In this document: piece by piece, positions 1 through 64,000 of the stretch
Numbering within the stretch: the first letter of the stretch is position 1
Layout: each line of letters starts with the position of its first letter
Assembly: GCF_000176035.2 (NCBI RefSeq)
Contig: NC_015675.1
Coordinates: forward strand, 2,112,001 to 2,176,000
Direction: 5' to 3'
DNA: 64,000 nt
Source of the DNA: Mesorhizobium opportunistum WSM2075
GTDB taxonomy: Bacteria > Pseudomonadota > Alphaproteobacteria > Rhizobiales > Rhizobiaceae
Program-made: the position numbers and the translations under genes
The notes under the pieces: generated by a model
Seen by the model: the letters and a program-made list of their open reading frames with translations, nothing else
Told to the model about the DNA's origin: nothing
Database searches by the model: none

Positions 1-434
1 TCTCGGCGCCGGTCCAGATCCTCTACACCGACACGGCGATCCTGGTCGGCATGGCCTATGTCTACCTGCCGCTGATGGTGCTGCCGATCTATGCCAGCAT
101 GGAGAAGCTCGATTTTCGTTTGGTCGAGGCGGGCTATGATCTCTACGCGACACGCTTCAAGGTGCTGCGCAAGATCATTTTCCCGCTGGTCAAACCCGGC
201 GTCATCGCCGGCTCGATCCTGGTTTTCATCCCCGCACTTGGCGCCTATGTGACGCCGAGCGTGCTTGGCGGCGGCAAGAACATGATGCTGTCCAACCTGA
301 TCGAACTGCAGTTCGGCCAGGGCCGCAACTGGCCGCTCGGCTCGGCGCTGTCGATCACGGTGATGATCATCGTCATGGTGGCGCTGCTGGCGTATGTGCG
401 CAATGCCGGCAAGTCGGGGGTGCGTCATGGCTGA
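1..434 (+). CDS. ABC transporter permease, spermidine/putrescine type (5' truncated)
   Basis: The reading frame is open from the first bases of the window, so the gene begins upstream and only about the last 144 residues are present. Hydrophobic segments flank the permease EAA loop (EAGYDLYATRFKVLRKIIFPLVKPG), which contacts the transport ATPase; the text matches PotB/PotH-type inner-membrane permeases. The stop codon TGA at 432-434 overlaps the start of the next permease, which indicates translational coupling. Together with the two following genes it forms the membrane and binding parts of a polyamine-type importer; the ATPase must lie upstream. The exact substrate cannot be read from sequence. 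Family assignment is secure, substrate is inferred. Confidence 0.9.
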   Translation, partial: SAPVQILYTDTAILVGMAYVYLPLMVLPIYASMEKLDFRLVEAGYDLYATRFKVLRKIIFPLVKPGVIAGSILVFIPALGAYVTPSVLGGGKNMMLSNLIELQFGQGRNWPLGSALSITVMIIVMVALLAYVRNAGKSGVRHG

Positions 435-1227
435 CAACTTCTCCATCAAGCACCAGCCGGGGTTCACGGCGATCGCCGCGACCTGCTTCGTCGTGCTCTA
501 TCTGCCCATCATGGTGCTGGTCATCTACGCCTTCAACGCGGCCAGCTCGACATCGGAATGGGGCGGGTTTTCGTTCAAATGGTTCCAGTCGGCGTACCAG
601 AACACGCAGGTCATCGATGCGACGCTGCGATCCTTCCAGATCGGTTCCATCGCGGCGGTGCTTTCGACCATCTTCGCCACCATGGCCGCGCTCGCCACCA
701 CGCGCACGGCATCCTATCCCGGCCTCACCTTCAAATACGCGGCAATCAACCAGCCGCTGATGGTGCCCGAGATCGTCACCGGCGTGGCGCTGCTGATCTT
801 CTTCTCGCGCATCAAGATCTTCACCGGCTATTCGGGGATAGGCTACCTGGTCGCCGCGCATACGGCGTTCTGCATTCCCTTCGCCTACCTGCCGATCCGG
901 GCGCGGCTGGAGAATATGGACCTGACGCTGGAACGTGCCGCAGCCGACCTCTACGCGACGCCGTGGAAGACCTTCCGCCGCATCACGCTGCCGCTTTTGT
1001 GGCCCGGCATCCTGGCCGGACTGATGCTGGCCTTCGTCATCTCGCTCGATGACGTGGTCATCACCGAGTTCGTCAAATCGGGCGGCCAGGACACGCTGCC
1101 CACCTACATGCTCGGCCAGATCCGCCGCGGCATCACACCCGAGATCAACGCGATATCGACCGCTTTCCTGCTGCTTTCGGTCGCGATCGTCACGTTGTTT
1201 TTCTTCGTCAGCAGGAAACGAGACTGA
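427..1227 (+). CDS. ABC transporter permease, PotC/PotI type
   Basis: A 266-residue inner-membrane permease of a polyamine-type ABC importer. The start at 427 (MADNFSIKHQ) is preferred over an upstream in-frame ATG at 394 because it overlaps the stop of the preceding permease and gives the usual short cytoplasmic N-terminus before the first membrane helix (about residues 16-40). Six hydrophobic segments are visible, and the EAA loop (ERAAADLYATPWKTFRRITLP) lies near residue 170-190. It pairs with the upstream permease to form the heterodimeric channel, and the solute-binding protein follows 23 bases later in the same operon. Confidence 0.92.
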   Translation: MADNFSIKHQPGFTAIAATCFVVLYLPIMVLVIYAFNAASSTSEWGGFSFKWFQSAYQNTQVIDATLRSFQIGSIAAVLSTIFATMAALATTRTASYPGLTFKYAAINQPLMVPEIVTGVALLIFFSRIKIFTGYSGIGYLVAAHTAFCIPFAYLPIRARLENMDLTLERAAADLYATPWKTFRRITLPLLWPGILAGLMLAFVISLDDVVITEFVKSGGQDTLPTYMLGQIRRGITPEINAISTAFLLLSVAIVTLFFFVSRKRD

Positions 1228-1250
1228 AACCTGAAATGGGAGTTAGAACG

Positions 1251-2285
1251 ATGAACTGGAAGACAACAGCGACCGCCATGGGGTTGGCGTTGCTCGCATC
1301 GACGGGGCTTGCCCGCGCCGAGGGCGTGCTCAACATCTACAATTGGGGCAACTACACCAGCCCCGACGTGATCAAGAAGTTCGAGGACAAATACAAGGTC
1401 AAGGTGACCATCACCGACTACGATTCCAACGACACCGCGCTTGCCAAGATTCGCCAGGGCGGCACCGGTTTCGACATCGCGGTTCCGTCGCAGACCTATG
1501 TGCCGATCTGGATCAAGGAAGGTCTCGTGCTGGAGACCGATCCAGGCAAGATGGAGAACTTCAAGAACGTGGCGCCGGAATGGGCCAATCCTGAATTCGA
1601 CCCTGGCCGCAAATATTCCGTGCCATGGGCCTGGGGCACGATCGGCGTCGTCGTCAACACCGATGCCTACAAGGGCCCGGCCGACACGTGGGGTATTGTC
1701 TTCAACACGCCGGACGAACTGAAGGGCAAGGTCAATGTCGTCCCGGAAATGGGCGACGTCATCTTCGCGGCGATCAAATATGTCGGCGGCCAGCAGTGCA
1801 CCGATGACAAGGCGGTGCTGAAGAAGGTGCGTGACCTCTTGGTGGCGGCCAAGCCGAACTGGATCGCCATGGAATACAACACCATCGAAAAGATGGGCGC
1901 CGGCGACTTCAAGGCAACCAGCGACTGGAACGGCTCGGCGCTGCGCCAGCGGCTGGCCAACCCGGCCATCCACTACAATTATCCGAAGGAAGGCTTTGGC
2001 CTGTGGAGCGACAACGTCGTCGTCCTCAAGGAAGCCAAGAACGTCGAAAACGCCAAGCTGTTCCAGAACTTCATCATGGATCCGGAAAACGCGGCTGGCC
2101 TCTCGGCCTTCCACCGCTATGCCAACGCCATCACCGGCTCGGACAAGTACATGCCGGCCGACATGAAGGACGCACCGGAAGTCGTCATTCCGGCCGACGC
2201 CAAGCCGAAAGGCGAATTCCAGAAGATGTGCCCGCCTGAAACGCAGGAACTCTACACCAAAATCTGGACCGAGCTGCAGAAGTAA
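1251..2285 (+). CDS. periplasmic polyamine-binding protein, PotD/PotF type
   Basis: A 344-residue extracellular solute-binding protein (family 1/PotD-PotF) that would deliver spermidine or putrescine to the two permeases encoded just upstream. The start at 1251 is chosen because a GGGAG ribosome site lies about 8 bases before it and it gives a clean Sec signal peptide (MNWKTTATAMGLALLASTGLARA, cleavage before EGVLN); an in-frame ATG at 1236 would add five residues. The mature N-terminus GVLNIYNWGNY is the hallmark opening of PotD/PotF proteins, and the Tyr/Asn/Trp-rich segments that shape the polyamine pocket are present. A rho-independent terminator follows directly, so this is the last gene of the transporter operon. 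The ligand is inferred from family. Confidence 0.92.
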   Translation: MNWKTTATAMGLALLASTGLARAEGVLNIYNWGNYTSPDVIKKFEDKYKVKVTITDYDSNDTALAKIRQGGTGFDIAVPSQTYVPIWIKEGLVLETDPGKMENFKNVAPEWANPEFDPGRKYSVPWAWGTIGVVVNTDAYKGPADTWGIVFNTPDELKGKVNVVPEMGDVIFAAIKYVGGQQCTDDKAVLKKVRDLLVAAKPNWIAMEYNTIEKMGAGDFKATSDWNGSALRQRLANPAIHYNYPKEGFGLWSDNVVVLKEAKNVENAKLFQNFIMDPENAAGLSAFHRYANAITGSDKYMPADMKDAPEVVIPADAKPKGEFQKMCPPETQELYTKIWTELQK

Positions 2286-2297
2286 TCGCGACGCGAC

Positions 2298-2333
2298 GGA
2301 CCCGGCGGTACACGCCTCCGGGTCTTTTTTTTT
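2298..2333 (+). terminator. rho-independent terminator of the polyamine transporter operon
   Basis: A 7-bp stem GACCCGG (2299-2305) / CCGGGTC (2318-2324) with a 12-base loop is followed at once by nine T residues (2325-2333). It starts 13 bases after the binding-protein stop and ends 9 bases before the next gene, separating the transporter from the hydrolase genes. Confidence 0.9.
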
Positions 2334-2342
2334 GTTCCGGGA

Positions 2343-3548
2343 ATGGCTTTCATGGACTCCTATCGCAACAGCGATCCGCGGCCGCCGATCATGCAAGGCT
2401 CGCCGCCGGCCATGGTGCCGCCGAAGCTCGACTGGGACAGGCCGCCATGGAACCGCTGGGCGTTCCAGCACATCAGGGAAATTCTGCCGACCGCCGAAGT
2501 CTGGCGCGGCAATGGGCATCGCCACCGCCTCGAACGCGCCGAGGTCGATCTCGACGGGCTGCCGGTCGAGGGCAGCGAGGGTCTGCCTTCGACGCTCGCC
2601 GGGCTGCTCGACGAGACCTACACGGATGGCATCCTGGTGCTCAAAAACGGCAAGGTCGCCTATGAGCGCTATTTCAACGGCATGGACGAGCGCACGCTGC
2701 ATCTGTCGCAGTCGATGGCGAAGTCCGTCACCGGATCGGTGTTCGGCATATTGGCCGACCGTGGCCTGATCGATCCAGCCAAGGCGGTGACCGACTACCT
2801 GCCAGAGCTGAGGGCAACGGGATGGGCCGGGGCCAGCGTCCAGCATGTGCTGGACATGACCACGGGCGTGCGCTTCTCCGAGGAATACACCGACCGCTAT
2901 TCCGACATCGGCCAGGTCGATGTCGCGACCGGCTGGAAGCCGGTGCCGCCAGGCAGCGATCCGGATTTTCGCTGGCCTTCGCACATGTTCGAACTGATCC
3001 TGGGCTTGAAGGACACAATCCGTCCGCACGGAGCGAAATTCGAGTACCGCTCGATCGAGACCGACGTGCTCGCCTTCATCATGGAACGGGTGACGGGCAA
3101 GCGGCTGGCGCAGCTGGTCTCGGAAGAACTTTGGCAAAAGCTCGGCGCCGACGAAAGCGCCTGCTTCACCGTCGACAGCGCCGGCTATGCGCTCGCCGAT
3201 GGTGGTTTCAATGCAACGTTGCGCGACTATGGCCGCTTCGGCCAGATGATCCTCGGCAATGGCAGCGGCATCGTGCCGGCCGAATGGATCGAGACGACAC
3301 GCAATGGCAGGCATGGCCCCGATTTTTCCGCCAGCCTGCCGGAAGGCAGCTACCGCAACCAGTTCTGGATCGAGGATCCCAGCTCGCGCGCGCTGATGTG
3401 CCGGGGCGTGTTCGGGCAGATGATCCATATCGACTGGAACACGGGAATGGTCGTGGTGAAGCTGTCGAGCTATCCGGACTTCAACAACCTCGCCTACTCC
3501 ATGGCGACATTGAAGGCCGTGCATGCCATCGCCGCCGCGTTGAGCTGA
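2343..3548 (+). CDS. beta-lactamase-fold serine hydrolase (class C / 6-aminohexanoate-dimer hydrolase-like)
   Basis: A 401-residue protein of the penicillin-binding/class C beta-lactamase superfamily. The SxxK catalytic motif is S124-M-A-K127 within LHLSQSMAKSVTG, followed by the typical LADRGLIDP helix; a second conserved block EYRSIETDVL lies near residue 235. No signal peptide is obvious, so the enzyme is probably cytoplasmic, as in NylB-like amide or ester hydrolases rather than secreted beta-lactamases. An alternative ATG lies at 2352. A paralogue follows 28 bases downstream, and both sit behind a polyamine transporter but beyond its terminator, so a link to amide substrates is only a guess. 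Fold assignment is secure; substrate is unknown. Confidence 0.85.
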   Translation: MAFMDSYRNSDPRPPIMQGSPPAMVPPKLDWDRPPWNRWAFQHIREILPTAEVWRGNGHRHRLERAEVDLDGLPVEGSEGLPSTLAGLLDETYTDGILVLKNGKVAYERYFNGMDERTLHLSQSMAKSVTGSVFGILADRGLIDPAKAVTDYLPELRATGWAGASVQHVLDMTTGVRFSEEYTDRYSDIGQVDVATGWKPVPPGSDPDFRWPSHMFELILGLKDTIRPHGAKFEYRSIETDVLAFIMERVTGKRLAQLVSEELWQKLGADESACFTVDSAGYALADGGFNATLRDYGRFGQMILGNGSGIVPAEWIETTRNGRHGPDFSASLPEGSYRNQFWIEDPSSRALMCRGVFGQMIHIDWNTGMVVVKLSSYPDFNNLAYSMATLKAVHAIAAALS

Positions 3549-3576
3549 GCCCCCCTAGACTCCAAGAGGAAACGCC

Positions 3577-4755
3577 ATGACCGGTACGACCGTGTTCGAG
3601 ACCCGCTACGGCTTCCGTCGCAACGAGGTGCTGCTCGCCAACTGGCGCGAGAGCCCGTTCAACCGATGGTCGTTCCAGAACCTCGGCGAACTGGTGCCGA
3701 CGGCGCGCGTCACGGCGGCCGGGGGCATCGAGGCCCCGATGCAGGATCTCGGTGGCCTGCTTGGCGAAAAGGTCTCGGTCGCCAGCGCGCCGGAAACGGT
3801 GGCCGAATTTCTCGTCCGCTCCAGCACCGATGCGCTGACGGTGATGAAAGGCGGCAGGACCATTGGCGACTGGTTCGCGCCGCACATGGATTTCGGCGCC
3901 CGCCACATCATCTTCTCGATCAGCAAGTCGGTGACCGCCATCGTTGCCGGCATACTGGAAGCCGAGGGGGTGTTCGATCCGGAAGCGCCGGTGACGCACT
4001 ACATTCCGGAAGCCGCCGGTTCGGCCTATGGCGATGCCAGCGCACGGCATGTGCTCGATATGAGCGTCAGTCTCGATTTCGAGGAAGCCTATCTCGATCC
4101 GGAAAGCGCCTTTGCCCGCTATCGCCGGGCGACGCTGTGGAACCCGGGCGGCGGCACCGAAAGCCTGCGCGAATTCATCCTGACCTTGCAGCGGCTGGCC
4201 GAGCCGCATGGCCAGACCTTCCGCTACCGTTCGCCCAATTCCGACCTGCTCGGCCTGCTGCTGGAGCGCGCCTCGGGCCAGCGCTTCAACGATCTGATGC
4301 GTGAGAAGCTCTGGCTGCCGCTCGGCGCCGTCAGCGAGGCTTCTATCGGCGTCGACATGGAAGGCACGGCACGCACCGCCGGCGGCATTTCGGTGACGCC
4401 GCGCGATCTGGCGCGCATCGGCGAATTGATGCGTCAGGGCGGGGTGGCCAATGGCCGGCGCATCGTGCCGGAGGCCTGGGTGCGCGACACGACCAGCACC
4501 GGCGGCAGTGCGGAAGCCTGGCAGCGCGGCGCCATGCTGCCACTGTTCCCTAGGGGGCGCTATCGCAACAAATGGTACCAGACCGGACACGAGAACGGCG
4601 CCTATTGCGGCATCGGCATCCATGGCCAGTGGCTCTATATCGACCCCAGGACCGAAGTGGTGATCGCCAAGATGTCGTCGCAGCCGGAGCCGGTCGACGA
4701 TGCGCTCGATCTCGAGCTTGTGGCGTTTTTCGAAGCGCTGAGCCGGATGGTCTAA
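3577..4755 (+). CDS. beta-lactamase-fold serine hydrolase, paralogue of the preceding gene
   Basis: A 392-residue member of the same superfamily as its upstream neighbour. The SxxK motif is S114-I-S-K117 (IIFSISKSVTA), and the block YRSPNSDLLGLLLERASG near residue 218 matches the upstream protein's YRSIETDVLAFIMERVTG. Both proteins also share an N-terminal NRW(A/S)FQ-(N/H)-(L/I)-(G/R)E segment, so the pair arose by duplication and then diverged strongly. A GAGGAAACG ribosome site precedes the ATG. No signal peptide is seen. The two are probably cotranscribed. The substrate cannot be inferred. Confidence 0.85.
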   Translation: MTGTTVFETRYGFRRNEVLLANWRESPFNRWSFQNLGELVPTARVTAAGGIEAPMQDLGGLLGEKVSVASAPETVAEFLVRSSTDALTVMKGGRTIGDWFAPHMDFGARHIIFSISKSVTAIVAGILEAEGVFDPEAPVTHYIPEAAGSAYGDASARHVLDMSVSLDFEEAYLDPESAFARYRRATLWNPGGGTESLREFILTLQRLAEPHGQTFRYRSPNSDLLGLLLERASGQRFNDLMREKLWLPLGAVSEASIGVDMEGTARTAGGISVTPRDLARIGELMRQGGVANGRRIVPEAWVRDTTSTGGSAEAWQRGAMLPLFPRGRYRNKWYQTGHENGAYCGIGIHGQWLYIDPRTEVVIAKMSSQPEPVDDALDLELVAFFEALSRMV

Positions 4756-4882
4756 GCGCCTCCTGCCACCAAATTAGCGTGCGCTTTCCTGTGGACCCGC
4801 CGGGCTGACGAAAGCGCGGCGGTTGGCGGACCGGATGTCAGCGCCTATGGTCGCCGCTCTTTTCGAAGCGAGTGGGAATGAC

Positions 4883-7204
4883 ATGGCATCCGACATCAAG
4901 CGCATCGCAGCCATCATCGCGACCGAGATCGCCGCGCGGCCCGAGCAGGCGGCAGCGGCGATCGAACTGCTCGATGAGGGCGCTACTGTGCCGTTCGTTG
5001 CGCGCTACCGCAAGGAAGTGACCGGCGGGTTGGACGATACGCAGCTACGCGACCTTGCCGAGCGGCTCGCCTATCTGCGCGAACTCGATGCACGGCGTGA
5101 CACGATCCTGGGCTCCATCCGAGAGCAGGGCAAGCTGACCGACGAACTCGAGGGCAAGATCATCGCCGCCGCCACCAAGGCGGAGCTGGAAGACATCTAC
5201 CTGCCCTACAAGCCCAAGCGCCGCACCAAGGCCGAGATCGCCCGGGAGCGCGGGCTGGGGCCGCTGGCGGAGGCCATCCTCGCCGATCGTTCGCTCGTGC
5301 CTGCCGAACTGGCGCTGGCCTATGTCAGCCAAGAGGTGGCCGATGCCAAGACCGCATTGGAAGGCGCGCGCGACATCCTGTCGGAACAGTTCGCCGAAAA
5401 TGCCGATCTGGTCGGCAAATTGCGGACCTACATGAAGGAACGCGCCTTTATGCGCGCCAGGGTGGTCGACGGCAAGCAGGAGGCCGGCGCGAAATTCTCC
5501 GACTATTTCGACCATGTCGAACGCTGGGCTAATGTGCCGAGCCACCGCGCGCTGGCCATGCTGCGTGGGCGCAATGAGGAGGTGCTGTCGCTCGATATCG
5601 AGGTCGATGCCGATGACACCTCGCCGGTGAAGCCGGTCGAGCGAATGGTCGCCAATGCCTATGCCATCGGCGGCAGCCTGCCGGGCGACCGCTGGCTGAT
5701 GGAGGTCGCGGGCTGGACGTGGCGGATCAAGCTTTCGCTGCACCTGACGCTCGATCTGATGCGCGACCTGCGCGAACGGGCCGAGGAAGAGGCGATCCAT
5801 GTCTTTGCCCGCAATCTGAAGGATTTGCTGCTCGCCGCGCCGGCTGGCTCACGGCCGACGATGGGGCTCGACCCCGGCATCCGCACCGGCGTCAAGGTGG
5901 CGGTGGTCGACGGCACCGGCAAGGTGCTGACGACGATGACCGTCTACCCGTTCCCGCCGAAGAACGATGTGAGGGGCACGCAGGCGGAACTCGCCAGGCT
6001 CGTTCGCCTGCACAAGGTCGAGCTGATTTCCATCGGTAACGGCACCGGCAGCCGCGAGACGGAGAAGCTGGTGGCGGATATGCTGTCCGACATGCCGTCG
6101 GATGGCGGGCCAAAGCCGCTCAAGGTGATCGTCAGCGAGGCGGGCGCCTCGGTCTATTCTGCATCGGCGACGGCGGCGGCTGAATTCCCCGGCCTCGACG
6201 TGTCGCTGCGCGGCGCGGTGTCGATCGCACGGCGGCTGCAGGATCCGCTCGCCGAACTGGTCAAGATCGAGCCGAAGTCGATCGGCGTCGGCCAGTACCA
6301 GCACGATGTCGACCAGTACCGGCTTGGCCGGTCGCTGGAAGCGGTGGTTGAGGACGCGGTCAACGCGGTCGGCGTCGATCTCAACACGGCTTCGGCGCCA
6401 TTGCTGGCGCGGGTTTCGGGCCTTGGCGCATCGCTGGCCGATGCCATCGTCGCGCATCGCGACGCGACCGGCCCCTTTGCCAGCCGCAAGGATCTGCTGA
6501 AAGTGCCGCGGCTCGGACCTCGCGCGTTCGAACAGTCCGCCGGCTTCCTGCGTATTGCCAATGGCAGCGAGCCGCTCGATGCCTCCTCGGTGCATCCGGA
6601 AGCCTATGGCGTGGCCAAGAAGATCGTCGCCGCCTGTGGGCGGGATGTCCGCGCGCTGATGGGCGACAGCGCGGCGCTCAAGGCGCTCGACCCACGCGTC
6701 TTCGTCGACGAGCGTTTCGGCCTGCCGACGGTGCGCGACATCCTGGCCGAGCTGGAAAAGCCCGGCCGCGATCCGCGTCCCGGCTTCAAGACGGCGACCT
6801 TCGCCGAGGGCGTCGACGACATCAAGGATCTGAAGCCCGGCATGCTGCTGGAAGGCACCGTCACCAATGTCGCCGCCTTCGGCGCCTTCATCGATATCGG
6901 TGTCCACCAGGACGGGCTGGTGCATGTCTCGCAACTGGCCGACCGCTTCATCAAGGACGCGCATGAGGTGGTCAAGGCCGGCGACGTGGTCAAGGTGCGC
7001 GTCGTCGATGTCGACATCAAGCGCAAGCGCATCGCGCTCTCCATGCGCAAGGATGGCGGCGAGGGCGGCGCATCGAGAGGGCCACGCGACAATGGTGGCG
7101 GCAAGCCGGCGCCACGTTCGCCGCTGCCGCAGCGCCAGCCGGAACGGCCGGCCCAGCAAGGCGCGTTTGGCGCCGCGCTGGCGGATGCGCTGAAGCGGAA
7201 GTAG
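4883..7204 (+). CDS. tex: Tex-family RNA-binding transcription accessory protein
   Basis: A 773-residue cytoplasmic nucleic-acid-binding protein. Domain order is the Tex N-terminal helical region (residues about 1-190, with the conserved [17 protein letters not shown] and [19 protein letters not shown]), a YqgF/RNase H-like domain opened by [18 protein letters not shown] near residue 325, a helix-hairpin-helix region near 500-570, and a C-terminal S1 RNA-binding domain ([24 protein letters not shown], about 650-720) with a basic Pro/Gly-rich tail. The start at 4883 gives the family-typical N-terminus; an in-frame ATG at 4823 would add 20 residues of poor conservation. It stands alone and faces the convergent LysR gene, whose stop lies immediately beyond its own. 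Confidence 0.95.
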
Positions 7205-8116
7205 CTACCACGCCAGAACAGCCGGCTCCTTTTCGAGCTGGCCCAGCAGCCAGTCGCGGAAACTGGCGACGGGCATGTGGCCGCGCTTGCCGTGCGGGAC
7301 GACGAGATAATAGGCGCTGCGGCTTTGCATGGGCTGGCCGGGTGCGGGCACGAGCTGACCGCGCTGCAATTCGCCGGCGATGAGGATCAGCGGCAACAAC
7401 GCGACGCCGAGCCCTGCCATGCACGCTTGGGCGGCCGTGCCGAACTGCTCGAACTGCATGCCCGGTCCGGTCGGGGCGCTCAGGCCCTGGTGCTCGAACC
7501 ATTCGGTCCAGGCGCCGGGTCGCGTCGCCATGTGCAGCAGCGGCAAGCGGCCAATATCGGCCGGCGTGGCAATGGCTCGGCCGGCGAGGAATTCCGGCGA
7601 CACCACCGGCGCCACCGTCTCGCGCACCAGGAGCGTCGAGTCCGCCTCCGGCCAATCCGGCAGGCCGTAGTGGATGGCGGCGTCCAGCCTCTCCCGGGCG
7701 AAGTCGAAGCGGCCGACGCGGGTGACGAAGTTGATGGTGATATCGGGATTGTTCTCGACGAAATCGGGGATCATGGGCATCAGCCAGCGCGTGCCGAACG
7801 TCGGCAAGATGGCCAGGTTCAGGATGCCGCTATGTCGATTGCTCATCAATCCAAGGGCTGCGTCGCGCAACTGGCCGAGGGCCGAACGCACGGCGTCGGC
7901 ATAGATTTCGCCGGCTGTCGACAGCCGGACATTGCGGCTGTCGCGCTCGAACAGCCGGCGGCCGAACTGGTCCTCGAGTACCCTGATCTGCCGACTGACC
8001 GCGCCCTGGGTCAGATCCAGTTCCTGCGCGGCGGCGGTGAAACTGCCAAGCCGGGCCACCGCCTCGAAGGCAGCAAGGGCGCTGGTGTTGGGCAAAAGGC
8101 GGCGCTGGGCACTCAT
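7205..8116 (-). CDS. LysR-family transcriptional regulator (GcvA-like), likely regulator of gcdH
   Basis: A 303-residue LysR-type regulator. The N-terminal winged helix-turn-helix (LAAFEAVARLGSFTAAAQELDLTQGAVSRQIRVLEDQ, residues 13-50) is followed by the usual linker helix and a periplasmic-binding-like effector domain from about residue 90; the TFGTRWLMP segment is typical of the GcvA subgroup. It is divergent from the glutaryl-CoA dehydrogenase gene with about 100 bases between the starts, the arrangement usual for a LysR protein and its target. Regulation of gcdH by a lysine- or glutarate-derived effector is inferred from this layout and from known LysR-gcdH pairs, not shown by the sequence. 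Confidence 0.9.
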   Translation of the reverse strand: MSAQRRLLPNTSALAAFEAVARLGSFTAAAQELDLTQGAVSRQIRVLEDQFGRRLFERDSRNVRLSTAGEIYADAVRSALGQLRDAALGLMSNRHSGILNLAILPTFGTRWLMPMIPDFVENNPDITINFVTRVGRFDFARERLDAAIHYGLPDWPEADSTLLVRETVAPVVSPEFLAGRAIATPADIGRLPLLHMATRPGAWTEWFEHQGLSAPTGPGMQFEQFGTAAQACMAGLGVALLPLILIAGELQRGQLVPAPGQPMQSRSAYYLVVPHGKRGHMPVASFRDWLLGQLEKEPAVLAW

Positions 8117-8219
8117 GATCCATTCCTAACGCTCATTGATCGGTGAAGCAATTTCGTTTGATTTTTTGGGACCACGGGCCGATAAGCCGGACTTCACCCG
8201 TTTTGAGGATCAAGAAGCC
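8117..8219. promoter_or_regulatory. divergent LysR-gcdH intergenic control region
   Basis: The 103 bases between the two divergent starts should hold both promoters and the LysR operator. A partial dyad TTGATCGGTGAAGCAA (8136-8151) has the TTG...CAA spacing expected of a LysR T-N11-A type site, but the match is weak and no clear -35/-10 pair can be named. Confidence 0.3.
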
Positions 8220-9416
8220 ATGGCCGCCGACAAGAATGCATTCGTCTGGGAAGACCCGTTCCTGATCGAGGGCCAGCTTTCGGAAGACGAGCGCATGGTG
8301 CGGGACGGCGCGGCGGCCTTTGCCGCCGACAAGCTCGCGCCACGCATCGAGGAAGCGTATCTCGAGGAAAAGACCGATGCCGGCATCTTTCGCGAGATGG
8401 GCGAGGCGGGTCTGCTCGGCATCACCATCCCCGAGGAATATGGCGGGCTCGGTGCCAACTATGTCACCTACGGGCTGGTCGCGCGGGAAGTCGAGCGTGT
8501 CGATTCCGGTTATCGTTCGATGATGTCTGTGCAGTCGTCGCTGGTTATGTATCCGATACACGCCTATGGCTCGGAGGCGCAGCGCAAGAAATACCTGCCG
8601 AAGCTGGCGTCGGGTGAATGGATCGGCTGCTTTGGCCTTACCGAGCCGGATGCCGGCTCGGACCCGGGCGGCATGAAGACGCGCGCCGAGAAGACCGCCG
8701 ACGGTTACAAGCTCACCGGCTCCAAAATGTGGATTTCCAACGCGCCGATCGCAGACGTGTTCGTCGTCTGGGCGAAGTTGAAGGGTGACAACGGCAAGGA
8801 CGAGATCCGCGGCTTCGTGCTGGAAAAGGGCATGAAGGGGCTGTCGGCGCCGAAGATCGGCGGCAAGCTGTCGCTGCGCGCGTCGATCACCGGCGAGGTG
8901 GTGATGGAAGGCGTCGAGGTCGGCGAGGACGCATTGCTGCCCAACGCCAAGGGCCTTGGTGGCCCGTTCGGCTGCCTCAACCGGGCGCGCTACGGCATTT
9001 CCTGGGGCGCCATGGGCGCCGCCGAGGATTGCTGGCACCGGGCGCGCCAATATGGCCTCGACCGCAAGCAGTTCGGCAAGCCGCTCGCCGGCACGCAGTT
9101 GTTCCAGAAGAAGCTCGCCGACATGCAGACCGAGATCGCGCTTGGCCTGCAGGGCTCGCTCAGGGTTGGGCGGCTAATGGATGAAGGCAAGATGGCGCCG
9201 GAGATGATCTCGATCGTAAAGCGCAACAATTGCGGCAAGGCGCTCGACATCGCTCGCCAGGCCCGCGACATGCACGGCGGCAACGGCATCCAGATCGGCT
9301 ACCACGTCATGCGCCACGCGCAGAATTTGGAGACGGTCAACACCTATGAGGGCACACATGACGTGCATGCGCTCATCCTGGGACGGGCACAGACCGGGAT
9401 ACAGGCGTTTTTCTGA
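8220..9416 (+). CDS. gcdH: glutaryl-CoA dehydrogenase
   Basis: A 398-residue acyl-CoA dehydrogenase of the glutaryl-CoA type, which oxidises and decarboxylates glutaryl-CoA to crotonyl-CoA in lysine, hydroxylysine and tryptophan breakdown using FAD. The start at 8220 ([20 protein letters not shown]) gives the usual family length; an in-frame ATG at 8136 would add 28 unconserved residues. Family marks are [34 protein letters not shown], and the catalytic base in [20 protein letters not shown] near the C-terminus, with the GcdH-typical [21 protein letters not shown] stretch. The divergent LysR gene is its probable regulator. An aminoadipate semialdehyde dehydrogenase elsewhere in the window also points to lysine catabolism. 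Confidence 0.93.
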
Positions 9417-9464
9417 GCCGGTCAGCACCATGTTACCAAAGGCCGCGCGATTGAGGGCCGCCTT

Positions 9465-9604
9465 CCCCCACTCCGTCTCGGCTTCGCCGAGCCACCTCTC
9501 CCCCCTCCGGAGGGAGAGGAAGGGAGCCAGCCGGAATAGGTTCGCGCCTTTCCTCTACCCGATCGGGGGAGAGGTGGCTCGGCGAAGCCGAGACGGAGTG
9601 GGGG
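9465..9604. repeat. long palindromic intergenic repeat with 40-bp perfect inverted arms
   Basis: The arms at 9465-9504 and 9565-9604 are exact reverse complements over 40 bases, separated by 60 bases that themselves contain a small palindrome (CCCTCCGGAGGG). The arms begin and end with C/G runs. The element lies between the convergent-free end of gcdH and the DUF2126 gene and contains no credible gene. It resembles the mosaic palindromic elements known from rhizobial intergenic regions, though its sequence differs from the repeats in the nitrate locus. The remaining bases of 9417-9743 show nothing else recognisable. Confidence 0.85.
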
Positions 9605-9743
9605 TCGAACTGCTCGGGGTCGGGAAGGCTTGGGGCGACGAAACAAGGTGTTCGATTGGGTGCACCGCAACATCCGCTTGGAGATCGGCTACTATCTGTG
9701 TCAGGGTCTAGCGTTCGTTTGAAACGCTGAATTCCGGGGCCCT

Positions 9744-12700
9744 ATGGCAATTCTGGCAGCCGTCTATCACCTGACCCATTACAAATACGACCGGCCGGTG
9801 GTGCTCGGTCCTCAGATCATCAGGCTGCAACCGGCGCCGCATTCCCGCACCAAGGTGCTGAGCCATTCGCTGAAGATCGAGCCGGCGAACCACTTCGTCA
9901 ACCTGCAGCAGGATCCCTACGGCAACTTCCTCGCTCGCTTCGTGTTTCCGGAACCGGTGAGCGAACTGAAGATCGAGGTCGATCTCGTCGCCGACATGAC
10001 GATCTACAATCCGTTCGATTTCTTCGTCGAGCCGTCCGCCGAGGCATTTCCGTTCGAATATCCGGAAGAGATCCGCGACGACCTCGCCATTTACCGCACG
10101 CCGGAGCCAGCGGGACCGCTGCTCTCGGCCTTCCTCAACACCATCGACCGCAGCGCGGAAAATACGGTCAATTTCCTCGTCGATCTCAATGCCAGGCTGC
10201 AGCGCGAGATCGCCTATATCGTGCGCATGGAGACCGGCGTGTTCTCGCCGGAGGAGACGCTGGCCGCGGCCAAGGGATCGTGCCGCGATTCGAGCTGGCT
10301 GCTGGTGCAGATCCTGCGCAATCTGGGCATCGCCGCGCGCTTCGTTTCGGGCTATCTGATCCAACTGAAGCCGGATCTGGTGGCGCTCGATGGGCCGGCC
10401 GGCACCGCTGTCGATTTCACAGACCTGCACGCCTGGTGCGAAGTCTATCTTCCCGGCGCCGGCTGGATCGGCTTCGATCCTACCTCGGGCCTGCTCACCG
10501 GCGAGAGCCATGTGCCGTTGGCGGCAACGCCACATTTCCGCAATGCAGCACCGATTTCCGGCATGGCGAGTTTCGCCAATGTCGAGTTCGGCTTTGACAT
10601 GCGGGTCGACCGCATCGCCGAGCATCCGCGCATCACCAAGCCGTTCTCCGATGAAAGCTGGCAGGCGCTCGACGCTCTCGGCAACAAGGTCGATGCCGCA
10701 CTGGCGACGGGGGACGTACGGCTGACCATGGGCGGCGAGCCGACCTTCGTGTCGATCGACGATTTTGAATCCGCCGAGTGGAACACCGCCGCCGTCGGGC
10801 CGACCAAGCGCGAAAAGGCCGATGCGCTGATCCGAAGGCTGCGCGAACGCTTTGCGCCCGGCGGCTTCCTGCATTATGGCCAGGGCAAATGGTATCCCGG
10901 CGAAAGCCTGCCGCGCTGGACCTTTTCGCTCTACTGGCGCACCGACGGTCAGCCGGTATGGAGCGACCCATCGCTGATCGCGCACGAAAAGAGCGCGGCC
11001 GATAATGTCGGCCCGCAGCAGGCGGAAAACCTGCTGACGGCGATCGCCGATGAGCTTGGCATCGACACGTCCATGGTCAGCGAAGCCTATGAGGACCCGG
11101 CCGAATGGCTGCTCAAGGAAGGCAAGCTGCCCGAGAATGTCGATCCGTCGAACTCCAAGCTGGAAGACCCGGAAGAACGCAGCCGCATGGCAAAGGTGTT
11201 CGAGCGCGGGCTGACCAAGCCGTCTGGCTACGTGCTGCCGGTGCAGCGGTGGAACAGCCAGGCCTCGGACCCTCGCTGGCGATCCGAAAAATGGACGACG
11301 CGGCGCGGCCGGCTGTTCCTGGTGCCAGGCGATTCACCGGTCGGCTATCGGCTGCCGCTCGGCACGCTTCCTCACGTGCCGCCGGCGCAGTTCCCCTACA
11401 TCGTGCCGGTCGATCCGTCGCTGCCGCGTGGACCGTTGCCGACGCGTGAAGCCATGTTGCCAGGGCCCGCGCCAGCCGAGCTTGAAGGCGCCGACGAGAT
11501 GGCGCGGCGCCAGCAGGCTGCCTCATTTACCGCCGCGACCGGACAGCAGGACCGGGTCGAGCAGGAGATCACCGAGATCGGCGGCGCGGTGCGCACGGCG
11601 CTCTCGGTCGAGCCGCGCGATGGACGGTTGTGCGTCTTCATGCCGCCGGTCGAGGCGCTGGAGGACTATCTCGAACTGGTCGCCGCAGCCGAGAATGCAG
11701 CAAAGGCGATTGGTCTTCCCGTGCATATAGAGGGCTATGGCCCGCCGCATGATCCTCGCCTCAACGTCATCCGCGTGGCACCCGATCCGGGCGTCATCGA
11801 GGTCAACATCCATCCAGCTGCCAATTGGCAGGACTGCGTGGCGACAACTACGGCGATCTATGACGAAGCGCGGCTGACGCGGCTTGGCGCCGACAAGTTC
11901 ATGATCGACGGCCGCCATACCGGCACCGGCGGCGGCAACCATGTGGTGGTCGGCGGCGCGACGCCCAATGACAGTCCGTTCCTGCGCCGGCCCGATTTGC
12001 TGAAGAGCCTGGTGTTGCAATGGCAGCGGCATCCCTCGCTGTCCTATCTGTTCTCCGGCCTCTTCATCGGTCCGACCAGCCAGGCGCCGCGCTTCGATGA
12101 AGCGCGTCACGATTCGCTCTACGAGCTCGAGATCGCCATGGCGCAGGTGCCGCATCCGGACACCGGCTCCGCACCTCTGCCGTGGCTGGTCGACCGGCTG
12201 TTCCGCAATTTGTTGACCGACGTCACCGGCAACACGCACCGCTCGGAAATCTGCATCGACAAGCTGTTTTCGCCGGACGGTCCGACAGGGCGTCTTGGGC
12301 TGGTCGAATTCCGCGGCTTCGAGATGCCGCCCAACGCGCGTATGTCGCTGGCACAGCAATTGCTGGTCAGGGCGATCATTGCTCGCGCGTGGAAAAACCC
12401 GCTCGACGGGCGCTTCGTGCGCTGGGGCACCTCGCTGCATGACCGTTTCATGCTGCCGCATCATGTCTGGGCGGATTTTCTCGACGTGCTGGACGACCTC
12501 AACCTCAATGGCTTCGAATTCCGTCCCGAATGGTTCGACGCCCAGCTTGAATTCCGCTTTCCCTTCTGCGGCGAGGTCCAGCATGCTGGCATCAAGCTGG
12601 AGCTGCGGCAGGCGCTGGAGCCGTGGCATGTGATGGGCGAGCAGGGCGCCATCGGCGGCACCGTGCGCTTCGTCGATTCCTCGGTCGAGCGGCTGCAGGT

Positions 12701-13106
12701 CAAGACCGAGGGTCTCAACCCCGAGCGTCATGCGATCGTCTGCAATGGCCGCATCGTGCCGATGAAGGTTACCGACAACCGCGAGATCGCGGTGGCGGGC
12801 GTCCGCTTCAAGGCCTGGCAGCCGGCCTCCGGCCTGCATCCGGCGCTGCCGGTCAACACGCCGCTGGTGTTCGACATCTATGACCGCTGGTCCGGCCGGG
12901 CGGTCGGCGGTTGCGTCTACCACGTCGCCCATCCCGGCGGGCGCAATTACGACACCTTCCCGGTCAACGGCAATGAGGCCGAGGCACGGCGGCTCGCCCG
13001 CTTCGAACCGCGCGGCCACACGCCATCGGGCTATGTGCTGCGCGAGGAACAACCGGCGGAAGATTTCCCGATGACCCTTGACCTTCGGCGGCCGGCAAGA
13101 CTCTGA
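9744..13106 (+). CDS. transglutaminase-like / DUF2126 fusion protein
   Basis: A 1120-residue cytoplasmic protein. Residues about 1-280 form a bacterial transglutaminase-like (papain-fold) domain with a full triad: Cys180 ([10 protein letters not shown]), His229 (LHAWCEVY) and Asp245 (GFDPTSG). The rest is the DUF2126 region ([12 protein letters not shown] near 330; [10 protein letters not shown] near 735), which is regarded as a COOH-NH2 ligase-like, glutamine synthetase-fold domain. It is the first gene of a tight operon with a circularly permuted ATP-grasp/alpha-E protein 6 bases downstream and a second transglutaminase. Comparative genomics has proposed that such operons synthesise and process an unusual peptide or peptide tag; the product is not known. 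No signal peptide is present. Confidence 0.9.
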
Positions 13107-13112
13107 TCAGCG

Positions 13113-15524
13113 ATGGCAAAGGGGAATCACAGAAGGGTACGCGGCAAGCCGCAGACCCACAGCTTGCTGGAGCACTACCAGCCGATTGACGGCGTCGTCG
13201 ATGAGATGGTCGATGCGTCGGGCAATCCCCGCCCGGTCTGGAAGCATTTCATCGAGGCGCTCGACGAGCTCGGCGCCGAAAAGCTCGGCCAGCGGTTCGC
13301 CCGCGCCGACCAGTATCTGCGCGATGCCGGCGTCTACTACCGCGTCTATGACAAGGCCGGCGCCAATGAACGCGAATGGCCGCTGGCGCATGTGCCGCTG
13401 CTCATCGAAGACGCCGAATGGGCCGACATCAGCGCCGGCCTTGTCCAGCGCGCCGAGCTGTTCGAGGAAACCATCGCCGATATCTATGGGCCGAACCGGC
13501 TCGTCGAAAAGGGCATCCTGCCGGCGGGACTGATTGCCGCCAGCCCGGAATATTTGCGGCCGGTGGTCGGCACCAATCCGGCCGGCGGCCATTTCCTGCA
13601 TTTCTGCGCCTTCGAGCTTGGCCGTGGACCAGACGGAAGCTGGTGGGTGCTGGGCGACCGCACGCAGGCGCCGTCCGGCGCCGGTTTCGCGCTGGAGAAC
13701 CGCGTCGCCACCACGCGCGCGCTGTCCGACATCTATGGCGAGATGCATGTGCACCGGCTCGCGGGCTTCTTCCGCCGCTTCCGCGATGCGCTGATCGGCA
13801 TGGCCAAGGAAACCGACGGCCGCGTCGCCATCCTGACGCCGGGGCCGCTCAATGAAACCTATTACGAACACGCCTATATCGCCCGCTACCTCGGCATCAT
13901 GCTGCTCGAAGGCGAGGATCTGACCGTTTCCGGCGGCCGGCTGATGGTCCGCACCGTGTCGGGCCTGATGTCGATCAGCGTGTTGTGGCGACGGCTCGAT
14001 GCCGCTTTCGCCGATCCGCTGGAACTGAGATCGGATTCGCAAATCGGGACGCCGGGGCTGGTCGAGGCGATCCGCCAGGGTGCGGTTGCGACGGTCAATG
14101 CGCTGGGCTCGGGGCTGATGGAAACGCGGGCGCTGCTCGGCTTCCTGCCCAAGATCGCGCGCGAGCTGCGCGGGGAGGAACTCAAGTTGCCCAGCGTGGC
14201 GACATGGTGGTGCGGGCAACAATCGGAACGGGCCCACGTGCTTGCCAATATCGACCGCATGGTGATCGGCCCGGCACTGTCGACAAGGCTTGCCTTCGAG
14301 GATGACGACCAGACCAGGCTTGGCTCGGCGTTGTCGGCCGGAGAGCGGGCGGAGTTGGTGGCGCACATCGAACGCGAGGGCGGTGCCTTCGTCGGCCAGG
14401 AAGCGGTGACGCTTTCGACGACACCAGTCTATGTCGGCGGCTGGCTGGAGCCGCGGCCGGCGAGCCTGCGCGTCTATCTGGCGCGCACGCCCGAGGGCTG
14501 GACGGTCATGCCGGGCGGTTTTGCCCGCGTCGGCCTGTCGCTCGACCCGACGGCGATAGCCATGCAGCGCGGCGGCCAGGCGGCCGACGTCTGGGTGGTC
14601 AGCGACCGGCCGGTGGAGCGCGAAACGCTGCTGCCGCAGGAGGGCGACAGCTTCAACCGCACCCGGCCAGGCAGCCTGCCCAGCCGCGCTGCGGAAAACC
14701 TGACCTGGCTCGGCCGCTACATCGAACGCTCGGAAGACACGGTGCGCATCCTGCGCGCCTATCATGTGCGGCTTGCCGAAACATCCGATCCGGACATGCC
14801 GCTGCTGGCCGACATCAGGGATTATCTCGAACCGTTCGGCATCGACGTCGAAACGGCGATACCGTCGGGACTGATCGGCACGCTGGACAGCGCCGTCTAC
14901 AGCGCCGGGCAGATCCGCGACCGCTTCTCACCGGATGGCTGGCTGGCGCTCAAGGACCTGTCGAAGACCATCCATCAGTTCGCAACGACGGTGTCGCCGG
15001 GCGACGACGCGACGCGGGCAATGACCGTCATCCTGCGCAAGCTTGCCGGCTTCTCCGGCCTGCTGCACGAGAACATGTACCGCTTCGCCGGCTGGCGCTT
15101 CCTCGAGATCGGCCGGCGGCTGGAGCGCGGCATCCAGATCGCCCGCACGCTCGCCCGGCTGACCAGCACCAAGGCGCCGGACGGCGCGCTCGACATGATG
15201 TTGGAGATCGGCGACAGCGTGATGACCCATCGCCGGCAATATCCGGTGCAGGCCGGCCGGCGCACGGTGATCGATCTTCTGGCGCTCGATCCGCTCAATC
15301 CGCGCTCGATCCTGTTCCAGCTCGAAAGGCTGAAGGCCGAGATCGGCCTGTTGCCCTCGGTTGGCGGCGAGGGGCATATGTCGCCGGCGGCGAAGGAGAT
15401 CCTGCAGCTCAACACGGCCATCGCCATCAAGGAGCCGTCGGACATGACGGCAAAGGCTCTGGATGATCTCGCCAGCGAGATAGGCGGCCTCTACAGCAGC
15501 CTTTCGAAGGCCTATTTCGGCTAG
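13113..15524 (+). CDS. circularly permuted ATP-grasp / alpha-E domain fusion protein
   Basis: An 803-residue protein. Residues about 60-490 form a circularly permuted ATP-grasp domain (YRVYDKAGANEREWPLAHVPLL; LTPGPLNETYYEHAYIARYLGI; GEDLTVSGGRLMVRTVSG), expected to join a carboxylate to an amine at the cost of ATP. From about residue 525 comes the helical alpha-E domain (LPSRAAENLTWLGRYIERSEDTVRILRAYH), which is often a separate gene; here the two are fused. The start lies 6 bases after the stop of the DUF2126 gene, so the two are coupled. Substrates are unknown; a role in making or attaching a peptide is inferred from domain and context. Confidence 0.9.
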   Translation: MAKGNHRRVRGKPQTHSLLEHYQPIDGVVDEMVDASGNPRPVWKHFIEALDELGAEKLGQRFARADQYLRDAGVYYRVYDKAGANEREWPLAHVPLLIEDAEWADISAGLVQRAELFEETIADIYGPNRLVEKGILPAGLIAASPEYLRPVVGTNPAGGHFLHFCAFELGRGPDGSWWVLGDRTQAPSGAGFALENRVATTRALSDIYGEMHVHRLAGFFRRFRDALIGMAKETDGRVAILTPGPLNETYYEHAYIARYLGIMLLEGEDLTVSGGRLMVRTVSGLMSISVLWRRLDAAFADPLELRSDSQIGTPGLVEAIRQGAVATVNALGSGLMETRALLGFLPKIARELRGEELKLPSVATWWCGQQSERAHVLANIDRMVIGPALSTRLAFEDDDQTRLGSALSAGERAELVAHIEREGGAFVGQEAVTLSTTPVYVGGWLEPRPASLRVYLARTPEGWTVMPGGFARVGLSLDPTAIAMQRGGQAADVWVVSDRPVERETLLPQEGDSFNRTRPGSLPSRAAENLTWLGRYIERSEDTVRILRAYHVRLAETSDPDMPLLADIRDYLEPFGIDVETAIPSGLIGTLDSAVYSAGQIRDRFSPDGWLALKDLSKTIHQFATTVSPGDDATRAMTVILRKLAGFSGLLHENMYRFAGWRFLEIGRRLERGIQIARTLARLTSTKAPDGALDMMLEIGDSVMTHRRQYPVQAGRRTVIDLLALDPLNPRSILFQLERLKAEIGLLPSVGGEGHMSPAAKEILQLNTAIAIKEPSDMTAKALDDLASEIGGLYSSLSKAYFG

Positions 15525-15585
15525 GCCCGGATCGCACGGTTTTGCGACCGGAACCCGAGCCAAGACAAGACAAGAAAAGTGGCGC

Positions 15586-16470
15586 ATGCTTTACGACATC
15601 AGGCTTCATCTCCATTACGACTACGCAGCCGCGGCCGGCGGCGGCCGTCATCAGATCCGTGTTCTGCCGTCGACGATTTCCGGCGTGCAGCGCGTCATTG
15701 CGGCATCCCTGTCCTTTGCGCCGGCGCCCAACGAACGGTCGGATTTCTCTGACTTCTTCGGCAACAGCGTTACCTCGATCGCCTTTCGCGACGCGCATGA
15801 CGCGCTCGACATCAGGATGAGCGCACGCGTCTCGGTGTCGCGGCCCGAGCCGGGGCTCGATGTGTCGCCCGATATCGGCCGGCTCAGGCAGGAACTCGCC
15901 GTGGTGCGGTCGTTGGCGTCTGCCTCGCCGCATCACTTTCTGACTGCCAGCAGCCATGCGGGCATCGATGCCGCGATCACCGCCTATGCGCAGGACAGCG
16001 TCAGCAATTCGGCCGCCGGTACTGCGATGACCCTGTGCAACCGCATCCATCGCGATTTCACCTATGATGGCGAGGCGACCACGGTGCGGACCCGGGCCAG
16101 CGATGCTTTCCGGTTGAAGCGCGGCGTTTGCCAGGATTTTTCGCACATCATGATCGCCGGATTGCGCGGGCTCGGCATTCCGGCCGGCTATGTCAGCGGC
16201 TTCCTGCGCACCATTCCACCGAAGGGGAAGCCGCGGCTGGAAGGCGCCGATGCCATGCACGCCTGGGTCAAGGTGTGGTGCGGGCGCGACGCCGGCTGGC
16301 AGGAGTTCGACCCGACCAACGGCATGCGGGCCAGCAACGACCATATCACGGTCGGCTTCGGCCGCGATTATTCGGACGTGGCACCGATCGTCGGTGTGTT
16401 GAAGACCACCGGCGGGCAGGTCGGCGAGCAGGCTGTCGACGTCATTCCGGTCGCCCTTGAAAAGGCGTGA
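15586..16470 (+). CDS. transglutaminase-like cysteine peptidase-fold protein
   Basis: A 294-residue protein with an N-terminal beta-rich transglutaminase-associated domain (MLYDIRLHLHYDYAAAAGGG) and a C-terminal transglutaminase core whose triad is complete: Cys182 (RGVCQDFSH), His225 (AMHAWVKV) and Asp242 (EFDPTNG). It follows the ATP-grasp/alpha-E gene by 61 bases and completes the three-gene set seen in many proteobacteria. Such proteins are thought to act as peptidases or amidases on the product of the ligases. In some genomes a proteasome-like Anbu peptidase gene follows; here the next gene is a glycosyltransferase instead. No signal peptide is seen. Confidence 0.9.
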   Translation: MLYDIRLHLHYDYAAAAGGGRHQIRVLPSTISGVQRVIAASLSFAPAPNERSDFSDFFGNSVTSIAFRDAHDALDIRMSARVSVSRPEPGLDVSPDIGRLRQELAVVRSLASASPHHFLTASSHAGIDAAITAYAQDSVSNSAAGTAMTLCNRIHRDFTYDGEATTVRTRASDAFRLKRGVCQDFSHIMIAGLRGLGIPAGYVSGFLRTIPPKGKPRLEGADAMHAWVKVWCGRDAGWQEFDPTNGMRASNDHITVGFGRDYSDVAPIVGVLKTTGGQVGEQAVDVIPVALEKA

Positions 16471-16616
16471 GGCGGACCGAAACAGGAGGCGCACCCTGTC
16501 GCTGCAAATGCGGTGGATGAAGCGGCTTCTCAAACATCGAAGGGGCCGCTATTCTATGTTCGTTTCGAGGGCACAGCCATTATACTGCTAGAGCGCGCAG
16601 GCGCGGGATTTTGTAA

Positions 16617-17555
16617 TTGAAAGCGGTCAGCGTCGTCATTCCTGCCCACAACGCGTCGGCTACCATTGGGACAACGTTGGCGTCGCTGCGAGGCGAGGCC
16701 GAGGTCATCGGCGAGATCCTGCTGGTCGACGACGCATCGACGGACGACACGGCGGCGGTCGCAAGGCGGGCGGCGGCGCAACTGTCGCTGCCGCTACGCG
16801 TGTTGCCGGCCGACTGCCGCGATGCCGGTGGCGCCCGCAACGGGGCGCTGGCGCAGGCGCTTCATCCCTGGGTATATCTGATCGACGCCGACGACCTGCA
16901 TCTTCAAGGTGGATTGCGCGCGCTGCTGCGGCAGGCCCAGAGCCAGCCGAAAGCCGACATGATCGTTGGCGCCTACCGCCGACGCGTGAATGGCCAGGAC
17001 CGGCAGATTAAGGTGCCGAACGGCTATCAGGACGCCTGCCTCGCAAACGCTTCGGCCTATGTCAAAGGCGATATACGTTCGGTGGCCGTTGGCAGCGTGC
17101 TGGCATCTCGGCGCCTGATCGGCGAAACACGGTTTCCGGTCAGCCTTGCCTATGACGAGGACACGCTGTTCTGGGCGCGGCTGATGAGCAAGGCGTCGCT
17201 GGCCATGATCCCGCAGCCCGTCATGGTCTATGAGGTTTCGCCGGCCCGTTCCGACGATCGTTTCGCGATCAACCCGGTGCGGCGCTTCCTGGAGTGGCGC
17301 CGGGAATTGCGCACGCTCACCGATTGCAACATCCCGGTCTCGGCACTGAAGACGAGGGAGGGGCTTGTCGCCCTCAAGATCGCGCGCGTCCACTATGCAC
17401 GCGGCGATCTCGACACCGCCGCGCGCTTCCTGGCGGTGGCCGCAGCCGCGCCGAAGCGGCGGTCGGAAGCCTGGCGCTGCCTGCGCTACAGGCTGAAGCT
17501 CGCCGTACGGTGCCGTCTGTCGGCACCACGGATAGAGCTGCAAGGCGCCCTCTAA
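16617..17555 (+). CDS. family 2 glycosyltransferase (TTG start)
   Basis: A 312-residue GT-A fold glycosyltransferase. The N-terminus AVSVVIPAHNASATIG, the nucleotide-binding ILLVDDASTDDT and the metal-binding LIDADDLHL (near residue 92) are classic GT2 motifs, followed by AYDEDTLFWARL typical of the acceptor region. The start is a TTG at 16617: an in-frame TAA lies directly before it (16614-16616), so no longer form is possible, and no ATG or GTG is suitably placed. No membrane segment is evident. Its acceptor is unknown; it follows the ATP-grasp/transglutaminase operon by 146 bases and may be a separate unit. Confidence 0.85.
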   Translation: MKAVSVVIPAHNASATIGTTLASLRGEAEVIGEILLVDDASTDDTAAVARRAAAQLSLPLRVLPADCRDAGGARNGALAQALHPWVYLIDADDLHLQGGLRALLRQAQSQPKADMIVGAYRRRVNGQDRQIKVPNGYQDACLANASAYVKGDIRSVAVGSVLASRRLIGETRFPVSLAYDEDTLFWARLMSKASLAMIPQPVMVYEVSPARSDDRFAINPVRRFLEWRRELRTLTDCNIPVSALKTREGLVALKIARVHYARGDLDTAARFLAVAAAAPKRRSEAWRCLRYRLKLAVRCRLSAPRIELQGAL

Positions 17556-17568
17556 CTCTTTCTTTTGA

Positions 17569-17636
17569 CGCAACTCCCAAAGGGAAAGCGCTGCGCTTTT
17601 CCCGGGAAACCGTTTCATATTTTTCCTGGAATTGCT
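17569..17636. repeat. short palindromic intergenic repeat (TTTTCCTGGAATTGCT type)
   Basis: An imperfect palindrome of about 68 bases: the left part GCAACTCCCAAAGGGAAA mirrors the right end TTTTTCCTGGAATTGC, and the centre GGGAAAGCGCTGCGCTTTTCCC forms its own stem. The right-hand 30 bases recur in related form at 22618-22647, where the 16-mer TTTTCCTGGAATTGCT is identical. This marks a dispersed intergenic repeat family. Confidence 0.6.
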
Positions 17637-17751
17637 CTGGATTCCCTGCATCTCGCCGGCCGACGGATGTCGGTTACCATCGACTTTGCGGCCGGCGGTG
17701 GAACCAGCGGTCAGCCAACGGCTTATGTACGGGTATTTGCGTGGAGCCGTC

Positions 17752-18843
17752 ATGCTGCGGAGATCTGGATTATCGCGCGGCATGTCGGCCGGCAGCTGCG
17801 CTGCGCCGAAGAACGGGGCGCAAACCTCGGCCGAGCACGCTGCGCTGACCTATGTCAGCGATGCCGAGCCCGGTATTCGCCGGCTGAAGGCAGGTAAGGG
17901 ATTTTCCTACGAGCGACCGGACGGGCGACCGGTCTCGGATGCCACCAGGGCACGTATCGAGGCTATCGTCATCCCGCCGGCGTGGACGGATGTCTGGATC
18001 TCGCCCGACGCCAATGGGCATATCCAGGCGACCGGAAGGGATCAGCGGGGGCGCAAGCAGTATCGCTATCATCCGCAATGGGCCGAAGAACGCGACAGCG
18101 CCAAATATTCGAGCCTCGTCGCCTTCGCCGAAAGCCTGCCGGAATTGAGGCGCAGGATAGACAGCGACCTGCGCCGCCACGGTCTGCCGCTGGAACGCGT
18201 CGTCGCCGCGGTCGTCTGGCTGCTCGACAACACGATGATACGCGTCGGCAATGCCGCCTACGCCCGCGACAACAAGAGCTTCGGACTGACGACATTGCGG
18301 GATCGGCATGTCGACATCAAGGGATCGAGCCTGCGGTTCGCCTTCAAGGGCAAGTCCGGGAAGGAATGGAAATTGAAACTGGTCGATCGCCGCATCGCCG
18401 GGATCGTACGGGGCGCGCAGGACCTGCCTGGCCAGAAACTGTTCCAATACCTGGACGAGGACGACAACAGACGGCCGGTCCGTTCGGAGGACATCAACCT
18501 CTATATCCGGCAGGCCGCGGGCGACGCATTCACTTCGAAGCATTTCCGCACATGGGGCGGCACCATCCGTGCCGCTTCGCTGTTTGCGCAGACGGAATTG
18601 CCCGAAAGCCAGGCGCAGCAAAAGCGTGTGATGAACAGCGTCATCGACAAGGTGGCCGAGCGGTTGGGCAACACTCGCGCCGTCTGCCGAAAATGCTATA
18701 TCCACCCGCGGGTCCTCGAAGCCTGGTCACAGGGGCGCCTACTTGCCGAAATAGCCGAAGCCAACAGGCGCAAGCGTTCCATCGACGGTCTCGACGAGGA
18801 GGAAGCGCTCGTGCTGAGATGGTTGAGGGCACATGAAGGTTGA
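17752..18843 (+). CDS. DNA topoisomerase IB, poxvirus/bacterial type
   Basis: A 363-residue type IB topoisomerase that relaxes supercoiled DNA by transient 3'-phosphotyrosyl bonds. The N-terminal domain holds IPPAWTDVWISPDANGHIQATGRDQRGRKQYRYHPQWAEERD; the catalytic domain holds TMIRVGNAAYARDNKSFGLTTLRDRHV, the active-site Arg block FRTWGGTIRAA and the nucleophile Tyr316 in AVCRKCYIHP. The start at 17752 has a GGAG five bases before it; ATGs at 17725 and 17782 are alternatives, and the frame stays open further up into the repeat at 17569-17636. Such enzymes are widespread in rhizobia and usually monocistronic, as here. Confidence 0.92.
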   Translation: MLRRSGLSRGMSAGSCAAPKNGAQTSAEHAALTYVSDAEPGIRRLKAGKGFSYERPDGRPVSDATRARIEAIVIPPAWTDVWISPDANGHIQATGRDQRGRKQYRYHPQWAEERDSAKYSSLVAFAESLPELRRRIDSDLRRHGLPLERVVAAVVWLLDNTMIRVGNAAYARDNKSFGLTTLRDRHVDIKGSSLRFAFKGKSGKEWKLKLVDRRIAGIVRGAQDLPGQKLFQYLDEDDNRRPVRSEDINLYIRQAAGDAFTSKHFRTWGGTIRAASLFAQTELPESQAQQKRVMNSVIDKVAERLGNTRAVCRKCYIHPRVLEAWSQGRLLAEIAEANRRKRSIDGLDEEEALVLRWLRAHEG

Positions 18844-18949
18844 TTGCGGTTGCCAGCGGCGCCAAATCCAAAGCCGTCGGATTTTTTTATCGACGTCATG
18901 TCGGGATCGGCCTTACTGTTTCGTCCTTTGATACAGAAAAGGACCGCCC

Positions 18950-19324
18950 ATGCTTTATGCCATCCTCTGCTATGCCTCCGAAGACGTCGTCTGCTCCTGG
19001 AGCAAGGAGCAGGACGACAAGGTCATGACCGATCTCCTCGACGTTCAGCAGAAATACGCCAATGCCGGCCGGCTCGGCCCGGTGGCACGGCTTTTGCCGA
19101 CGACGGCGGCGACGACGCTGCGGAAGGTCAAGGGCGAATCGGTCGTCATCGACGGGCCGTTCGCCGAGACCAAGGAACAGTTCCTCGGCTTCTACACGCT
19201 TGATTGCGCCGATCTCGACGAGGCGGTCGAATTCGCGCGCGAACTCTCCGAGGTCAACCCGAGCGGCGGTTCCTACGAGATCCGGCCGGTCTCCATCTTC
19301 AATCCCACCAGGGTTGCCGTATGA
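18950..19324 (+). CDS. YCII/DGPF-domain protein
   Basis: A 124-residue cytoplasmic protein of the YCII family, shown by the N-terminal MLYAILCYASE and the DGPF motif in SVVIDGPFAETKEQFLGFYTLDC. Family members have a dimeric ferredoxin-like barrel and no firmly known reaction. Its stop overlaps the start of the downstream sigma factor by ATGA (19321-19324), so the two are translationally coupled; DGPF proteins are well known as genomic partners of ECF42-type sigma factors, which supports both calls. Confidence 0.88.
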   Translation: MLYAILCYASEDVVCSWSKEQDDKVMTDLLDVQQKYANAGRLGPVARLLPTTAATTLRKVKGESVVIDGPFAETKEQFLGFYTLDCADLDEAVEFARELSEVNPSGGSYEIRPVSIFNPTRVAV

Positions 19325-20595
19325 CCGAACTTGCCTGGATCAGCTCCGCGATCAGCGCCGCCCGCCCGCAGGCGATGGGAGCGCTGCTGCGCTATTTCCG
19401 CGATCTCGATACCGCGGAGGAAGCTTTCCAGGATGCCTGCCTCAGGGCGTTGAAGAACTGGCCGCAGAACGGGCCGCCGCGCGACCCGGCGGCCTGGCTT
19501 ATCTTCGTCGGCCGCAACAGCGGCATCGACGCGGTGCGCAAGCGCGCCAAACAGGCGCCGATGCCGGAAGAGGACCAGATCTCCGATCTGGAGGATGCCG
19601 AAAGCGATATCGCCGAGCGGCTGGACGGCGCGCATTACCGCGACGACATCCTGCGGCTCCTGTTCATCTGCTGCCACCCTGACTTGCCCGCGACACAGCA
19701 GATCGCCGTCGCGCTGCGCATCGTCTCCGGTCTCACCGTCAAGCAGATCGCGCGCGCCTTCCTGGTCGGTGAAAGCGCCATGGAACAACGCATCACCCGC
19801 GCCAAGGCACGCATCGCGGACGCCGGCGTGCCGTTCGAGACACCGGGCGCGGTCGAGCGCTCGGAACGGCTGGCCGCGGTGGCGGCCATGGTCTACCTGA
19901 TCTTCAACGAAGGCTATTCGACCAACAGCGGCGAGGCGCCAGCCCGTGCACCGCTCTGCGAGGAGGCAATCCGGCTGGCTCGGCTGCTGCTCAGGCTGTT
20001 CCAGGCCGAACCGGAGATCATGGGGCTGACGGCGCTGCTTTTGCTGCAGCATGCGCGCGCGCCGGCCCGTTTCGACGAAGACGGCGAGATCGTGCTGCTC
20101 GAGGACCAGGATCGCGGCCTGTGGAGCCGCAAGATGATCGACGAAGGGCTGGCGCTGGTCGACAAGGCGTTGCGCCATCGCAAGCCCGGTCCCTATCAGG
20201 TGCAAGCGGCGATCGCGGCGCTGCACGCCCGGGCTACGAAGGCCGAGGATACCGACTGGGTGGAGATCGACCTGCTTTACGGCCTGCTCGAACAGATGCA
20301 GCCATCGCCGGTGGTGACGCTCAACCGCGCGGTTGCGGTCTCCAAGGTGAGCGGCCCGGAAGCAGCCCTTGCCATCATCGAACCGCTGGAGCCGAGGCTT
20401 TCCGGCTATTTCCACTTCTTCGGCCTCAAGGGCGGGCTGTTGATGCAGCTCGACCGGGGCGACGAGGCGCGCATCGCCTTCGACCGCGCCATCGCGCTTG
20501 CCAATACGGCGGCCGAAGCGGCCCATATCCGCATGCATATCGACCGCCTGATGAAGGACGGCGCCGTGCGCGCGCCGGCAAAAAAGGCCAACTGA
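19321..20595 (+). CDS. ECF-like RNA polymerase sigma factor with C-terminal TPR-like extension (ECF42 type)
   Basis: A 424-residue sigma-70 family protein. Region 2 (AMGALLRYFRDLDTAEEAFQDACLRALKNWP) and region 4 (PATQQIAVALRIVSGLTVKQIARAFLVGESAMEQRITRAKARI) occupy the first 185 residues; the remaining 240 residues are a helical, TPR-like extension (LNRAVAVSKVSGPEAALAIIEPL). This layout and the coupled upstream DGPF gene are those of the ECF42 group. The ATG at 19321 overlaps the YCII stop. In studied members the C-terminal extension is needed for activity, and no classical anti-sigma factor is present; none is seen here either. Confidence 0.88.
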   Translation: MTELAWISSAISAARPQAMGALLRYFRDLDTAEEAFQDACLRALKNWPQNGPPRDPAAWLIFVGRNSGIDAVRKRAKQAPMPEEDQISDLEDAESDIAERLDGAHYRDDILRLLFICCHPDLPATQQIAVALRIVSGLTVKQIARAFLVGESAMEQRITRAKARIADAGVPFETPGAVERSERLAAVAAMVYLIFNEGYSTNSGEAPARAPLCEEAIRLARLLLRLFQAEPEIMGLTALLLLQHARAPARFDEDGEIVLLEDQDRGLWSRKMIDEGLALVDKALRHRKPGPYQVQAAIAALHARATKAEDTDWVEIDLLYGLLEQMQPSPVVTLNRAVAVSKVSGPEAALAIIEPLEPRLSGYFHFFGLKGGLLMQLDRGDEARIAFDRAIALANTAAEAAHIRMHIDRLMKDGAVRAPAKKAN

Positions 20596-20775
20596 GCTCC
20601 GTCTGCCTGGCTCAATCGTGCAGGTCGGGCTTGGACCATGCCGGGGTGGCGATTTTCCCCCGAAACGCGTAATGCCACGCCATGACCGTGCCCGATATGC
20701 CAGCCGGCACGCGGGTAACGTGGCGCGAAGCTCTGACCGAAGCCATTTGAGCGACGGGATCTGAAAGGGACAAAA

Positions 20776-22290
20776 ATGACGATAGCGAAGGAAACGGCCG
20801 AACTTCTGGCGAAACTGGGTGTCGCCAAGGACGCGCTTGTTGGCGGCGACCTGATCGTGCGCAGCCCGGTGACGGGCGAGGAGATCGCGGCGCTGAAGAC
20901 CATCTCGCCGACTGAGGCGGCCAAGACCATCGATGCCGCGCACAAGGCGTTCCAGTCCTGGCGGCTGGTTCCGGGCCCGAAGCGCGGCGAACTGGTGCGC
21001 CTGCTTGGCGAGGAACTGCGCGCGCACAAGGCCGAGCTCGGCCGGTTGGTGTCGATCGAGGTCGGCAAGATCCCGTCCGAGGGCCTCGGCGAAGTGCAGG
21101 AGATGATCGACATATGCGATTTCGCCGTTGGTCTGTCCCGGCAATTGTACGGCCTGACCATCGCCACCGAGCGTCCGGGCCACCGGATGATGGAAACCTG
21201 GCATCCGCTTGGCGTCGTCGGCGTCATTTCGGCCTTCAACTTCCCGGTCGCGGTATGGTCGTGGAACGCAGCGCTGGCGCTGGTCTGCGGCGACGCGGTG
21301 GTGTGGAAGCCGTCGGAGAAGACGCCGCTGACCGCACTTGCCTGCGAGGCGATCTTCAAGCGCGCCGTCAAGCGCTTCGGCGCGGACGCGCCTCAGGGCC
21401 TGGCGCCGGTGCTGATCGGCGATCGTGCGGTCGGCGAGATCCTGGTCGACCATCCCAAGGTGCCGCTGGTTTCGGCCACCGGCTCGACCCGGATGGGCAG
21501 GGACGTCGGGCCGCGCCTGGCCAAGCGCTTCGCGCGCGCCGTGCTGGAGCTCGGCGGCAACAATGCCGGCATCGTCTGCCCGACGGCGGACCTCGACATG
21601 GCGCTGCGCGCGATTGCCTTTGGAGCGATGGGCACCGCCGGCCAGCGTTGCACGACGCTGCGGCGCCTGTTCGTGCATGACAGCGTCTATGACGCCCTGG
21701 TTCCACGTCTGAAGAAAGCATACGAAAGTGTTTCGGTCGGCAACCCGCTGGAGACCTCTTCGCTGGTCGGGCCGCTGATCGACAAGGCTGCCTTCGACAA
21801 CATGCAGAAGGCCTTGAAGGAAGCGGTGTCGCATGGCGGCAAGGTGACTGGCGGGGCGCGGCTCGAGAACGGTCATCCGGACGCCTACTACGTGCACCCG
21901 GCGCTGGTCGAGATGCCGAAACAGGTCTCGCCGGTGACGGAAGAGACCTTCGCGCCGATCCTTTATGTGATGAAATATTCGGATTTCGATACCGTGCTCG
22001 ACGAGCACAACGCGGTTGGCGCCGGCCTTTCGTCGTCGATCTTCACCCGTGACCTGCAGGAATCCGAGCGCTTCCTCGGGGTTGACGGTTCGGACTGCGG
22101 CATCGCCAACGTCAATATCGGCACGTCGGGGGCCGAGATCGGCGGTGCTTTCGGCGGCGAAAAGGAAACCGGCGGCGGCCGCGAGAGCGGCTCCGATGCG
22201 TGGAAGGCCTATATGCGGCGCGCCACCAATACGGTGAACTATTCCAAGGCGCTGCCGCTTGCCCAGGGTGTCTCGTTCGACATCGATTGA
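20776..22290 (+). CDS. amaB: L-alpha-aminoadipate-6-semialdehyde dehydrogenase (ALDH7 family)
   Basis: A 504-residue NAD(P)-dependent aldehyde dehydrogenase of the ALDH7/AmaB group. Catalytic Cys292 lies in AGQRCTTLRRLF and general-base Glu258 in LELGGNNAGIV; the cofactor region SAFNFPVAVWSWNAALALVCGD and WKPSEKTPLT are typical of antiquitin-like enzymes. The reaction is oxidation of aminoadipate semialdehyde to aminoadipate in lysine catabolism. The gene stands alone between the sigma factor (180 bases upstream) and an opposite-strand hypothetical gene. With gcdH in the same window, lysine degradation is likely, although the two genes are not in one operon. The gene symbol is by family similarity. 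Confidence 0.85.
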   Translation: MTIAKETAELLAKLGVAKDALVGGDLIVRSPVTGEEIAALKTISPTEAAKTIDAAHKAFQSWRLVPGPKRGELVRLLGEELRAHKAELGRLVSIEVGKIPSEGLGEVQEMIDICDFAVGLSRQLYGLTIATERPGHRMMETWHPLGVVGVISAFNFPVAVWSWNAALALVCGDAVVWKPSEKTPLTALACEAIFKRAVKRFGADAPQGLAPVLIGDRAVGEILVDHPKVPLVSATGSTRMGRDVGPRLAKRFARAVLELGGNNAGIVCPTADLDMALRAIAFGAMGTAGQRCTTLRRLFVHDSVYDALVPRLKKAYESVSVGNPLETSSLVGPLIDKAAFDNMQKALKEAVSHGGKVTGGARLENGHPDAYYVHPALVEMPKQVSPVTEETFAPILYVMKYSDFDTVLDEHNAVGAGLSSSIFTRDLQESERFLGVDGSDCGIANVNIGTSGAEIGGAFGGEKETGGGRESGSDAWKAYMRRATNTVNYSKALPLAQGVSFDID

Positions 22291-22664
22291 GACAGTCGGG
22301 GCTTACCCTAGATCAGTGTCGGTGCTCGGCGAGCATGAATCGACACAGGTGGAGGGCGTACACAACGCCGTAACGCTGGACAGTCTTTCGCGCTTGTCCG
22401 GCGTTGGCCTTTCGTAGCGTCTTTTCATGCGGATTTCTCACCGACCGCAACGCCGCACAGGCGGCGGCAATCAAAGTGTCTACCTGCCATGCCGGATTTG
22501 TGCATCTCCCGTATGGGGGATGCCGCCCGGATCATCCGCCTGCCGGAGAGGTGACGCAAGCGGTCCGGCGTTCCACGAAAACGCCGAACCGCATGATCTC
22601 GTTGGTTTGTGGGAGGGAAGCCGTCTCACACTTTTCCTGGAATTGCTTCGATGCCCGATATTGC
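22291..22664. other. intergenic region with a copy of the TTTTCCTGGAATTGCT repeat
   Basis: These 374 bases between two convergent genes contain no credible gene. At 22618-22647 lies a 30-base copy related to the right half of the repeat at 17569-17636, with TTTTCCTGGAATTGCT (22632-22647) identical. No clear terminator for either flanking gene is visible. Confidence 0.55.
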
Positions 22665-23576
22665 TCAATTGCCTTGCGATGGCGGGAAGCAAGCTTTGAA
22701 GGCACCGTCGACGACGGCCAGCTTGGCGGCCTGGACGGTCATGTATTCCTCGTAGAATCCGTGTGATACCCACATCACCGAATGGCCTCGCTGGCCGAGC
22801 CAGCCGATGCTGCCGAGTTCCTCGGCGGTGCGCAGTTTGCGGCCGAGATGGGTCCGCGACAGCTTGAGCCATTTGGCGAAGTCGCCGATCGAAACCACGC
22901 TGGTCGGAATCCGCTCCAGGTCGGCATGGTCGGGATCGATGCCTGACATCAACCAGTCCATGACGATGCCGCCATTGTTGAGCCAGATGAACAGGGAAAA
23001 GGTCTGGTTGGGTTCGCGCACTGGCTTTGAGGCAAGCAGGCCGTCAGCCACCAGGGGCTGCAACGTGGCAAGCATGTCGGGCCGGTCCAGGTATCTGGCC
23101 AGCCGGTCGCCGCCGTCGATATGGTCAAGCGTGCGCAGATGGGCGATCACCCAGCCGGTGAATCTCTCGATGGTGGCCGCCGTCGGTTGCAGGGGATGGG
23201 TGCGACCGTCTCCACCCGCCACATACTCGGCGATGTTGTAGTGCAGCATCTCCTTGATGAAAGCGTCTGCCGTGTTGCGGCTGGCTACCTCGTTCTTGTG
23301 CACAACCTCGATGAAGCGCGATACGGTCAGTTCCTTGCGGCGGTCGTTAGGGTCGCGCCTGAAGTGCATGGCCAGGCCGGCATGACCCATCAGCCAGCGC
23401 TGCTGCGTGGCAAAAATGGACGCCAGCCGCGGGCTCTCCTCATAGATTCGGATCAGCGCCTTCGACTGTTCTTGAACGTAGCGGTGCAGGGCCGGATGTC
23501 GGGCTATGTCTTCCAGATTCAGCGCTGGTCTCCTGATGCTTGAATCAAACTCGCATGGCGAAGTTACGTTTCCCAT
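22665..23576 (-). CDS. hypothetical protein with a possible helix-turn-helix near its C-terminus
   Basis: A 303-residue protein of no recognised family. It is soluble, mixed alpha-helical, with no signal peptide or membrane segment. Residues about 228-265 (SIGDFAKWLKLSRTHLGRKLRTAEELGSIGW) read like a winged helix-turn-helix, so a DNA-binding regulator is possible. The first two thirds (RHPALHRYVQEQSKALIRIYEESPRLASIF and following) look like a helical sensor domain. The gene is monocistronic on the minus strand. Coding quality is good; function is not known. Confidence 0.75.
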   Translation of the reverse strand: MGNVTSPCEFDSSIRRPALNLEDIARHPALHRYVQEQSKALIRIYEESPRLASIFATQQRWLMGHAGLAMHFRRDPNDRRKELTVSRFIEVVHKNEVASRNTADAFIKEMLHYNIAEYVAGGDGRTHPLQPTAATIERFTGWVIAHLRTLDHIDGGDRLARYLDRPDMLATLQPLVADGLLASKPVREPNQTFSLFIWLNNGGIVMDWLMSGIDPDHADLERIPTSVVSIGDFAKWLKLSRTHLGRKLRTAEELGSIGWLGQRGHSVMWVSHGFYEEYMTVQAAKLAVVDGAFKACFPPSQGN

Positions 23577-23872
23577 TTTTCAGTCTTCAACACTTCTGTC
23601 CAGACGTACCAATTGTGGAGAACAGGCCAGCCAAGGCATGGAGCTACGGCGATGGGGCATAGTCCAGTCCGCTAACTGATTGCTATGACTTGGAAAACCC
23701 CTCCCAATGATAGTCAGCCGAACGGCCCCCCGTTGAATTGACCTTCATCAGGGCCAGGCATAGTTTCCGCGTCATTCCGAGCGGCGGGGCACGCCTTTCG
23801 GACATGGGTGCAGACCAGCCGTGGTTTTGACGAGCGATAAGACATCGCCCGGCGGCGAAGCTTTGCCGCGTT
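23577..23872. other. intergenic region, one short palindrome only
   Basis: Nearly 300 bases between two minus-strand genes. A CGGCGAAGC/GCTTTGCCG dyad lies near 23853-23870, just beyond the stop of the small secreted protein, but it lacks a T tract and cannot be called a terminator with confidence. Nothing else is recognised. Confidence 0.4.
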
Positions 23873-24115
23873 CTACTCCGAAATGCGAGTGACTGAGAGG
23901 ACTATCGAAAGAAGATCGTGATTGGCAAAAATGCCGGCAACTCTTGCCTCGACAATCCCCTGCTTGACGCCCTGCAACTGATCCACGACCACTTTTGCCT
24001 CGACAGACATGCCGCTCGGTTCGACCCGGTGGCGATGCACCGCGTAGGCACTCGATAAAGGCATCGCCGCCAGAAGCGATGCGATTGCTATGATCTTCGG
24101 TGTGAAACTGCGCAT
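23873..24115 (-). CDS. small secreted hypothetical protein
   Basis: An 80-residue protein with a Sec signal peptide (MRSFTPKIIAIASLLAAMPLSSAYA, cleavage near AYA-V) and a 55-residue mature part of no known family. The start at 24115 is supported by a GGGAGG ribosome site about 7 bases upstream; the frame stays open 60 bases further but lacks such a site. The mature chain has no Cys and is basic at its start (HRHRVE). It lies alone between a hypothetical gene and the end of the nitrate locus. Confidence 0.6.
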   Translation of the reverse strand: MRSFTPKIIAIASLLAAMPLSSAYAVHRHRVEPSGMSVEAKVVVDQLQGVKQGIVEARVAGIFANHDLLSIVLSVTRISE

Positions 24116-24323
24116 GGTCGCGCCTCCCTTCAGCGGAAAAAGCGGTAAAGGTATCGCTTTCCAATCGCGGGCCATCCACTCCCGTCGCGTCGCGATGATC
24201 CTCTCATCGCCGGCGGTTCGTGGCCCTGTAATCCATATAGAGGGCGTTCCAACTCGTTAGAGGGCAAGGAACGCAAAGTGGACAGCTTGTGATCGGCGGC
24301 CGGTCAAACGCCTTGGACGCAGC

Positions 24324-27164
24324 TCATTCGGCGGCCTGGACGCGGTTGGCCAGGATGATGGCGCGGATCTCGGACCGGCAGGAGCCGCAATTGGTGCCGG
24401 CCTTCAGGGCATCGCCGATGGCTTCGACGGTCGTGCAGCCGGCCGCCACGGCGGTCACGATCTGGTTGACGCCGACGGTGAAGCAGGAGCAGACGGTCGC
24501 GCCGGCATCGGGCCGTTCGGCGCCGGCACGACCGGCGACGATGCGGAAGCGTTCGCGTTGGCCGGCGTGGGATATTTCCAACTGTTCAGCCGCCCAGCCG
24601 CGCGACACAGCGACCGGACCGGGCGCGACGAACAAGGCGCCGGCGAGGTGCTCGCCATCGAAAGCGGCAATGCGATGCTGTCCGGCATCGCGGTCGTGAT
24701 AGGCAAGCATTTCTGCTCGCGGCTCCACACCGAACATTGACCGGGCAAAGCCCGTCCAATCGACCTCCGGCTCGGCGAAAGCAAGCTCGACTCGCCAGCC
24801 ACCCTTGCAGCGAGTTGCCGCCCAATAGGGAGCGGCAATTGCTTGGGGACGTTGCCGCATCACGGCGAAACCAAAGGCCCTGGCGGCAAATTTCTCGATA
24901 TGGGCCGCGACGTGCTTCAGCGCCGGCTGGCCTGAGATTGGATCGGTGAGCGGCGCGGTAAGCGTGTCGAGCCGCCCTTTGGCGGCGAACTGATCGGTCC
25001 AGTGCATCGGCGCGAAGAGGCTGCCACGGCGCTGGCGGGCCGTGATCAGCGCACGTGCGAACACTTCGCCACGCGGGCTGGAGATGCGCACGATGTCGGC
25101 ATCGCCAATGCCACGGTGTTCTGCATCCGCCGGATGGATTTCGACGAAGGGCTCGGCGATGTGCTGGGACAGACGCGGGCTTTTGCCGGTGCGCGTCATC
25201 GTGTGCCAATGGTCGCGGATCCGGCCGGTGTTGAGGACGAGTGGGAAGTCAGGTGTGGTGCGGATTTCCGTGGTGGCGCGGATGGCGATGAAGCGCGCCT
25301 TGCGGTCGGGGGTATAGAAATTGCCGTTGGCGAAGAAGCGGGTGGTGGAGGGGCCAGGTCCAGCTTGAACACCCCCCTCTGTCCTGCCGGACATCTCCCC
25401 CGCAAGGGGGGAGATTGGCAGCTTCGACGCCGGCAGGTTTCCTGCGTCGCTGGTGATTGGCGAAGGCCGCGACAATAGCTGATCTCCCCCCTTGCGGGGG
25501 AGATGGCCGGCAGGCCAGAGGGGGGTGCCTGGGCTCGGCGCTGGCCATTGGAAAGGCGCCAGCGCGTCGTATTCATCCGCATCGACACCCTCATAAGCAC
25601 CAATATCGAAATCCCGCGCGCCATCGTTCTCGAAGCCCGACAGCGCGGCATGCTCGCCAAAAACCGCCGCCGGCGTCTCATGCGCAAACGCTTCGCCAAA
25701 TCCCATCCGACGCGCCACCTCGGCAATGATCCACCAGTCGGGCCGCGCTTCGCCGGGCAGGCTGAGAAACGCGCGCTGGCGCGAGATGCGGCGCTCGGAA
25801 TTGGTGACAGTGCCGTCCTTCTCGCCCCAGGCGGCGGCCGGCAGCCGGACATGGGCGTGGCGGACGGTGTCGGTGCTCACCAGCACGTCGGAGACCACGA
25901 CGAACGGGCAAGCCTTGATCGCGGCCTCGACGGCATCGGCGTCCGGCATCGAATCGACCGGGTTGGTGGCTATGATCCACAGCGCCTTGATGCGCCCGTC
26001 GGCCACGCCTTGAAACATCTCGACCGCCTTCAGGCCAGGCTTTTGCGCGACAGCAGGTGCATTCCAGAAGCGCCGCACGCGGTCACGGTGTTCGGGGTTC
26101 TCGATCTCCATATGGGCGGCGAGCATGTTGGCCATGCCGCCGACCTCGCGGCCGCCCATGGCGTTGGGCTGGCCGGTCACCGAAAATGGTCCGGCGCCCG
26201 GCCTGCCGATGCGGCCGGTGGCGAGATGACAGTTGATGATGGCGTTGACTTTGTCGGTGCCGGAGGACGACTGGTTCACGCCCTGGCTGTAGACGGTCAC
26301 CGTCTTGGCGGTCGCGGCAAACAGGCTGTAGAAACGGACAAGCTCGTCTTCGCCGAGGCCCGTCGCTGCGGCAACGCCCGCCAGATCGAGCGCCGAGGCG
26401 GCGAAAAGCGCTTGTCCGAAGCCGGTGGTGTGCGCGGTGATATAGGCGCGGTCCAGCGCATTGTGCTGGCCGAGCCAGGCGAGCAGACCGGTGAACAAGG
26501 CGACGTCGCCGTCCGCCGCGATCGCCAGGTGCATGTCGGCAATGTCCGATGTCATGGTGCGGCGCGGGTCGACCAGCACGATCTTCATGTCCGGCCGCTT
26601 TTCGCGGGCCGCGGCGATGCGCTGGTAGAGGACGGGATGGCACCAGGCGAGGTTGGAGCCGACCAGCACGATCAGGTCGGCAAGCTCGAGATCGTCGTAG
26701 TTCCCCGGCACGGTGTCGGAGCCGAAGGCGCGGCGGTGGCCGGCGACCGACGAGGCCATGCAGAGCCGCGAATTGGTGTCGATGTTGGCCGAGCCGACAA
26801 AACCCTTCATCAGCTTGTTGGCGAGGTAATAGTCCTCGGTCAGCAACTGGCCGGAGACGTAGAAGGCGACCGCATCCGGTCCGTGCTCGGCGATGGTTTG
26901 CGAGAAGGTCGACGCGACAAGGTCGAGCGCCTCGTCCCAGCCGGCGCGGCTGCCGTGGATTTCAGGATGAAGCAGCCTGCCTTCGAGGTCGATGGTTTCG
27001 GCCAAAGCCGAACCTTTCGAACAGAGCCTGCCGAAATTCGCGGGATGGTCGGGGTCGCCGCGGACGGACACTTGCCCGTCCGCGGCAACCTTCGCCAGCA
27101 CGCCGCAGCCTACCCCGCAATAGGGGCAGGTGGTCCTCACCTCGCGCGCTGCTTCAATGTCCAT
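24324..27164 (-). CDS. nasA: assimilatory nitrate reductase catalytic subunit, with an in-frame repeat insertion
   Basis: A 946-residue molybdopterin oxidoreductase that reduces nitrate to nitrite in the cytoplasm. The N-terminal 4Fe-4S motif is C13-x2-C16-x3-C20 (TCPYCGVGCGV) with the distal Cys in NFGRLCSKGSAL; molybdopterin-binding blocks follow (YSQGVNQSSSGTDKVNAI; INCHLATGRIGRPG), and a C-terminal BFD-like [2Fe-2S] domain (TVCSCFTVGVNQI...GTNCGSCRSE) is present. The start at 27164 lies 2 bases after the nirD stop. Residues about 546-599 are encoded by a palindromic repeat whose other copy is intergenic at 27535-27696; these roughly 54 residues (TPLWPAGHLPRKGGD... PISPLAGEMSGRTEGG) are foreign to the family, yet the frame continues correctly on both sides. 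Whether the enzyme tolerates the loop is unknown. Confidence 0.93.
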   Translation of the reverse strand: MDIEAAREVRTTCPYCGVGCGVLAKVAADGQVSVRGDPDHPANFGRLCSKGSALAETIDLEGRLLHPEIHGSRAGWDEALDLVASTFSQTIAEHGPDAVAFYVSGQLLTEDYYLANKLMKGFVGSANIDTNSRLCMASSVAGHRRAFGSDTVPGNYDDLELADLIVLVGSNLAWCHPVLYQRIAAAREKRPDMKIVLVDPRRTMTSDIADMHLAIAADGDVALFTGLLAWLGQHNALDRAYITAHTTGFGQALFAASALDLAGVAAATGLGEDELVRFYSLFAATAKTVTVYSQGVNQSSSGTDKVNAIINCHLATGRIGRPGAGPFSVTGQPNAMGGREVGGMANMLAAHMEIENPEHRDRVRRFWNAPAVAQKPGLKAVEMFQGVADGRIKALWIIATNPVDSMPDADAVEAAIKACPFVVVSDVLVSTDTVRHAHVRLPAAAWGEKDGTVTNSERRISRQRAFLSLPGEARPDWWIIAEVARRMGFGEAFAHETPAAVFGEHAALSGFENDGARDFDIGAYEGVDADEYDALAPFQWPAPSPGTPLWPAGHLPRKGGDQLLSRPSPITSDAGNLPASKLPISPLAGEMSGRTEGGVQAGPGPSTTRFFANGNFYTPDRKARFIAIRATTEIRTTPDFPLVLNTGRIRDHWHTMTRTGKSPRLSQHIAEPFVEIHPADAEHRGIGDADIVRISSPRGEVFARALITARQRRGSLFAPMHWTDQFAAKGRLDTLTAPLTDPISGQPALKHVAAHIEKFAARAFGFAVMRQRPQAIAAPYWAATRCKGGWRVELAFAEPEVDWTGFARSMFGVEPRAEMLAYHDRDAGQHRIAAFDGEHLAGALFVAPGPVAVSRGWAAEQLEISHAGQRERFRIVAGRAGAERPDAGATVCSCFTVGVNQIVTAVAAGCTTVEAIGDALKAGTNCGSCRSEIRAIILANRVQAAE
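25370..25527. repeat. palindromic repeat element inserted within nasA
   Basis: About 158 bases with inverted ends: the left end CACCCCCCTCTGTCCTGCCGG mirrors the right end CCGGCAGGCCAGAGGGGGGTG with a single mismatch in the outer 21 bases, and each half contains its own hairpin (ATCTCCCCCGCAAGGGGGGAGAT; GATCTCCCCCCTTGCGGGGGAGAT). It is closely related, in the same orientation, to the 162-bp copy at 27535-27696; the central 55 bases are the most diverged. This copy is translated as part of NasA. Confidence 0.9.
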
Positions 27165-27166
27165 GT

Positions 27167-27496
27167 TCAGGCCGCGCGGCTGGCCAGCGCTTCCAGCGCG
27201 ATGAACAGATGTTCGCCTTCCCGTTTCACCGGGATGGTGCGGACCGCGCCCTCGTCGGCGCCGAGCGCCTTGCCCGTCTCCAGCGAGATCACCCAATTGT
27301 GCAGAGGGCAGGTCACCGCGGCGCCATGGACGATGCCCTGGCTAAGCGGCCCGCCTTTGTGCGGGCAATGGTCATCGATGGCATAGACCTGGTCGTCGGC
27401 GGTGCGGAAGACAGCGACCTTGCCTTCAGGCGTGGCGACGCAGCGTGCGCCACGGCGCGGGATGTCGGAGAGGGTGCCGATGGCGATCCAGTTCAT
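27167..27496 (-). CDS. nirD: nitrite reductase small subunit (Rieske type)
   Basis: A 109-residue protein with a complete Rieske [2Fe-2S] motif: Cys-x-His in DDHCPHKGGPL (residues about 43-45) and Cys-x2-His in CPLHNWVI (about 63-66). It is the small subunit that partners NirB in the NADH-dependent assimilatory reduction of nitrite to ammonium. The ATG at 27496 (MNWIAIGTLSDIPRRGAR) is the family start; the frame is open upstream only because it runs into the repeat at 27535-27696. Its stop lies 2 bases before the nasA start, so the two genes are coupled. Confidence 0.93.
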   Translation of the reverse strand: MNWIAIGTLSDIPRRGARCVATPEGKVAVFRTADDQVYAIDDHCPHKGGPLSQGIVHGAAVTCPLHNWVISLETGKALGADEGAVRTIPVKREGEHLFIALEALASRAA

Positions 27497-27534
27497 GTGG
27501 GCGCTCCCGGCTCTGCTTGATGTGTAAATGCCCA

Positions 27535-27696
27535 GGCGCCCCCCTCTGTCCTGCCGGACATCTCCCCCGCAAGGGGGGAGATTGGCAGCTTCGACGGTGG
27601 CATCCAGCTGCCGGCTTTGGAGATTGGCGAAAACCGAAACGACATCCGATCTCCCCACTTGAGGGGGAGATGGCCGGCAGGCCAGAGGGGGGCGCC
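27535..27696. repeat. palindromic repeat element between nirB and nirD
   Basis: A 162-bp element with 34-bp inverted ends (27535-27568 and 27663-27696) that differ at only two positions and start with GGCGCC. Each half holds an inner hairpin around ATCTCCCCC/GGGGGAGAT. It is the intergenic twin of the copy within nasA. Both halves could fold in the nirB-nirD messenger RNA. No gene lies in it. Confidence 0.9.
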
Positions 27697-27713
27697 TCGC
27701 GCAAACATCTCCA

Positions 27714-30164
27714 TCACTCCGCCGCCTCGGCAAACCCGACCGAAGCCATCGGACGGAATTCGTGCTTGTCCTTGCCGGAGACGCGCTCCGACCACGGATC
27801 GACCTGGGCGAACTTCTGCGAGAAGACGAAGCGCTCGTAATAGGCCTTGCGCTTGTCCGCATCGTCCATGATCTGGCGCTTGATCTCGGGGATGCCGATG
27901 CGCTTGGCCCATTTGTAGATGCGTTCGAGATAGCGGCCCTGCTCGCGGTACATCTGTGTCAGCGCCACGATATGCTGCAGCGCCTCGTCTTCCGTCTTCA
28001 CGAGGCCGAGCACTTCGGTGCCCTTGATGTCGAGGCCGGCGGCACCGGCGAAATGGATCTCGTAGCCACTGTCGACGCAGATGACGCCGACATCCTTGCA
28101 GGTCGCCTCGGCGCAGTTCCTCGGGCAGCCCGACACCGCCATCTTGACCTTGGCCGGGGTCCACGAGCCCCACATGAATTTCTCGATGCGGATGCCGAGC
28201 CCGGTCGAATCCTGCGTGCCGAAGCGACACCAGTCGGAACCGACGCAGGTCTTCACCGTACGCAGGCCCTTGGCATAGGCGTGGCCCGAGACGAAGCCGG
28301 CCTGGCCGAGATCGGCCCACACCGCCGGCAGGTCCTCCTTGCGGATGCCCAGCATGTCGATACGCTGGCCGCCCGTGACCTTGACCATCGGGATCTCGAA
28401 CTTGTCGACGACATCGGCGATGGCGCGCAGCTCGGCCGCATTGGTCACGCCGCCCCACATGCGCGGCACCACCGAATAGGTGCCGTCCTTCTGGATGTTG
28501 GCGTGGACGCGCTCGTTGATGAAACGCGATTGATAGTCGTCGGCGTACTCGTCCGGCCAATCGCAGACGAGGTAGTAGTTGAGCGCCGGCCTGCATTTGG
28601 CGCAGCCGCAGGAGGTCTTCCACTCCAGTTCCTGCATGACGGCGGGAATGGTCTTCAGCCCCTTGGCCTTGATCAGCCGGCGCACCTCGTCATGGCCGAG
28701 CGTGGTGCAGCCGCACATCGGCTGTACGGCGGCCGGGTTGTAGTTGTCGCCAATGGTCAGCACCATCAGCTTCTCGACCAGCCCGGTGCAGGAGCCGCAG
28801 GAGGCCGACGCTTTGGTGTGAGCCCTGACGTCGTCGAGCGAGGTCAGGCCCTTGGCTGTGATCGTACTGGTGATCTTGCCCTTGCAGACGCCGTTGCAGC
28901 CGCAGATTTCCGCATCATCCGGCAAGGCTGCAACGGCCGCCATAGGGTCCAGCGGGGCACCCCCCTGGTAGGACTGGCCGAAGATCAACGTATCGCGCAT
29001 TTGCGATATGTCGGTCTGTTTCTTCTTGAGGTCGTTGAACCAGGCGCCGTCCGCCGTCTCGCCATAGAGCACGGTGCCGATGATGCGGTCGTCCTTGAGC
29101 ACGAGCCGCTTGTAGACGCCGGCCGCCGCATCGCGCAGCACGATCTCCTGGCGATCCTCGCCTTCGGCGAAATCGCCGAGCGAGAACAGGTCAATGCCGG
29201 TAACCTTGAGCTTGGTTGGCGTGTCCATGTGGACGAAGGCGGCAGCCTCGTCGCCGGCGAGTTGGCTCGCGGCAACGCGCGCCATCTCATAGAGCGGCGC
29301 CACCAGCCCATAGACCATGCCGTTGACCTCGGCGCATTCACCGAGCGCGAAGATGTCGGGGTCGTTGCTGCGCATGCCGGCGTCGACGACGATGCCGCGA
29401 TTGACGGCAATGCCCGCCTCTTTGGCCAGCGCCGCATTGGGCCGGATGCCGACCGCCATCACCACCAAAGTCGCCGGGATGACTGTGCCGTCGGCAAGTT
29501 CGACCTGCTCCACCTTGCCGTTGCCCGTGATCGCCTGTGTGTTGGCCTTGGTGATGACCTTGATGCCGCGTTCTTCGACCGCGCGCTGCAGGAGATAGCC
29601 GGCGGCCGGATCGAGCTGGCGCTCCATCAGCGTCGGCATGACGTGCAGCACGGTGACGTCCATGCCCTGCGCGCTCAGGCCGGCCGCGGCCTCGAGCCCA
29701 AGCAGGCCGCCGCCGATAACCACGGCCTTGGACCTGGACTGGGCGGCAAGCATCATCGCCTGGACGTCGTCGAGGTCGCGATAGGTCAGCACGCCGGGCA
29801 GATTGTGGCCCGGCACCGGGATGATGAACGGCACCGAGCCGGTGGCGATGACCAGTTTGTCGTAGGGTTCGGTGACGCCGTGGTCCGAGGTGACGGTCTT
29901 CGCTGCCCGATCAATAGCGACGATCTTGTGGCCCTTGTACAGCGTGATGTCGTTGGCGATGTACCAGCCATCGCCATGGATGATGATTTCCTCATACGCC
30001 TTTTCACCGGACAGCACCGGCGACAGCATGATGCGATCGTAGTTCACCCTGGGCTCGGCGTTGAAGATGGTGACCTGGTAGCGGCCCGGCGCTCGCTCCA
30101 ACAGGTGCTCCAGCATGCGCCCAGGGGCCATGCCGTTTCCGATGATGACGAGTTTTTCGGTCAT
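27714..30164 (-). CDS. nirB: NADH-dependent assimilatory nitrite reductase large subunit
   Basis: An 816-residue cytoplasmic enzyme reducing nitrite to ammonium. It has an N-terminal FAD/NADH domain (LVIIGNGMAPGRMLEHLLE; GGGLLGLEAAAGLSAQGMDVTVLH), one or two BFD-like [2Fe-2S] regions (CGCNGVCKGKI... SCGSCTGLVEKL near residues 415-465; CGCAKCRPALNYY near 520), and the C-terminal ferredoxin-like and siroheme/4Fe-4S sulfite/nitrite reductase domain (TCVGSDWCRFGTQDSTGLG; SGCPRNCAEATCKDVG). Length and order match NirB. It lies 4 bases after the transporter ATPase gene and 217 bases before nirD, from which it is separated by a palindromic repeat. Confidence 0.95.
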   Translation of the reverse strand: MTEKLVIIGNGMAPGRMLEHLLERAPGRYQVTIFNAEPRVNYDRIMLSPVLSGEKAYEEIIIHGDGWYIANDITLYKGHKIVAIDRAAKTVTSDHGVTEPYDKLVIATGSVPFIIPVPGHNLPGVLTYRDLDDVQAMMLAAQSRSKAVVIGGGLLGLEAAAGLSAQGMDVTVLHVMPTLMERQLDPAAGYLLQRAVEERGIKVITKANTQAITGNGKVEQVELADGTVIPATLVVMAVGIRPNAALAKEAGIAVNRGIVVDAGMRSNDPDIFALGECAEVNGMVYGLVAPLYEMARVAASQLAGDEAAAFVHMDTPTKLKVTGIDLFSLGDFAEGEDRQEIVLRDAAAGVYKRLVLKDDRIIGTVLYGETADGAWFNDLKKKQTDISQMRDTLIFGQSYQGGAPLDPMAAVAALPDDAEICGCNGVCKGKITSTITAKGLTSLDDVRAHTKASASCGSCTGLVEKLMVLTIGDNYNPAAVQPMCGCTTLGHDEVRRLIKAKGLKTIPAVMQELEWKTSCGCAKCRPALNYYLVCDWPDEYADDYQSRFINERVHANIQKDGTYSVVPRMWGGVTNAAELRAIADVVDKFEIPMVKVTGGQRIDMLGIRKEDLPAVWADLGQAGFVSGHAYAKGLRTVKTCVGSDWCRFGTQDSTGLGIRIEKFMWGSWTPAKVKMAVSGCPRNCAEATCKDVGVICVDSGYEIHFAGAAGLDIKGTEVLGLVKTEDEALQHIVALTQMYREQGRYLERIYKWAKRIGIPEIKRQIMDDADKRKAYYERFVFSQKFAQVDPWSERVSGKDKHEFRPMASVGFAEAAE

Positions 30165-30168
30165 TGGC

Positions 30169-30969
30169 CTACTCCGCGGCTTCGACGAAGCGGTGGCGTT
30201 CGTAGAGGAATTTCAGCACCGCCTCGCGGCAGCGCAGGAAGGTGCGATCCGAGGCGAGTTCGATGCGCCGGCGGGGGCGGGCCAGCGGCACGGGAAGAAC
30301 CTCGCCGATGGTCGCGGCCGGGCCGTTGGTCATCATGACGATGCGGTCGGAGAGCAGCACCGCCTCATCGACATCATGGGTGATCATGATCGTCGTCGAG
30401 CCGAGCCTGGAATGGATGTCCATCACCGCGTCCTGCAGATGCGCGCGCGTCAACGCGTCGAGCGCGCCGAACGGCTCGTCGAGCAGCAGGATCTTCGGCT
30501 CCATGGCCAGCGCGCGCGCGATGCCGACGCGCTGCTTCATGCCGCCCGAGATCTCCGCCGGGCGCTTGTCCCTGGCATGCGCCATCTGCACGAGGTCGAG
30601 ATTGCGCATGATCCAGTCATGCCGCTCGGCCTTGCTCTTGGAACGGCCAAAGACTTTCGACACCGCCAGGTTGATGTTCTCGTAGACCGTCAGCCACGGC
30701 AAAAGGCTGTGGTTCTGGAACACCACGGCGCGCTCGGGTCCGGGGCTGTCGACCTCCTTGTTCTCGAGCAGCACGGCGCCAGCGGACACCGTGGTCAGCC
30801 CGGCGATCAGGTTGAGCAAGGTCGACTTGCCACAGCCTGAGTGACCGATGATGGAGACGAATTCGCCCTTGTCGATGGTCAGCCGGATGTCCTTCAGGAC
30901 CTCGCTGACCTGGCCGCCGCGGGCGAAGGATTTGTCGATATGGTCGAGTTTCAGGTAGGCGGTCATCAC
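30169..30969 (-). CDS. nrtC: nitrate ABC transporter ATP-binding protein
   Basis: A 266-residue ABC ATPase of the nitrate/sulfonate/taurine family that powers the NrtB permease. Visible motifs are Walker A GHSGCGKST (about residues 42-50), the signature SGGMKQRVGIARAL, Walker B ILLLDEPFGALDA and the switch His in MITHDVDEA. It has no fused binding-protein domain, so it corresponds to NrtD or a NasD-type subunit as well as to NrtC; the symbol is by position. It lies 7 bases after the permease gene and 4 bases before nirB within the nitrate operon. A second ATG lies one codon in. Confidence 0.9.
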   Translation of the reverse strand: MMTAYLKLDHIDKSFARGGQVSEVLKDIRLTIDKGEFVSIIGHSGCGKSTLLNLIAGLTTVSAGAVLLENKEVDSPGPERAVVFQNHSLLPWLTVYENINLAVSKVFGRSKSKAERHDWIMRNLDLVQMAHARDKRPAEISGGMKQRVGIARALAMEPKILLLDEPFGALDALTRAHLQDAVMDIHSRLGSTTIMITHDVDEAVLLSDRIVMMTNGPAATIGEVLPVPLARPRRRIELASDRTFLRCREAVLKFLYERHRFVEAAE

Positions 30970-30976
30970 GCTCTCC

Positions 30977-31867
30977 TCACTTTGCCGTCGTGCCGCGCGT
31001 GACGAAGACGCCGACCGCGGCGACCAGGCGGTCGAGGCAGAAGCCGGTGACGCCGATATAGGCGAGCGCGACGATGATGTCGGGCAGCCGCGACGAGTTC
31101 CACGCGTCCCAGATGAAGAAGCCGATGCCGACGCCGCCTGTCAGCATTTCGGCGGCCACGATGGCGAGCCACGACAGGCCGATGCCGATCCTGAGGCCGG
31201 TGAAGATGTAGGGTGCCGCGGCCGGCACCATGATCTTGATGAAGAATTCGAGCGGGTTGAGCCGCAGGATGCGGGCGACGTTGCGGTAATCCTGCGGGAT
31301 GTTGCGCACGCCGACGGCGGTGTTGATGATGATCGGCCAGATCGAGGTGATGAAGATGACGAACAGCGCCGACGGGCTGGAATCGCGGAACGCGGCCAGC
31401 GACAGCGGCAGCCAGGCGAGCGGCGGCACGGTGCGCAGGATCTGGAACACCGGATCGAGGCCGCGCATCGCCCAGATAGACTGGCCGACCAGCGCGCCAA
31501 GCGCTACGCCGACGACCGCCGCCATGCCGAAGCCGATGGCAACACGCTGCAGCGAGATCAGCACCCGCCAGGCCAGCCCGATATCCTGCGGGCCATTGTT
31601 GAAGAACGGATGGGCGATGAGGTCGTAGGCCTCGTTCCACACTTGGCTGGGCGGCGGCAGGCTCGATGTCGGCGACGAGCAGGCGATTTGCCAGACGACG
31701 AGCATCAAAGCGATGACGACGACCGGCGGCACCAGCGTGCTCGCCAGCTTTCCGGCGATCGCGACCGGATCGAAGTGGCGTCGTGCCTTGACCGTGAAGG
31801 CGATGACTTCGGCCGGCTTGGCGGGAAAGGCCTTCACCTTGGTGTCCTCGATCGTCTGGATAGACAT
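30977..31867 (-). CDS. nrtB: nitrate ABC transporter permease
   Basis: A 296-residue inner-membrane permease. Six hydrophobic stretches are visible, with the EAA-type loop in RNVARILRLNPLEFFIKIMVPAAAPYIFTGLRIGIG. The start at 31867 (MSIQTIEDTKVKAFPAKPAEV) gives the usual cytoplasmic N-terminus of NrtB proteins; the frame is open 118 codons further up but that stretch has the composition of a shadow of nrtA. It works with NrtA and the ATPase to import nitrate. It follows nrtA after 103 bases that hold two stable hairpins. Confidence 0.92.
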   Translation of the reverse strand: MSIQTIEDTKVKAFPAKPAEVIAFTVKARRHFDPVAIAGKLASTLVPPVVVIALMLVVWQIACSSPTSSLPPPSQVWNEAYDLIAHPFFNNGPQDIGLAWRVLISLQRVAIGFGMAAVVGVALGALVGQSIWAMRGLDPVFQILRTVPPLAWLPLSLAAFRDSSPSALFVIFITSIWPIIINTAVGVRNIPQDYRNVARILRLNPLEFFIKIMVPAAAPYIFTGLRIGIGLSWLAIVAAEMLTGGVGIGFFIWDAWNSSRLPDIIVALAYIGVTGFCLDRLVAAVGVFVTRGTTAK

Positions 31868-31909
31868 GTCTGGGAAAAACTCCGTGGGCAGGTGGTGAGG
31901 GCCAGTGCG

Positions 31910-31962
31910 ACGGCACGAACGGTGCCGTTGCGCTGGGGACGACAACGGCGCAACGCGCCGTT
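31910..31962 (-). promoter_or_regulatory. two intercistronic hairpins between nrtA and nrtB
   Basis: Two perfect stems lie between the genes: AACGGCGC/GCGCCGTT with a 3-base loop (31944-31962) and ACGGCAC/GTGCCGT with a 5-base loop (31910-31928). Neither has a T tract. Such stems downstream of a binding-protein gene often protect the upstream message and let the binding protein be made in excess over the membrane parts; that role is inferred. Confidence 0.6.
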
Positions 31963-31970
31963 TGCGCTGG

Positions 31971-33299
31971 TCAGGCCGAAGCCTTGATCTTGAGGCTGTC
32001 GAGATAGGCTGACGGGTTGGCCGGATCGAAGACTTTGCCGTCGAAGAAGGTCTCGACACCGCGCGAGGAGGACGCCGGGATGTCGGCGGTGGCAATGCCG
32101 AGATCCTTGGCCGCCTCGCGCCACAGATCCTCGCGGTTGACCTGGTCGACCAGCGCCTTGATGTCGGTGGTCGGCGCGAATTTGCCCCAGCGTATGTTCT
32201 CGGCGAGGAACCAGGAATCATGGCTCTTGAAGGGATAGGAGACGCCGCCCTTCCAGAACTTCATGTAGAGATCGGTGCCGGTGGCGACGCGGCCATTGCC
32301 GTAGTTGATGTCGCCCTTGAGGCGGCCGATGATGTCGGCGACCGGCACGTTCATCCATTGCCGTTTGCCGATGATGGCGGCCATCTCGTCCTTGTTCTCC
32401 GTGGCCTCGCACCATTGCTGGGCTTCCATGACGGCCATCAGGATCGCCTTGGTGGCGTTCGGGTACTTGTCGATGAACTCGGCGCGCAGGCCGAGCGCCT
32501 TTTCCGGATGGCCCTTCCACAACTCGCCCGTCGTGGCGGCGGTGAAGCCCACGCCCTGGTGGACGAGCTGCTCGTTCCACGGCTCGCCGACGCAGAACAC
32601 GTCCATGTTGCCGACCTTCATATTGGCCACCATCTGCGGTGGCGGCACCACGATGGTCGAGACGTCCTTGTCGGGATCGATGCCGCCGGCGGCGAGCCAG
32701 TAGCGCAGCCACAAATCATGGGTGCCGCCCGGGAAGGTCATGGCGGCCTTGATGTCCTTGCCGGCCGCCTTCTTGGCCGCGAAGACGTCCTTCAGCTTCG
32801 AGGCATCGAGGCCGACGCCGGTGGCGGCATATTCTTGCGCCACCGAAATGCCCTGGCAGTCGTAGTTGAGCCGCGCCACGATCGCCATCGGCATCGGCTG
32901 GTTGTTCTGGGTTACCTTGCCGGTGTGCATGAGATAGGGCAGCGGCGTCAGTATATGGGCGCCGTCGATGCCGTTGGCGGCGCCGCCGAGCATCAGATTG
33001 TCGCGCGTCGCGCCCCACGAGGCCTGTTTCAGCACCTCGACATCGGGCATGCCGAATTTCGCGAACAGCCCTTTCTCCTTGGCGACCATCAGCGGTGCGG
33101 CATCGGTCAGCGCGATGAAGCCGAGCTTGGCGCCAGTGACTTCAGGGGCGGAGGTAGCGGCATGGGCGCCGGACGGAAAGAGCTTGCGGGCGGCCATGAA
33201 CAGGCCGGCCGTCATCGCGCTGCTGACCAGAAAATCACGACGCGTCACATCCCCGAGCGATGTGCCGGTGCCGATTAATTTCTTCATTGTCTTCTTCAT
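31971..33299 (-). CDS. nrtA: nitrate ABC transporter substrate-binding protein
   Basis: A 442-residue periplasmic nitrate/nitrite-binding protein. The N-terminus carries a twin-arginine export signal (RRDFLVSSAMTAGLFMAARKLFPSGAHA), and the mature protein opens with LGFIALTDAAPLMVAKEKGLF, characteristic of NrtA/CmpA. Further family blocks are FPGGTHDLWLRYWLAAGGIDP and VFCVGEPWNEQLVHQGVGF. It is the first gene of the nrt-nir-nas operon, preceded by an attenuator hairpin, a sigma-54 promoter and an NtrC-like box. NasS, encoded upstream, is its cytoplasmic sensor relative. Minor start choices exist at the first or fifth codon (MKKTMKK). Confidence 0.95.
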   Translation of the reverse strand: MKKTMKKLIGTGTSLGDVTRRDFLVSSAMTAGLFMAARKLFPSGAHAATSAPEVTGAKLGFIALTDAAPLMVAKEKGLFAKFGMPDVEVLKQASWGATRDNLMLGGAANGIDGAHILTPLPYLMHTGKVTQNNQPMPMAIVARLNYDCQGISVAQEYAATGVGLDASKLKDVFAAKKAAGKDIKAAMTFPGGTHDLWLRYWLAAGGIDPDKDVSTIVVPPPQMVANMKVGNMDVFCVGEPWNEQLVHQGVGFTAATTGELWKGHPEKALGLRAEFIDKYPNATKAILMAVMEAQQWCEATENKDEMAAIIGKRQWMNVPVADIIGRLKGDINYGNGRVATGTDLYMKFWKGGVSYPFKSHDSWFLAENIRWGKFAPTTDIKALVDQVNREDLWREAAKDLGIATADIPASSSRGVETFFDGKVFDPANPSAYLDSLKIKASA

Positions 33300-33341
33300 C
33301 GTCGTCTCCGGTTGAACGCGATCCGCGCCGTCGATTGACCC

Positions 33342-33409
33342 AAAAACAAAAAAGCCGCCGGCCAGGTCGTCGCGTCCGGGAATCCGGATCGCGTCTTGAC
33401 CTGAGCGGC
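33342..33409 (-). terminator. leader attenuator of the nitrate operon, probable NasT target
   Basis: Read on the minus strand, GCCGC-TCAGGTC pairs with GACCTGG-CCGGCGGC and encloses a second stem (CGCG, TCCGG / CCGGA, CGCG), giving a hairpin over 33354-33409 followed by a T-rich run (33342-33353). It lies about 45 bases before the nrtA start and downstream of the sigma-54 promoter, so it would stop transcription inside the leader. NasT, encoded nearby, is an ANTAR-type antiterminator known in other bacteria to release such leaders when nitrate is bound by NasS. The two-hairpin ANTAR recognition motif itself could not be placed with confidence. Confidence 0.8.
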
Positions 33410-33476
33410 AGCTTTGCCTGTAGCGCCCGCCATTGGACGCCTGTTCCGTGACCCGCGAAGGGCCTGATTATTTCAA

Positions 33477-33492
33477 AGCAGGAACCATGCCA
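33477..33492 (-). promoter_or_regulatory. sigma-54 promoter of the nrt-nir-nas operon
   Basis: The minus-strand sequence TGGCATGGTTCCTGCT matches the -24/-12 consensus TGGCACG-N4-TTGC(A/T) at the GG and GC elements with correct spacing, missing only two outer positions. It is placed about 180 bases before nrtA, so the transcript would begin near 33465 and include the attenuator. Confidence 0.7.
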
Positions 33493-33600
33493 GTTTGACG
33501 GTGAGGGAAAAATATCAATGAAATCATTGATAAACGCCGGTCGTCAACGGGTCAGGCGCTATGGCGAGCAGACCAAAGATTGTTCAGTAGAGCAATCGCG

Positions 33601-33617
33601 CGCACAATTTTTGTGCA
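33601..33617. promoter_or_regulatory. NtrC-like enhancer box
   Basis: CGCACAATTTTTGTGCA has the dyad GCAC-N7-GTGC of NtrC sites (consensus TGCACC-N5-GGTGCA). It lies about 110 bases upstream of the sigma-54 element, the usual enhancer distance, just beyond the nasS stop. A second overlapping perfect dyad, TTGTGCAATGCACAA (33611-33625), may add a half-site. Confidence 0.6.
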
Positions 33618-33642
33618 ATGCACAAGAATGGCGCGGAAACGA

Positions 33643-34887
33643 TCAAGCTTTCGCGCGGGCCGATTTCTGCTTCTCGACATACGCTTCGATCTGGTCCGGA
33701 TCGAAGATCTGGCCGTCAAAGAAACCGTCGGGGCCAAGCACCAGGCCCGCCCCGGTCGCGCCGACCGCGGTTGCGGCCTTGAGCGCGCCCTCGACCTTCG
33801 AATTAGCGCCCGGCAGCGCCACGCCCAGCGGCTTCAGCGCCGAACGGTAGAGGTCGGGACGGTAGCAGTCGCGGGCAATGGCGAGATTGTCGGGCGTGTG
33901 CGCGACATGCCCCCAGCGCACCATCTGCGTGTAGAACCACAAGGCATGGCTCTTCCACGGGAAGTTCGCCGCCTTGTCGAAGGGCACGAAGAAGTCTTCG
34001 ATATCCAGGTCCGCCCCGCCACCCAACTGGAGATGGCCGGTGAGGATCGGCATCTGGACAGCCGGCGGCAGGCCGAGGAAAGCAGCTTTGGCCATCACAT
34101 CGGCCAATTCGGTGCGGTTCGCCGGATCCTGGCACCAGCGCGCCGAATGATGCAGTGCGCGCAAGAGCGCCGCCAGGGCTTCGGGGGACTGCTCGGCCCA
34201 GGCTTTGCGCACGCCGACCACCTTCTCCGGGCTGTTGCGCCACAACAGCGCCTTGACGGTGACGATATGGCCGGTGCCGGCCGCCACCGCGGCACTGTTC
34301 CAGGGCTCGCCGACGCAATAGCCGTCGATGCGGCCCGCGGCCAGCGCGTCGGCCATGAAGGGCGGCGGCACGATGACGATCTCGATCTCGCGCTGGGGAT
34401 CGATGCCGCAAGTGGCCAGCCAGTAGCGCAGTTCGTAATTATGCCCTGAATGCGGGTGCACGACTGCAAAGCGCAGCGGATCGTGGCCAGCGGCCGCGCG
34501 TTCGCGGATAAGCGCGCCAAGTGCCGCACCCGCGCGCGCCGGATCGAGATCGGGCGCCGCGCCGTGCGCCGCCATGCCTTCCCACACTGCATTGGAGATG
34601 GTGACGCAATTGCCGCCGAGACCAAGCGAGAACGGCACGATGGTCTCGGAAGCGAGCGGCGTCAGCCCGAGATTGCAGGCGAGCGGCATCGGTCCCAGCA
34701 TATGCGCGAGATGGAAGTGGCCGATAGCGATGCGGTCCCGGATGTTGGCCCAGGAGGTCTCGCGATGCAGCGTCAGGTCGATGCCTTCGCGCCTGGCGAA
34801 GCCAAGCTCGCCGGCGGCGACCAGCACGGCGCTATCGAAAAGCGGCATGAAGCCGGCGGTTATCTGGTGCTCGGCGCCCATCGTCAT
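33643..34887 (-). CDS. nasS: NasS nitrate/nitrite sensor protein
   Basis: A 414-residue relative of NrtA that lacks any export signal, so it is cytoplasmic. Shared blocks are AGFMPLFDSAVLVAAGELGFARREGI at the start, HPHSGHNYELRYWLATCGIDPQREIEIVIVPPPFM and GYCVGEPWNSAAVAAGTGHI. In studied systems NasS holds the antiterminator NasT until nitrate or nitrite binds and releases it. The start at 34887 overlaps the nasT stop by ATGA, so both proteins are made in coupled fashion. The nitrate operon begins 340 bases downstream. Confidence 0.92.
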   Translation of the reverse strand: MTMGAEHQITAGFMPLFDSAVLVAAGELGFARREGIDLTLHRETSWANIRDRIAIGHFHLAHMLGPMPLACNLGLTPLASETIVPFSLGLGGNCVTISNAVWEGMAAHGAAPDLDPARAGAALGALIRERAAAGHDPLRFAVVHPHSGHNYELRYWLATCGIDPQREIEIVIVPPPFMADALAAGRIDGYCVGEPWNSAAVAAGTGHIVTVKALLWRNSPEKVVGVRKAWAEQSPEALAALLRALHHSARWCQDPANRTELADVMAKAAFLGLPPAVQMPILTGHLQLGGGADLDIEDFFVPFDKAANFPWKSHALWFYTQMVRWGHVAHTPDNLAIARDCYRPDLYRSALKPLGVALPGANSKVEGALKAATAVGATGAGLVLGPDGFFDGQIFDPDQIEAYVEKQKSARAKA

Positions 34888-35486
34888 TCGTCCTCCGCCG
34901 GTCCCAGCAGCCCGGCGGCAGTCACCAGGCTCTGGGCGATGTCGCCGATCTTGCGGTTCTGGTTCATCGCGGTCTTGCGCAGCAGCGTGTAGGCGGCTTC
35001 TTCCGTCAGCCCGCGCGACTTCATCAGGATGCCCTTGGCACGGTCGATCACCTTGCGGCTCTCCAGCTCGCTACGCGCCTCTTCCAGTTCGCGCGCCATG
35101 CGCGAGAAGGCGTTGAAGCGGCTGACGGCCATGTCGAGGATTGGCTTGACGCGTTCTTGCCGCAGGCCGTCGACGACATAGGCCGAAACGCCGGCATCGA
35201 CCGCGGCCTCGATCGAGGCCTGGTCGGAGCGGTCGACGAACATGGCGATCGGGCGCTTTACGGCGCGCGACAGCTGGAACATGTTTTCCAGCATGTCGCG
35301 GTTGGGGTTTTCGAGGTCGATGACGATGACGTCAGGCTCGATCTCGGCGATCCGCCGCGCAATGCCGGTGACATCGTGGATGACGGTGACCTGCTGATGG
35401 CCGGCCTCGCGCAGGCCGGCCTCGATTATCGAGGCGCGGATGCGATTTTCATCGATCACCAGGACGGCTAGAGCGGGGCGGATCAT
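34884..35486 (-). CDS. nasT: NasT ANTAR-domain transcription antiterminator
   Basis: A 200-residue protein with an N-terminal response-regulator-like domain (LAVLVIDENRIRASIIEAGLREAG, conserved acidic site in VIVIDLENPNRD) and a C-terminal ANTAR RNA-binding domain (ELESRKVIDRAKGILMKSRGLTEEAAYTLLRKTAMNQNRKIGDIAQSLV, residues about 125-185). It is expected to bind the leader RNA upstream of nrtA and prevent termination once freed from NasS. The two genes form a small operon just upstream of the operon they control. The first ATG in frame is used. Confidence 0.93.
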   Translation of the reverse strand: MIRPALAVLVIDENRIRASIIEAGLREAGHQQVTVIHDVTGIARRIAEIEPDVIVIDLENPNRDMLENMFQLSRAVKRPIAMFVDRSDQASIEAAVDAGVSAYVVDGLRQERVKPILDMAVSRFNAFSRMARELEEARSELESRKVIDRAKGILMKSRGLTEEAAYTLLRKTAMNQNRKIGDIAQSLVTAAGLLGPAEDE

Positions 35487-35586
35487 GCCTGCATTGTGGG
35501 CATGGCCGTCAAATTGTGCAATGCGGCATAGCCATGTCCATCAATTAGACCGCAGCCATGCGCGTCATGGCATTCGCCGCACGAGA

Positions 35587-35922
35587 TCAGCCGCAGACGC
35601 GAATGTCTTCAACCACCTTGTGGTGGTGGCGCCAATGCACGACCGTTTCGACGTGGCAGCGATGGTGCCGGTGGTGGCGCCGGTATGCGCGATCCCGGTA
35701 GTCGCTATCACTGTCGTACTGGACGCTCTGGTCGTCATCATACTGGGTGTCATAATACCGATTGTGGTGACGGCGAATAACAATTCCGCTGTCGGAATCA
35801 TCGTCCGATGAATATCGGTTGCCGTCGTCGGACTGGATAGTCACGCTTGCGGCTCGCGTTGGTGCAGTCACTGCCGCTGTCGCGGCAAATGCCAACATGG
35901 AAGCCAAAATCAGTTTTTTCAT
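35587..35922 (-). CDS. small secreted His/Asp-rich hypothetical protein
   Basis: A 111-residue protein with a Sec signal peptide (MKKLILASMLAFAATAAVTAPTRA) and a very polar mature chain: an Asp/Ser-rich middle (SSDDDSDSG, YDDDQSVQYDSDSDY) followed by a His/Arg-rich end (RRHHRHHRCHVE, HWRHHHK). A GGAGG ribosome site supports the start at 35922; twelve more in-frame residues exist upstream. The composition suggests metal binding in the periplasm, which is inference only. About 50 bases upstream, GGAAC-N17-GTTT on the minus strand loosely resembles an EcfG general stress promoter. Confidence 0.65.
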   Translation of the reverse strand: MKKLILASMLAFAATAAVTAPTRAASVTIQSDDGNRYSSDDDSDSGIVIRRHHNRYYDTQYDDDQSVQYDSDSDYRDRAYRRHHRHHRCHVETVVHWRHHHKVVEDIRVCG

Positions 35923-35984
35923 TTCATCCTCCTGCCTGTCCAAGAGGTATAAACTCATGGAAGAACTGGGCGTTCCCGTTGCAT

Positions 35985-36839
35985 CTACACGCTTTGCGAC
36001 GCTGGGGACATCATGGCGTTATCAGGATCGGCCATACGATCGAGGCGAACAAGCGCCGTGAGCGGCAGATGGTCGGAGGCAACGCGCGAAAGCGGCGTAT
36101 CGTGCGCCTCCACCGCCGCGATCATTCCGTGCCGATTGGTCATGATCCGGTCGAGAGCCAGCAGCGGCAGGTTTGACGGGAAGGTGGGAACCGCCGGCGG
36201 CTGCGGACCGAACGTCGCATGCAGCGTGTTGAGCGCCGAGCGGTTGCCGAGCCGCCATTCGTTCAGGTCGCCAAGCAGTAAGGTCGGCTTTTCGTCCGGG
36301 CTGTTCATGAGATCGAGCACGACACGTGCCTGCTGGGAACGCGAGTGGCGCAACAGGCCGAGATGAGCGGCGATGACGCGCAAAGTCTGGCTTCCATCCA
36401 TCTCGATCTCCGCCACGACGGCACCGCGCGGCTCCAGCCCCGGAAGCTTGATCTGATGCACGTCGCGAACCACTCCCCTCTTGAACAGCAGGACATTGCC
36501 ATGCCAGCCATGGCCCTTGCCGGTAGCCGAAATCGGCACGGGGACAAGGCCGGTTTCCCGTTCGAGCCGGGGCAGGTCGAGAAGCCCGTCACGGTCGCCG
36601 AAACGATTATCGGCTTCCTGCAAAGCGATGACATCGGGATCGATTTCGCGGATGACGCGGCTGGTGCGCTCGGGATCGAATTTGCGGTCGACGCCGATGC
36701 ATTTGTGGACGTTGTAGGAGGCGACCAGCGTGCCGGTGGTGCCGGTCGTCTTGTGCGCGGCGGCGTTTGCCTTCTGCATCCGACGGTCGCGGATGGACAA
36801 AAGCATGCTTGCTGGCAGGCTGCGTCCGTTCATCCGCAT
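35985..36839 (-). CDS. endonuclease/exonuclease/phosphatase family protein
   Basis: A 284-residue metal-dependent phosphodiesterase-fold protein. The family blocks are LVASYNVHKCIGVD (metal/phosphate site, near residue 40), VIALQEADNRFG (catalytic Glu), LLLGDLNEWR and VASDHLPLTA (catalytic Asp-His near residue 260). The gene directly upstream encodes a cardiolipin synthase-like protein, and the same neighbour pair occurs in other bacteria, which hints at a membrane-lipid or signalling phosphodiesterase rather than a nuclease. No clear signal peptide; the first 30 residues are basic and could hold later starts. Confidence 0.85.
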   Translation of the reverse strand: MRMNGRSLPASMLLSIRDRRMQKANAAAHKTTGTTGTLVASYNVHKCIGVDRKFDPERTSRVIREIDPDVIALQEADNRFGDRDGLLDLPRLERETGLVPVPISATGKGHGWHGNVLLFKRGVVRDVHQIKLPGLEPRGAVVAEIEMDGSQTLRVIAAHLGLLRHSRSQQARVVLDLMNSPDEKPTLLLGDLNEWRLGNRSALNTLHATFGPQPPAVPTFPSNLPLLALDRIMTNRHGMIAAVEAHDTPLSRVASDHLPLTALVRLDRMADPDNAMMSPASQSV

Positions 36840-36964
36840 CGCGTGTCCGCCATTTCAGCCGCTTTCATCATGCACATCAAATAGAGTCTTTCGGTCTGTG
36901 TTCCATGATCGGCGTCAAACTATCTGGCAAACACGTCGTTTTGTTAAAGATAGGGCAAACCCAT

Positions 36965-38428
36965 CTAGAGATAGGGTGAACCGAGCCAAAGGACCCGGTC
37001 GAACAGCCTGATGAGGAATGGCCGGGCGCGCAAGGCGTCGAGCGTCACCGGCACGGCGGAGGTCATTGCCGATCCGATCCGCGCTTCGATCTCGCGGGCA
37101 AAGCCTGCGTCGAGGACCTCCAGATCGATTTCGAAGTTGAGCCGAAGCGACCGGGCATCGAGGTTGGACGATCCGATATAGGCCCATACGCCGTCGATCG
37201 ACAGCAGCTTCGAATGGTCGAACGGCCCTTCGGTGCGCCAGACGCGGCAATAGTGTTTCAGCACCTGATCAAATTGCGCGGTCATGGCTCGATCGACGAG
37301 GAAAAGGTTGTTCACCGCCGGCACGACGATGTCGATTTCGACGCCGCGCCGGGCGGCGGTGATCAGCGCGCTGACCAATTCGCGGTCGGGCAGGAAATAG
37401 GGCGACATCAGGCGGATCGACTTGCGCGCGACGGAAAACGCGCCGATCAGCAGCTTGTGGTTGGTCTCGTTGCTGGCGTCCGGGCCGGAAGCGACCGCTC
37501 GCACCAGCATCGGGACGCCGGGCGCCGGCGACAGTGACGCTATGCGCCATGCATCGCCCTTCAACGCCTCTTTGGTGACAAAACGCCAGTCCTCGGCGGC
37601 GACCGAGAAGAGATCGGCGACGACTGGGCCGGTTACCCGGAAATGCGTGTCCCTGGCGCTGTTCGAGCCCGCGAACTCCGCGGAAAAACCCTTGCGGATG
37701 TTCATGCCGCCGGTAAAGGCAACCGTGCCGTCGACCACCAGGATCTTCCGGTGGGTCCTGAGGTTGGCGTAGGGCAGCCGCAGGCCCATGACGATGTTGC
37801 CGTTGAAGAGATCGACGGGAATCTTCGCGTCGCGCAGGTGCCCCAAAATGCTGGGGACCGAGTAGCGGGCGCCGACGGCATCGATCAGCACGCGAACGGT
37901 AACGCCGCGCCGGACGGCATTGGCCAGCGATTCGACGAAGAGCAGGCCGACGGCGTCATTGTCGAAAATATAGGTCTCGAGCAGGACGCTGCGCTCGGCG
38001 CCATCGATGGCCGCGCACATGGCGGCGTAGGCCTCGTCGCCCGTCTCCAGCACGTCAATTGCATTTCCTGGGTTGAGCGTGCGTCTCGCCACCCGGTCGC
38101 CGAGCGTTCTAAGACCCGTGAAGCGCTGTCCGTAGCGCTCGACGATCAGTGCCTCCTCGGCGACGAGGTCGCGCTCATGCTTGGCCGACACCGCATCGCC
38201 GGCAAGCGGGCGCTGTGCGCTGATCGTGGCACGACGGATGCGGTTTATGCCGGCGACGGCATAGATCAGCACGCCGAGGATTGGCGACAGCACCATCACG
38301 CCGACCCAGCCGGTGGCAGCGCGGACATCTTCCTTGGTCATGACGGCGTGGGCGATGCCGACGGTTGCCATCGCCACCGAGATGATCGCCAGGATTGTGG
38401 TCCCGTGAGTCGCAATAGTCTCGAACAT
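36965..38428 (-). CDS. cls: cardiolipin synthase-like phospholipase D family protein
   Basis: A 487-residue inner-membrane enzyme expected to condense phosphatidylglycerol into cardiolipin. Two N-terminal membrane helices (ILAIISVAMATVGIAHAV; GWVGVMVLSPILGVLIYAVAG) precede two PLD domains, each with an HKD motif: H-x-K in LRTHRKILVVDG (about residue 225) and FDHSKLLSIDG (about residue 405). The ATG at 38428 is preferred; a TTG 12 codons further up is the only longer choice. The downstream gene is an endonuclease/exonuclease/phosphatase-family protein 125 bases away. Confidence 0.9.
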   Translation of the reverse strand: MFETIATHGTTILAIISVAMATVGIAHAVMTKEDVRAATGWVGVMVLSPILGVLIYAVAGINRIRRATISAQRPLAGDAVSAKHERDLVAEEALIVERYGQRFTGLRTLGDRVARRTLNPGNAIDVLETGDEAYAAMCAAIDGAERSVLLETYIFDNDAVGLLFVESLANAVRRGVTVRVLIDAVGARYSVPSILGHLRDAKIPVDLFNGNIVMGLRLPYANLRTHRKILVVDGTVAFTGGMNIRKGFSAEFAGSNSARDTHFRVTGPVVADLFSVAAEDWRFVTKEALKGDAWRIASLSPAPGVPMLVRAVASGPDASNETNHKLLIGAFSVARKSIRLMSPYFLPDRELVSALITAARRGVEIDIVVPAVNNLFLVDRAMTAQFDQVLKHYCRVWRTEGPFDHSKLLSIDGVWAYIGSSNLDARSLRLNFEIDLEVLDAGFAREIEARIGSAMTSAVPVTLDALRARPFLIRLFDRVLWLGSPYL

Positions 38429-38944
38429 TGCCGGGACTATCCAGCGAGCGATTGCAGAAGGCAATGCATCAGCTCATGCCTCGCAGCCCGATGGCGTGGT
38501 ATCGCTGGCCAAGGATTTGAACCGAGGTCGGCCAGGCGGCGACGCCAGAGCCCGCACGAGATGGTACGCCTGGCCGAACGAATCCTGCTGCAGCAACTCG
38601 ACGGAGGCAAACCGGGCAGCGCGATAGAAGGGATGCCTTCCCTGGCGCCATTGCGATGGCACGCGTGATGTTGACGGGGCTTGCAGGGCTGCCAAACGGT
38701 ATGCGGTTGACTGAAGAATACCATCCTTCACGTCAGAGAGTGAGCCGACCAAGCTCCGATAGAATGTCGTCGTGCAAAGCCCTCCCTGACCTTGGGTAAA
38801 GCATAGAACTGGCGCGATCCGGCATCGTCCTGAGCTGTTTTGATACTCCAGGGCTTCCTGTACTTTGGTGCCACATCTATTGTATATCAAGAGGAATGAA
38901 ATTAGCGGTATAACACTTTGATCGGAGGCGAGGGGGAGCGCCGA
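38429..38944. other. intergenic region with no recognised gene
   Basis: About 515 bases between cls and a small gene on the other strand. Open frames exist on both strands but none has a plausible start site, codon pattern or family likeness. Base composition becomes more AT-rich towards 38880, where the promoter of the following small gene probably lies (ATCTATTGTATATCAAG). Confidence 0.4.
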
Positions 38945-39139
38945 ATGATGACATTCAACTTCAAGGGGCCTCCCGTGGGGGACGGCGACGTGTCGGCCGA
39001 ATGCCAGGGCCAGCTGCTGCCTTTCATCCATGAAATCGTCCAGGCAGCGGTCGCGGCGGGGTGGAGCCGGGACGATGTTCTTCTGGCTTTTGTGGAACTC
39101 TCCTGGGATCTCTACGAGAAACGTCGCGGTGATCTGTAA
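38945..39139 (+). CDS. small hypothetical protein
   Basis: A 64-residue soluble protein (MMTFNFKGPPVGDGDVSAEC...) of no recognised family; the last 45 residues form a likely amphipathic helical domain (FIHEIVQAAVAAGWSRDDVLLAFVELSWDLYEKR). A GGGGGAG ribosome site lies about 8 bases upstream. The second ATG is one codon in. It is followed by almost 400 non-coding bases. Confidence 0.55.
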   Translation: MMTFNFKGPPVGDGDVSAECQGQLLPFIHEIVQAAVAAGWSRDDVLLAFVELSWDLYEKRRGDL

Positions 39140-39532
39140 AATTACGCCTCAGTTTGAAGTTCGCAGCGGCCAGGGGGCGTGTTGTTACCCGTGTTCTTGC
39201 CACAGGCCGCTATTGCCGGTCAGCCTGACACTGGACGTCACGACGCCAGCTTAGGCGCAGCAGGCCCTGTTTTACCGTTTGACAATCAATGAAAATCGCG
39301 GAATCGCTCTCGCCAGGCTGATACGCGGAACTCGCGCATGGCGAAGACCCGCCATGCGGCGAAAATGGAATGCTCGCCAACTTCCTCAATCGGTCGTTTT
39401 TTCTTTGTTTTCTCGAATAAAAATTTTTCTTTGCGCGTGGAAGTTCTTTCCTGTCCGAGGACTGTGCGTTACGCTGGTGCGGGTCGGGCAAGGGGGATTT
39501 CAAGCTACAGCAAGACGGCTGAGGCGGCATGC
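39140..39532. other. intergenic region, partly AT-rich
   Basis: About 390 bases. The stretch 39395-39435 is strongly AT-rich and may belong to the promoter of the following genes; TTGACAATCAATG at 39279-39291 could supply a -35 element. No gene, terminator or repeat is recognised. Confidence 0.4.
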
Positions 39533-39901
39533 ATGAACAAAGCGGACGAAGCTCGGGAAAGCGGCGTTTCCCGGGGCGTCGATCGGACAGCCCGATGCAT
39601 CTTGAACATCATTTCGGAAAGTGCCGGTCCCAGGCATACCCCAGCGCGCGGGAGCGTCATCTATTGCGTCCGCAATCCCGGGTCGCAGAAGTTCCTGTCC
39701 TGGACACACGAGGGCGATTTCCCCGTTACATCGTTTGAGCCGCCCCCGTTCGGAATGGGTGAGCTGCAGATCGTCGAGATGAGGCCGGCCAGCATTACCG
39801 TCGGATCCATCACGAATTGTTTTTCAGGGGAACGGGGAGATCAGCCTCGGGTTGTGTTCCAATTGGGACGTATCAGGAGGCGAGAACATGCGGCGGCGTG
39901 A
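39533..39901 (+). CDS. hypothetical protein overlapping the start of an AraC-type gene
   Basis: A 122-residue reading frame starting MNKADEARESGVSRG. It has no recognised domain; a central stretch (GSVIYCVRNPGSQKFLSWTHEGDFPVTSFEPPPFG) reads like a beta-rich fold. Its last 14 bases overlap the start of the AraC-type gene, which suggests coupled translation and that the pair works together, perhaps as a split sensor. The frame is open further upstream without a better start. Coding status is uncertain. Confidence 0.4.
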   Translation: MNKADEARESGVSRGVDRTARCILNIISESAGPRHTPARGSVIYCVRNPGSQKFLSWTHEGDFPVTSFEPPPFGMGELQIVEMRPASITVGSITNCFSGERGDQPRVVFQLGRIRRREHAAA

Positions 39902-40310
39902 GGATGACCCGGCAGGGTCTGCTTCGGGGGCGGGTTCCGCGCAAGAGCCGGCGCTGCAACCAAAAGGCGGGCTTTCCGTCCGCGGCGCACGCAAGGTGCA
40001 GGAGTTCCTGGATGAGAACTTCACGCGCAAGCTGGCGCTTGCCGACATGGCCGCGGTTTGCGGGCTTTCACCCTATCACTTCATGCGAGCCTTCTCGAGG
40101 ACGTTCGGAATGCCGCCGCACCAATATGTTATCGATCTGCGGCTTGATTTCGCCGAAAGGCTGCTTGCCGAGAGCCGGATGACGATCGCCGACATCGCCC
40201 ATCTGGCCGGCTTTTCCAGCCAGAGCCATTTTACCACCCTTATGAAGAAATACCGGCAGACGACGCCATTGCAGGCGCGGGTGGGCAAGCTTAACTCGAA
40301 GGTTAGATGA
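39888..40310 (+). CDS. AraC-family HTH DNA-binding protein, lacking a sensor domain
   Basis: A 140-residue protein consisting almost only of an AraC/XylS DNA-binding domain: the first HTH in KLALADMAAVCGLSPYHFMRAFSRTFGMPPHQYV and the second in MTIADIAHLAGFSSQSHFTTLMKKYRQTTPLQAR. The start at 39888 has AGGAGG 7 bases before it. Most family members carry an extra 150-200 residue effector domain, absent here. It lies just upstream of the large adhesin gene in the same direction, with 196 AT-rich bases between, so it is a candidate regulator of that operon; this is inferred from position. Confidence 0.85.
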   Translation: MRRREDDPAGSASGAGSAQEPALQPKGGLSVRGARKVQEFLDENFTRKLALADMAAVCGLSPYHFMRAFSRTFGMPPHQYVIDLRLDFAERLLAESRMTIADIAHLAGFSSQSHFTTLMKKYRQTTPLQARVGKLNSKVR

Positions 40311-40506
40311 AACGGCGCTTACGAAATTGTTTGACTACTTAGCTTATAAGCGTCTCCTAAAGTAACTCACCGTTAACCTCTGTCGGTTTGCTCCGATCTT
40401 TTCTCACAAGACAGCAATTTCGTGAAATACTGCGAGCAGGAATCATGCCTTTCTGGTGGCGAACGGAATTGTCAGACATTTCGTGCCGGCCAGCGGAGAG
40501 GGAACC

Positions 40507-43500
40507 ATGACCGACAACCAGATTTCGAGCGGCCAGATTGCGAGCGGCTCACTTCTTGTTCAGCGTCGCGCGGCGCATTTCGCCGGGCAGTGGATCGCAG
40601 GGGCCGATCATGGTTCGCGCTCGGTTCGCCGCCGCCTGATGGCCGTGCTGCGCATGGCGCACCGCACACTTGGTATGGGGCGCAAGCGCCTTGGGCTGGG
40701 AACGCTGGGCGTGGGCGGAGCGTCGGCGGCGGCCGCGGTGCTGAGCGCCTTCGCGACGACGCCGGCTCTGGCACAATATCAAGCCGGTGGCGGATCGGCG
40801 ACAGCGCCTGAGGCCGTAGCGATCGGAAATGGTTCAACCGCCAGTCTTAACTGGGCCGTAGCGCTCGGCTTTCAAGCCCAATCAACGGCTCAATACTCGG
40901 TCGCCATCGGCCGGACCGCGTCGGCCACGGGCACGGGCGGCGCGGTGGCGATCGGGTCCGGCACGATCTCGAACAACATCAATACGGTAGCGATCGGCGT
41001 CGCCGCCAGTGCCACTGGAGCCGGGGCTAGCGCGCTGGGCACCAACGCCAACGCTTCGGGCGGGAATTCCACCGCAGTCGGCGTCTCGGCTACAGCCAAC
41101 AACAACTATGCGTTTGCCGCCGGCTACGGATCCGTAGCCAGCGGGCTGCGCAGCACTGCGATTGGACAGTTCGCAGGGGCGTCGGGGCTGGATACTGTCG
41201 CACAAGGCACCAGCACTGTTGCTAGCCAGCAGAACGCCGTCGCCGTCGGCTTCCAGGCGACCGCAACCGCGATAAACGCCGTCTATCTCGGCTCGCGCAC
41301 CGCCGCCGGAACGGGAGCGTTGGCACAGAGCGCCATCGGCATCGGCACCGATGTTACAGCTTCTCAGGTTGATGCCACTGCGATCGGACGCCAAAGTAAG
41401 GCAACGGGGACGGGCGCCACGGCGATGGGTCGGAACGCCAGCGCCTGGGGCAATCAGTCCATCGCATTCGGCCTGGGTGCGCAGGCGGGCGTGCAAGCCA
41501 ATACGGCCCTGCCCAACAGCATCGCCATCGGCACCAATTCGCTCTCTTCCGGCGCTTTCGCCACTGCCATGGGCGCTACCACGGTTGCGAGTGGCGACGC
41601 CAGCACGGCGGTTGGCAATACGGCCGTTGCCAGCGGCGCGAACGCCTCCTCGCTGGGATCCGGGGCGAATGCGGCAGGAGACAATTCTCTCGCTGCTGGT
41701 GTCAATGCCAATGCCGGGGGTGTCGGCAGCACCGCACTCGGCATCGGCACATCGGCGGCCGGCGCCAGTTCGGCCGCCGTCGGCTTCCAGGCCCAGGCTG
41801 CCGGCGCCAATGCCATCGCCGTTGGTCCTCAGGCAAATGCATCAGCGCAAAACTCGGCAGCGCTCGGCAACGTCGCCGTGGCCTCGGGCAATTTCGCGCT
41901 GGCCCTGGGCAATTCGGCCACGTCGAGTGGCGTAGGCTCGGTCGCGGCGGGCTCGGGAGCTCAGGCCACGGACGTTTCCGCCACGGCGCTCGGCAACAAC
42001 GCCGCGGCGACCGCCGCAAGCGCGAGCGCTCTGGGCCTGGGCGCCACGGCAAGCGGCATAAACAGCACTGCGGTCGGCAAGTCGGCCAATGCGAGCGCGC
42101 AGGACGCCATCGCCATGGGTACGAGCGCCAAGGCCAGTTCGGCCGAAGCGGTCGCGATGGGCACCAATGCGGTGGCGGCCGGCGGCAAAGCGGTCTCGAT
42201 CGGGTCCGGCAACACCGCCTTTGGCAACGGCGCGGTCGCCATCGGCGATCCGAGCTACGCCAGCGGCACCGGCGCCTTCACCGGTGGCGCCAACAACATC
42301 GCCAACAGCGATGGCACGGCGACCGCCACAGCCGCCAATATGGCCAACGGTGCCGTCGCCATCGGCAACAACAACAAGGCCATCGGGCAGGGCTCCGTGG
42401 CGCTGGGCAACGGCTCGACCGCCGGTGCCGCCGGCCTGGCAGGCAATGTCGCACTGGGCGATGGCGCGACGGCGGCGGCAAGCTCCGGCGACGTCGCACT
42501 CGGCTCCGGCTCGCTGACCACTACCGCGGTCGGCACGGCCAGCGGTGTGGTCAACGGAACGACCTACGCCTTCCAGGGCACCAACCCGACCTCGACGGTC
42601 AGCGTCGGCGCGGTCGGCGCCGAACGCACCATTACCAACGTCGCCGCCGGACGGATCAGTTCGACGTCGACCGACGCGATCAACGGCTCGCAGCTCGCCG
42701 CCACCAACCAGGCCGTCGACGCCATCGGCGCCGTCGTCAACAATCTCAACGTCGGCGGCGGCATCAAATATTTCCACGCCAACTCGACGGCGGCGGACTC
42801 CCAGGCGCTGGGCACCGATTCCGTCGCGGTCGGACCGAACGCGGTGGCCAACAATGCCGGCGATGTCGCGATCGGCCTGAATTCGACGTCGGGCGCAACG
42901 ACCAATGTCGGCGGCGCCACGATCGGCGGCACCGCCTATACCTTCGCCGGCGGCACGCCGGCGGGCGCCTTCTCGGTCGGTTCGGCGGGCGCCGAACGCC
43001 AGATCCAGAACGTCGCGGCTGGACAGTTGAATGGCGGCTCGACCGATGCGGTCAACGGCTCGCAGCTCTTCGCCACCAACCAGCAGGTGACGCAGAACAC
43101 AACCGACATTGCCAACATCGGCAGTGGCGTGACCAATCTCGGAAACACGTTCAACACCATCGCCGGCGACACCTCGACCGCCTATACCGACGCCAACGGC
43201 ATCGGCATCCGCTACGCCCGCACCAACGAGGCCGGGCTGGCGCAGACCGATTCCTTCGCGCAAGGCGTCGGCTCCACCGCCGTCGGCTACCAGGCGACGG
43301 CGACCGGCGACAGCGCGCTGGCGCTCGGCCGCGCCACACAGGCCAGCATCGACGGCAGCGTGGCGCTCGGTTCCGGCTCGGTCTCCGATCGCGCGATCGC
43401 TCCCGCTTCCGGACAACTGCCCGCCGGCCCGTCCAATTTCATCCAGTACAACACTACCGACAAGACGCTGCTCGGCGCCGTTTCGGTCGGCACCGCCACG

Positions 43501-45189
43501 TCCTACCGGCAGATCACCAACGTTGCCGACGGCACGCTGGATCAGGATGCGGTGACGGTGCGCCAGCTCGCTGGCGCCATCGCTTCCGTATCGGCGACGT
43601 CGACCAAGTATTTCCATGCCAATTCGACGGCGGGAGACTCGCTCGCCGTCGGGGCCGAGTCGGTCGCGGTCGGTCCGACGACGGTCGTCAACGGCGACAA
43701 TGGCATCGGCATCGGCAATGGTGCCATCGTCGACCAGACAGCACCCGGCGGCACCGCCATCGGCCAGAACGCGCATGTGATGCTGGCCGACGGCCTGGCG
43801 CTCGGCACCAATTCGCTGGCGTCCGGCATCCAGTCGGTGGCGCTCGGCGCCGGTGCCCAGAGCACCTTCATCAACAGCGTCGCGCTCGGCGCGCAGTCCA
43901 TCACCTCGGTCGGTGCCGAGACCGGCTACACGGGTTTTGGCCTTACCGCCCCGCAGACCTCGGTCGGCGAGGTGTCGATCGGCGCCGCCGGGGCCGAACG
44001 CAAGCTCACCAATGTCGCGGCGGGCTCGGCCGATACCGATGGCGTCAACGTCTCGCAGCTGCGCGGCGTGTCGCAAAATATCAGCAACCTGTTCGGCGGC
44101 GGCACCACGGTCAATCCCGACGGGTCGATCACCGGACCGACTTACACCGTCCAGGGCAACACCTACACGACCGTCTATGACGGGCTCACGGCGGTCGACA
44201 ACGCGCTGACCAACATCACCAGTGGCGGCGGCATCAAGTATTTCCACGCCAATTCGACGCTGGCCGACTCCATCGCCAGCGGCACCGACAGCGTCGCGAT
44301 CGGTCCGGCCAGCGTGGCGAGCGGCACCAACAGCCTCGCCGCCGGCAATGGCTCGACGGCCACCGGGCAGGGTGCCGTCGCGCTCGGGCAGGGCGCCAAG
44401 GCCAACAATGCCAATGATGTGGCGCTCGGTTCCGGATCGGTGACGCAGACCGCCGTCGGCACCGCCAGCACCGTCATCAACGGCAAGACCTATGCCTATG
44501 CCGGGACGACTCCAACCGGGACCGTCAGCGTCGGCGATGCCGGCGCCGAGAGGACGATCACCAATGTCGCCGCAGGCCGCGTTTCCTCAGACAGCACCGA
44601 CGCGATAAACGGCTCGCAGCTCTACGCCACGAACACGGCGATCGAGGATCTGAAAGCCGGCGTCGGGGGTCTCACCCAGAATGCGGTGACCTATGATACC
44701 CAGGGCGGCGCCAAGACGAACACCATCACGCTGCAGGGCGGCGACGTCAACGCGCCGGTCGTCATTTCCAATGTCGGCCCTGGCGTCAAGGGCAACGATG
44801 CGGTCAATGTCGACCAGATGAACAACCGCGTGGATTACGCCATCAACACCTCCAACTCCTATACCGACAAGGTGGCCGGCACGACCTTGCAACAGGCCAA
44901 CGACTATACCGATCAGAAGCTCAGCCAGCTCAACACGGACCTGGGCGGCATACGCGACGAAGCACGGCAAGCGGCCGCGATCGGGCTCGCCGCCGCCTCG
45001 CTGCGCTACGATGATCGTCCCGGCAAGCTGAGCGTCGCGGCGGGTGGCGGCTTCTGGCGGGATTCGAGCGCCTTGGCCTTCGGCGCCGGCTACACCAGCG
45101 AGGACGGCCGCATCCGCGGCAACCTGTCCGGTACTGCCGCCGGTGGCCATGTCGGCGTCGGCGCCGGCATCAGCTTCACCTTGAACTGA
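40507..45189 (+). CDS. YadA-type trimeric autotransporter adhesin
   Basis: A 1560-residue surface protein. An extended signal region (residues 1-89, with LRMAHRTLGMGRKRLGLGTLG before the hydrophobic core and cleavage near TTPALA-Q) leads into a long head of about 14-residue YadA repeats (xAxAIGxxAxASG). From about 690 come neck motifs (ERTITNVAAGRISSTSTDAINGSQL and four variants) and three KYFHANST blocks at about 754, 1034 and 1244 that each restart a head-neck unit. The C-terminus is a coiled stalk (NNRVDYAINTSNSYTDKV) and a membrane anchor (AAAIGLAAASLRYDD... GVGAGISFTLN) ending in the aromatic-poor rule N. The ATG at 40507 has a good ribosome site; a GTG at 40456 is an alternative. It starts a five-gene operon. 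Confidence 0.95.
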   Translation: MTDNQISSGQIASGSLLVQRRAAHFAGQWIAGADHGSRSVRRRLMAVLRMAHRTLGMGRKRLGLGTLGVGGASAAAAVLSAFATTPALAQYQAGGGSATAPEAVAIGNGSTASLNWAVALGFQAQSTAQYSVAIGRTASATGTGGAVAIGSGTISNNINTVAIGVAASATGAGASALGTNANASGGNSTAVGVSATANNNYAFAAGYGSVASGLRSTAIGQFAGASGLDTVAQGTSTVASQQNAVAVGFQATATAINAVYLGSRTAAGTGALAQSAIGIGTDVTASQVDATAIGRQSKATGTGATAMGRNASAWGNQSIAFGLGAQAGVQANTALPNSIAIGTNSLSSGAFATAMGATTVASGDASTAVGNTAVASGANASSLGSGANAAGDNSLAAGVNANAGGVGSTALGIGTSAAGASSAAVGFQAQAAGANAIAVGPQANASAQNSAALGNVAVASGNFALALGNSATSSGVGSVAAGSGAQATDVSATALGNNAAATAASASALGLGATASGINSTAVGKSANASAQDAIAMGTSAKASSAEAVAMGTNAVAAGGKAVSIGSGNTAFGNGAVAIGDPSYASGTGAFTGGANNIANSDGTATATAANMANGAVAIGNNNKAIGQGSVALGNGSTAGAAGLAGNVALGDGATAAASSGDVALGSGSLTTTAVGTASGVVNGTTYAFQGTNPTSTVSVGAVGAERTITNVAAGRISSTSTDAINGSQLAATNQAVDAIGAVVNNLNVGGGIKYFHANSTAADSQALGTDSVAVGPNAVANNAGDVAIGLNSTSGATTNVGGATIGGTAYTFAGGTPAGAFSVGSAGAERQIQNVAAGQLNGGSTDAVNGSQLFATNQQVTQNTTDIANIGSGVTNLGNTFNTIAGDTSTAYTDANGIGIRYARTNEAGLAQTDSFAQGVGSTAVGYQATATGDSALALGRATQASIDGSVALGSGSVSDRAIAPASGQLPAGPSNFIQYNTTDKTLLGAVSVGTATSYRQITNVADGTLDQDAVTVRQLAGAIASVSATSTKYFHANSTAGDSLAVGAESVAVGPTTVVNGDNGIGIGNGAIVDQTAPGGTAIGQNAHVMLADGLALGTNSLASGIQSVALGAGAQSTFINSVALGAQSITSVGAETGYTGFGLTAPQTSVGEVSIGAAGAERKLTNVAAGSADTDGVNVSQLRGVSQNISNLFGGGTTVNPDGSITGPTYTVQGNTYTTVYDGLTAVDNALTNITSGGGIKYFHANSTLADSIASGTDSVAIGPASVASGTNSLAAGNGSTATGQGAVALGQGAKANNANDVALGSGSVTQTAVGTASTVINGKTYAYAGTTPTGTVSVGDAGAERTITNVAAGRVSSDSTDAINGSQLYATNTAIEDLKAGVGGLTQNAVTYDTQGGAKTNTITLQGGDVNAPVVISNVGPGVKGNDAVNVDQMNNRVDYAINTSNSYTDKVAGTTLQQANDYTDQKLSQLNTDLGGIRDEARQAAAIGLAAASLRYDDRPGKLSVAAGGGFWRDSSALAFGAGYTSEDGRIRGNLSGTAAGGHVGVGAGISFTLN

Positions 45190-45196
45190 GGCAGGA

Positions 45197-45754
45197 ATGA
45201 AAGGACTTGTTGCCCTGACCTGCCTGGCGCTCTGCGGCGGCCTCGTGCCGGCCGCCGGGCAGGTTACATCGCCCTACAGGATCAAGCCCTCGGACGTGGT
45301 GGTGCCTCCCGAGGCAAAACTGGGGGAGTACCAGCGCACCATCCGTCCGTTCGAGAACTGGACGCTGATCTGCGACGAGAACCTCAAGGCCCGCAAGAAG
45401 GTCTGCAACGTCTCGCAGATCATCGAGGACACTGCCGGCAAAATGGCCTTCAGCTGGTCGCTTGCCGCCACGCAGGACGGCAAGCCCTACATGATCCTGC
45501 GCACCGCGCCGAATGCCAGGAGCGACGGTCTGGTGTCGCTGAAGTTCGATGGACAGGCACAGCCGATCGACGTGCACCTGAACGGCTGCAACGAAATGGT
45601 CTGTGTCGGCATGCTGCCGGTGGGACCGGTGATGCGCCAGCAGATAGCGCGCAAGGCGACGCCGGCGATCTCCTACCCGACCGTCGACGGCCAGACGATC
45701 ACCGTGACCGCAACGCTCAAGGGGCTGACGGAAGCCCTTTCGCCAGTCAAATAA
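45197..45754 (+). CDS. invasion-associated locus B (IalB) family protein
   Basis: A 185-residue periplasmic protein with a Sec signal peptide (MKGLVALTCLALCGGLVPAAGQ) and an IalB-type domain recognised by FENWTLICDENLKARKKVCNVSQII and the paired-Cys segment LNGCNEMVCVGMLPVG. IalB was first described in Bartonella as an entry-associated factor but is widespread in non-pathogenic rhizobia. It begins 7 bases after the adhesin stop, which suggests a role in adhesin biogenesis or at the cell surface. A second IalB paralogue lies three genes downstream. Confidence 0.88.
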   Translation: MKGLVALTCLALCGGLVPAAGQVTSPYRIKPSDVVVPPEAKLGEYQRTIRPFENWTLICDENLKARKKVCNVSQIIEDTAGKMAFSWSLAATQDGKPYMILRTAPNARSDGLVSLKFDGQAQPIDVHLNGCNEMVCVGMLPVGPVMRQQIARKATPAISYPTVDGQTITVTATLKGLTEALSPVK

Positions 45755-45765
45755 GGGGCAGCACC

Positions 45766-46434
45766 ATGAGCCAGCAGGACCAGTTCATGTCCGCGAAACG
45801 CAGCAACCCGGCCGTCGAGGCGGATCGGCAAAGGCTCGTCGAGCCATCGCGGCGGCGGTGGCCGCGCGTCGTCGGATTTTCCCTGTTGGGGCTGGTGGTG
45901 GCGGGCGTAGGCTTCGCCGCCGGGAATTATGCCGCGATCGCCAATCTGGTCGGCGGCGCGACCGCCGCACAGGCTTCGACGCCGTCGCCCGCGCTTCCGG
46001 ACACGCCTTTCCTCGAGCACGTCAAGCAAGCCGGCGTGCAGGCCTGCTCGACCGTCTATCCGGTGCTCGGACAGATCCTGACGACAGGCACGAAATACAG
46101 CGTCAAATCGTTGTGGAACGACCAGGCCGCTGACAAGCATGCCGTCCAGGCCTTTGTCGGCATGGACTATGCGTCGGAACGCTACAACGGGCCGGCCGCC
46201 GGCGTGGTCTTCGCATCGCCCACCGCTTCGGGCTGCGAGGGGGCGATGGTGCGGGTGGCGCCATTCGCCAGCCCGTGCGCCGACATCCCCGCCATCTTGC
46301 CGCAAGGCAGCAAGATCACCGACCATCTCGGGCAGGTCGAGGTCTACGAGCTCGGCGGCAACTCCGGGGAAGCGCTTCTCCTGCCGACTGGCAAAAGCTG
46401 CGTGGTGATCTCGGTCGCTTCGGCGGCGAAGTAG
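45766..46434 (+). CDS. membrane-anchored periplasmic hypothetical protein
   Basis: A 222-residue protein with a basic cytoplasmic N-terminus (to about residue 34), one membrane helix (VVGFSLLGLVVAGVGFAAGNYAAI) and a periplasmic domain with several Cys (VQACSTVYP, SGCEGAMV, SPCADIP, KSCVVISV) able to form two disulfides. No family is recognised. It lies 11 bases after the IalB gene and is part of the adhesin operon, so it may be an assembly or stability factor for surface proteins; that is inferred from context. Confidence 0.75.
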   Translation: MSQQDQFMSAKRSNPAVEADRQRLVEPSRRRWPRVVGFSLLGLVVAGVGFAAGNYAAIANLVGGATAAQASTPSPALPDTPFLEHVKQAGVQACSTVYPVLGQILTTGTKYSVKSLWNDQAADKHAVQAFVGMDYASERYNGPAAGVVFASPTASGCEGAMVRVAPFASPCADIPAILPQGSKITDHLGQVEVYELGGNSGEALLLPTGKSCVVISVASAAK

Positions 46435-46469
46435 GCGAGCGAGTGGGATCGAGGAAAGGGGTGCCGACC

Positions 46470-46931
46470 ATGAGATTGCAAGCTTTGGCGGTTTTGGGTT
46501 TGACCTTGTTGTGGAGCGGACAAGTCGTCTCGGCCGACCTGGTGGCGCCGCCGGAGCCGCAGCAGGAGGAAAAAGGCATCTGGGCGGCCATCGCCTATTC
46601 GCAGGCCGATAGCAAATACGGTTTCTTCTGGGGCGCCGACAAGCGGCAGGAGGCGAAGGACATCGCGCAGAAATATTGCGAGAACGCGGGCGGAAAAGCC
46701 TGCAATGTCGTGACCGTCTTCCGCAACCATCGGCATTGGAACGATGACGACAAAACCGGTTTTCCCTACAAGCACTGCGGTGCGCTCGCCGTGGCCGACA
46801 AAGTCGAGAACCGGTTCACGCCTTGGGGCGTGAACTCGGCAGAGACCCGCAGGGAAGCCGAGGACCTCGCCTTGCAGGCCTGCGAAGCGGCGGGCGAGAA
46901 ATGCAAGATCCGCGAATGGGTCTGCACATGA
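46470..46931 (+). CDS. DUF4189-type secreted protein
   Basis: A 153-residue protein with a Sec signal peptide (MRLQALAVLGLTLLWSGQVVSA) followed by a DUF4189-like repeat layout: WAAIAYSQADSKYGFFWGADKRQEAKDIAQKYCENAGGKACNVVTVF and a second half-repeat with ADKVENRFTPWGVNSAETRREAEDLALQACEAAGEKCKIREWVC. Each half contributes a Cys pair. An AGGAAAGGGG site precedes the start; an in-frame GTG at 46461 is close. It overlaps the second ialB gene by ATGA. Function unknown. Confidence 0.8.
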   Translation: MRLQALAVLGLTLLWSGQVVSADLVAPPEPQQEEKGIWAAIAYSQADSKYGFFWGADKRQEAKDIAQKYCENAGGKACNVVTVFRNHRHWNDDDKTGFPYKHCGALAVADKVENRFTPWGVNSAETRREAEDLALQACEAAGEKCKIREWVCT

Positions 46932-47464
46932 AGCCTGGCTTCAAGGCAGTCTCGGCATGCGGGGCAATTCTGTTTTCGTTGATGTCGCCCGCATCGGCAC
47001 AGCAACAGGTGGCGGCAGTTGCGGCTGGCCCCTCATCGCTGCGCGAAGTCTACCAGGACTGGAGCGTGGCTTGCTCTGTCCAGGAGAATGTGAGGGTCTG
47101 CTCGCTTTCGCAGGACCAGGTCCAGAAGAACGGCCAAAGGCTGCTTGCCGTGGAGATACAGAGACGCGCGGACGGTTCGACGACGGCTACCTTGCTTCTG
47201 CCTTTCGGCATCCTGCTCGATTCCGGTGTGACGCTGCAGATCGACGATCAGCCGCCATCGTCCCAACAGCGTTTCAGGACCTGCTTGCCGACGGGCTGCC
47301 TCGCCGTCTTTGCCATCGATCGGTCCTTGGTTGGAAAGATGCGGGGAGGCACGGTGCTGAAGCTCAATGTCACGACGGATGCCGAGACCCCGCTGACATT
47401 TCCGGTGTCGCTGCACGGCCTGAGCGCTGCGCTCGACCGCATGGTCGCGTTGAGCGCAAAGTGA
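46928..47464 (+). CDS. second IalB family protein
   Basis: A 178-residue periplasmic protein with a Sec signal peptide (MKPGFKAVSACGAILFSLMSPASA) and the IalB pattern YQDWSVACSVQENVRVCSLSQDQ plus RFRTCLPTGCLAVFAID. It is a distant paralogue of the protein at 45197-45754. The start overlaps the DUF4189 stop by ATGA (46928-46931), so the two are translationally coupled. Two IalB copies in one adhesin operon suggest non-identical clients. Confidence 0.87.
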   Translation: MKPGFKAVSACGAILFSLMSPASAQQQVAAVAAGPSSLREVYQDWSVACSVQENVRVCSLSQDQVQKNGQRLLAVEIQRRADGSTTATLLLPFGILLDSGVTLQIDDQPPSSQQRFRTCLPTGCLAVFAIDRSLVGKMRGGTVLKLNVTTDAETPLTFPVSLHGLSAALDRMVALSAK

Positions 47465-47560
47465 GGAGAAGGCGGCTGCCTTCGATGCCGGCCGGATCTC
47501 ATGGAACGTTGCTGTGCCGAAGGTCGTTTAGTCCGGTGCCACTGCCATCGGATCGCGATC

Positions 47561-47662
47561 ATGAAGAAGAAAACCTACGTCAAACCCACGCTTGTAAAAT
47601 GCGGAAAACTGACGGAGCGCACGGCGCAGATCATGGCATCCGGGGTCATACTGGGCGAGTGA
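47561..47662 (+). CDS. putative RiPP precursor with a lasso-type leader
   Basis: A 33-residue peptide, MKKKTYVKPTLVKCGKLTER followed by TAQIMASGVILGE. It carries the lasso-peptide leader signature Y-x2-P-x-L-x3-G-x-L-x3-T (Y6, P9, L11, G15, L17, T21), which is the site bound by RRE proteins. The 11-12 residues after the conserved Thr would be the core, but they lack the Gly/Ala-to-Asp/Glu spacing of a classic lasso ring (the only acid is the last residue). No lasso cyclase, protease or RRE gene lies nearby. It starts 97 bases after the second ialB gene and could belong to that transcript. No strong ribosome site is visible. Confidence 0.65.
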   Translation: MKKKTYVKPTLVKCGKLTERTAQIMASGVILGE

Positions 47663-47861
47663 CCGCCTACGGCTATTTTTCCCGCATTGCTCGACGGAAG
47701 TTGGCGCGGAGCCCCGAGGCGATCCCTTCAGCCATTTGAGTCATTCGATAATTTTCCTATTGGGCGATGGCCGATTTTCTGTTTAGCCATACCCACGGCG
47801 ATGTGTCAGACTTTGCCGCATTTCGCAAAATGCACGAGAGTTGGTAGCCGAAGGAAGTACG

Positions 47862-48566
47862 ATGACAGGACAAAAAGTTGCGTTGGTTAGCGCTGGCGGA
47901 AGCGGCATGGGCGCGGAGACTGCCCGTCGACTTGCCGCGGACGGCTACAAGGTCGGGATTCTCTCGTCCTCAGGTAAAGGGGAAGCGTTGGCAAAGGAGC
48001 TCGACGGCTTCGGTGTCACCGGCTCGAACCAAACCAATGACGATCTCAAGCGGCTGGTCGATGGCGCTGTCGAGCGGTGGGGCCGCGTCGACGTGCTTGT
48101 AAACAGCGCTGGCCACGGCCCACGAAAGCCCATCCTCGAGATTACCGACGAGGATTGGCATGACGCAATGAACGTTTATTACCTGTGCGCCGTTCGTCCG
48201 ACGCGGTTGGTCACACCAATCATGCAGAAGCAGAAATCGGGCGTCATCGTCAACATCTCCACCGCCTGGGCGTTCGAACCGAGCCCGATGTTCCCCACCT
48301 CTGCCGTCTTCCGTGCCGGGCTGGCCTCCTTCACGAAGATCTTCGCGGATACCTATGCCGGTGACAACATTCGCATGAACAACGTTCTTCCAGGTTGGAT
48401 CGACAGCCTGCCCGCAACCGAGGAACGTCGCGACAGCGTGCCGTTGGGGCGCTATGGCACCAGCCAGGAAATCGCCGCCACGATCGCTTTCCTTGCGTCG
48501 GATGGCGCGGCCTACATCACCGGCCAGAACATCCGCGTCGATGGCGGCATAACGCGCGCCGTCTAG
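47862..48566 (+). CDS. SDR-family protein lacking the catalytic Tyr and Lys
   Basis: A 234-residue Rossmann-fold protein. The nucleotide site is present in variant form (ALVSAGGSGMGAETARRLA), as are NSAGH and the C-terminal YITGQNIRVDGG. However, in the active-site helix (ISTAWAFEPSPMFPTSAVFRAG) the usual Tyr and Lys are replaced by Thr146 and Phe150; the intact SDR at 55550 provides a direct comparison (AYCASKAG). A normal SDR redox reaction is therefore unlikely. The start at 47862 has an AAGGAAG site. It lies 15 bases before the proline racemase-fold gene, so the two act together. Confidence 0.85.
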   Translation: MTGQKVALVSAGGSGMGAETARRLAADGYKVGILSSSGKGEALAKELDGFGVTGSNQTNDDLKRLVDGAVERWGRVDVLVNSAGHGPRKPILEITDEDWHDAMNVYYLCAVRPTRLVTPIMQKQKSGVIVNISTAWAFEPSPMFPTSAVFRAGLASFTKIFADTYAGDNIRMNNVLPGWIDSLPATEERRDSVPLGRYGTSQEIAATIAFLASDGAAYITGQNIRVDGGITRAV

Positions 48567-48581
48567 AACAGGCATTCAACA

Positions 48582-49622
48582 ATGCGCACCAAAGCCAGCA
48601 TTCGTGTCGTCGGCTGTCACGCCGAAGGCGAGGTCGGCGACGTCATCGTGGGTGGCGTGCTGCCGCCGGCGGGCCGCACGATGATGGAGAAGATGATCAC
48701 GATGGAACGTGATCACGACCATATCAGGCGCATGCTGATCTGCGAGCCGCGCGGCAGCGTCGCGCGCCATGTCAACCTGCTCGTACCATCGACGCGTGAC
48801 GATTGCGTCGCCGGCGCCATCATCATGGAGCCGACGGAATATCCTCCGATGTCCGGTTCCAATACGATCTGCGTCGCCACGGTCCTGCTGGAGACCGGCA
48901 TGGTGCCGATGCAGGAGCCCGAGACGCGCTTCAGGCTCGACATGCCGGGTGGCGTCATCGACGTGCGCGCCGAATGCCGTGACGGCAAATGCGTGTCGAT
49001 CACCTTGCGCAATGCGCCTGCCTTCGCCGAACGTCTCGATGCCAACATCGAGGTCGAGGGAGTGGGAACGCTCACGGTCGATGTAGCCTATGGCGGCATG
49101 TTCTATGCTATCGTCGATGCTAGGGCGCTCGGCTTCTCGGTCGCCCCCGACGAGGCTCGCGAGCTGGCGGTGATGGGCGAGAAGGTTCGACGGGCCGCGC
49201 GCGAACAGCTGGATGTCGTGCATCCGGAATTCGAACATGTGCGCGGCGTGTCGATCGTGCAGTTCGCCATGCCGTTCCAGGGGCCCGGCAATGTCACCCG
49301 CAACACCTGCATCGTCTCGCCGGGACGCTCCGACCGCAGCCCGACGGGAACCGGCACGTCGGCCCGCATGGCCGTGCTGCAGGCCCGAGGCCTGATGGGA
49401 GTTGGCGACGTATTGATCCACGAATCGATCATCGGCTCGCGCTTCACCGGCAAGATTGTGGAGCTGACGGAGATCGGCCGCCGCAAGGCGATCGTTCCGG
49501 AAATCACCGGCCGAGCCTGGATCACCGGTGAGCATGCCTACTACCTCGATCCGACGGACCCATACCCGCAAGGCTACGTGCTGTCGGACACGTGGGGGAC
49601 TTCCACCTCGGTCAAGCAATAG
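48582..49622 (+). CDS. proline racemase-fold protein (hydroxyproline epimerase/dehydratase family) with Ser/Thr active pair
   Basis: A 346-residue protein of the proline racemase superfamily. The first catalytic position, Cys in racemases (MCGH), is Ser91 here (PPMSGSNTIC); the second, Cys in DRSPCGTG, is Thr255 (DRSPTGTGTSAR). Known members have Cys/Cys (proline racemase, 4-hydroxyproline epimerase), Cys/Thr (trans-3-hydroxyproline dehydratase) or Ser/Cys. The Ser/Thr pair makes true racemisation doubtful; a dehydratase or another lyase on a proline-like substrate is possible. It forms an operon with the upstream SDR protein. Family is secure, reaction is open. Confidence 0.85.
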   Translation: MRTKASIRVVGCHAEGEVGDVIVGGVLPPAGRTMMEKMITMERDHDHIRRMLICEPRGSVARHVNLLVPSTRDDCVAGAIIMEPTEYPPMSGSNTICVATVLLETGMVPMQEPETRFRLDMPGGVIDVRAECRDGKCVSITLRNAPAFAERLDANIEVEGVGTLTVDVAYGGMFYAIVDARALGFSVAPDEARELAVMGEKVRRAAREQLDVVHPEFEHVRGVSIVQFAMPFQGPGNVTRNTCIVSPGRSDRSPTGTGTSARMAVLQARGLMGVGDVLIHESIIGSRFTGKIVELTEIGRRKAIVPEITGRAWITGEHAYYLDPTDPYPQGYVLSDTWGTSTSVKQ

Positions 49623-49664
49623 GCGTGCAGCGGCGTCGAAACAGGTTCGGTCTAGCCCGAAACC

Positions 49665-50456
49665 TCAGGGACCATTCAACCGGGATGCCCGCGATTGAAA
49701 GAACTGCAGGAACAATTCGCGCTCCGTGGTGATGTCGAGTTTTTCATAGATGCGGCGGCGGTGATTTTTGACCGTGCCGACTGCGATCCCCAGCCGCTCG
49801 GCGATGCTGGCGGTCGGATGTCCGGCCAGGACGAGCTGGACGAGTTCGCGTTCCCGCTGTGAAAGCTCTGGCCAGAGGCTGGCCGGAATGCTGGGCTTTT
49901 GCTGCGGCGAAGCGCCGGGTCCTGTCGGCATCGATGTGCGGGAGAATTCGTTTCCGCGCGCGGTTATGTCGAGTGCGTGCAGGGCTGCGAACACGGGCAG
50001 CCGCTCCTCCAGCCGCGCGATCTCGCTGTCCTTGAAAGCGGCGCTCGAACGGTCGAGGAAGATGCCGAGGCACCAGTCGCCGCCATCCGCCAGCATGATG
50101 CCGACTTCGTCGCAGATTTCGGACTGCGCCAGGAAGCCAGCTATGTACTGGCCGCGCTTGGCCTCGTCGTCGGCAAGCCGTTTCAGCGGCATGATGCCAA
50201 GCCGCCGCTCGCGCCGCCACGAGGCATAGAACGGGTCGAACACGTAGTAACTCGCGAGATAGCGCTGCACCATCTCGTCCGAGAAGCGCCGGTGCTTGAC
50301 GAATTCCGGTGTCTGCGTCGCCGAATAGCGCGTCACCGTGACGAGGTCATGCTCGATGTCGGCGCCGATCAGGTCGATCAGGCAGTCGACATGCCTGCCC
50401 GTGCCGGTGGCGGCGATCGCCTTGGCGAGCGGCGCCCAGATATTGCCCATGCGCAT
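49665..50456 (-). CDS. LuxR-family transcriptional regulator
   Basis: A 263-residue regulator. The C-terminal LuxR-type HTH is clear (LSQRERELVQLVLAGHPTASIAERLGIAVGTVKNHRRRIYEKLDI, residues about 197-243). The first 180 residues have no firm family; they may be a sensor domain (VFDPFYASWRRERRLGIMPL, MLADGGDWCLGIFLDRS). It is divergent from the acetone carboxylase-like operon with about 110 bases between starts, so it is its likely regulator. A second ATG at 50450 has a better spaced AAGGG site. Confidence 0.85.
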   Translation of the reverse strand: MRMGNIWAPLAKAIAATGTGRHVDCLIDLIGADIEHDLVTVTRYSATQTPEFVKHRRFSDEMVQRYLASYYVFDPFYASWRRERRLGIMPLKRLADDEAKRGQYIAGFLAQSEICDEVGIMLADGGDWCLGIFLDRSSAAFKDSEIARLEERLPVFAALHALDITARGNEFSRTSMPTGPGASPQQKPSIPASLWPELSQRERELVQLVLAGHPTASIAERLGIAVGTVKNHRRRIYEKLDITTERELFLQFFQSRASRLNGP

Positions 50457-50568
50457 GCCCTTTTCTCGGCGATCCCGGCCCGACCGTCATTGTGTCTTTT
50501 GGCATATGGCGCGAGGCCGCCCAAGGATTCTAGCCTTGCCTCAACCTAGACCACATTCCGAGGCGCCC

Positions 50569-52746
50569 GTGACCCAACCCAATCCCGTCGGCCCGATCGT
50601 CGGCAACCCTCCGATCATTGGCAATCCAATCGTCATCGGTATCGACGCCGGCGGCACCATGACCGACACCATCCTTGTCGATCAGGACGGCCACTTCAAG
50701 ATCGGCAAGTCGGCGACCACGCCGAAGAACGAAGCCGAAGGTTTCCTGGCCTCCGCCGAAGACGCGGCCGATGCCTGGGGCATCTCGCTGGAGCAGCTCT
50801 TCTCCGGCGTCAACGTCGTGCTCTATTCCGGCACCGGTATGCTCAACACGCTGTTGTCGCGCACTGGCCGCCGCCTCGGCCTGATCACCACAAAGGGCCT
50901 GGAGGACATGATCCTGATGGGCCGCGGCTTGCAGGCCTGGGCCGACTATTCCTATGCCGACCGGCTGCATGCGGTGACCCATCATCATCCCGATCCGCTG
51001 GTGCCGCGCCGCCGCACCCATGGCGTCACCGAGCGCATCGACCAGTTCGGCGACATCATCCTGCCGCTCTATGAACATGAGGTGGCTGCCGCCGCCAGAA
51101 AGCTGATCGCCGACAAGGTCGAGGGCATCTGCGTCATGACGATCTTCTCGCACGTCAATCCCGTGCACGAGAAGCGCATCGCCGAGATCTGCCGCGAGGA
51201 GATCGAAAAGGCCGGCGCCGAGATCACCGTCTACACCAGCCACGAAGTCCGCCCGGTCATCCGTGAACAGTCACGGCTGAACTCGGTGCTGATCGAGGCC
51301 TACGCGACGTCGCGCGGCCGCAAGCAGCTCAAGGGTATCGAGGACGTCTCGAAGAAATACGGCTTCAAATATGGCGTGCAGACGCTGCTGTCCTTCGGCG
51401 GCCTGACCTCGATCAACCATCCGCGCCTGCACGAAACCATGATCTCCGGCCCGATCGGCGGCATTCTCGGCGCGGCCTATGTCGGCAAGCTGATCGGCAA
51501 CGACTCGCTGATCTGCTCGGACATGGGCGGCACCTCCTTCGACATGGGCGTCATCACGCGCGGCCAGACGCGGATCGAGAACGAGCCTTTGATGGACCGT
51601 TTCAAGCTCAACGTGCCGACGCTGCATCTGGACACGATCGGCGCCGGCGCCGGCATGATCCTCAAGGTCGATCCCCTGACCAAGAAGGTCTCGCTCGGGC
51701 CGGAAAGTGCGGGCTCGGATCCCGGCCCGATCTGCTTCGCCAAGGGCGGCACCGAACCCACCATCGCCGATTGCGACGCCATCCTGGGCCGCCTCAACCC
51801 GCATTACTTCCTTGGCGGCAAGGTCGTTCTGCAGGTCGGGAAGGCGAGGGCAGCCTTCGAGGAAAAGTGCGCGCGCCTGCTCGGTGTGGGCGTCGAGGAG
51901 GCCGCCGAGGGCATGATCGACATGCTGGAGGCCGACGCCAACAATGCATTGCGGCGCGTCATCTCCGGCCAGGGCATCCACCCCTCCGAATTCACGCTGC
52001 TCTCCTATGGCGGTTCAGGCCCGCTGCATCTGGCCGGCTGCTCCAGGGGAATCGGCTTCAAGGACATCATCACCTTCCAGTTCGCCGCCGCCTTCTCGGC
52101 CTTCGGCTGCACGACGGCCGATTTCATGCGCCGCCATTCGGTGTCGACGCAGCATGACATCGGCGCGCGCGCCAGCGATGAAGAACTGATGGCCTTCGGC
52201 AAAAAGGTCACCAATGTCTGGGACGAACTCACCAAGGCAGCCGTCGACGAGATGATCGAGGACGGCCATGGGCGCGACAAGATCAAGACCGTGCCGTTCC
52301 TGATGATGCGCTATACCGGCCAGCTCGAGGATGTCGAGGTGATGGCGCCGCTCTCGGCCATCCGTTCGGCCGACGACATGCGCGGTGTCATCGACGAATT
52401 CGAGGCCGTCTATGCCAAGGTCAACCACCGTGTCTCGCGCTATGGCGAAGCCGGCTTCTCGATCACCGAACTCGGGCTCATCGCCACCGCCGACAAGGTC
52501 AAGCCGGTGCTCTTGAAGCGTCCGCTCGGCAAGTCGGATCCGGCAGCCGCCCACAAGGGTGTGCGCGAGGCCTATATCGGCGGCCGCTGGCACAAGGCCA
52601 ATCTCTACGAGATGGATCTGTTGCAGCCCGGCCACGAGGTCACCGGCCCGGCTATCATCGAGCATCCCGCCACAACGCTCGTCGTTCACCCGCAGGACCG
52701 TGTCCATGTCGATGAATGGACGCTGCTGCACTACACCCACGCTTGA
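50569..52746 (+). CDS. acetone carboxylase-like beta subunit (hydantoinase A/oxoprolinase family)
   Basis: A 725-residue protein of the HyuA/acetone carboxylase beta family, an ASKHA-fold ATP-using subunit. Phosphate-binding blocks are IVIGIDAGGTMTDTILVD at the start and CSDMGGTSFDMGVITRGQ near 310; SGPIGGILGAAY and LSYGGSGPLHLAGC are further marks. Size matches acetone carboxylase beta (about 717). A GTG at 50569 is taken as start; an in-frame ATG at 50506 would add 21 residues. The alpha-like and gamma-like genes follow, which makes a carboxylase complex more likely than a hydantoinase. The ketone or other substrate cannot be told. Confidence 0.85.
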   Translation: MTQPNPVGPIVGNPPIIGNPIVIGIDAGGTMTDTILVDQDGHFKIGKSATTPKNEAEGFLASAEDAADAWGISLEQLFSGVNVVLYSGTGMLNTLLSRTGRRLGLITTKGLEDMILMGRGLQAWADYSYADRLHAVTHHHPDPLVPRRRTHGVTERIDQFGDIILPLYEHEVAAAARKLIADKVEGICVMTIFSHVNPVHEKRIAEICREEIEKAGAEITVYTSHEVRPVIREQSRLNSVLIEAYATSRGRKQLKGIEDVSKKYGFKYGVQTLLSFGGLTSINHPRLHETMISGPIGGILGAAYVGKLIGNDSLICSDMGGTSFDMGVITRGQTRIENEPLMDRFKLNVPTLHLDTIGAGAGMILKVDPLTKKVSLGPESAGSDPGPICFAKGGTEPTIADCDAILGRLNPHYFLGGKVVLQVGKARAAFEEKCARLLGVGVEEAAEGMIDMLEADANNALRRVISGQGIHPSEFTLLSYGGSGPLHLAGCSRGIGFKDIITFQFAAAFSAFGCTTADFMRRHSVSTQHDIGARASDEELMAFGKKVTNVWDELTKAAVDEMIEDGHGRDKIKTVPFLMMRYTGQLEDVEVMAPLSAIRSADDMRGVIDEFEAVYAKVNHRVSRYGEAGFSITELGLIATADKVKPVLLKRPLGKSDPAAAHKGVREAYIGGRWHKANLYEMDLLQPGHEVTGPAIIEHPATTLVVHPQDRVHVDEWTLLHYTHA

Positions 52747-52760
52747 GAAGGGCGAACGCC

Positions 52761-54965
52761 ATGCTGGACAAACCCGCCTCCGCGCTCCGCATCCGCGAAA
52801 GGCTGATCGAATCCGAACGGCTCATGGAAGAGACCGGCTGCTACGACGGCATCACGGAACTTTCGCTGCGCAACCAGGATCCGCTCAAATTCGAGACGCT
52901 GCACACCAAGCTGCGCGCCTATTGTGTCTCGGCCCGCGAGATGGCCCGCCGTATCTCCGCCTCGCCCGGCGTACGTGAGGTCGGCGAGATGGTGGTCGCC
53001 ATCTACACGCCGGAAGGCGATGCGATCGCACTCTCCAACGGCATCATGGTGCATGTGCACACGATGAGCCGCTTCATCAAGTGGATGATCAGACAGGGCT
53101 ATGAGGAAAACCCCTGCATCCGCGACGGCGACATCTTCGCCAACAACGACGCCTTCATCGGCACCGTGCAGGTGCCCGATGTGATGGACGTGGTGCCGAT
53201 CTTCCACTCGGGCAAACTGGTCGGCTGGGCGGGCGCGGTCTGCCACGAGCTCGAGGTCGGCGGTATCACGCCCGGTGGTGACGTGGCGCTGGCGCAGGAG
53301 CGCTTCACGGAAGGGCTGTTCGTCTGTGCCGAAAAAATCGGCGAGAACGACGAGATCCGCCGCGACTATGTCATCCGCTGCGAGCGCAACCTGCGCATGC
53401 CGATCTATTGGGTGCTCGACGAGAAGGCCAAGGTCGCCTCCTGCATCGACATGCGCGAAAGCGTCAAGGCGCTGATCGACGAGATCGGCTTGGACTACTG
53501 GATGAAGGTGTCGAAGGAGTTCATCGAGGAAGGCCGCCGCGCCCAGCTCGCCCGCACGCGCCAGCTCACCGTGCCCGGCATCTACCGCGGCCACACCTTC
53601 TACGGCTATGTCACAGCGGGCAAGCCCGGCTACCAGCCGCTCGGCGACCCCGACTGGCTATACAACATACCGATCGAGATGGAGATCACCACCGACGGCA
53701 AGATCATCATGGACTTCGAGGGCACGCAGCCCTGGGGCTACCATTCGATGAACTGCACTCCGGCCGGCATGGATGGCGGCATGTTCGTGACGCTCACCCA
53801 GCACATGAATTTCGAGGGGCTGGTCAATGACGGGGCCTGGATGGCGACCGAACTGAAACTGCCGCACGGCACATGGACCAACCCGGACAACGAAATGGTG
53901 GCGACCGCCACCTCATGGGCCCTGCTGCTTCCGGCCTATGGCGTGTTCCAGCGGCTGTTGTCGCGCTCCTTCATCGGACGCGGCTTTGTCGAGGAAGCCT
54001 TCGTCGGCCAGGTCAACAGCCCGATGATCGAGATGGGCGGCACCAGCCAGTACGGCAAGCTGTTCGGCATGGCGCATTTCGAATGCGCGGCCGCCGGTTC
54101 CGGCGCGCTGGCGATCAAGGATGGGCTCGACACCGCCTACGTCGGCTGGAACCCGGAATCCGACATGGGCAATATCGAGATCTGGGAACAGAACATGCCG
54201 ATGGTCTATATCGGCCGCTCGATCGTTCCCAATTCCGGCGGCGCCGGCAAGTATCGCGGCGGCTGTTCCTTCCTGTCGACCTGGCTGGTCAGCAAGACCG
54301 ATCATCTCAGGCTGGTTACATCCGAGCATTCGTCCCGCGTGTTCGACAATGGCGGCATGTGCGGCGGCTATCCGGCGCCGACCTGCCAGAAGCATCGCGC
54401 GGTGCGCAACTCCAACATCTTCGAGCTTGCCGAACAAAGGGCACCGCTGGCGCACCACACCGGCACCAATCCGCATCGCTCGGAACTTGAGCTGCGGCTG
54501 CAGGGCGAGCATGTGACGATGGAGGGCCCCTACATCACCGCCCCGCACAAGACCGGTGACGTCTTCACCCATTCCTACAATGGCGGTGGCGGCTTTGGCG
54601 ACGTGCTGGAGCGCGATCCGCTCAAAACAGCGTTGGATGTCGAGAACGGCTATCTCACCAAGGAAGCGGCCGAGGGCATTTTCGGCATCATCCTCGACGA
54701 GGATGGGGATGGCTATCCCGTTGCCAACATCGAGGCCACCAAGCGTCACCGCGCCGAGATGCGCGCCAGGCGGATCGCGCAGGCAAAGCCGGTGTCGGAG
54801 TGGATCGCCACCGAACGCGACCGTGTCGAGAAGGCCGACTTCGCGCCCGAGGTGAAGAAGATGTACGCCAGCGCGATCGGGCTTTCCTCGCGCTTCACCA
54901 GGGAATTCAGCGATTTCTGGAACGTCGACGCTAAATCGATCTTCATGCCGGGAGCAAAGCCATGA
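52761..54965 (+). CDS. acetone carboxylase-like alpha subunit (hydantoinase B/oxoprolinase family)
   Basis: A 734-residue protein of the HyuB/acetone carboxylase alpha family. Conserved text includes DGDIFANNDAFIGTVQVPDVMDVVPIF, YWVLDEKAKVASC, IPGIYRGHTFYGYV-like, and PNSGGAGKYRGGCSF; the C-terminal PVSEWIATERDRVEKADFAPEVKKMYASAIGLSSRF follows acetone carboxylase alpha closely. The ATG at 52761 lies 14 bases after the beta stop with a GAAGGGCG site; an upstream in-frame ATG at 52716 would overlap the beta gene. The stop overlaps the gamma start by ATGA. Confidence 0.85.
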   Translation: MLDKPASALRIRERLIESERLMEETGCYDGITELSLRNQDPLKFETLHTKLRAYCVSAREMARRISASPGVREVGEMVVAIYTPEGDAIALSNGIMVHVHTMSRFIKWMIRQGYEENPCIRDGDIFANNDAFIGTVQVPDVMDVVPIFHSGKLVGWAGAVCHELEVGGITPGGDVALAQERFTEGLFVCAEKIGENDEIRRDYVIRCERNLRMPIYWVLDEKAKVASCIDMRESVKALIDEIGLDYWMKVSKEFIEEGRRAQLARTRQLTVPGIYRGHTFYGYVTAGKPGYQPLGDPDWLYNIPIEMEITTDGKIIMDFEGTQPWGYHSMNCTPAGMDGGMFVTLTQHMNFEGLVNDGAWMATELKLPHGTWTNPDNEMVATATSWALLLPAYGVFQRLLSRSFIGRGFVEEAFVGQVNSPMIEMGGTSQYGKLFGMAHFECAAAGSGALAIKDGLDTAYVGWNPESDMGNIEIWEQNMPMVYIGRSIVPNSGGAGKYRGGCSFLSTWLVSKTDHLRLVTSEHSSRVFDNGGMCGGYPAPTCQKHRAVRNSNIFELAEQRAPLAHHTGTNPHRSELELRLQGEHVTMEGPYITAPHKTGDVFTHSYNGGGGFGDVLERDPLKTALDVENGYLTKEAAEGIFGIILDEDGDGYPVANIEATKRHRAEMRARRIAQAKPVSEWIATERDRVEKADFAPEVKKMYASAIGLSSRFTREFSDFWNVDAKSIFMPGAKP

Positions 54966-55453
54966 CCTCGTACAGCAAGGAAGTCATCGCCGATCTGGTC
55001 GCGGGCACGCTGCCCTGGCCGCAGATGCGCCGCGTGATGAGCGCCTACAAGGACGACGATCGCTTCTTCAAGTACGTCGCGGTGCTGCAGGATCGCGTCG
55101 GCTGGAAGGATCCGATCCTGCTGCCGGTCTCGGATCACCTGTTCATCTGCCAGAGCGGTGATGAGCGGGTGACCCGTTGTGAGTGCGGCCACTCCTTCGG
55201 CGACTATCGCAAGAACTGGAAGCTGGAGGCGGCGATCATCGTGCGCAACACCGAGGAGACGCTGCGCGAAATCTATCCCAACAGCGATATTCCCGATCCG
55301 CAGTGGATGGAGATCCGCGAATTCATCTGCCCGCAATGCGGGACCATGCACGAAGTGGAAGCGGCCGCGCCCGGCTACCCAATCGTGCATGATTTCGAGC
55401 CGGACCTCGAAGGCTTCTATCGCGAATGGCTGGGCAAGCCGCTGCAGCCTTGA
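54962..55453 (+). CDS. acetone carboxylase-like gamma subunit
   Basis: A 163-residue protein matching the small subunit of acetone carboxylase (about 168 residues). Two metal-site clusters are visible, RCECGHSFGDYRKNWK and FICPQCGTMHEVEA, which suggest zinc binding. DPQWMEIREFICPQCG and FEPDLEGFYREWLG are family-typical. It is coupled to the alpha gene by an ATGA overlap. Its presence is the strongest sign that this operon encodes a carboxylase of the acetone/acetophenone type and not a hydantoinase. Confidence 0.87.
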   Translation: MTSYSKEVIADLVAGTLPWPQMRRVMSAYKDDDRFFKYVAVLQDRVGWKDPILLPVSDHLFICQSGDERVTRCECGHSFGDYRKNWKLEAAIIVRNTEETLREIYPNSDIPDPQWMEIREFICPQCGTMHEVEAAAPGYPIVHDFEPDLEGFYREWLGKPLQP

Positions 55454-55549
55454 CCAAGCCGGTTGCCAAGCCTTGGATAGGTTCGTCGCGGCTTCCGAAA
55501 TGACGGTCGGTGGCGACGCCTTGTGATTCGATTGCGGAGATCCAGTTCG

Positions 55550-56377
55550 ATGACCAATCTCTCGGGCCGCGGGGCCATCGTCACCGGCGGTTTTTCCGGC
55601 ATGGGCTTCGCCATCGCCACCGCGCTTGCCAAGGCCGGGGCCAATGTCGCCGTCGGCTCCTACGTGGCCGCGCCGGGCCCGGGAAGGACCGATGCCGCCT
55701 ACTATCCGGGCGCCGGCGAGATCGAACGGGTACGCTCGGCTTTGGCGGCGCATGGCTCAAGTGTCCACGCCGCGCATCTCGACGTGCGCGACAGCGATCT
55801 CAGCAATCGTTTCGTGTCCGAGGCGGAGGCTGCGATCGGGCCGGTCGACATTCTCGTAAATGCCGCCGGCACCACCGCCGAGCAGCCGGTCGTGGGGCAT
55901 TCGGACGAACTCTGGGACAAGATCGTCGACACCAATCTTACCGGTGCCTTCCGTGTCACACGCGCCGTCCTGCCGGGCATGATCGGACGCGGCTGGGGCC
56001 GCATTGTCAACATTGGCTCCACCGCGGCCTCGGTTGGCTGGAAGGACAATCCTGCCTATTGCGCCTCGAAGGCCGGCCTGCTCGGGCTGACACGCTGCGT
56101 GGCGCTGGAAGGGGCCGCACACGGCGTCACCTGCGTCATGATCAGCCCGACCTGGGTGGAGACGGAACTGATGCGCCGCAACGTGGCGCAAGTGGTCGAG
56201 CGTGAGGGCAAGGGCCGCACGCCGGAGGAAGCCATGGCCGAAATCGTTCGCGGCAACCCGCAGCAGCGCATGCTGCAGCCGGAGGAAATCGCGGCGCTCA
56301 CGGTGTTCCTGTGCTCGGACGCCGCCAGGGGCATTACCATGGAGAACATCCAGGTGACTGGCGGCGCTTTGTGGTAA
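55550..56377 (+). CDS. SDR-family oxidoreductase
   Basis: A 275-residue classical short-chain dehydrogenase. The cofactor site is IVTGGFSGMGFAIATALAKAG, followed by NAAGTTAEQP; the catalytic set is Ser in NIGSTAAS with Tyr and Lys in PAYCASKAGLLG. The start at 55550 has a GGAGA site about 9 bases upstream. It is 96 bases after the gamma subunit and may oxidise an alcohol to the ketone used by the carboxylase, or reduce the carboxylated product (a beta-keto acid); both are inferences from context. Confidence 0.88.
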   Translation: MTNLSGRGAIVTGGFSGMGFAIATALAKAGANVAVGSYVAAPGPGRTDAAYYPGAGEIERVRSALAAHGSSVHAAHLDVRDSDLSNRFVSEAEAAIGPVDILVNAAGTTAEQPVVGHSDELWDKIVDTNLTGAFRVTRAVLPGMIGRGWGRIVNIGSTAASVGWKDNPAYCASKAGLLGLTRCVALEGAAHGVTCVMISPTWVETELMRRNVAQVVEREGKGRTPEEAMAEIVRGNPQQRMLQPEEIAALTVFLCSDAARGITMENIQVTGGALW

Positions 56378-56574
56378 CGCCGACGCGAGGATCCAATCGA
56401 ATAATCTTGGGTTGGCGGTTTGCCTGTAGATAGGCAGCATGACGACCGCCCCGAAAAGAGCGATGACTATCACCAGCCCGTAGCCTCGCCGGACAATTTC
56501 GCGCGGGCAACTTTCGCGACACCCAAACCAACGCCCGGCCGATGTCGTGCCGCGTTTGCCTTCTTATAGCTGAG

Positions 56575-56595
56575 CGATTTTGTACGAAATCGTAC
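56575..56595. promoter_or_regulatory. nested palindrome, possible operator
   Basis: GTACGAAATCGTAC (56582-56595) is a perfect 14-bp palindrome, nested with CGATTT...AAATCG arms at 56575-56592. It lies about 65 bases before the small gene at 56658 and could be an operator or part of its promoter. No binding protein can be named. Confidence 0.35.
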
Positions 56596-56657
56596 CATTG
56601 ATTGATCGGCGTCTTGGACAAGATCAAGATGAAGCGGAGGGTGATGGGAGGAACCGC

Positions 56658-56885
56658 ATGAGCATCGCCAGATGGGCAATAAGACCCGTCGGTACCGCTA
56701 GGGAGTTTCTGGCATCAGAGCTTCGAAGTGCGCGATATGGCGATATCGTCTCGGTCAAAGCGGCAATAGAGGCCGCTCGCAGGAATGCGCCCTATTTGCA
56801 AGATACGGATGACGAGTTGACGGAGAAGATCGTCGATCTGGCACGGGAACTGGGGCTAGCCGTCCTTTTTGACTCTCGCGAGTGA
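56658..56885 (+). CDS. small hypothetical protein
   Basis: A 75-residue soluble protein starting MSIARWAIRPVGTAREFLAS, with a helical C-terminal half (DTDDELTEKIVDLARELGLAVLFD). A GGGAGGA site about 7 bases upstream supports the start. No domain is recognised. It begins the accessory stretch of small genes at the right side of the window. Confidence 0.6.
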   Translation: MSIARWAIRPVGTAREFLASELRSARYGDIVSVKAAIEAARRNAPYLQDTDDELTEKIVDLARELGLAVLFDSRE

Positions 56886-56956
56886 TCGATGGCCGAAGGG
56901 CTTGGCGCTGGTCGATGCTCCTTGGTACGAAACCAACAATTGGCTCATGGCTGAAA

Positions 56957-57187
56957 ATGCGCAATCCTTGGAAAATGGAACGCCGATTGGACGACAAGCT
57001 CGATTGCAAGGCATGCGGGACTATCCAGATGGACATTCCCGACGACGCCGAGGAGTCGACGCCAATTCACTGCAGCAAGTGCGGTGCCTTTCTTGGCGAA
57101 TGGGGCGAACTGCAGGATGATTTCCATCGCCAGGCCCGCGGTTCCGAAGCCTTCGACCTGCGCAACGGAAACATTATCAAGAAGTAG
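56957..57187 (+). CDS. small zinc-ribbon-like protein
   Basis: A 76-residue protein with two Cys pairs, LDCKACGTIQMD and IHCSKCGAFLGEW, spaced as in a zinc ribbon. The start is uncertain: ATGs at 56957 and 56975 both fit and neither has a strong ribosome site. Such small ribbons often bind nucleic acid or other proteins; no specific role can be given. Confidence 0.55.
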   Translation: MRNPWKMERRLDDKLDCKACGTIQMDIPDDAEESTPIHCSKCGAFLGEWGELQDDFHRQARGSEAFDLRNGNIIKK

Positions 57188-57206
57188 CGGCAGTCGCTGG
57201 ATTCAT

Positions 57207-57266
57207 GCAGCTCGGTTCTGGGCAGCTCGGTTCTGGGCAGTCTGGTTCTGGGCAGCCTGGTTCTGG
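57207..57266. repeat. tandem 15-bp repeat, four units
   Basis: Four consecutive 15-base units of the form GCAG(C/T)(T/C)(C/T)GGTTCTGG at 57207, 57222, 57237 and 57252. Units 1 and 2 are identical; units 3 and 4 differ at one or two bases. The repeat starts 19 bases after the zinc-ribbon stop. If translated it would give a GSGQx pentapeptide repeat, but no well-supported gene uses it. Confidence 0.85.
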
Positions 57267-57416
57267 ATTGCTGGCCGATGCCACCGACCCGCTCCACGAA
57301 TGCCTTGTGGACATTTACAATCCTGACCGCCTCAATCTCCCGCTCTTGTCGGGGCATCACCGCGCGATAATTTCCCTGAAGGCGTGGGTGCTTCTCACTC
57401 TCGACAGGAGCCTGCC

Positions 57417-57848
57417 ATGAAACATCAGACACTCGACCAACTGTACGCCGTCGCCAAGGTCGAATCCTCGGCGGCATATTCGGAGATGACGCGGAACCAG
57501 CGTATCGAACGTTGGGCCGAACTTCTCGAACAACATCCCGAGCGACGTCTTGCAGCGTTTACAGGCACCGAATATCTGCGCCTGGAGGAGCGTGACAGCG
57601 TGCGTGGGGAAGGATCGGCAATTGCTGTCGCCCTCGAAGATCCGGTGCTGCGCGCATCGGGCCTGAAAGACGACACCTATGGTGAGGCAAAACGCTTCTT
57701 CGGGCTGAGCGACTGGCAACTGCACGACATCGTCTGCGATTGTCACGTCGGCGCTACGATGAAGGCGGGCTGGGCTGCCAACCGGGTCCGCGCAACGATT
57801 GGCGGGAACAGGTTTATTGCCTGGCTAAGGCAAAGGATAATGCACTGA
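57417..57848 (+). CDS. hypothetical protein
   Basis: A 143-residue soluble protein (MKHQTLDQLYAVAKVESSAAYSEMTRNQRIERWAELLEQHPERRL...) with no recognised family. A CAGGAG site lies 7 bases upstream. The C-terminal half has LSDWQLHDIVCDCHVGATMKAGWAANRV. The composition is that of a genuine chromosomal gene. No operon partner is evident. Confidence 0.7.
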   Translation: MKHQTLDQLYAVAKVESSAAYSEMTRNQRIERWAELLEQHPERRLAAFTGTEYLRLEERDSVRGEGSAIAVALEDPVLRASGLKDDTYGEAKRFFGLSDWQLHDIVCDCHVGATMKAGWAANRVRATIGGNRFIAWLRQRIMH

Positions 57849-57917
57849 ATGCAAGAGGGGATCGCAGCCTGCCACAGCACGATCCCCTGCCTTGCTCGAC
57901 GCCCGAGTCAACTCTAA

Positions 57918-58289
57918 TCAGGGTTTGGTCGCGGGAGAGCGCCGCCGCTTTTCCCCATGCTCCTCAAGCTGCCGGTTTCGCTGCCGCGGTTGCCACGCGG
58001 CGCATCCCCAGTCACAAATCCGGGCAGGGGTTGCCGGTCCGATATCCAGCGTTGTGAGGGGCGTGAGATCCTTCAACCGCAGGGCCGGGCGGCCAAGCAT
58101 GGGCTCCGCGATAGCTGTTCTGGATCGAAATTTCGCATTGGCCAGAACGGTCAGATGCTCTGCTTCTTCGCGCGAGAGGCCGTAGAGCACTTTGCAAGTG
58201 AATTCCGCCGGAACCTCGGAATGTAGATCATACACCATCCAGTTGTCGGCCGGATCTTGCAACGCGATGAACCTCAAGCGGGCCTCCAT
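57918..58289 (-). CDS. hypothetical protein
   Basis: A 123-residue reading frame. The first 60 residues (RFIALQDPADNWMVYDLHSEVPAEFTCKVLYGLSREEAEHLTVLANAKF) look like a real folded domain; the Arg/Pro-rich last 40 residues look like a read-through tail, so the original gene may have ended sooner. No family is recognised, and no strong ribosome site precedes the ATG. Confidence 0.45.
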   Translation of the reverse strand: MEARLRFIALQDPADNWMVYDLHSEVPAEFTCKVLYGLSREEAEHLTVLANAKFRSRTAIAEPMLGRPALRLKDLTPLTTLDIGPATPARICDWGCAAWQPRQRNRQLEEHGEKRRRSPATKP

Positions 58290-58889
58290 GGTCAGCTAGG
58301 CCCAATTTAAACGAGATGCGTTTTGTTCCGCCTCTCCATTCGGACAGTGGGCTTCCGCCATGGGGTGAAGCTCAGCGACCGAAGGACTGAGGAACTCGCT
58401 ACGTCATTCTCGCCACGTCATTCAGGACATGACGGGAGCTTGGCGACCGCAAGCACGTGCAGCCACCCGCTTGGGCCCAAGAACTGAAAAGCCATGATGG
58501 CGGCGGCCACGCGCGAGGCTCTACACCTGCAGAATGCGGTCTCAAAACTCACCGCGCGCTGGCTGCGCCACATGACGCCGCTTCGCTCGTGCGATGATGA
58601 ATCGTCAAAAACGTACCATCGCGATGGCCATGGAACATTAGGGTCATCTAATAGTTTTGGTGCGGCAGGGACCCAACGCCCGGCAAGTCCCAAAAATCCC
58701 AGGGGCGGCCCGTCGCTGCCGTGAATGGGGCGGCGGGTTTTCTTGGACTGGTCGCCTGGCGAACGCGGAAGGCAACGGGCCTCCGTGACGACAGGTTACC
58801 CGGCAGAATGGGGGCCGACACGATACTGCAACAAACTCTGGGCATCATTGTTGTCTCAACTTTCAAGGAGCCGTGACGAGGTCGATCAA
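58290..58889. other. intergenic stretch with no recognised gene
   Basis: Six hundred bases without a reading frame that has both a plausible start and family likeness. Short frames on both strands overlap one another. It may hold gene remnants. An AAGGAG near 58865 precedes the following small gene. Confidence 0.4.
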
Positions 58890-59078
58890 ATGCGAAATGA
58901 TGGAGAATTGCTTGCAAGAGCATGCGCGTTGGGCATCAACATCTATCAACGCTCAAAAACAGTTTGGGTGGCCAGGGGAAGCTATCGTGGCCGTACTTTC
59001 GAGGTGAAGGGGCGTGCTCCAAAGCCAACGATCGCTTTGTGGAAGGAAGCGACACGTTATAGAGGTTCGGCGTTTTAA
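58890..59078 (+). CDS. small hypothetical protein, paralogue A of a duplicated family
   Basis: A 62-residue basic protein containing ALGINIYQRSKTVWVARGSY and RGRTFEVKGRAP. It is 64 percent identical over 50 residues to the protein at 60260-60451 and shares long stretches of DNA with it. The ATG at 58890 mirrors the start of the paralogue; the frame is open for 55 more codons upstream, but the similarity stops there. The family has no known function; the conserved TVWVAxGSYRGRxFEVK core reads like a small beta-sheet. Confidence 0.6.
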   Translation: MRNDGELLARACALGINIYQRSKTVWVARGSYRGRTFEVKGRAPKPTIALWKEATRYRGSAF

Positions 59079-59327
59079 GCTCGAGCATCCACAGCCGCGA
59101 GACAGCTCAAGCTCGGCGGCTCGCCGCAGGGACCAGAAGCGCGAAAGGTCTGTCCCTGTTGCCGGGACGCGCGGACCTGGCCTGGGTTGTGAACAGTTTT
59201 CTTCGCCGGTTGACTTTACGGGTTTTGCACGAAACCCTAAAAGGAGTGCTGTCGTTAGCAAATATTATGGGCGCTAGCGCTTGGGAGCCATAGACTTACT
59301 CCTGCCCCACACGGAGGCATTGGAGCG

Positions 59328-59609
59328 ATGTCCCAACAATCCGAAAATATTGCATCGCTGTTGCGGCAATTGCGGATGTTGGAAGAGCCCGCCGAAATCA
59401 CATGTGCCTATGCCGAGGTGATACGGGGTGCTGCCGATGACATCGCCGATGAATTTCCATTCGACGATGTCGAAACGTTGGCAATGCTGATTGAAGACGA
59501 TATCGACGACAATGAAGAGGCAGCGCGTACTGCTCGCGCTATTTCCCTGGAGCTCCGTCGACGATTGGCCGCTGGTGTAAGAAAATGGCCAAGGCTGAAG
59601 ATTATGTGA
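59328..59609 (+). CDS. small acidic hypothetical protein
   Basis: A 93-residue, largely helical and acidic protein (DDIADEFPFDDVETLAMLIEDDIDDNEEAARTARAI). GGAGCGATG at the start gives a weak ribosome site. No domain is recognised. The acidity suggests a binding partner that is basic, perhaps a nucleic-acid-binding protein, but there is no direct evidence. Confidence 0.55.
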   Translation: MSQQSENIASLLRQLRMLEEPAEITCAYAEVIRGAADDIADEFPFDDVETLAMLIEDDIDDNEEAARTARAISLELRRRLAAGVRKWPRLKIM

Positions 59610-60259
59610 TGAAACGAGACGGCAAGTCTTGGCTCCGTTTAGTCTTCGGCCGATTGAGCGTCCCATCGTCGATATGATCGGCTTGGCTTGCGTGTCGGCT
59701 GCTTGGATCGGCTCCGGACCTTGCTCGTGCCTCACGGGTCCGCGCCGCTCGCGCCTTCAAAGTGCAATCTGATCCAATCCGATCTCTTTGCGGCCTATCG
59801 ACAACTCAGGTCTTTGGGTGGCAAGCAGATCGATTAGGCCACGCGGTATCGTAAGGCGTCGCAGTCGAGATGTCATTGTAACCGTTTGACGACAAACGCG
59901 CGCTTTGGAACCAATGGCCGGTGCGGCTGCGCTGCGTTGGGCAGCTTGATTTGCGCCACACCGGCCACTGCGGGTTGGTTTGGGTGTCCCCCGCACTGCT
60001 CAAATTATAGACATATTAGCAATAACGCAAATAAGACTGAAGTCCCATGGGCGATGAGGGTGCGGCAGGCCGCTACCTACCAGGATCATGGCGTTGCACG
60101 GTCATAGCGACTGTTGGGATGCTATGACGGATGCGTACGAAGCGGGCATCTATGTCAAATGCAAATGACAGCGCCCCAATATGAACGTAGACCAAGCTAT
60201 GGTTTGCCAATGAGGGAGCATCTTCGCCCGTAATTTTTAGGAGCCAAAGGCCAGAGCAA
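59610..60259. other. intergenic stretch with no recognised gene
   Basis: About 650 bases with only short, overlapping frames. No repeat, tRNA or insertion-sequence end is recognised. Stop codons are frequent in all frames after 60000. Confidence 0.4.
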
Positions 60260-60451
60260 ATGCATCGCGATCACGACGAGATTTTCCATCGGGCGGATGC
60301 TCTTGGGGTTACGATCCTTCAACGTTCAAAAACAGTGTGGGTGGCCACGGGAAGCTACCGAGGCCGACTTTTCGAGGTGAAAGCCCGCTCGCCCGCGATT
60401 GCACTCACGTTGTGGATGGAAGCCGCTCGGTATGCTGGTCAGCGGATTTAG
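60260..60451 (+). CDS. small hypothetical protein, paralogue B of a duplicated family
   Basis: A 63-residue protein (MHRDHDEIFHRADALGVTIL, then QRSKTVWVATGSYRGR and LFEVKARSPA). It matches the protein at 58890-59078 with 64 percent identity over 50 residues. AGGAGCC about 19 bases upstream is the closest ribosome-site match. The two copies lie 1.2 kb apart in the same orientation, separated by one unrelated small gene. Confidence 0.6.
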   Translation: MHRDHDEIFHRADALGVTILQRSKTVWVATGSYRGRLFEVKARSPAIALTLWMEAARYAGQRI

Positions 60452-61037
60452 TGACTGGATCTCCGACGCCTAAGCATCCATTCGCAGCCCAGGCGCCGGC
60501 CATCCCGGCTCATGCGTGGTCGGCCCGATTGACCTGTCGATCATCGGGCACAAGCCTTAAGACCGGGACGGATAGACGGAATTGCTATGTGCCTGCCCAA
60601 AGTGCAGCACTGCACGCAACCTCGCCACAACATTGTCAGATAGTTAACAAATGGTTGCCTCTGAACTTTGAGGTTTGTCGGTCCGGACGTCAAGAATGCG
60701 ACGAACAGTCAAACCGAGCTGACGATCCAACTCCCCGGAGTTTTAAATAGATGCGTCATTTTCTACTTGGCGACGCCACACCGGAGCGCTGGTCATCGCG
60801 ATCGATGTAGGTGACTGTTGCGACCGATCACATTGAGTTGCAAGTTTTAGGCAGATATCCAAGAAATCGCTAATACGCCTATTTTGAAAGAGAAATGAGT
60901 AAAATTGCGTCTGAAAATTTTTTCACTAATTATAAAACATGCCGACGGGCTCACCCTGGAACAAGACTCGATCTTCCCAAAAAAATACACGACAAGATCC
61001 TCAGGGGCTGAATGTCACCCTGTTAAGGAGGCTTATC
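60452..61037. other. intergenic stretch, AT-rich at its right end
   Basis: Nearly 590 bases with no supported gene. From about 60840 the sequence is AT-rich; TTGCGT near 60905 and ATTATA near 60929 could be a weak promoter for the secreted repeat protein that follows. Confidence 0.4.
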
Positions 61038-61334
61038 ATGATCATTCGCATTCTTACCGCAATTTCTCTTGCTGTATCTGTCGCATCCGTCTCGACGACT
61101 AGCTTTGCCGAATCGACGACCAAAATTAAGTCTGTGGAAGCAGGCAAGGCAGGTCGCGCCGCAGAACCCGGAAAGGCAGGGCGCGCTGCAGAACCTGGCA
61201 AAGCCGGCGGTGCTGGCGAAACCGGTGGCAAGGCCGGCGGCGCCGGTGAGTCCGGCGGCAAGGCTGGCGGCGCTGGTGAGTCCGGGGGAAAATCCGGCGG
61301 CGCTGGAGACGGTGGCGGCAGCAAGGGCGGCTGA
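61038..61334 (+). CDS. secreted Gly-rich repeat protein
   Basis: A 98-residue protein with a Sec signal peptide (MIIRILTAISLAVSVASVSTTSFA) and a mature chain that is almost wholly low-complexity: two units of GKAGRAAEP followed by four or five units of GGKAGGAGE(S/T), ending in GDGGGSKGG. AAGGAGG lies 7 bases before the ATG. The chain is flexible and Lys/Glu balanced; it may be a surface or cell-wall-linked linker peptide. No family is recognised, and the repeats are also visible in the DNA. Confidence 0.7.
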   Translation: MIIRILTAISLAVSVASVSTTSFAESTTKIKSVEAGKAGRAAEPGKAGRAAEPGKAGGAGETGGKAGGAGESGGKAGGAGESGGKSGGAGDGGGSKGG

Positions 61335-61453
61335 CCGCCCTGCCGATCCTGCCAGGTCGTAAAGAGCGCACCCTTGCCAGCGTGCATGCTGGCGGGGTGC
61401 CTTCGCTGTTGGTGACCGAAGACCAGGCTGGAAGTTTCGCTGCTTGAAGAAGA

Positions 61454-63460
61454 TCACTCCGGATCGGGCGCCTGCAATTGGACTGCAGCGCCGGGAAGGG
61501 CCCAGCTGGTGCTCTCGACCCACGCGCAGTGATTCATGTTGGATACCCACGTGCGCTCGTGCGCTCGTCGAAATTCCAACAGCGCTTGCAATTCCACCTT
61601 GCCTCTCTCGTAGCTGGATTCCGGATCGCCGAGCGTAAGCTTGGCGGCAACCAAAGAGCACAATTTCGCGTGCTGCAATCCCAATTGAAGGAATTGCACC
61701 CGCCTTGACGCTTGCTGGTCTGCCGCCGCGGAGGAGGCTGCCTTGTCGAGCAATGCTTCGGCCGGCGCGAAGCTCTCCTCTGGATAGATCGCATGCGCCG
61801 CTTTCGCCCAGCTTCGCCAACGCGAAGCCCCAAGAGCCTCGAAGGTGTCACGCAGCCGCGCACGCCCACCGGACGTATACGCCTCCCAGAAATCGAAATA
61901 TTTCCTCACGTCAGCCGCCGCGGGTCCGAAGGCGGAGTAATATTCTGACAGCAGGGAGCCGGCAGGCATGTCGGGGTGGATCTGCAAGCGGAGCAACAGG
62001 TAAAGGTTTGGGCCTTGTGTCGCCCAATGACCTGTCAGCGAATCGAAATCGGTCCCGATCATTCCGTTGTTCGCGGCGCTCTGAAACTCGTCGGCGAACT
62101 GGCTGGAAAATATGTGCGGCATGCAATATCCGTCCAGAAAATAGTTCGTCCGCATGAAAAGCCTGGCCTCGGTTTCCGCCCATCCTCGCCACTGGGCTTT
62201 CATCCAATCCTGCTCGTCGCCGCTTCGGGGATAGAACCAGGATGACGGGCAAAATCCGATCATGACGTTCGGCCCCAGTTTTATGCCCGAGGTCGGAGCG
62301 GCGAAGTAGTTCATGTAGGCGTAGCCGACGACAACCGAGTTCGAATTGTATTTCGCGGCGATCTGCTGGATGGCTTGCCATGAACGCGCATATCTGTCGG
62401 ATACGAAAGGCTTGCTGGCGATCTTTGATTTCGGCGGAATGAATTTTCGATAATCCGGTGGTTCCGGGCCATCGAGCGCCTTGCATGCATCGCATTCGCA
62501 TTGGCCAGGCACGTCATTCTCGACAGCATTGACGAAGGTTGGAAGGTGTCCAGGAGTATCCCCTCCATGCTCGCGCCACTGCGCGACAATCTCTTCGCGC
62601 AGACCCGGATTGGAAATGCACATGGAAAAGCGCGCACCCAGCCTTGAGGGGCCTCGTCTGCCGTTGACCAGTTGAAACCATTCAGGATGCTCGGCGCCAT
62701 ACTGCCGCCACCAGTCCACGAAGGCATGGCCGTACTTCGCTGGGATTCGGCGGCCCATGCGGTTGCGACGCAGAAATGTTGCCTGCGCGTTCATGTATTC
62801 TTCGGCCGCCGCGGCAGTGAAGCCCAGCTCGGGATGATCCTTGGCCTTCAAGCCCGCAGCCGAGCGCACGTGGCGCTGCATGAATCGAGGCGTTACGACA
62901 TGGTCTTGAAGAGGAACGACCACGGACTCCGCTCTTGGAACAAACGTTCCCAGTTCGCCTGGCCATAGCCACCGAACCGCGAAGTAGCGATCGAGAAGTT
63001 CGTATGCGCCGAAGAGCGTTCCGGCGGAGGTGTCCTCATCAAGAGGGCTGCCGCTCGTGTCATGCCCCGCGATACAGAGATGGCGGCCGACGGTGCGGAT
63101 TGCACACGACTCCGGCTCCAATGCGCCGGAATCGATGCCGGCCTTTCGGGCAAACCGGGTATCGCCCAGAAAGATATGGGCTTTGCCCAGGCTTGCCGAC
63201 GTCACTTCGCTTTCAGTCGCCATGGCAGGCTGGAAGCCGGTCGCTTTCTCGATATGCCAGCCGAGCTCCACGGCAGCATAGTGGACGGAGTCCTTCGGGC
63301 TGTCCGGGATAACCAGCGTGACGGCGGGTCTGCCTCCCGCCACCAACGTCACACCATCGCCTGGCTGAGCGTACGCGCCGGCTGCCTTGCCAGCGCCCAG
63401 CCAGTGCAGCAAGCCGAATATGGCTCCCTGCCCAAACGTCCTTCGCGACAGTGCCCGCAT
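61454..63460 (-). CDS. Tat-exported DUF4838 family protein
   Basis: A 668-residue exported protein. The N-terminus has a twin-arginine signal (SRRTFGQGAIFGLLHWLGAGKAAGAYA). Residues about 35-175 resemble the alpha-glucuronidase-type N-terminal domain (VIPDSPKDSVHYAAVELGWHIEKATG; GTLFGAYELLDRYFAVRWLWPGELG), and the rest is the DUF4838 domain (FVNAVENDVPGQCECDACKALDG; VVGYAYMNYFAAPTSGIKLGPNVMIGFCP). This layout is that of a glycoside hydrolase-like (alpha/beta barrel) enzyme acting on polysaccharide; the substrate is unknown. It stands alone at the end of the accessory stretch. Confidence 0.85.
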   Translation of the reverse strand: MRALSRRTFGQGAIFGLLHWLGAGKAAGAYAQPGDGVTLVAGGRPAVTLVIPDSPKDSVHYAAVELGWHIEKATGFQPAMATESEVTSASLGKAHIFLGDTRFARKAGIDSGALEPESCAIRTVGRHLCIAGHDTSGSPLDEDTSAGTLFGAYELLDRYFAVRWLWPGELGTFVPRAESVVVPLQDHVVTPRFMQRHVRSAAGLKAKDHPELGFTAAAAEEYMNAQATFLRRNRMGRRIPAKYGHAFVDWWRQYGAEHPEWFQLVNGRRGPSRLGARFSMCISNPGLREEIVAQWREHGGDTPGHLPTFVNAVENDVPGQCECDACKALDGPEPPDYRKFIPPKSKIASKPFVSDRYARSWQAIQQIAAKYNSNSVVVGYAYMNYFAAPTSGIKLGPNVMIGFCPSSWFYPRSGDEQDWMKAQWRGWAETEARLFMRTNYFLDGYCMPHIFSSQFADEFQSAANNGMIGTDFDSLTGHWATQGPNLYLLLRLQIHPDMPAGSLLSEYYSAFGPAAADVRKYFDFWEAYTSGGRARLRDTFEALGASRWRSWAKAAHAIYPEESFAPAEALLDKAASSAAADQQASRRVQFLQLGLQHAKLCSLVAAKLTLGDPESSYERGKVELQALLEFRRAHERTWVSNMNHCAWVESTSWALPGAAVQLQAPDPE

Positions 63461-64000
63461 AGCAAGACCTTACCTACGGCCGATCATCCAACAAGGTGGA
63501 CCTTCTTCTGGACAAGGACGGTGCAGGCTTCCATGAATCGCGGGGGACGCTGTCGGTCCCTCCGGAGATGAAGAGGGCCAAACCGCGCTGAATTCTGCCC
63601 GAAGGAGAAGGGACTTTTGGCGATCCAGGCATGCGCACCATCCGATGAGAATTGCTCGCAGCATGTTTGGTGCGGCGGGCGATCAAGCGTTGCGCACCAA
63701 GCGAAGCGGCTGCTGTTACGCGCAGATCATGAGGTGCATGGTATCGCCGCTAGACCCAACGATCCCAGACAGGCTTTTGGGTGTTCTTGCTAGACTTTTG
63801 GTCGGGGGAGTGCCTGGCCCCTTGGTGGCTTGCAATGATCGTCGGGGACCGGATCGATGCCGCCGCTCGCGCCAGCGGCGGGGTTGTTTCGATTGCCGAA
63901 TGGGAGGTTCGGATCGGCAAGTGTTAAAATGGTCACATTCCTTGGAACTCCAATCTGGCATCCCTCGTTGCTTCTTACATGGCGCGGGGGCTGGAATGTA
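63461..64000. other. window end, no recognised gene
   Basis: The last 540 bases contain only short overlapping frames. A CCGCCGC/GCGGCGG stem lies at about 63858-63880 without a T tract. The region upstream of the DUF4838 gene (63461-63600) should hold its promoter, which is not obvious. Confidence 0.4.

What the first reader, a model, noticed from the sequence alone, without database searches (positions are those of the whole stretch)
25370..25527. Palindromic repeat element inserted in frame inside nasA
A roughly 160-bp inverted-repeat element, nearly the same as an intergenic copy 2.2 kb away, lies in the middle of the nitrate reductase gene. NasA reads through it without frameshift or stop and gains about 54 residues (near 546-599), between family-typical FQWPAP and TTRFFANG. 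The intergenic copy is 162 bp, a multiple of three. Protein-coding insertion of palindromic elements is well known in Rickettsia but, to my knowledge, rarely described for rhizobial repeats.
Basis: partly seen in the sequence, partly recalled or inferred. Interest (0 to 1): 0.8.

Follow-up and report, generated by a model that had tools for sequence, protein, structure and literature searches.

The report
Invertible palindromic repeat inside nitrate reductase
A short palindromic DNA repeat sits in frame inside the nitrate reductase gene of this soil bacterium, and the same repeat is found in frame, in either orientation, at fixed positions in at least three other genes across its genus, so repeat DNA that looks selfish has become a lasting part of intact genes in a free-living rhizobium.

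Summary
A 158-bp inverted-repeat element (25370-25527) lies in frame in nasA; NasA is open at 946 aa, and the repeat codes residues 547-598 in the linker between two molybdopterin domains. The genome has about 57 strict full-length copies. Outgroup linkers are mostly 9-12 residues. 27 of 49 rows of the Mesorhizobium clade, and five loci from other genera, hold the element at the same site, so the insertion is old; other rows show in-frame deletion scars or other repeats. Three more genes of this genome carry it in frame (cobG, cobN, an ABC ATPase), at sites filled in about 42, at least 28 and at least 29 of 61 genus genomes. In nasA the spacer evolves as if neutral (pN = pS = 0.39) while the arms barely change (pS 0.03 against 0.34 in the gene). 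Loop classes of the two arms change together. At the other three sites both spacer orientations are common, and at each at least one orthologous spacer is inverted in place with the frame kept. Best reading: an element working like Rickettsia palindromes, tolerated in loops, kept palindromic and turned by recombination or template switching. My paper searches found no description. Phase variation is untested.

The parts
24324..27164 (-). nasA, assimilatory nitrate reductase catalytic subunit, 946 aa, open reading frame
   Evidence: translation; Pfam PF04879, PF00384, PF01568, PF04324; homologues
25370..25527 (.). palindromic element A core, in frame in nasA, codes residues 547-598
   Evidence: inverted repeat; translation; genome copies
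25482..25527 (-). arm at the 5' side in nasA sense; holds two small hairpins
25370..25415 (-). arm at the 3' side in nasA sense
25416..25481 (-). 66-nt spacer between the arms; in relatives it evolves at pN = pS
25528..25544 (.). outer flank of the recurrent type CCGAGCCCAGGCA, read as part of the insert
   Evidence: flank types shared among genome copies; extent is my estimate
25357..25369 (.). outer flank of the recurrent type GAGCTTGAACA, read as part of the insert
   Evidence: extent is my estimate
27534..27697 (.). second copy of element A, intergenic between nirD-like and nirB-like genes (gene names from my reading of the ORFs)
   Evidence: ORFs

Best explanation
Element A is a non-autonomous, REP/MITE-like palindrome dispersed through Mesorhizobium genomes. 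Long ago one copy landed in the codons of the linker between the two large molybdopterin domains of NasA, in a frame with no stop, and was tolerated. It has been inherited since, at times lost by in-frame deletion, at times joined by other repeats. The peptide from the spacer has no detectable amino-acid constraint; only reading frame and absence of stops are kept. The arms stay nearly identical to the family and change together, most likely through recombination among copies and template switching between the arms. The same process replaces or inverts the spacer; because the arms are mirror images and lengths are kept, inversion keeps the frame. Shown here: in-frame insertion, shared sites, neutral spacer, conserved and co-varying arms, inverted orthologous spacers at cobG, cobN and the ABC gene. 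Inferred: mode of insertion, one origin at the nasA site, recombination as the cause, tolerance rather than benefit.
For: Linker between QWP and RFF: 9-12 aa in 20 of 22 parsed loci of the family sample L217-L240, against 60-112 aa where element A is present. 30 of 81 NasA rows hold a full A element and 1 a single arm. In the 23 relatives with A alone, the stretch between fixed ends is 152 nt (21), 149 (1) or 155 (1); one frame class is what an open frame requires. Over 210 pairs of the 21 relatives of equal length: gene part before the insert pS 0.342, pN 0.050; arms pS 0.028, pN 0.038; spacer pS 0.396, pN 0.394. In 15 of 18 pairs with flank pS under 0.25 the spacer differs more than 1.3 times the flank pS (4 of the 18 involve the inverted L045, compared unturned), which suggests spacer replacement. 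Loop class agrees between the arms in 68 of 72 gene-site copies against 31.3 expected, 0 of 2000 shuffles as high. Long-range pairing is 95.9%, with 6 pairs changed on both sides. In-place inversion: cobG of this genome against three relatives 0.90, 0.87, 0.87 after turning; cobN of L247 0.93, 0.90, 0.88; ABC 0.87; the control between different gene sites has a maximum of 0.824 in 2707 comparisons, paralogues of this genome 0.818 in 1538. Deletion scars, by my reading of the sequences, in L050, L059, L067, L068.
Against: For cobG the mean identity of opposite-orientation pairs (0.626) is not above the control mean (0.649), so most spacers there cannot be traced as orthologous. The one inverted NasA spacer (L045) is not above the control: its best match is 0.76. 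One of five covariation measures, the number of pair types, is ordinary (111 of 500 shuffles as high). Mobility is not seen: no target-site duplication was established, and Y1 transposase (PF01797) has no match in this genome. Arm conservation could also mean selection on a DNA or RNA structure. Trees used for counting orientation changes are weakly supported, and the pairs share rows, so they are not independent.
Confidence: 0.8

Rival explanations
1. The element in nasA is kept for a function: the hairpin in the mRNA or DNA regulates nasA, or the peptide serves the enzyme.
For: Arms differ about 12-fold less than the gene at synonymous sites and pairing is kept with joint changes; 27 of 49 rows of the Mesorhizobium clade hold the insert.
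Against: The spacer shows pN = pS; a number of species lack the element and keep an open nasA, some with scars; the arms are alike across the genome copies and the arm-coded residues are alike in unrelated genes.
Confidence: 0.12
2. The copies at the nasA site are repeated independent insertions into a hotspot, not one old insertion.
For: Other repeats sit in the same linker in other species; presence needs at least 16 changes on the quick NasA tree; 2 of 19 compared NasA copies are closest to non-NasA copies.
Against: Same position and frame in Mesorhizobium, Chelativorans and Paramesorhizobium and in two unnamed genera; 17 of 19 compared NasA copies have another NasA copy as best match (five copies failed the pattern and were left out, and the comparison copies come mostly from one genome); visible scars explain part of the absences.
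Confidence: 0.2
3. Assembly error or pseudogene.
For: Palindromes can be misassembled (general knowledge); many relatives are draft genomes.
Against: This genome is one 6.88-Mb contig; independent genomes show the same insert with open frames; the rest of nasA is under purifying selection, pN/pS about 0.15.
Confidence: 0.02

Closest known systems
Rickettsia palindromic elements (RPE), and the Wolbachia coding palindromes
   Same: About 100-150 bp palindromes found between genes and in frame inside unrelated conserved genes (passages of PMC10969869, and PMC2229807; the Wolbachia case seen only as a cited title there).
   Different: Host is a free-living rhizobium with a large genome; arms in genes stay conserved, whereas RPE are said to lose repeat identity with time (passage of PMC6649704); in-gene spacer found in both orientations. 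No sequence comparison with RPE was made.
Intragenic ERIC/RU and Neisseria MITE fusions
   Same: Small repeats with open frames fused to genes (passages of PMC2229807, and PMC2759123).
   Different: Different hosts and elements; no sequence relation was tested.
REP/REPIN elements moved by Y1 (RAYT) transposases (description recalled)
   Same: Short hairpins in inverted pairs, tens of copies, few of them seen inside genes here.
   Different: PF01797 has no match in this genome and is present in 5 of 37 genus genomes searched, own included.
Rhizobial repeats RIME, ABC, SMAG and Brucella Bru-RS (names recalled; RIME and Bru-RS used as search words, listings only)
   Same: Dispersed palindromic repeats of Rhizobiales.
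   Different: Sequences were not at hand, so identity with any of them is neither shown nor excluded.

Membership tests
Protein-coding palindromic elements (RPE-like, as a kind) | Palindrome of about 100-150 bp in many copies | tested here: met
   (158 bp core)
Protein-coding palindromic elements (RPE-like, as a kind) | In-frame presence inside conserved, open genes, absent from some orthologues | tested here: met
   NasA; CobG, CobN, ABC; CobG and CobN pass NCBIfam cut-offs, ABC does not
Rickettsia palindromic elements (as a family) | Sequence homology with RPE | not tested
   no RPE sequence was fetched
Rickettsia palindromic elements (as a family) | Peptide conserved among insertions | tested here: inconclusive
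   arm-coded residues are alike, spacer peptide is not
MITE | Terminal inverted repeats | tested here: met
MITE | Target-site duplication and a parent transposon | tested here: inconclusive
   outer flanks are of recurrent types, no duplication established, no parent sought beyond PF01797
REPIN with RAYT | Y1 transposase in the genome | tested here: not met
   0 matches in G000
Rfam RNA family | Match at gathering score | tested here: not met
   window 22000-31000 only

The most novel reading that the evidence does not exclude
The in-gene elements are invertible coding cassettes that still flip in living populations, so single strains carry mixtures of CobG, CobN, ABC ATPase or NasA variants with two alternative loop peptides: a recombinase-free, frame-safe generator of protein variation built from selfish DNA.
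Probability: 0.15. Interest if true: 0.88.

Novelty: new variant of a known kind. Interest (0 to 1): 0.7.

Why it matters
The passages I saw present frequent coding palindromes as a feature of Rickettsia. Here a free-living genus holds one family at four fixed gene sites in many species, with natural filled, empty, scarred, nested and inverted alleles. That makes it possible to test directly whether such inserts are neutral, how palindromes stay palindromic inside genes, and how often they invert. It also warns annotators that repeat-derived peptides such as ISPLEGEMSGRTEGG need not be domains.

Tried and rejected
Rfam gave nothing at gathering score for 22000-31000. A first stem pattern with a six-base loop found only 9 places and was replaced. 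Codon-score gene calling flagged only NasA and the ABC gene and missed cobG and cobN, which rest on orthologues and NCBIfam instead. Long open frames rich in Arg and His were set aside by eye as probably antisense; copies at gene ends were not classed. RAYT mobilisation was not supported. The AlphaFold model is too weak to prove surface exposure; the PDB search recovers molybdopterin oxidoreductases, periplasmic nitrate reductase first. Paper searches for rhizobial coding palindromes and for literal strings gave no title or abstract that describes them, and the term counts for PMC2267715 and PMC1590033 show no mention of Mesorhizobium in their main texts; the library lacks most subscription papers, and two papers asked for were not held.

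Rows dropped: one search left out five NasA copies that failed the pattern; leave out the window's own copy, and one search also the two copies of other length. In one search the pattern failed for 7 cobG, 7 ABC (one a paralogue) and 10 cobN loci (one with another repeat, one empty), so searches use the remaining copies; 2 NasA and 1 cobG copies had no parsed spacer, and 16 of 88 copies lacked two parsed loops, where the pattern also shifts one loop type by a base without changing its class. In one search L160 (no segment) is missing, and L157, L210, L269 and L270 are unclear. L026 and L132 hold the same copy, so the 57 rows are 56 copies. The label 'foot' for L078 was not examined. One search is an earlier version.

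Full report
Check of the observation. The stem motif, up to 3 mismatches, occurs 7 times in the window against 0.01 expected. As a single strand, 25362-25536 in nasA sense folds at -130.6 kcal/mol, z = -11.5, 0 of 200 shuffles as good. NasA is read on the minus strand from 27164 to 24324, 946 aa without a stop. Four Pfam domains are present, and the insert falls in the gap between PF00384 (73-485) and PF01568 (642-753). NasA passes none of the NCBIfam cut-offs shown, so its name rests on Pfam and on homologues.

Copies in the genome. The genome is one contig of 6,884,444 bases. A DNA search scored 40 of 157 candidates and gave 40 places (its 80 rows are the two strands). The stem pattern has 208 forward matches against 1 for the control pattern. 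A strict full-length pattern has 57 forward and 58 reverse matches, control 0. The same pattern is found in 32 of 37 genomes of the genus, own included, and in 0 of 24 genomes of other families of the order (read from its table). Each arm holds two small hairpins, and the sequence outside the arms falls into a few recurrent types, so the true element is probably about a dozen bases longer at each end.

NasA in relatives. In the window and 80 named loci, 30 of 81 rows have a full element A at the same place in the linker, 1 has one arm, 5 were flagged as scars, 45 have none, of which 2 were labelled as holding another repeat. Of the 30, 27 lie among the 49 rows of the Mesorhizobium clade; the others are L079 and L084 (two of four Chelativorans) and L082 (Paramesorhizobium). 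In a family-wide sample of 199 genomes, 30 loci were fetched; L214 and L215, from two unnamed genera, carry A, and L213 and L216 other repeats; of L217-L240, 22 were parsed, with linkers of 10 residues in 16 and 9-12 in 20. Presence and absence need at least 16 changes on a quick NasA tree. Scars such as L067 and L050 keep only the collapsed outer stem, and L059 joins at a shared GGCCAG, all in frame (my reading). L062, L064, L071 and L072 have a second repeat next to A, L070 and L099 have that repeat alone, L085 has a third type, and P0013 and P0019 have a further insert inside A (by eye).

How the insert evolves. In 23 relatives the stretch between fixed ends is 152 nt in 21, 149 in one, 155 in one; between species the middle is 65% identical and an arm 97%. 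Over 210 pairs of the 21, the gene part before the insert has pS 0.342 and pN 0.050, the arms pS 0.028 and pN 0.038, the spacer pS 0.396 and pN 0.394. The spacer peptide is therefore under no visible constraint, but frame and absence of stops are kept. In 15 of 18 close pairs the spacer differs more than the synonymous sites of the gene would predict, 4 of the 18 involving the inverted L045; this points to replacement from other copies. Arm pairing is 95.9% with 6 pairs changed on both sides; four of five measures exceed all 500 shuffles and one does not. At four gene sites the hairpin loop class agrees between the arms in 68 of 72 copies against 31.3 expected. In the local hairpins these bases would be unpaired, so the agreement concerns the two arms with each other.

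Other genes. Among the stretches fetched, I located 64 copies of at least 130 nt by genome position; this is not the whole genome. By reading frames and homology four lie inside genes: NasA, CobG and CobN (neighbouring genes, L132) and an oligopeptide-type ABC ATPase (L015). CobG covers NCBIfam TIGR02435 from 1 to 388 at 470 bits against a cut-off of 234.8, and CobN passes two cut-offs; the ABC protein matches many families in two stretches but reaches none of the cut-offs shown. In 61 genus genomes the cobG site is filled in 42 by my reading of the match table (one cut by a contig end), split as in an empty site in 17, unclear in 2; five of the 42 matches have a stop flagged inside the matched stretch. 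The insert was seen in 29 of 30 fetched cobG loci, the other not resolved. The ABC site is filled in at least 29 of 61 genomes, all 29 fetched orthologues showing the insert. The cobN site is filled in 28 of the 30 loci fetched out of 61 genomes; of the other two, one has another repeat and one none.

Inversion. Spacer orientation is F 12, R 16, unclear 1 in cobG; F 12, R 17 in ABC with the paralogue aside; F 17, R 11, unclear 2 in cobN; F 20, R 1, unparsed 2 in NasA. The fewest orientation changes on quick trees are 4, 10 and 11 for cobG, ABC and cobN; support in these trees is modest. As a control, spacers of different gene sites, turned to one orientation, are at most 0.824 identical in 2707 comparisons, and paralogues of this genome at most 0.818 in 1538. 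Seven opposite-orientation pairs at one site exceed that: three with the cobG copy of this genome (0.90, 0.87, 0.87), three with cobN of L247 (0.93, 0.90, 0.88), one in ABC (0.87). In three of these pairs, aligned with their flanks, turning the spacer raises identity from 0.750 to 0.828, 0.710 to 0.795 and 0.773 to 0.832; the outer flanks show some short gaps as well. Both orientations occur inside open frames. Genomes in one contig show either orientation in cobG (G000, G011, G036, G071 R; G009, G021 F), which speaks against assembly error, though the best pairs include drafts.

Mechanism. The arms are long enough to fold back, so template switching between arms or recombination between them could both homogenise them and turn the spacer; recombination with other copies could swap spacers. 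PMC6649704 names template switching as a possible mechanism for coding palindromes in another system (passage seen). I have not shown which applies. How the element spreads is unknown; Y1 transposase has no match here.

Known relatives. Rickettsia palindromic elements and some MITEs are known to be fused in frame to genes (passages of PMC10969869 and PMC2229807). PMC6649704 says that the Rickettsia elements lose repeat identity with time (passage); here the arms do not. In the listings of my searches I saw no title or abstract that describes coding palindromes in rhizobia; the library lacks most subscription papers.

Noticed in passing
27534-27697: The intergenic copy between nirB-like and nirD-like genes seems to have counterparts a short way upstream of nasA in L032, L034, L038, L047, L068, L073, L086 and in Agrobacterium or Rhizobium loci L093, L094, L101, L107. 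Gene order there was not checked.
   Followed up: partly
L132:5267-5415: CobN of this genome has a further inverted repeat (27-nt arms, 85%) of another kind, in frame near residues 180-222; matches to homologues break there.
   Followed up: partly
L079 and L084, NasA linker: Chelativorans NasA has another repeat inside element A and still an open frame.
   Followed up: no
NasA linker, C-terminal side of the insert in relatives: The stretch after the insert varies in length among species, with short QAG..PEG-like units (by eye).
   Followed up: no
genus genomes G005, G006, G013, G022, G024: Five of 37 genomes of the genus have no match to the strict pattern of element A.
   Followed up: no
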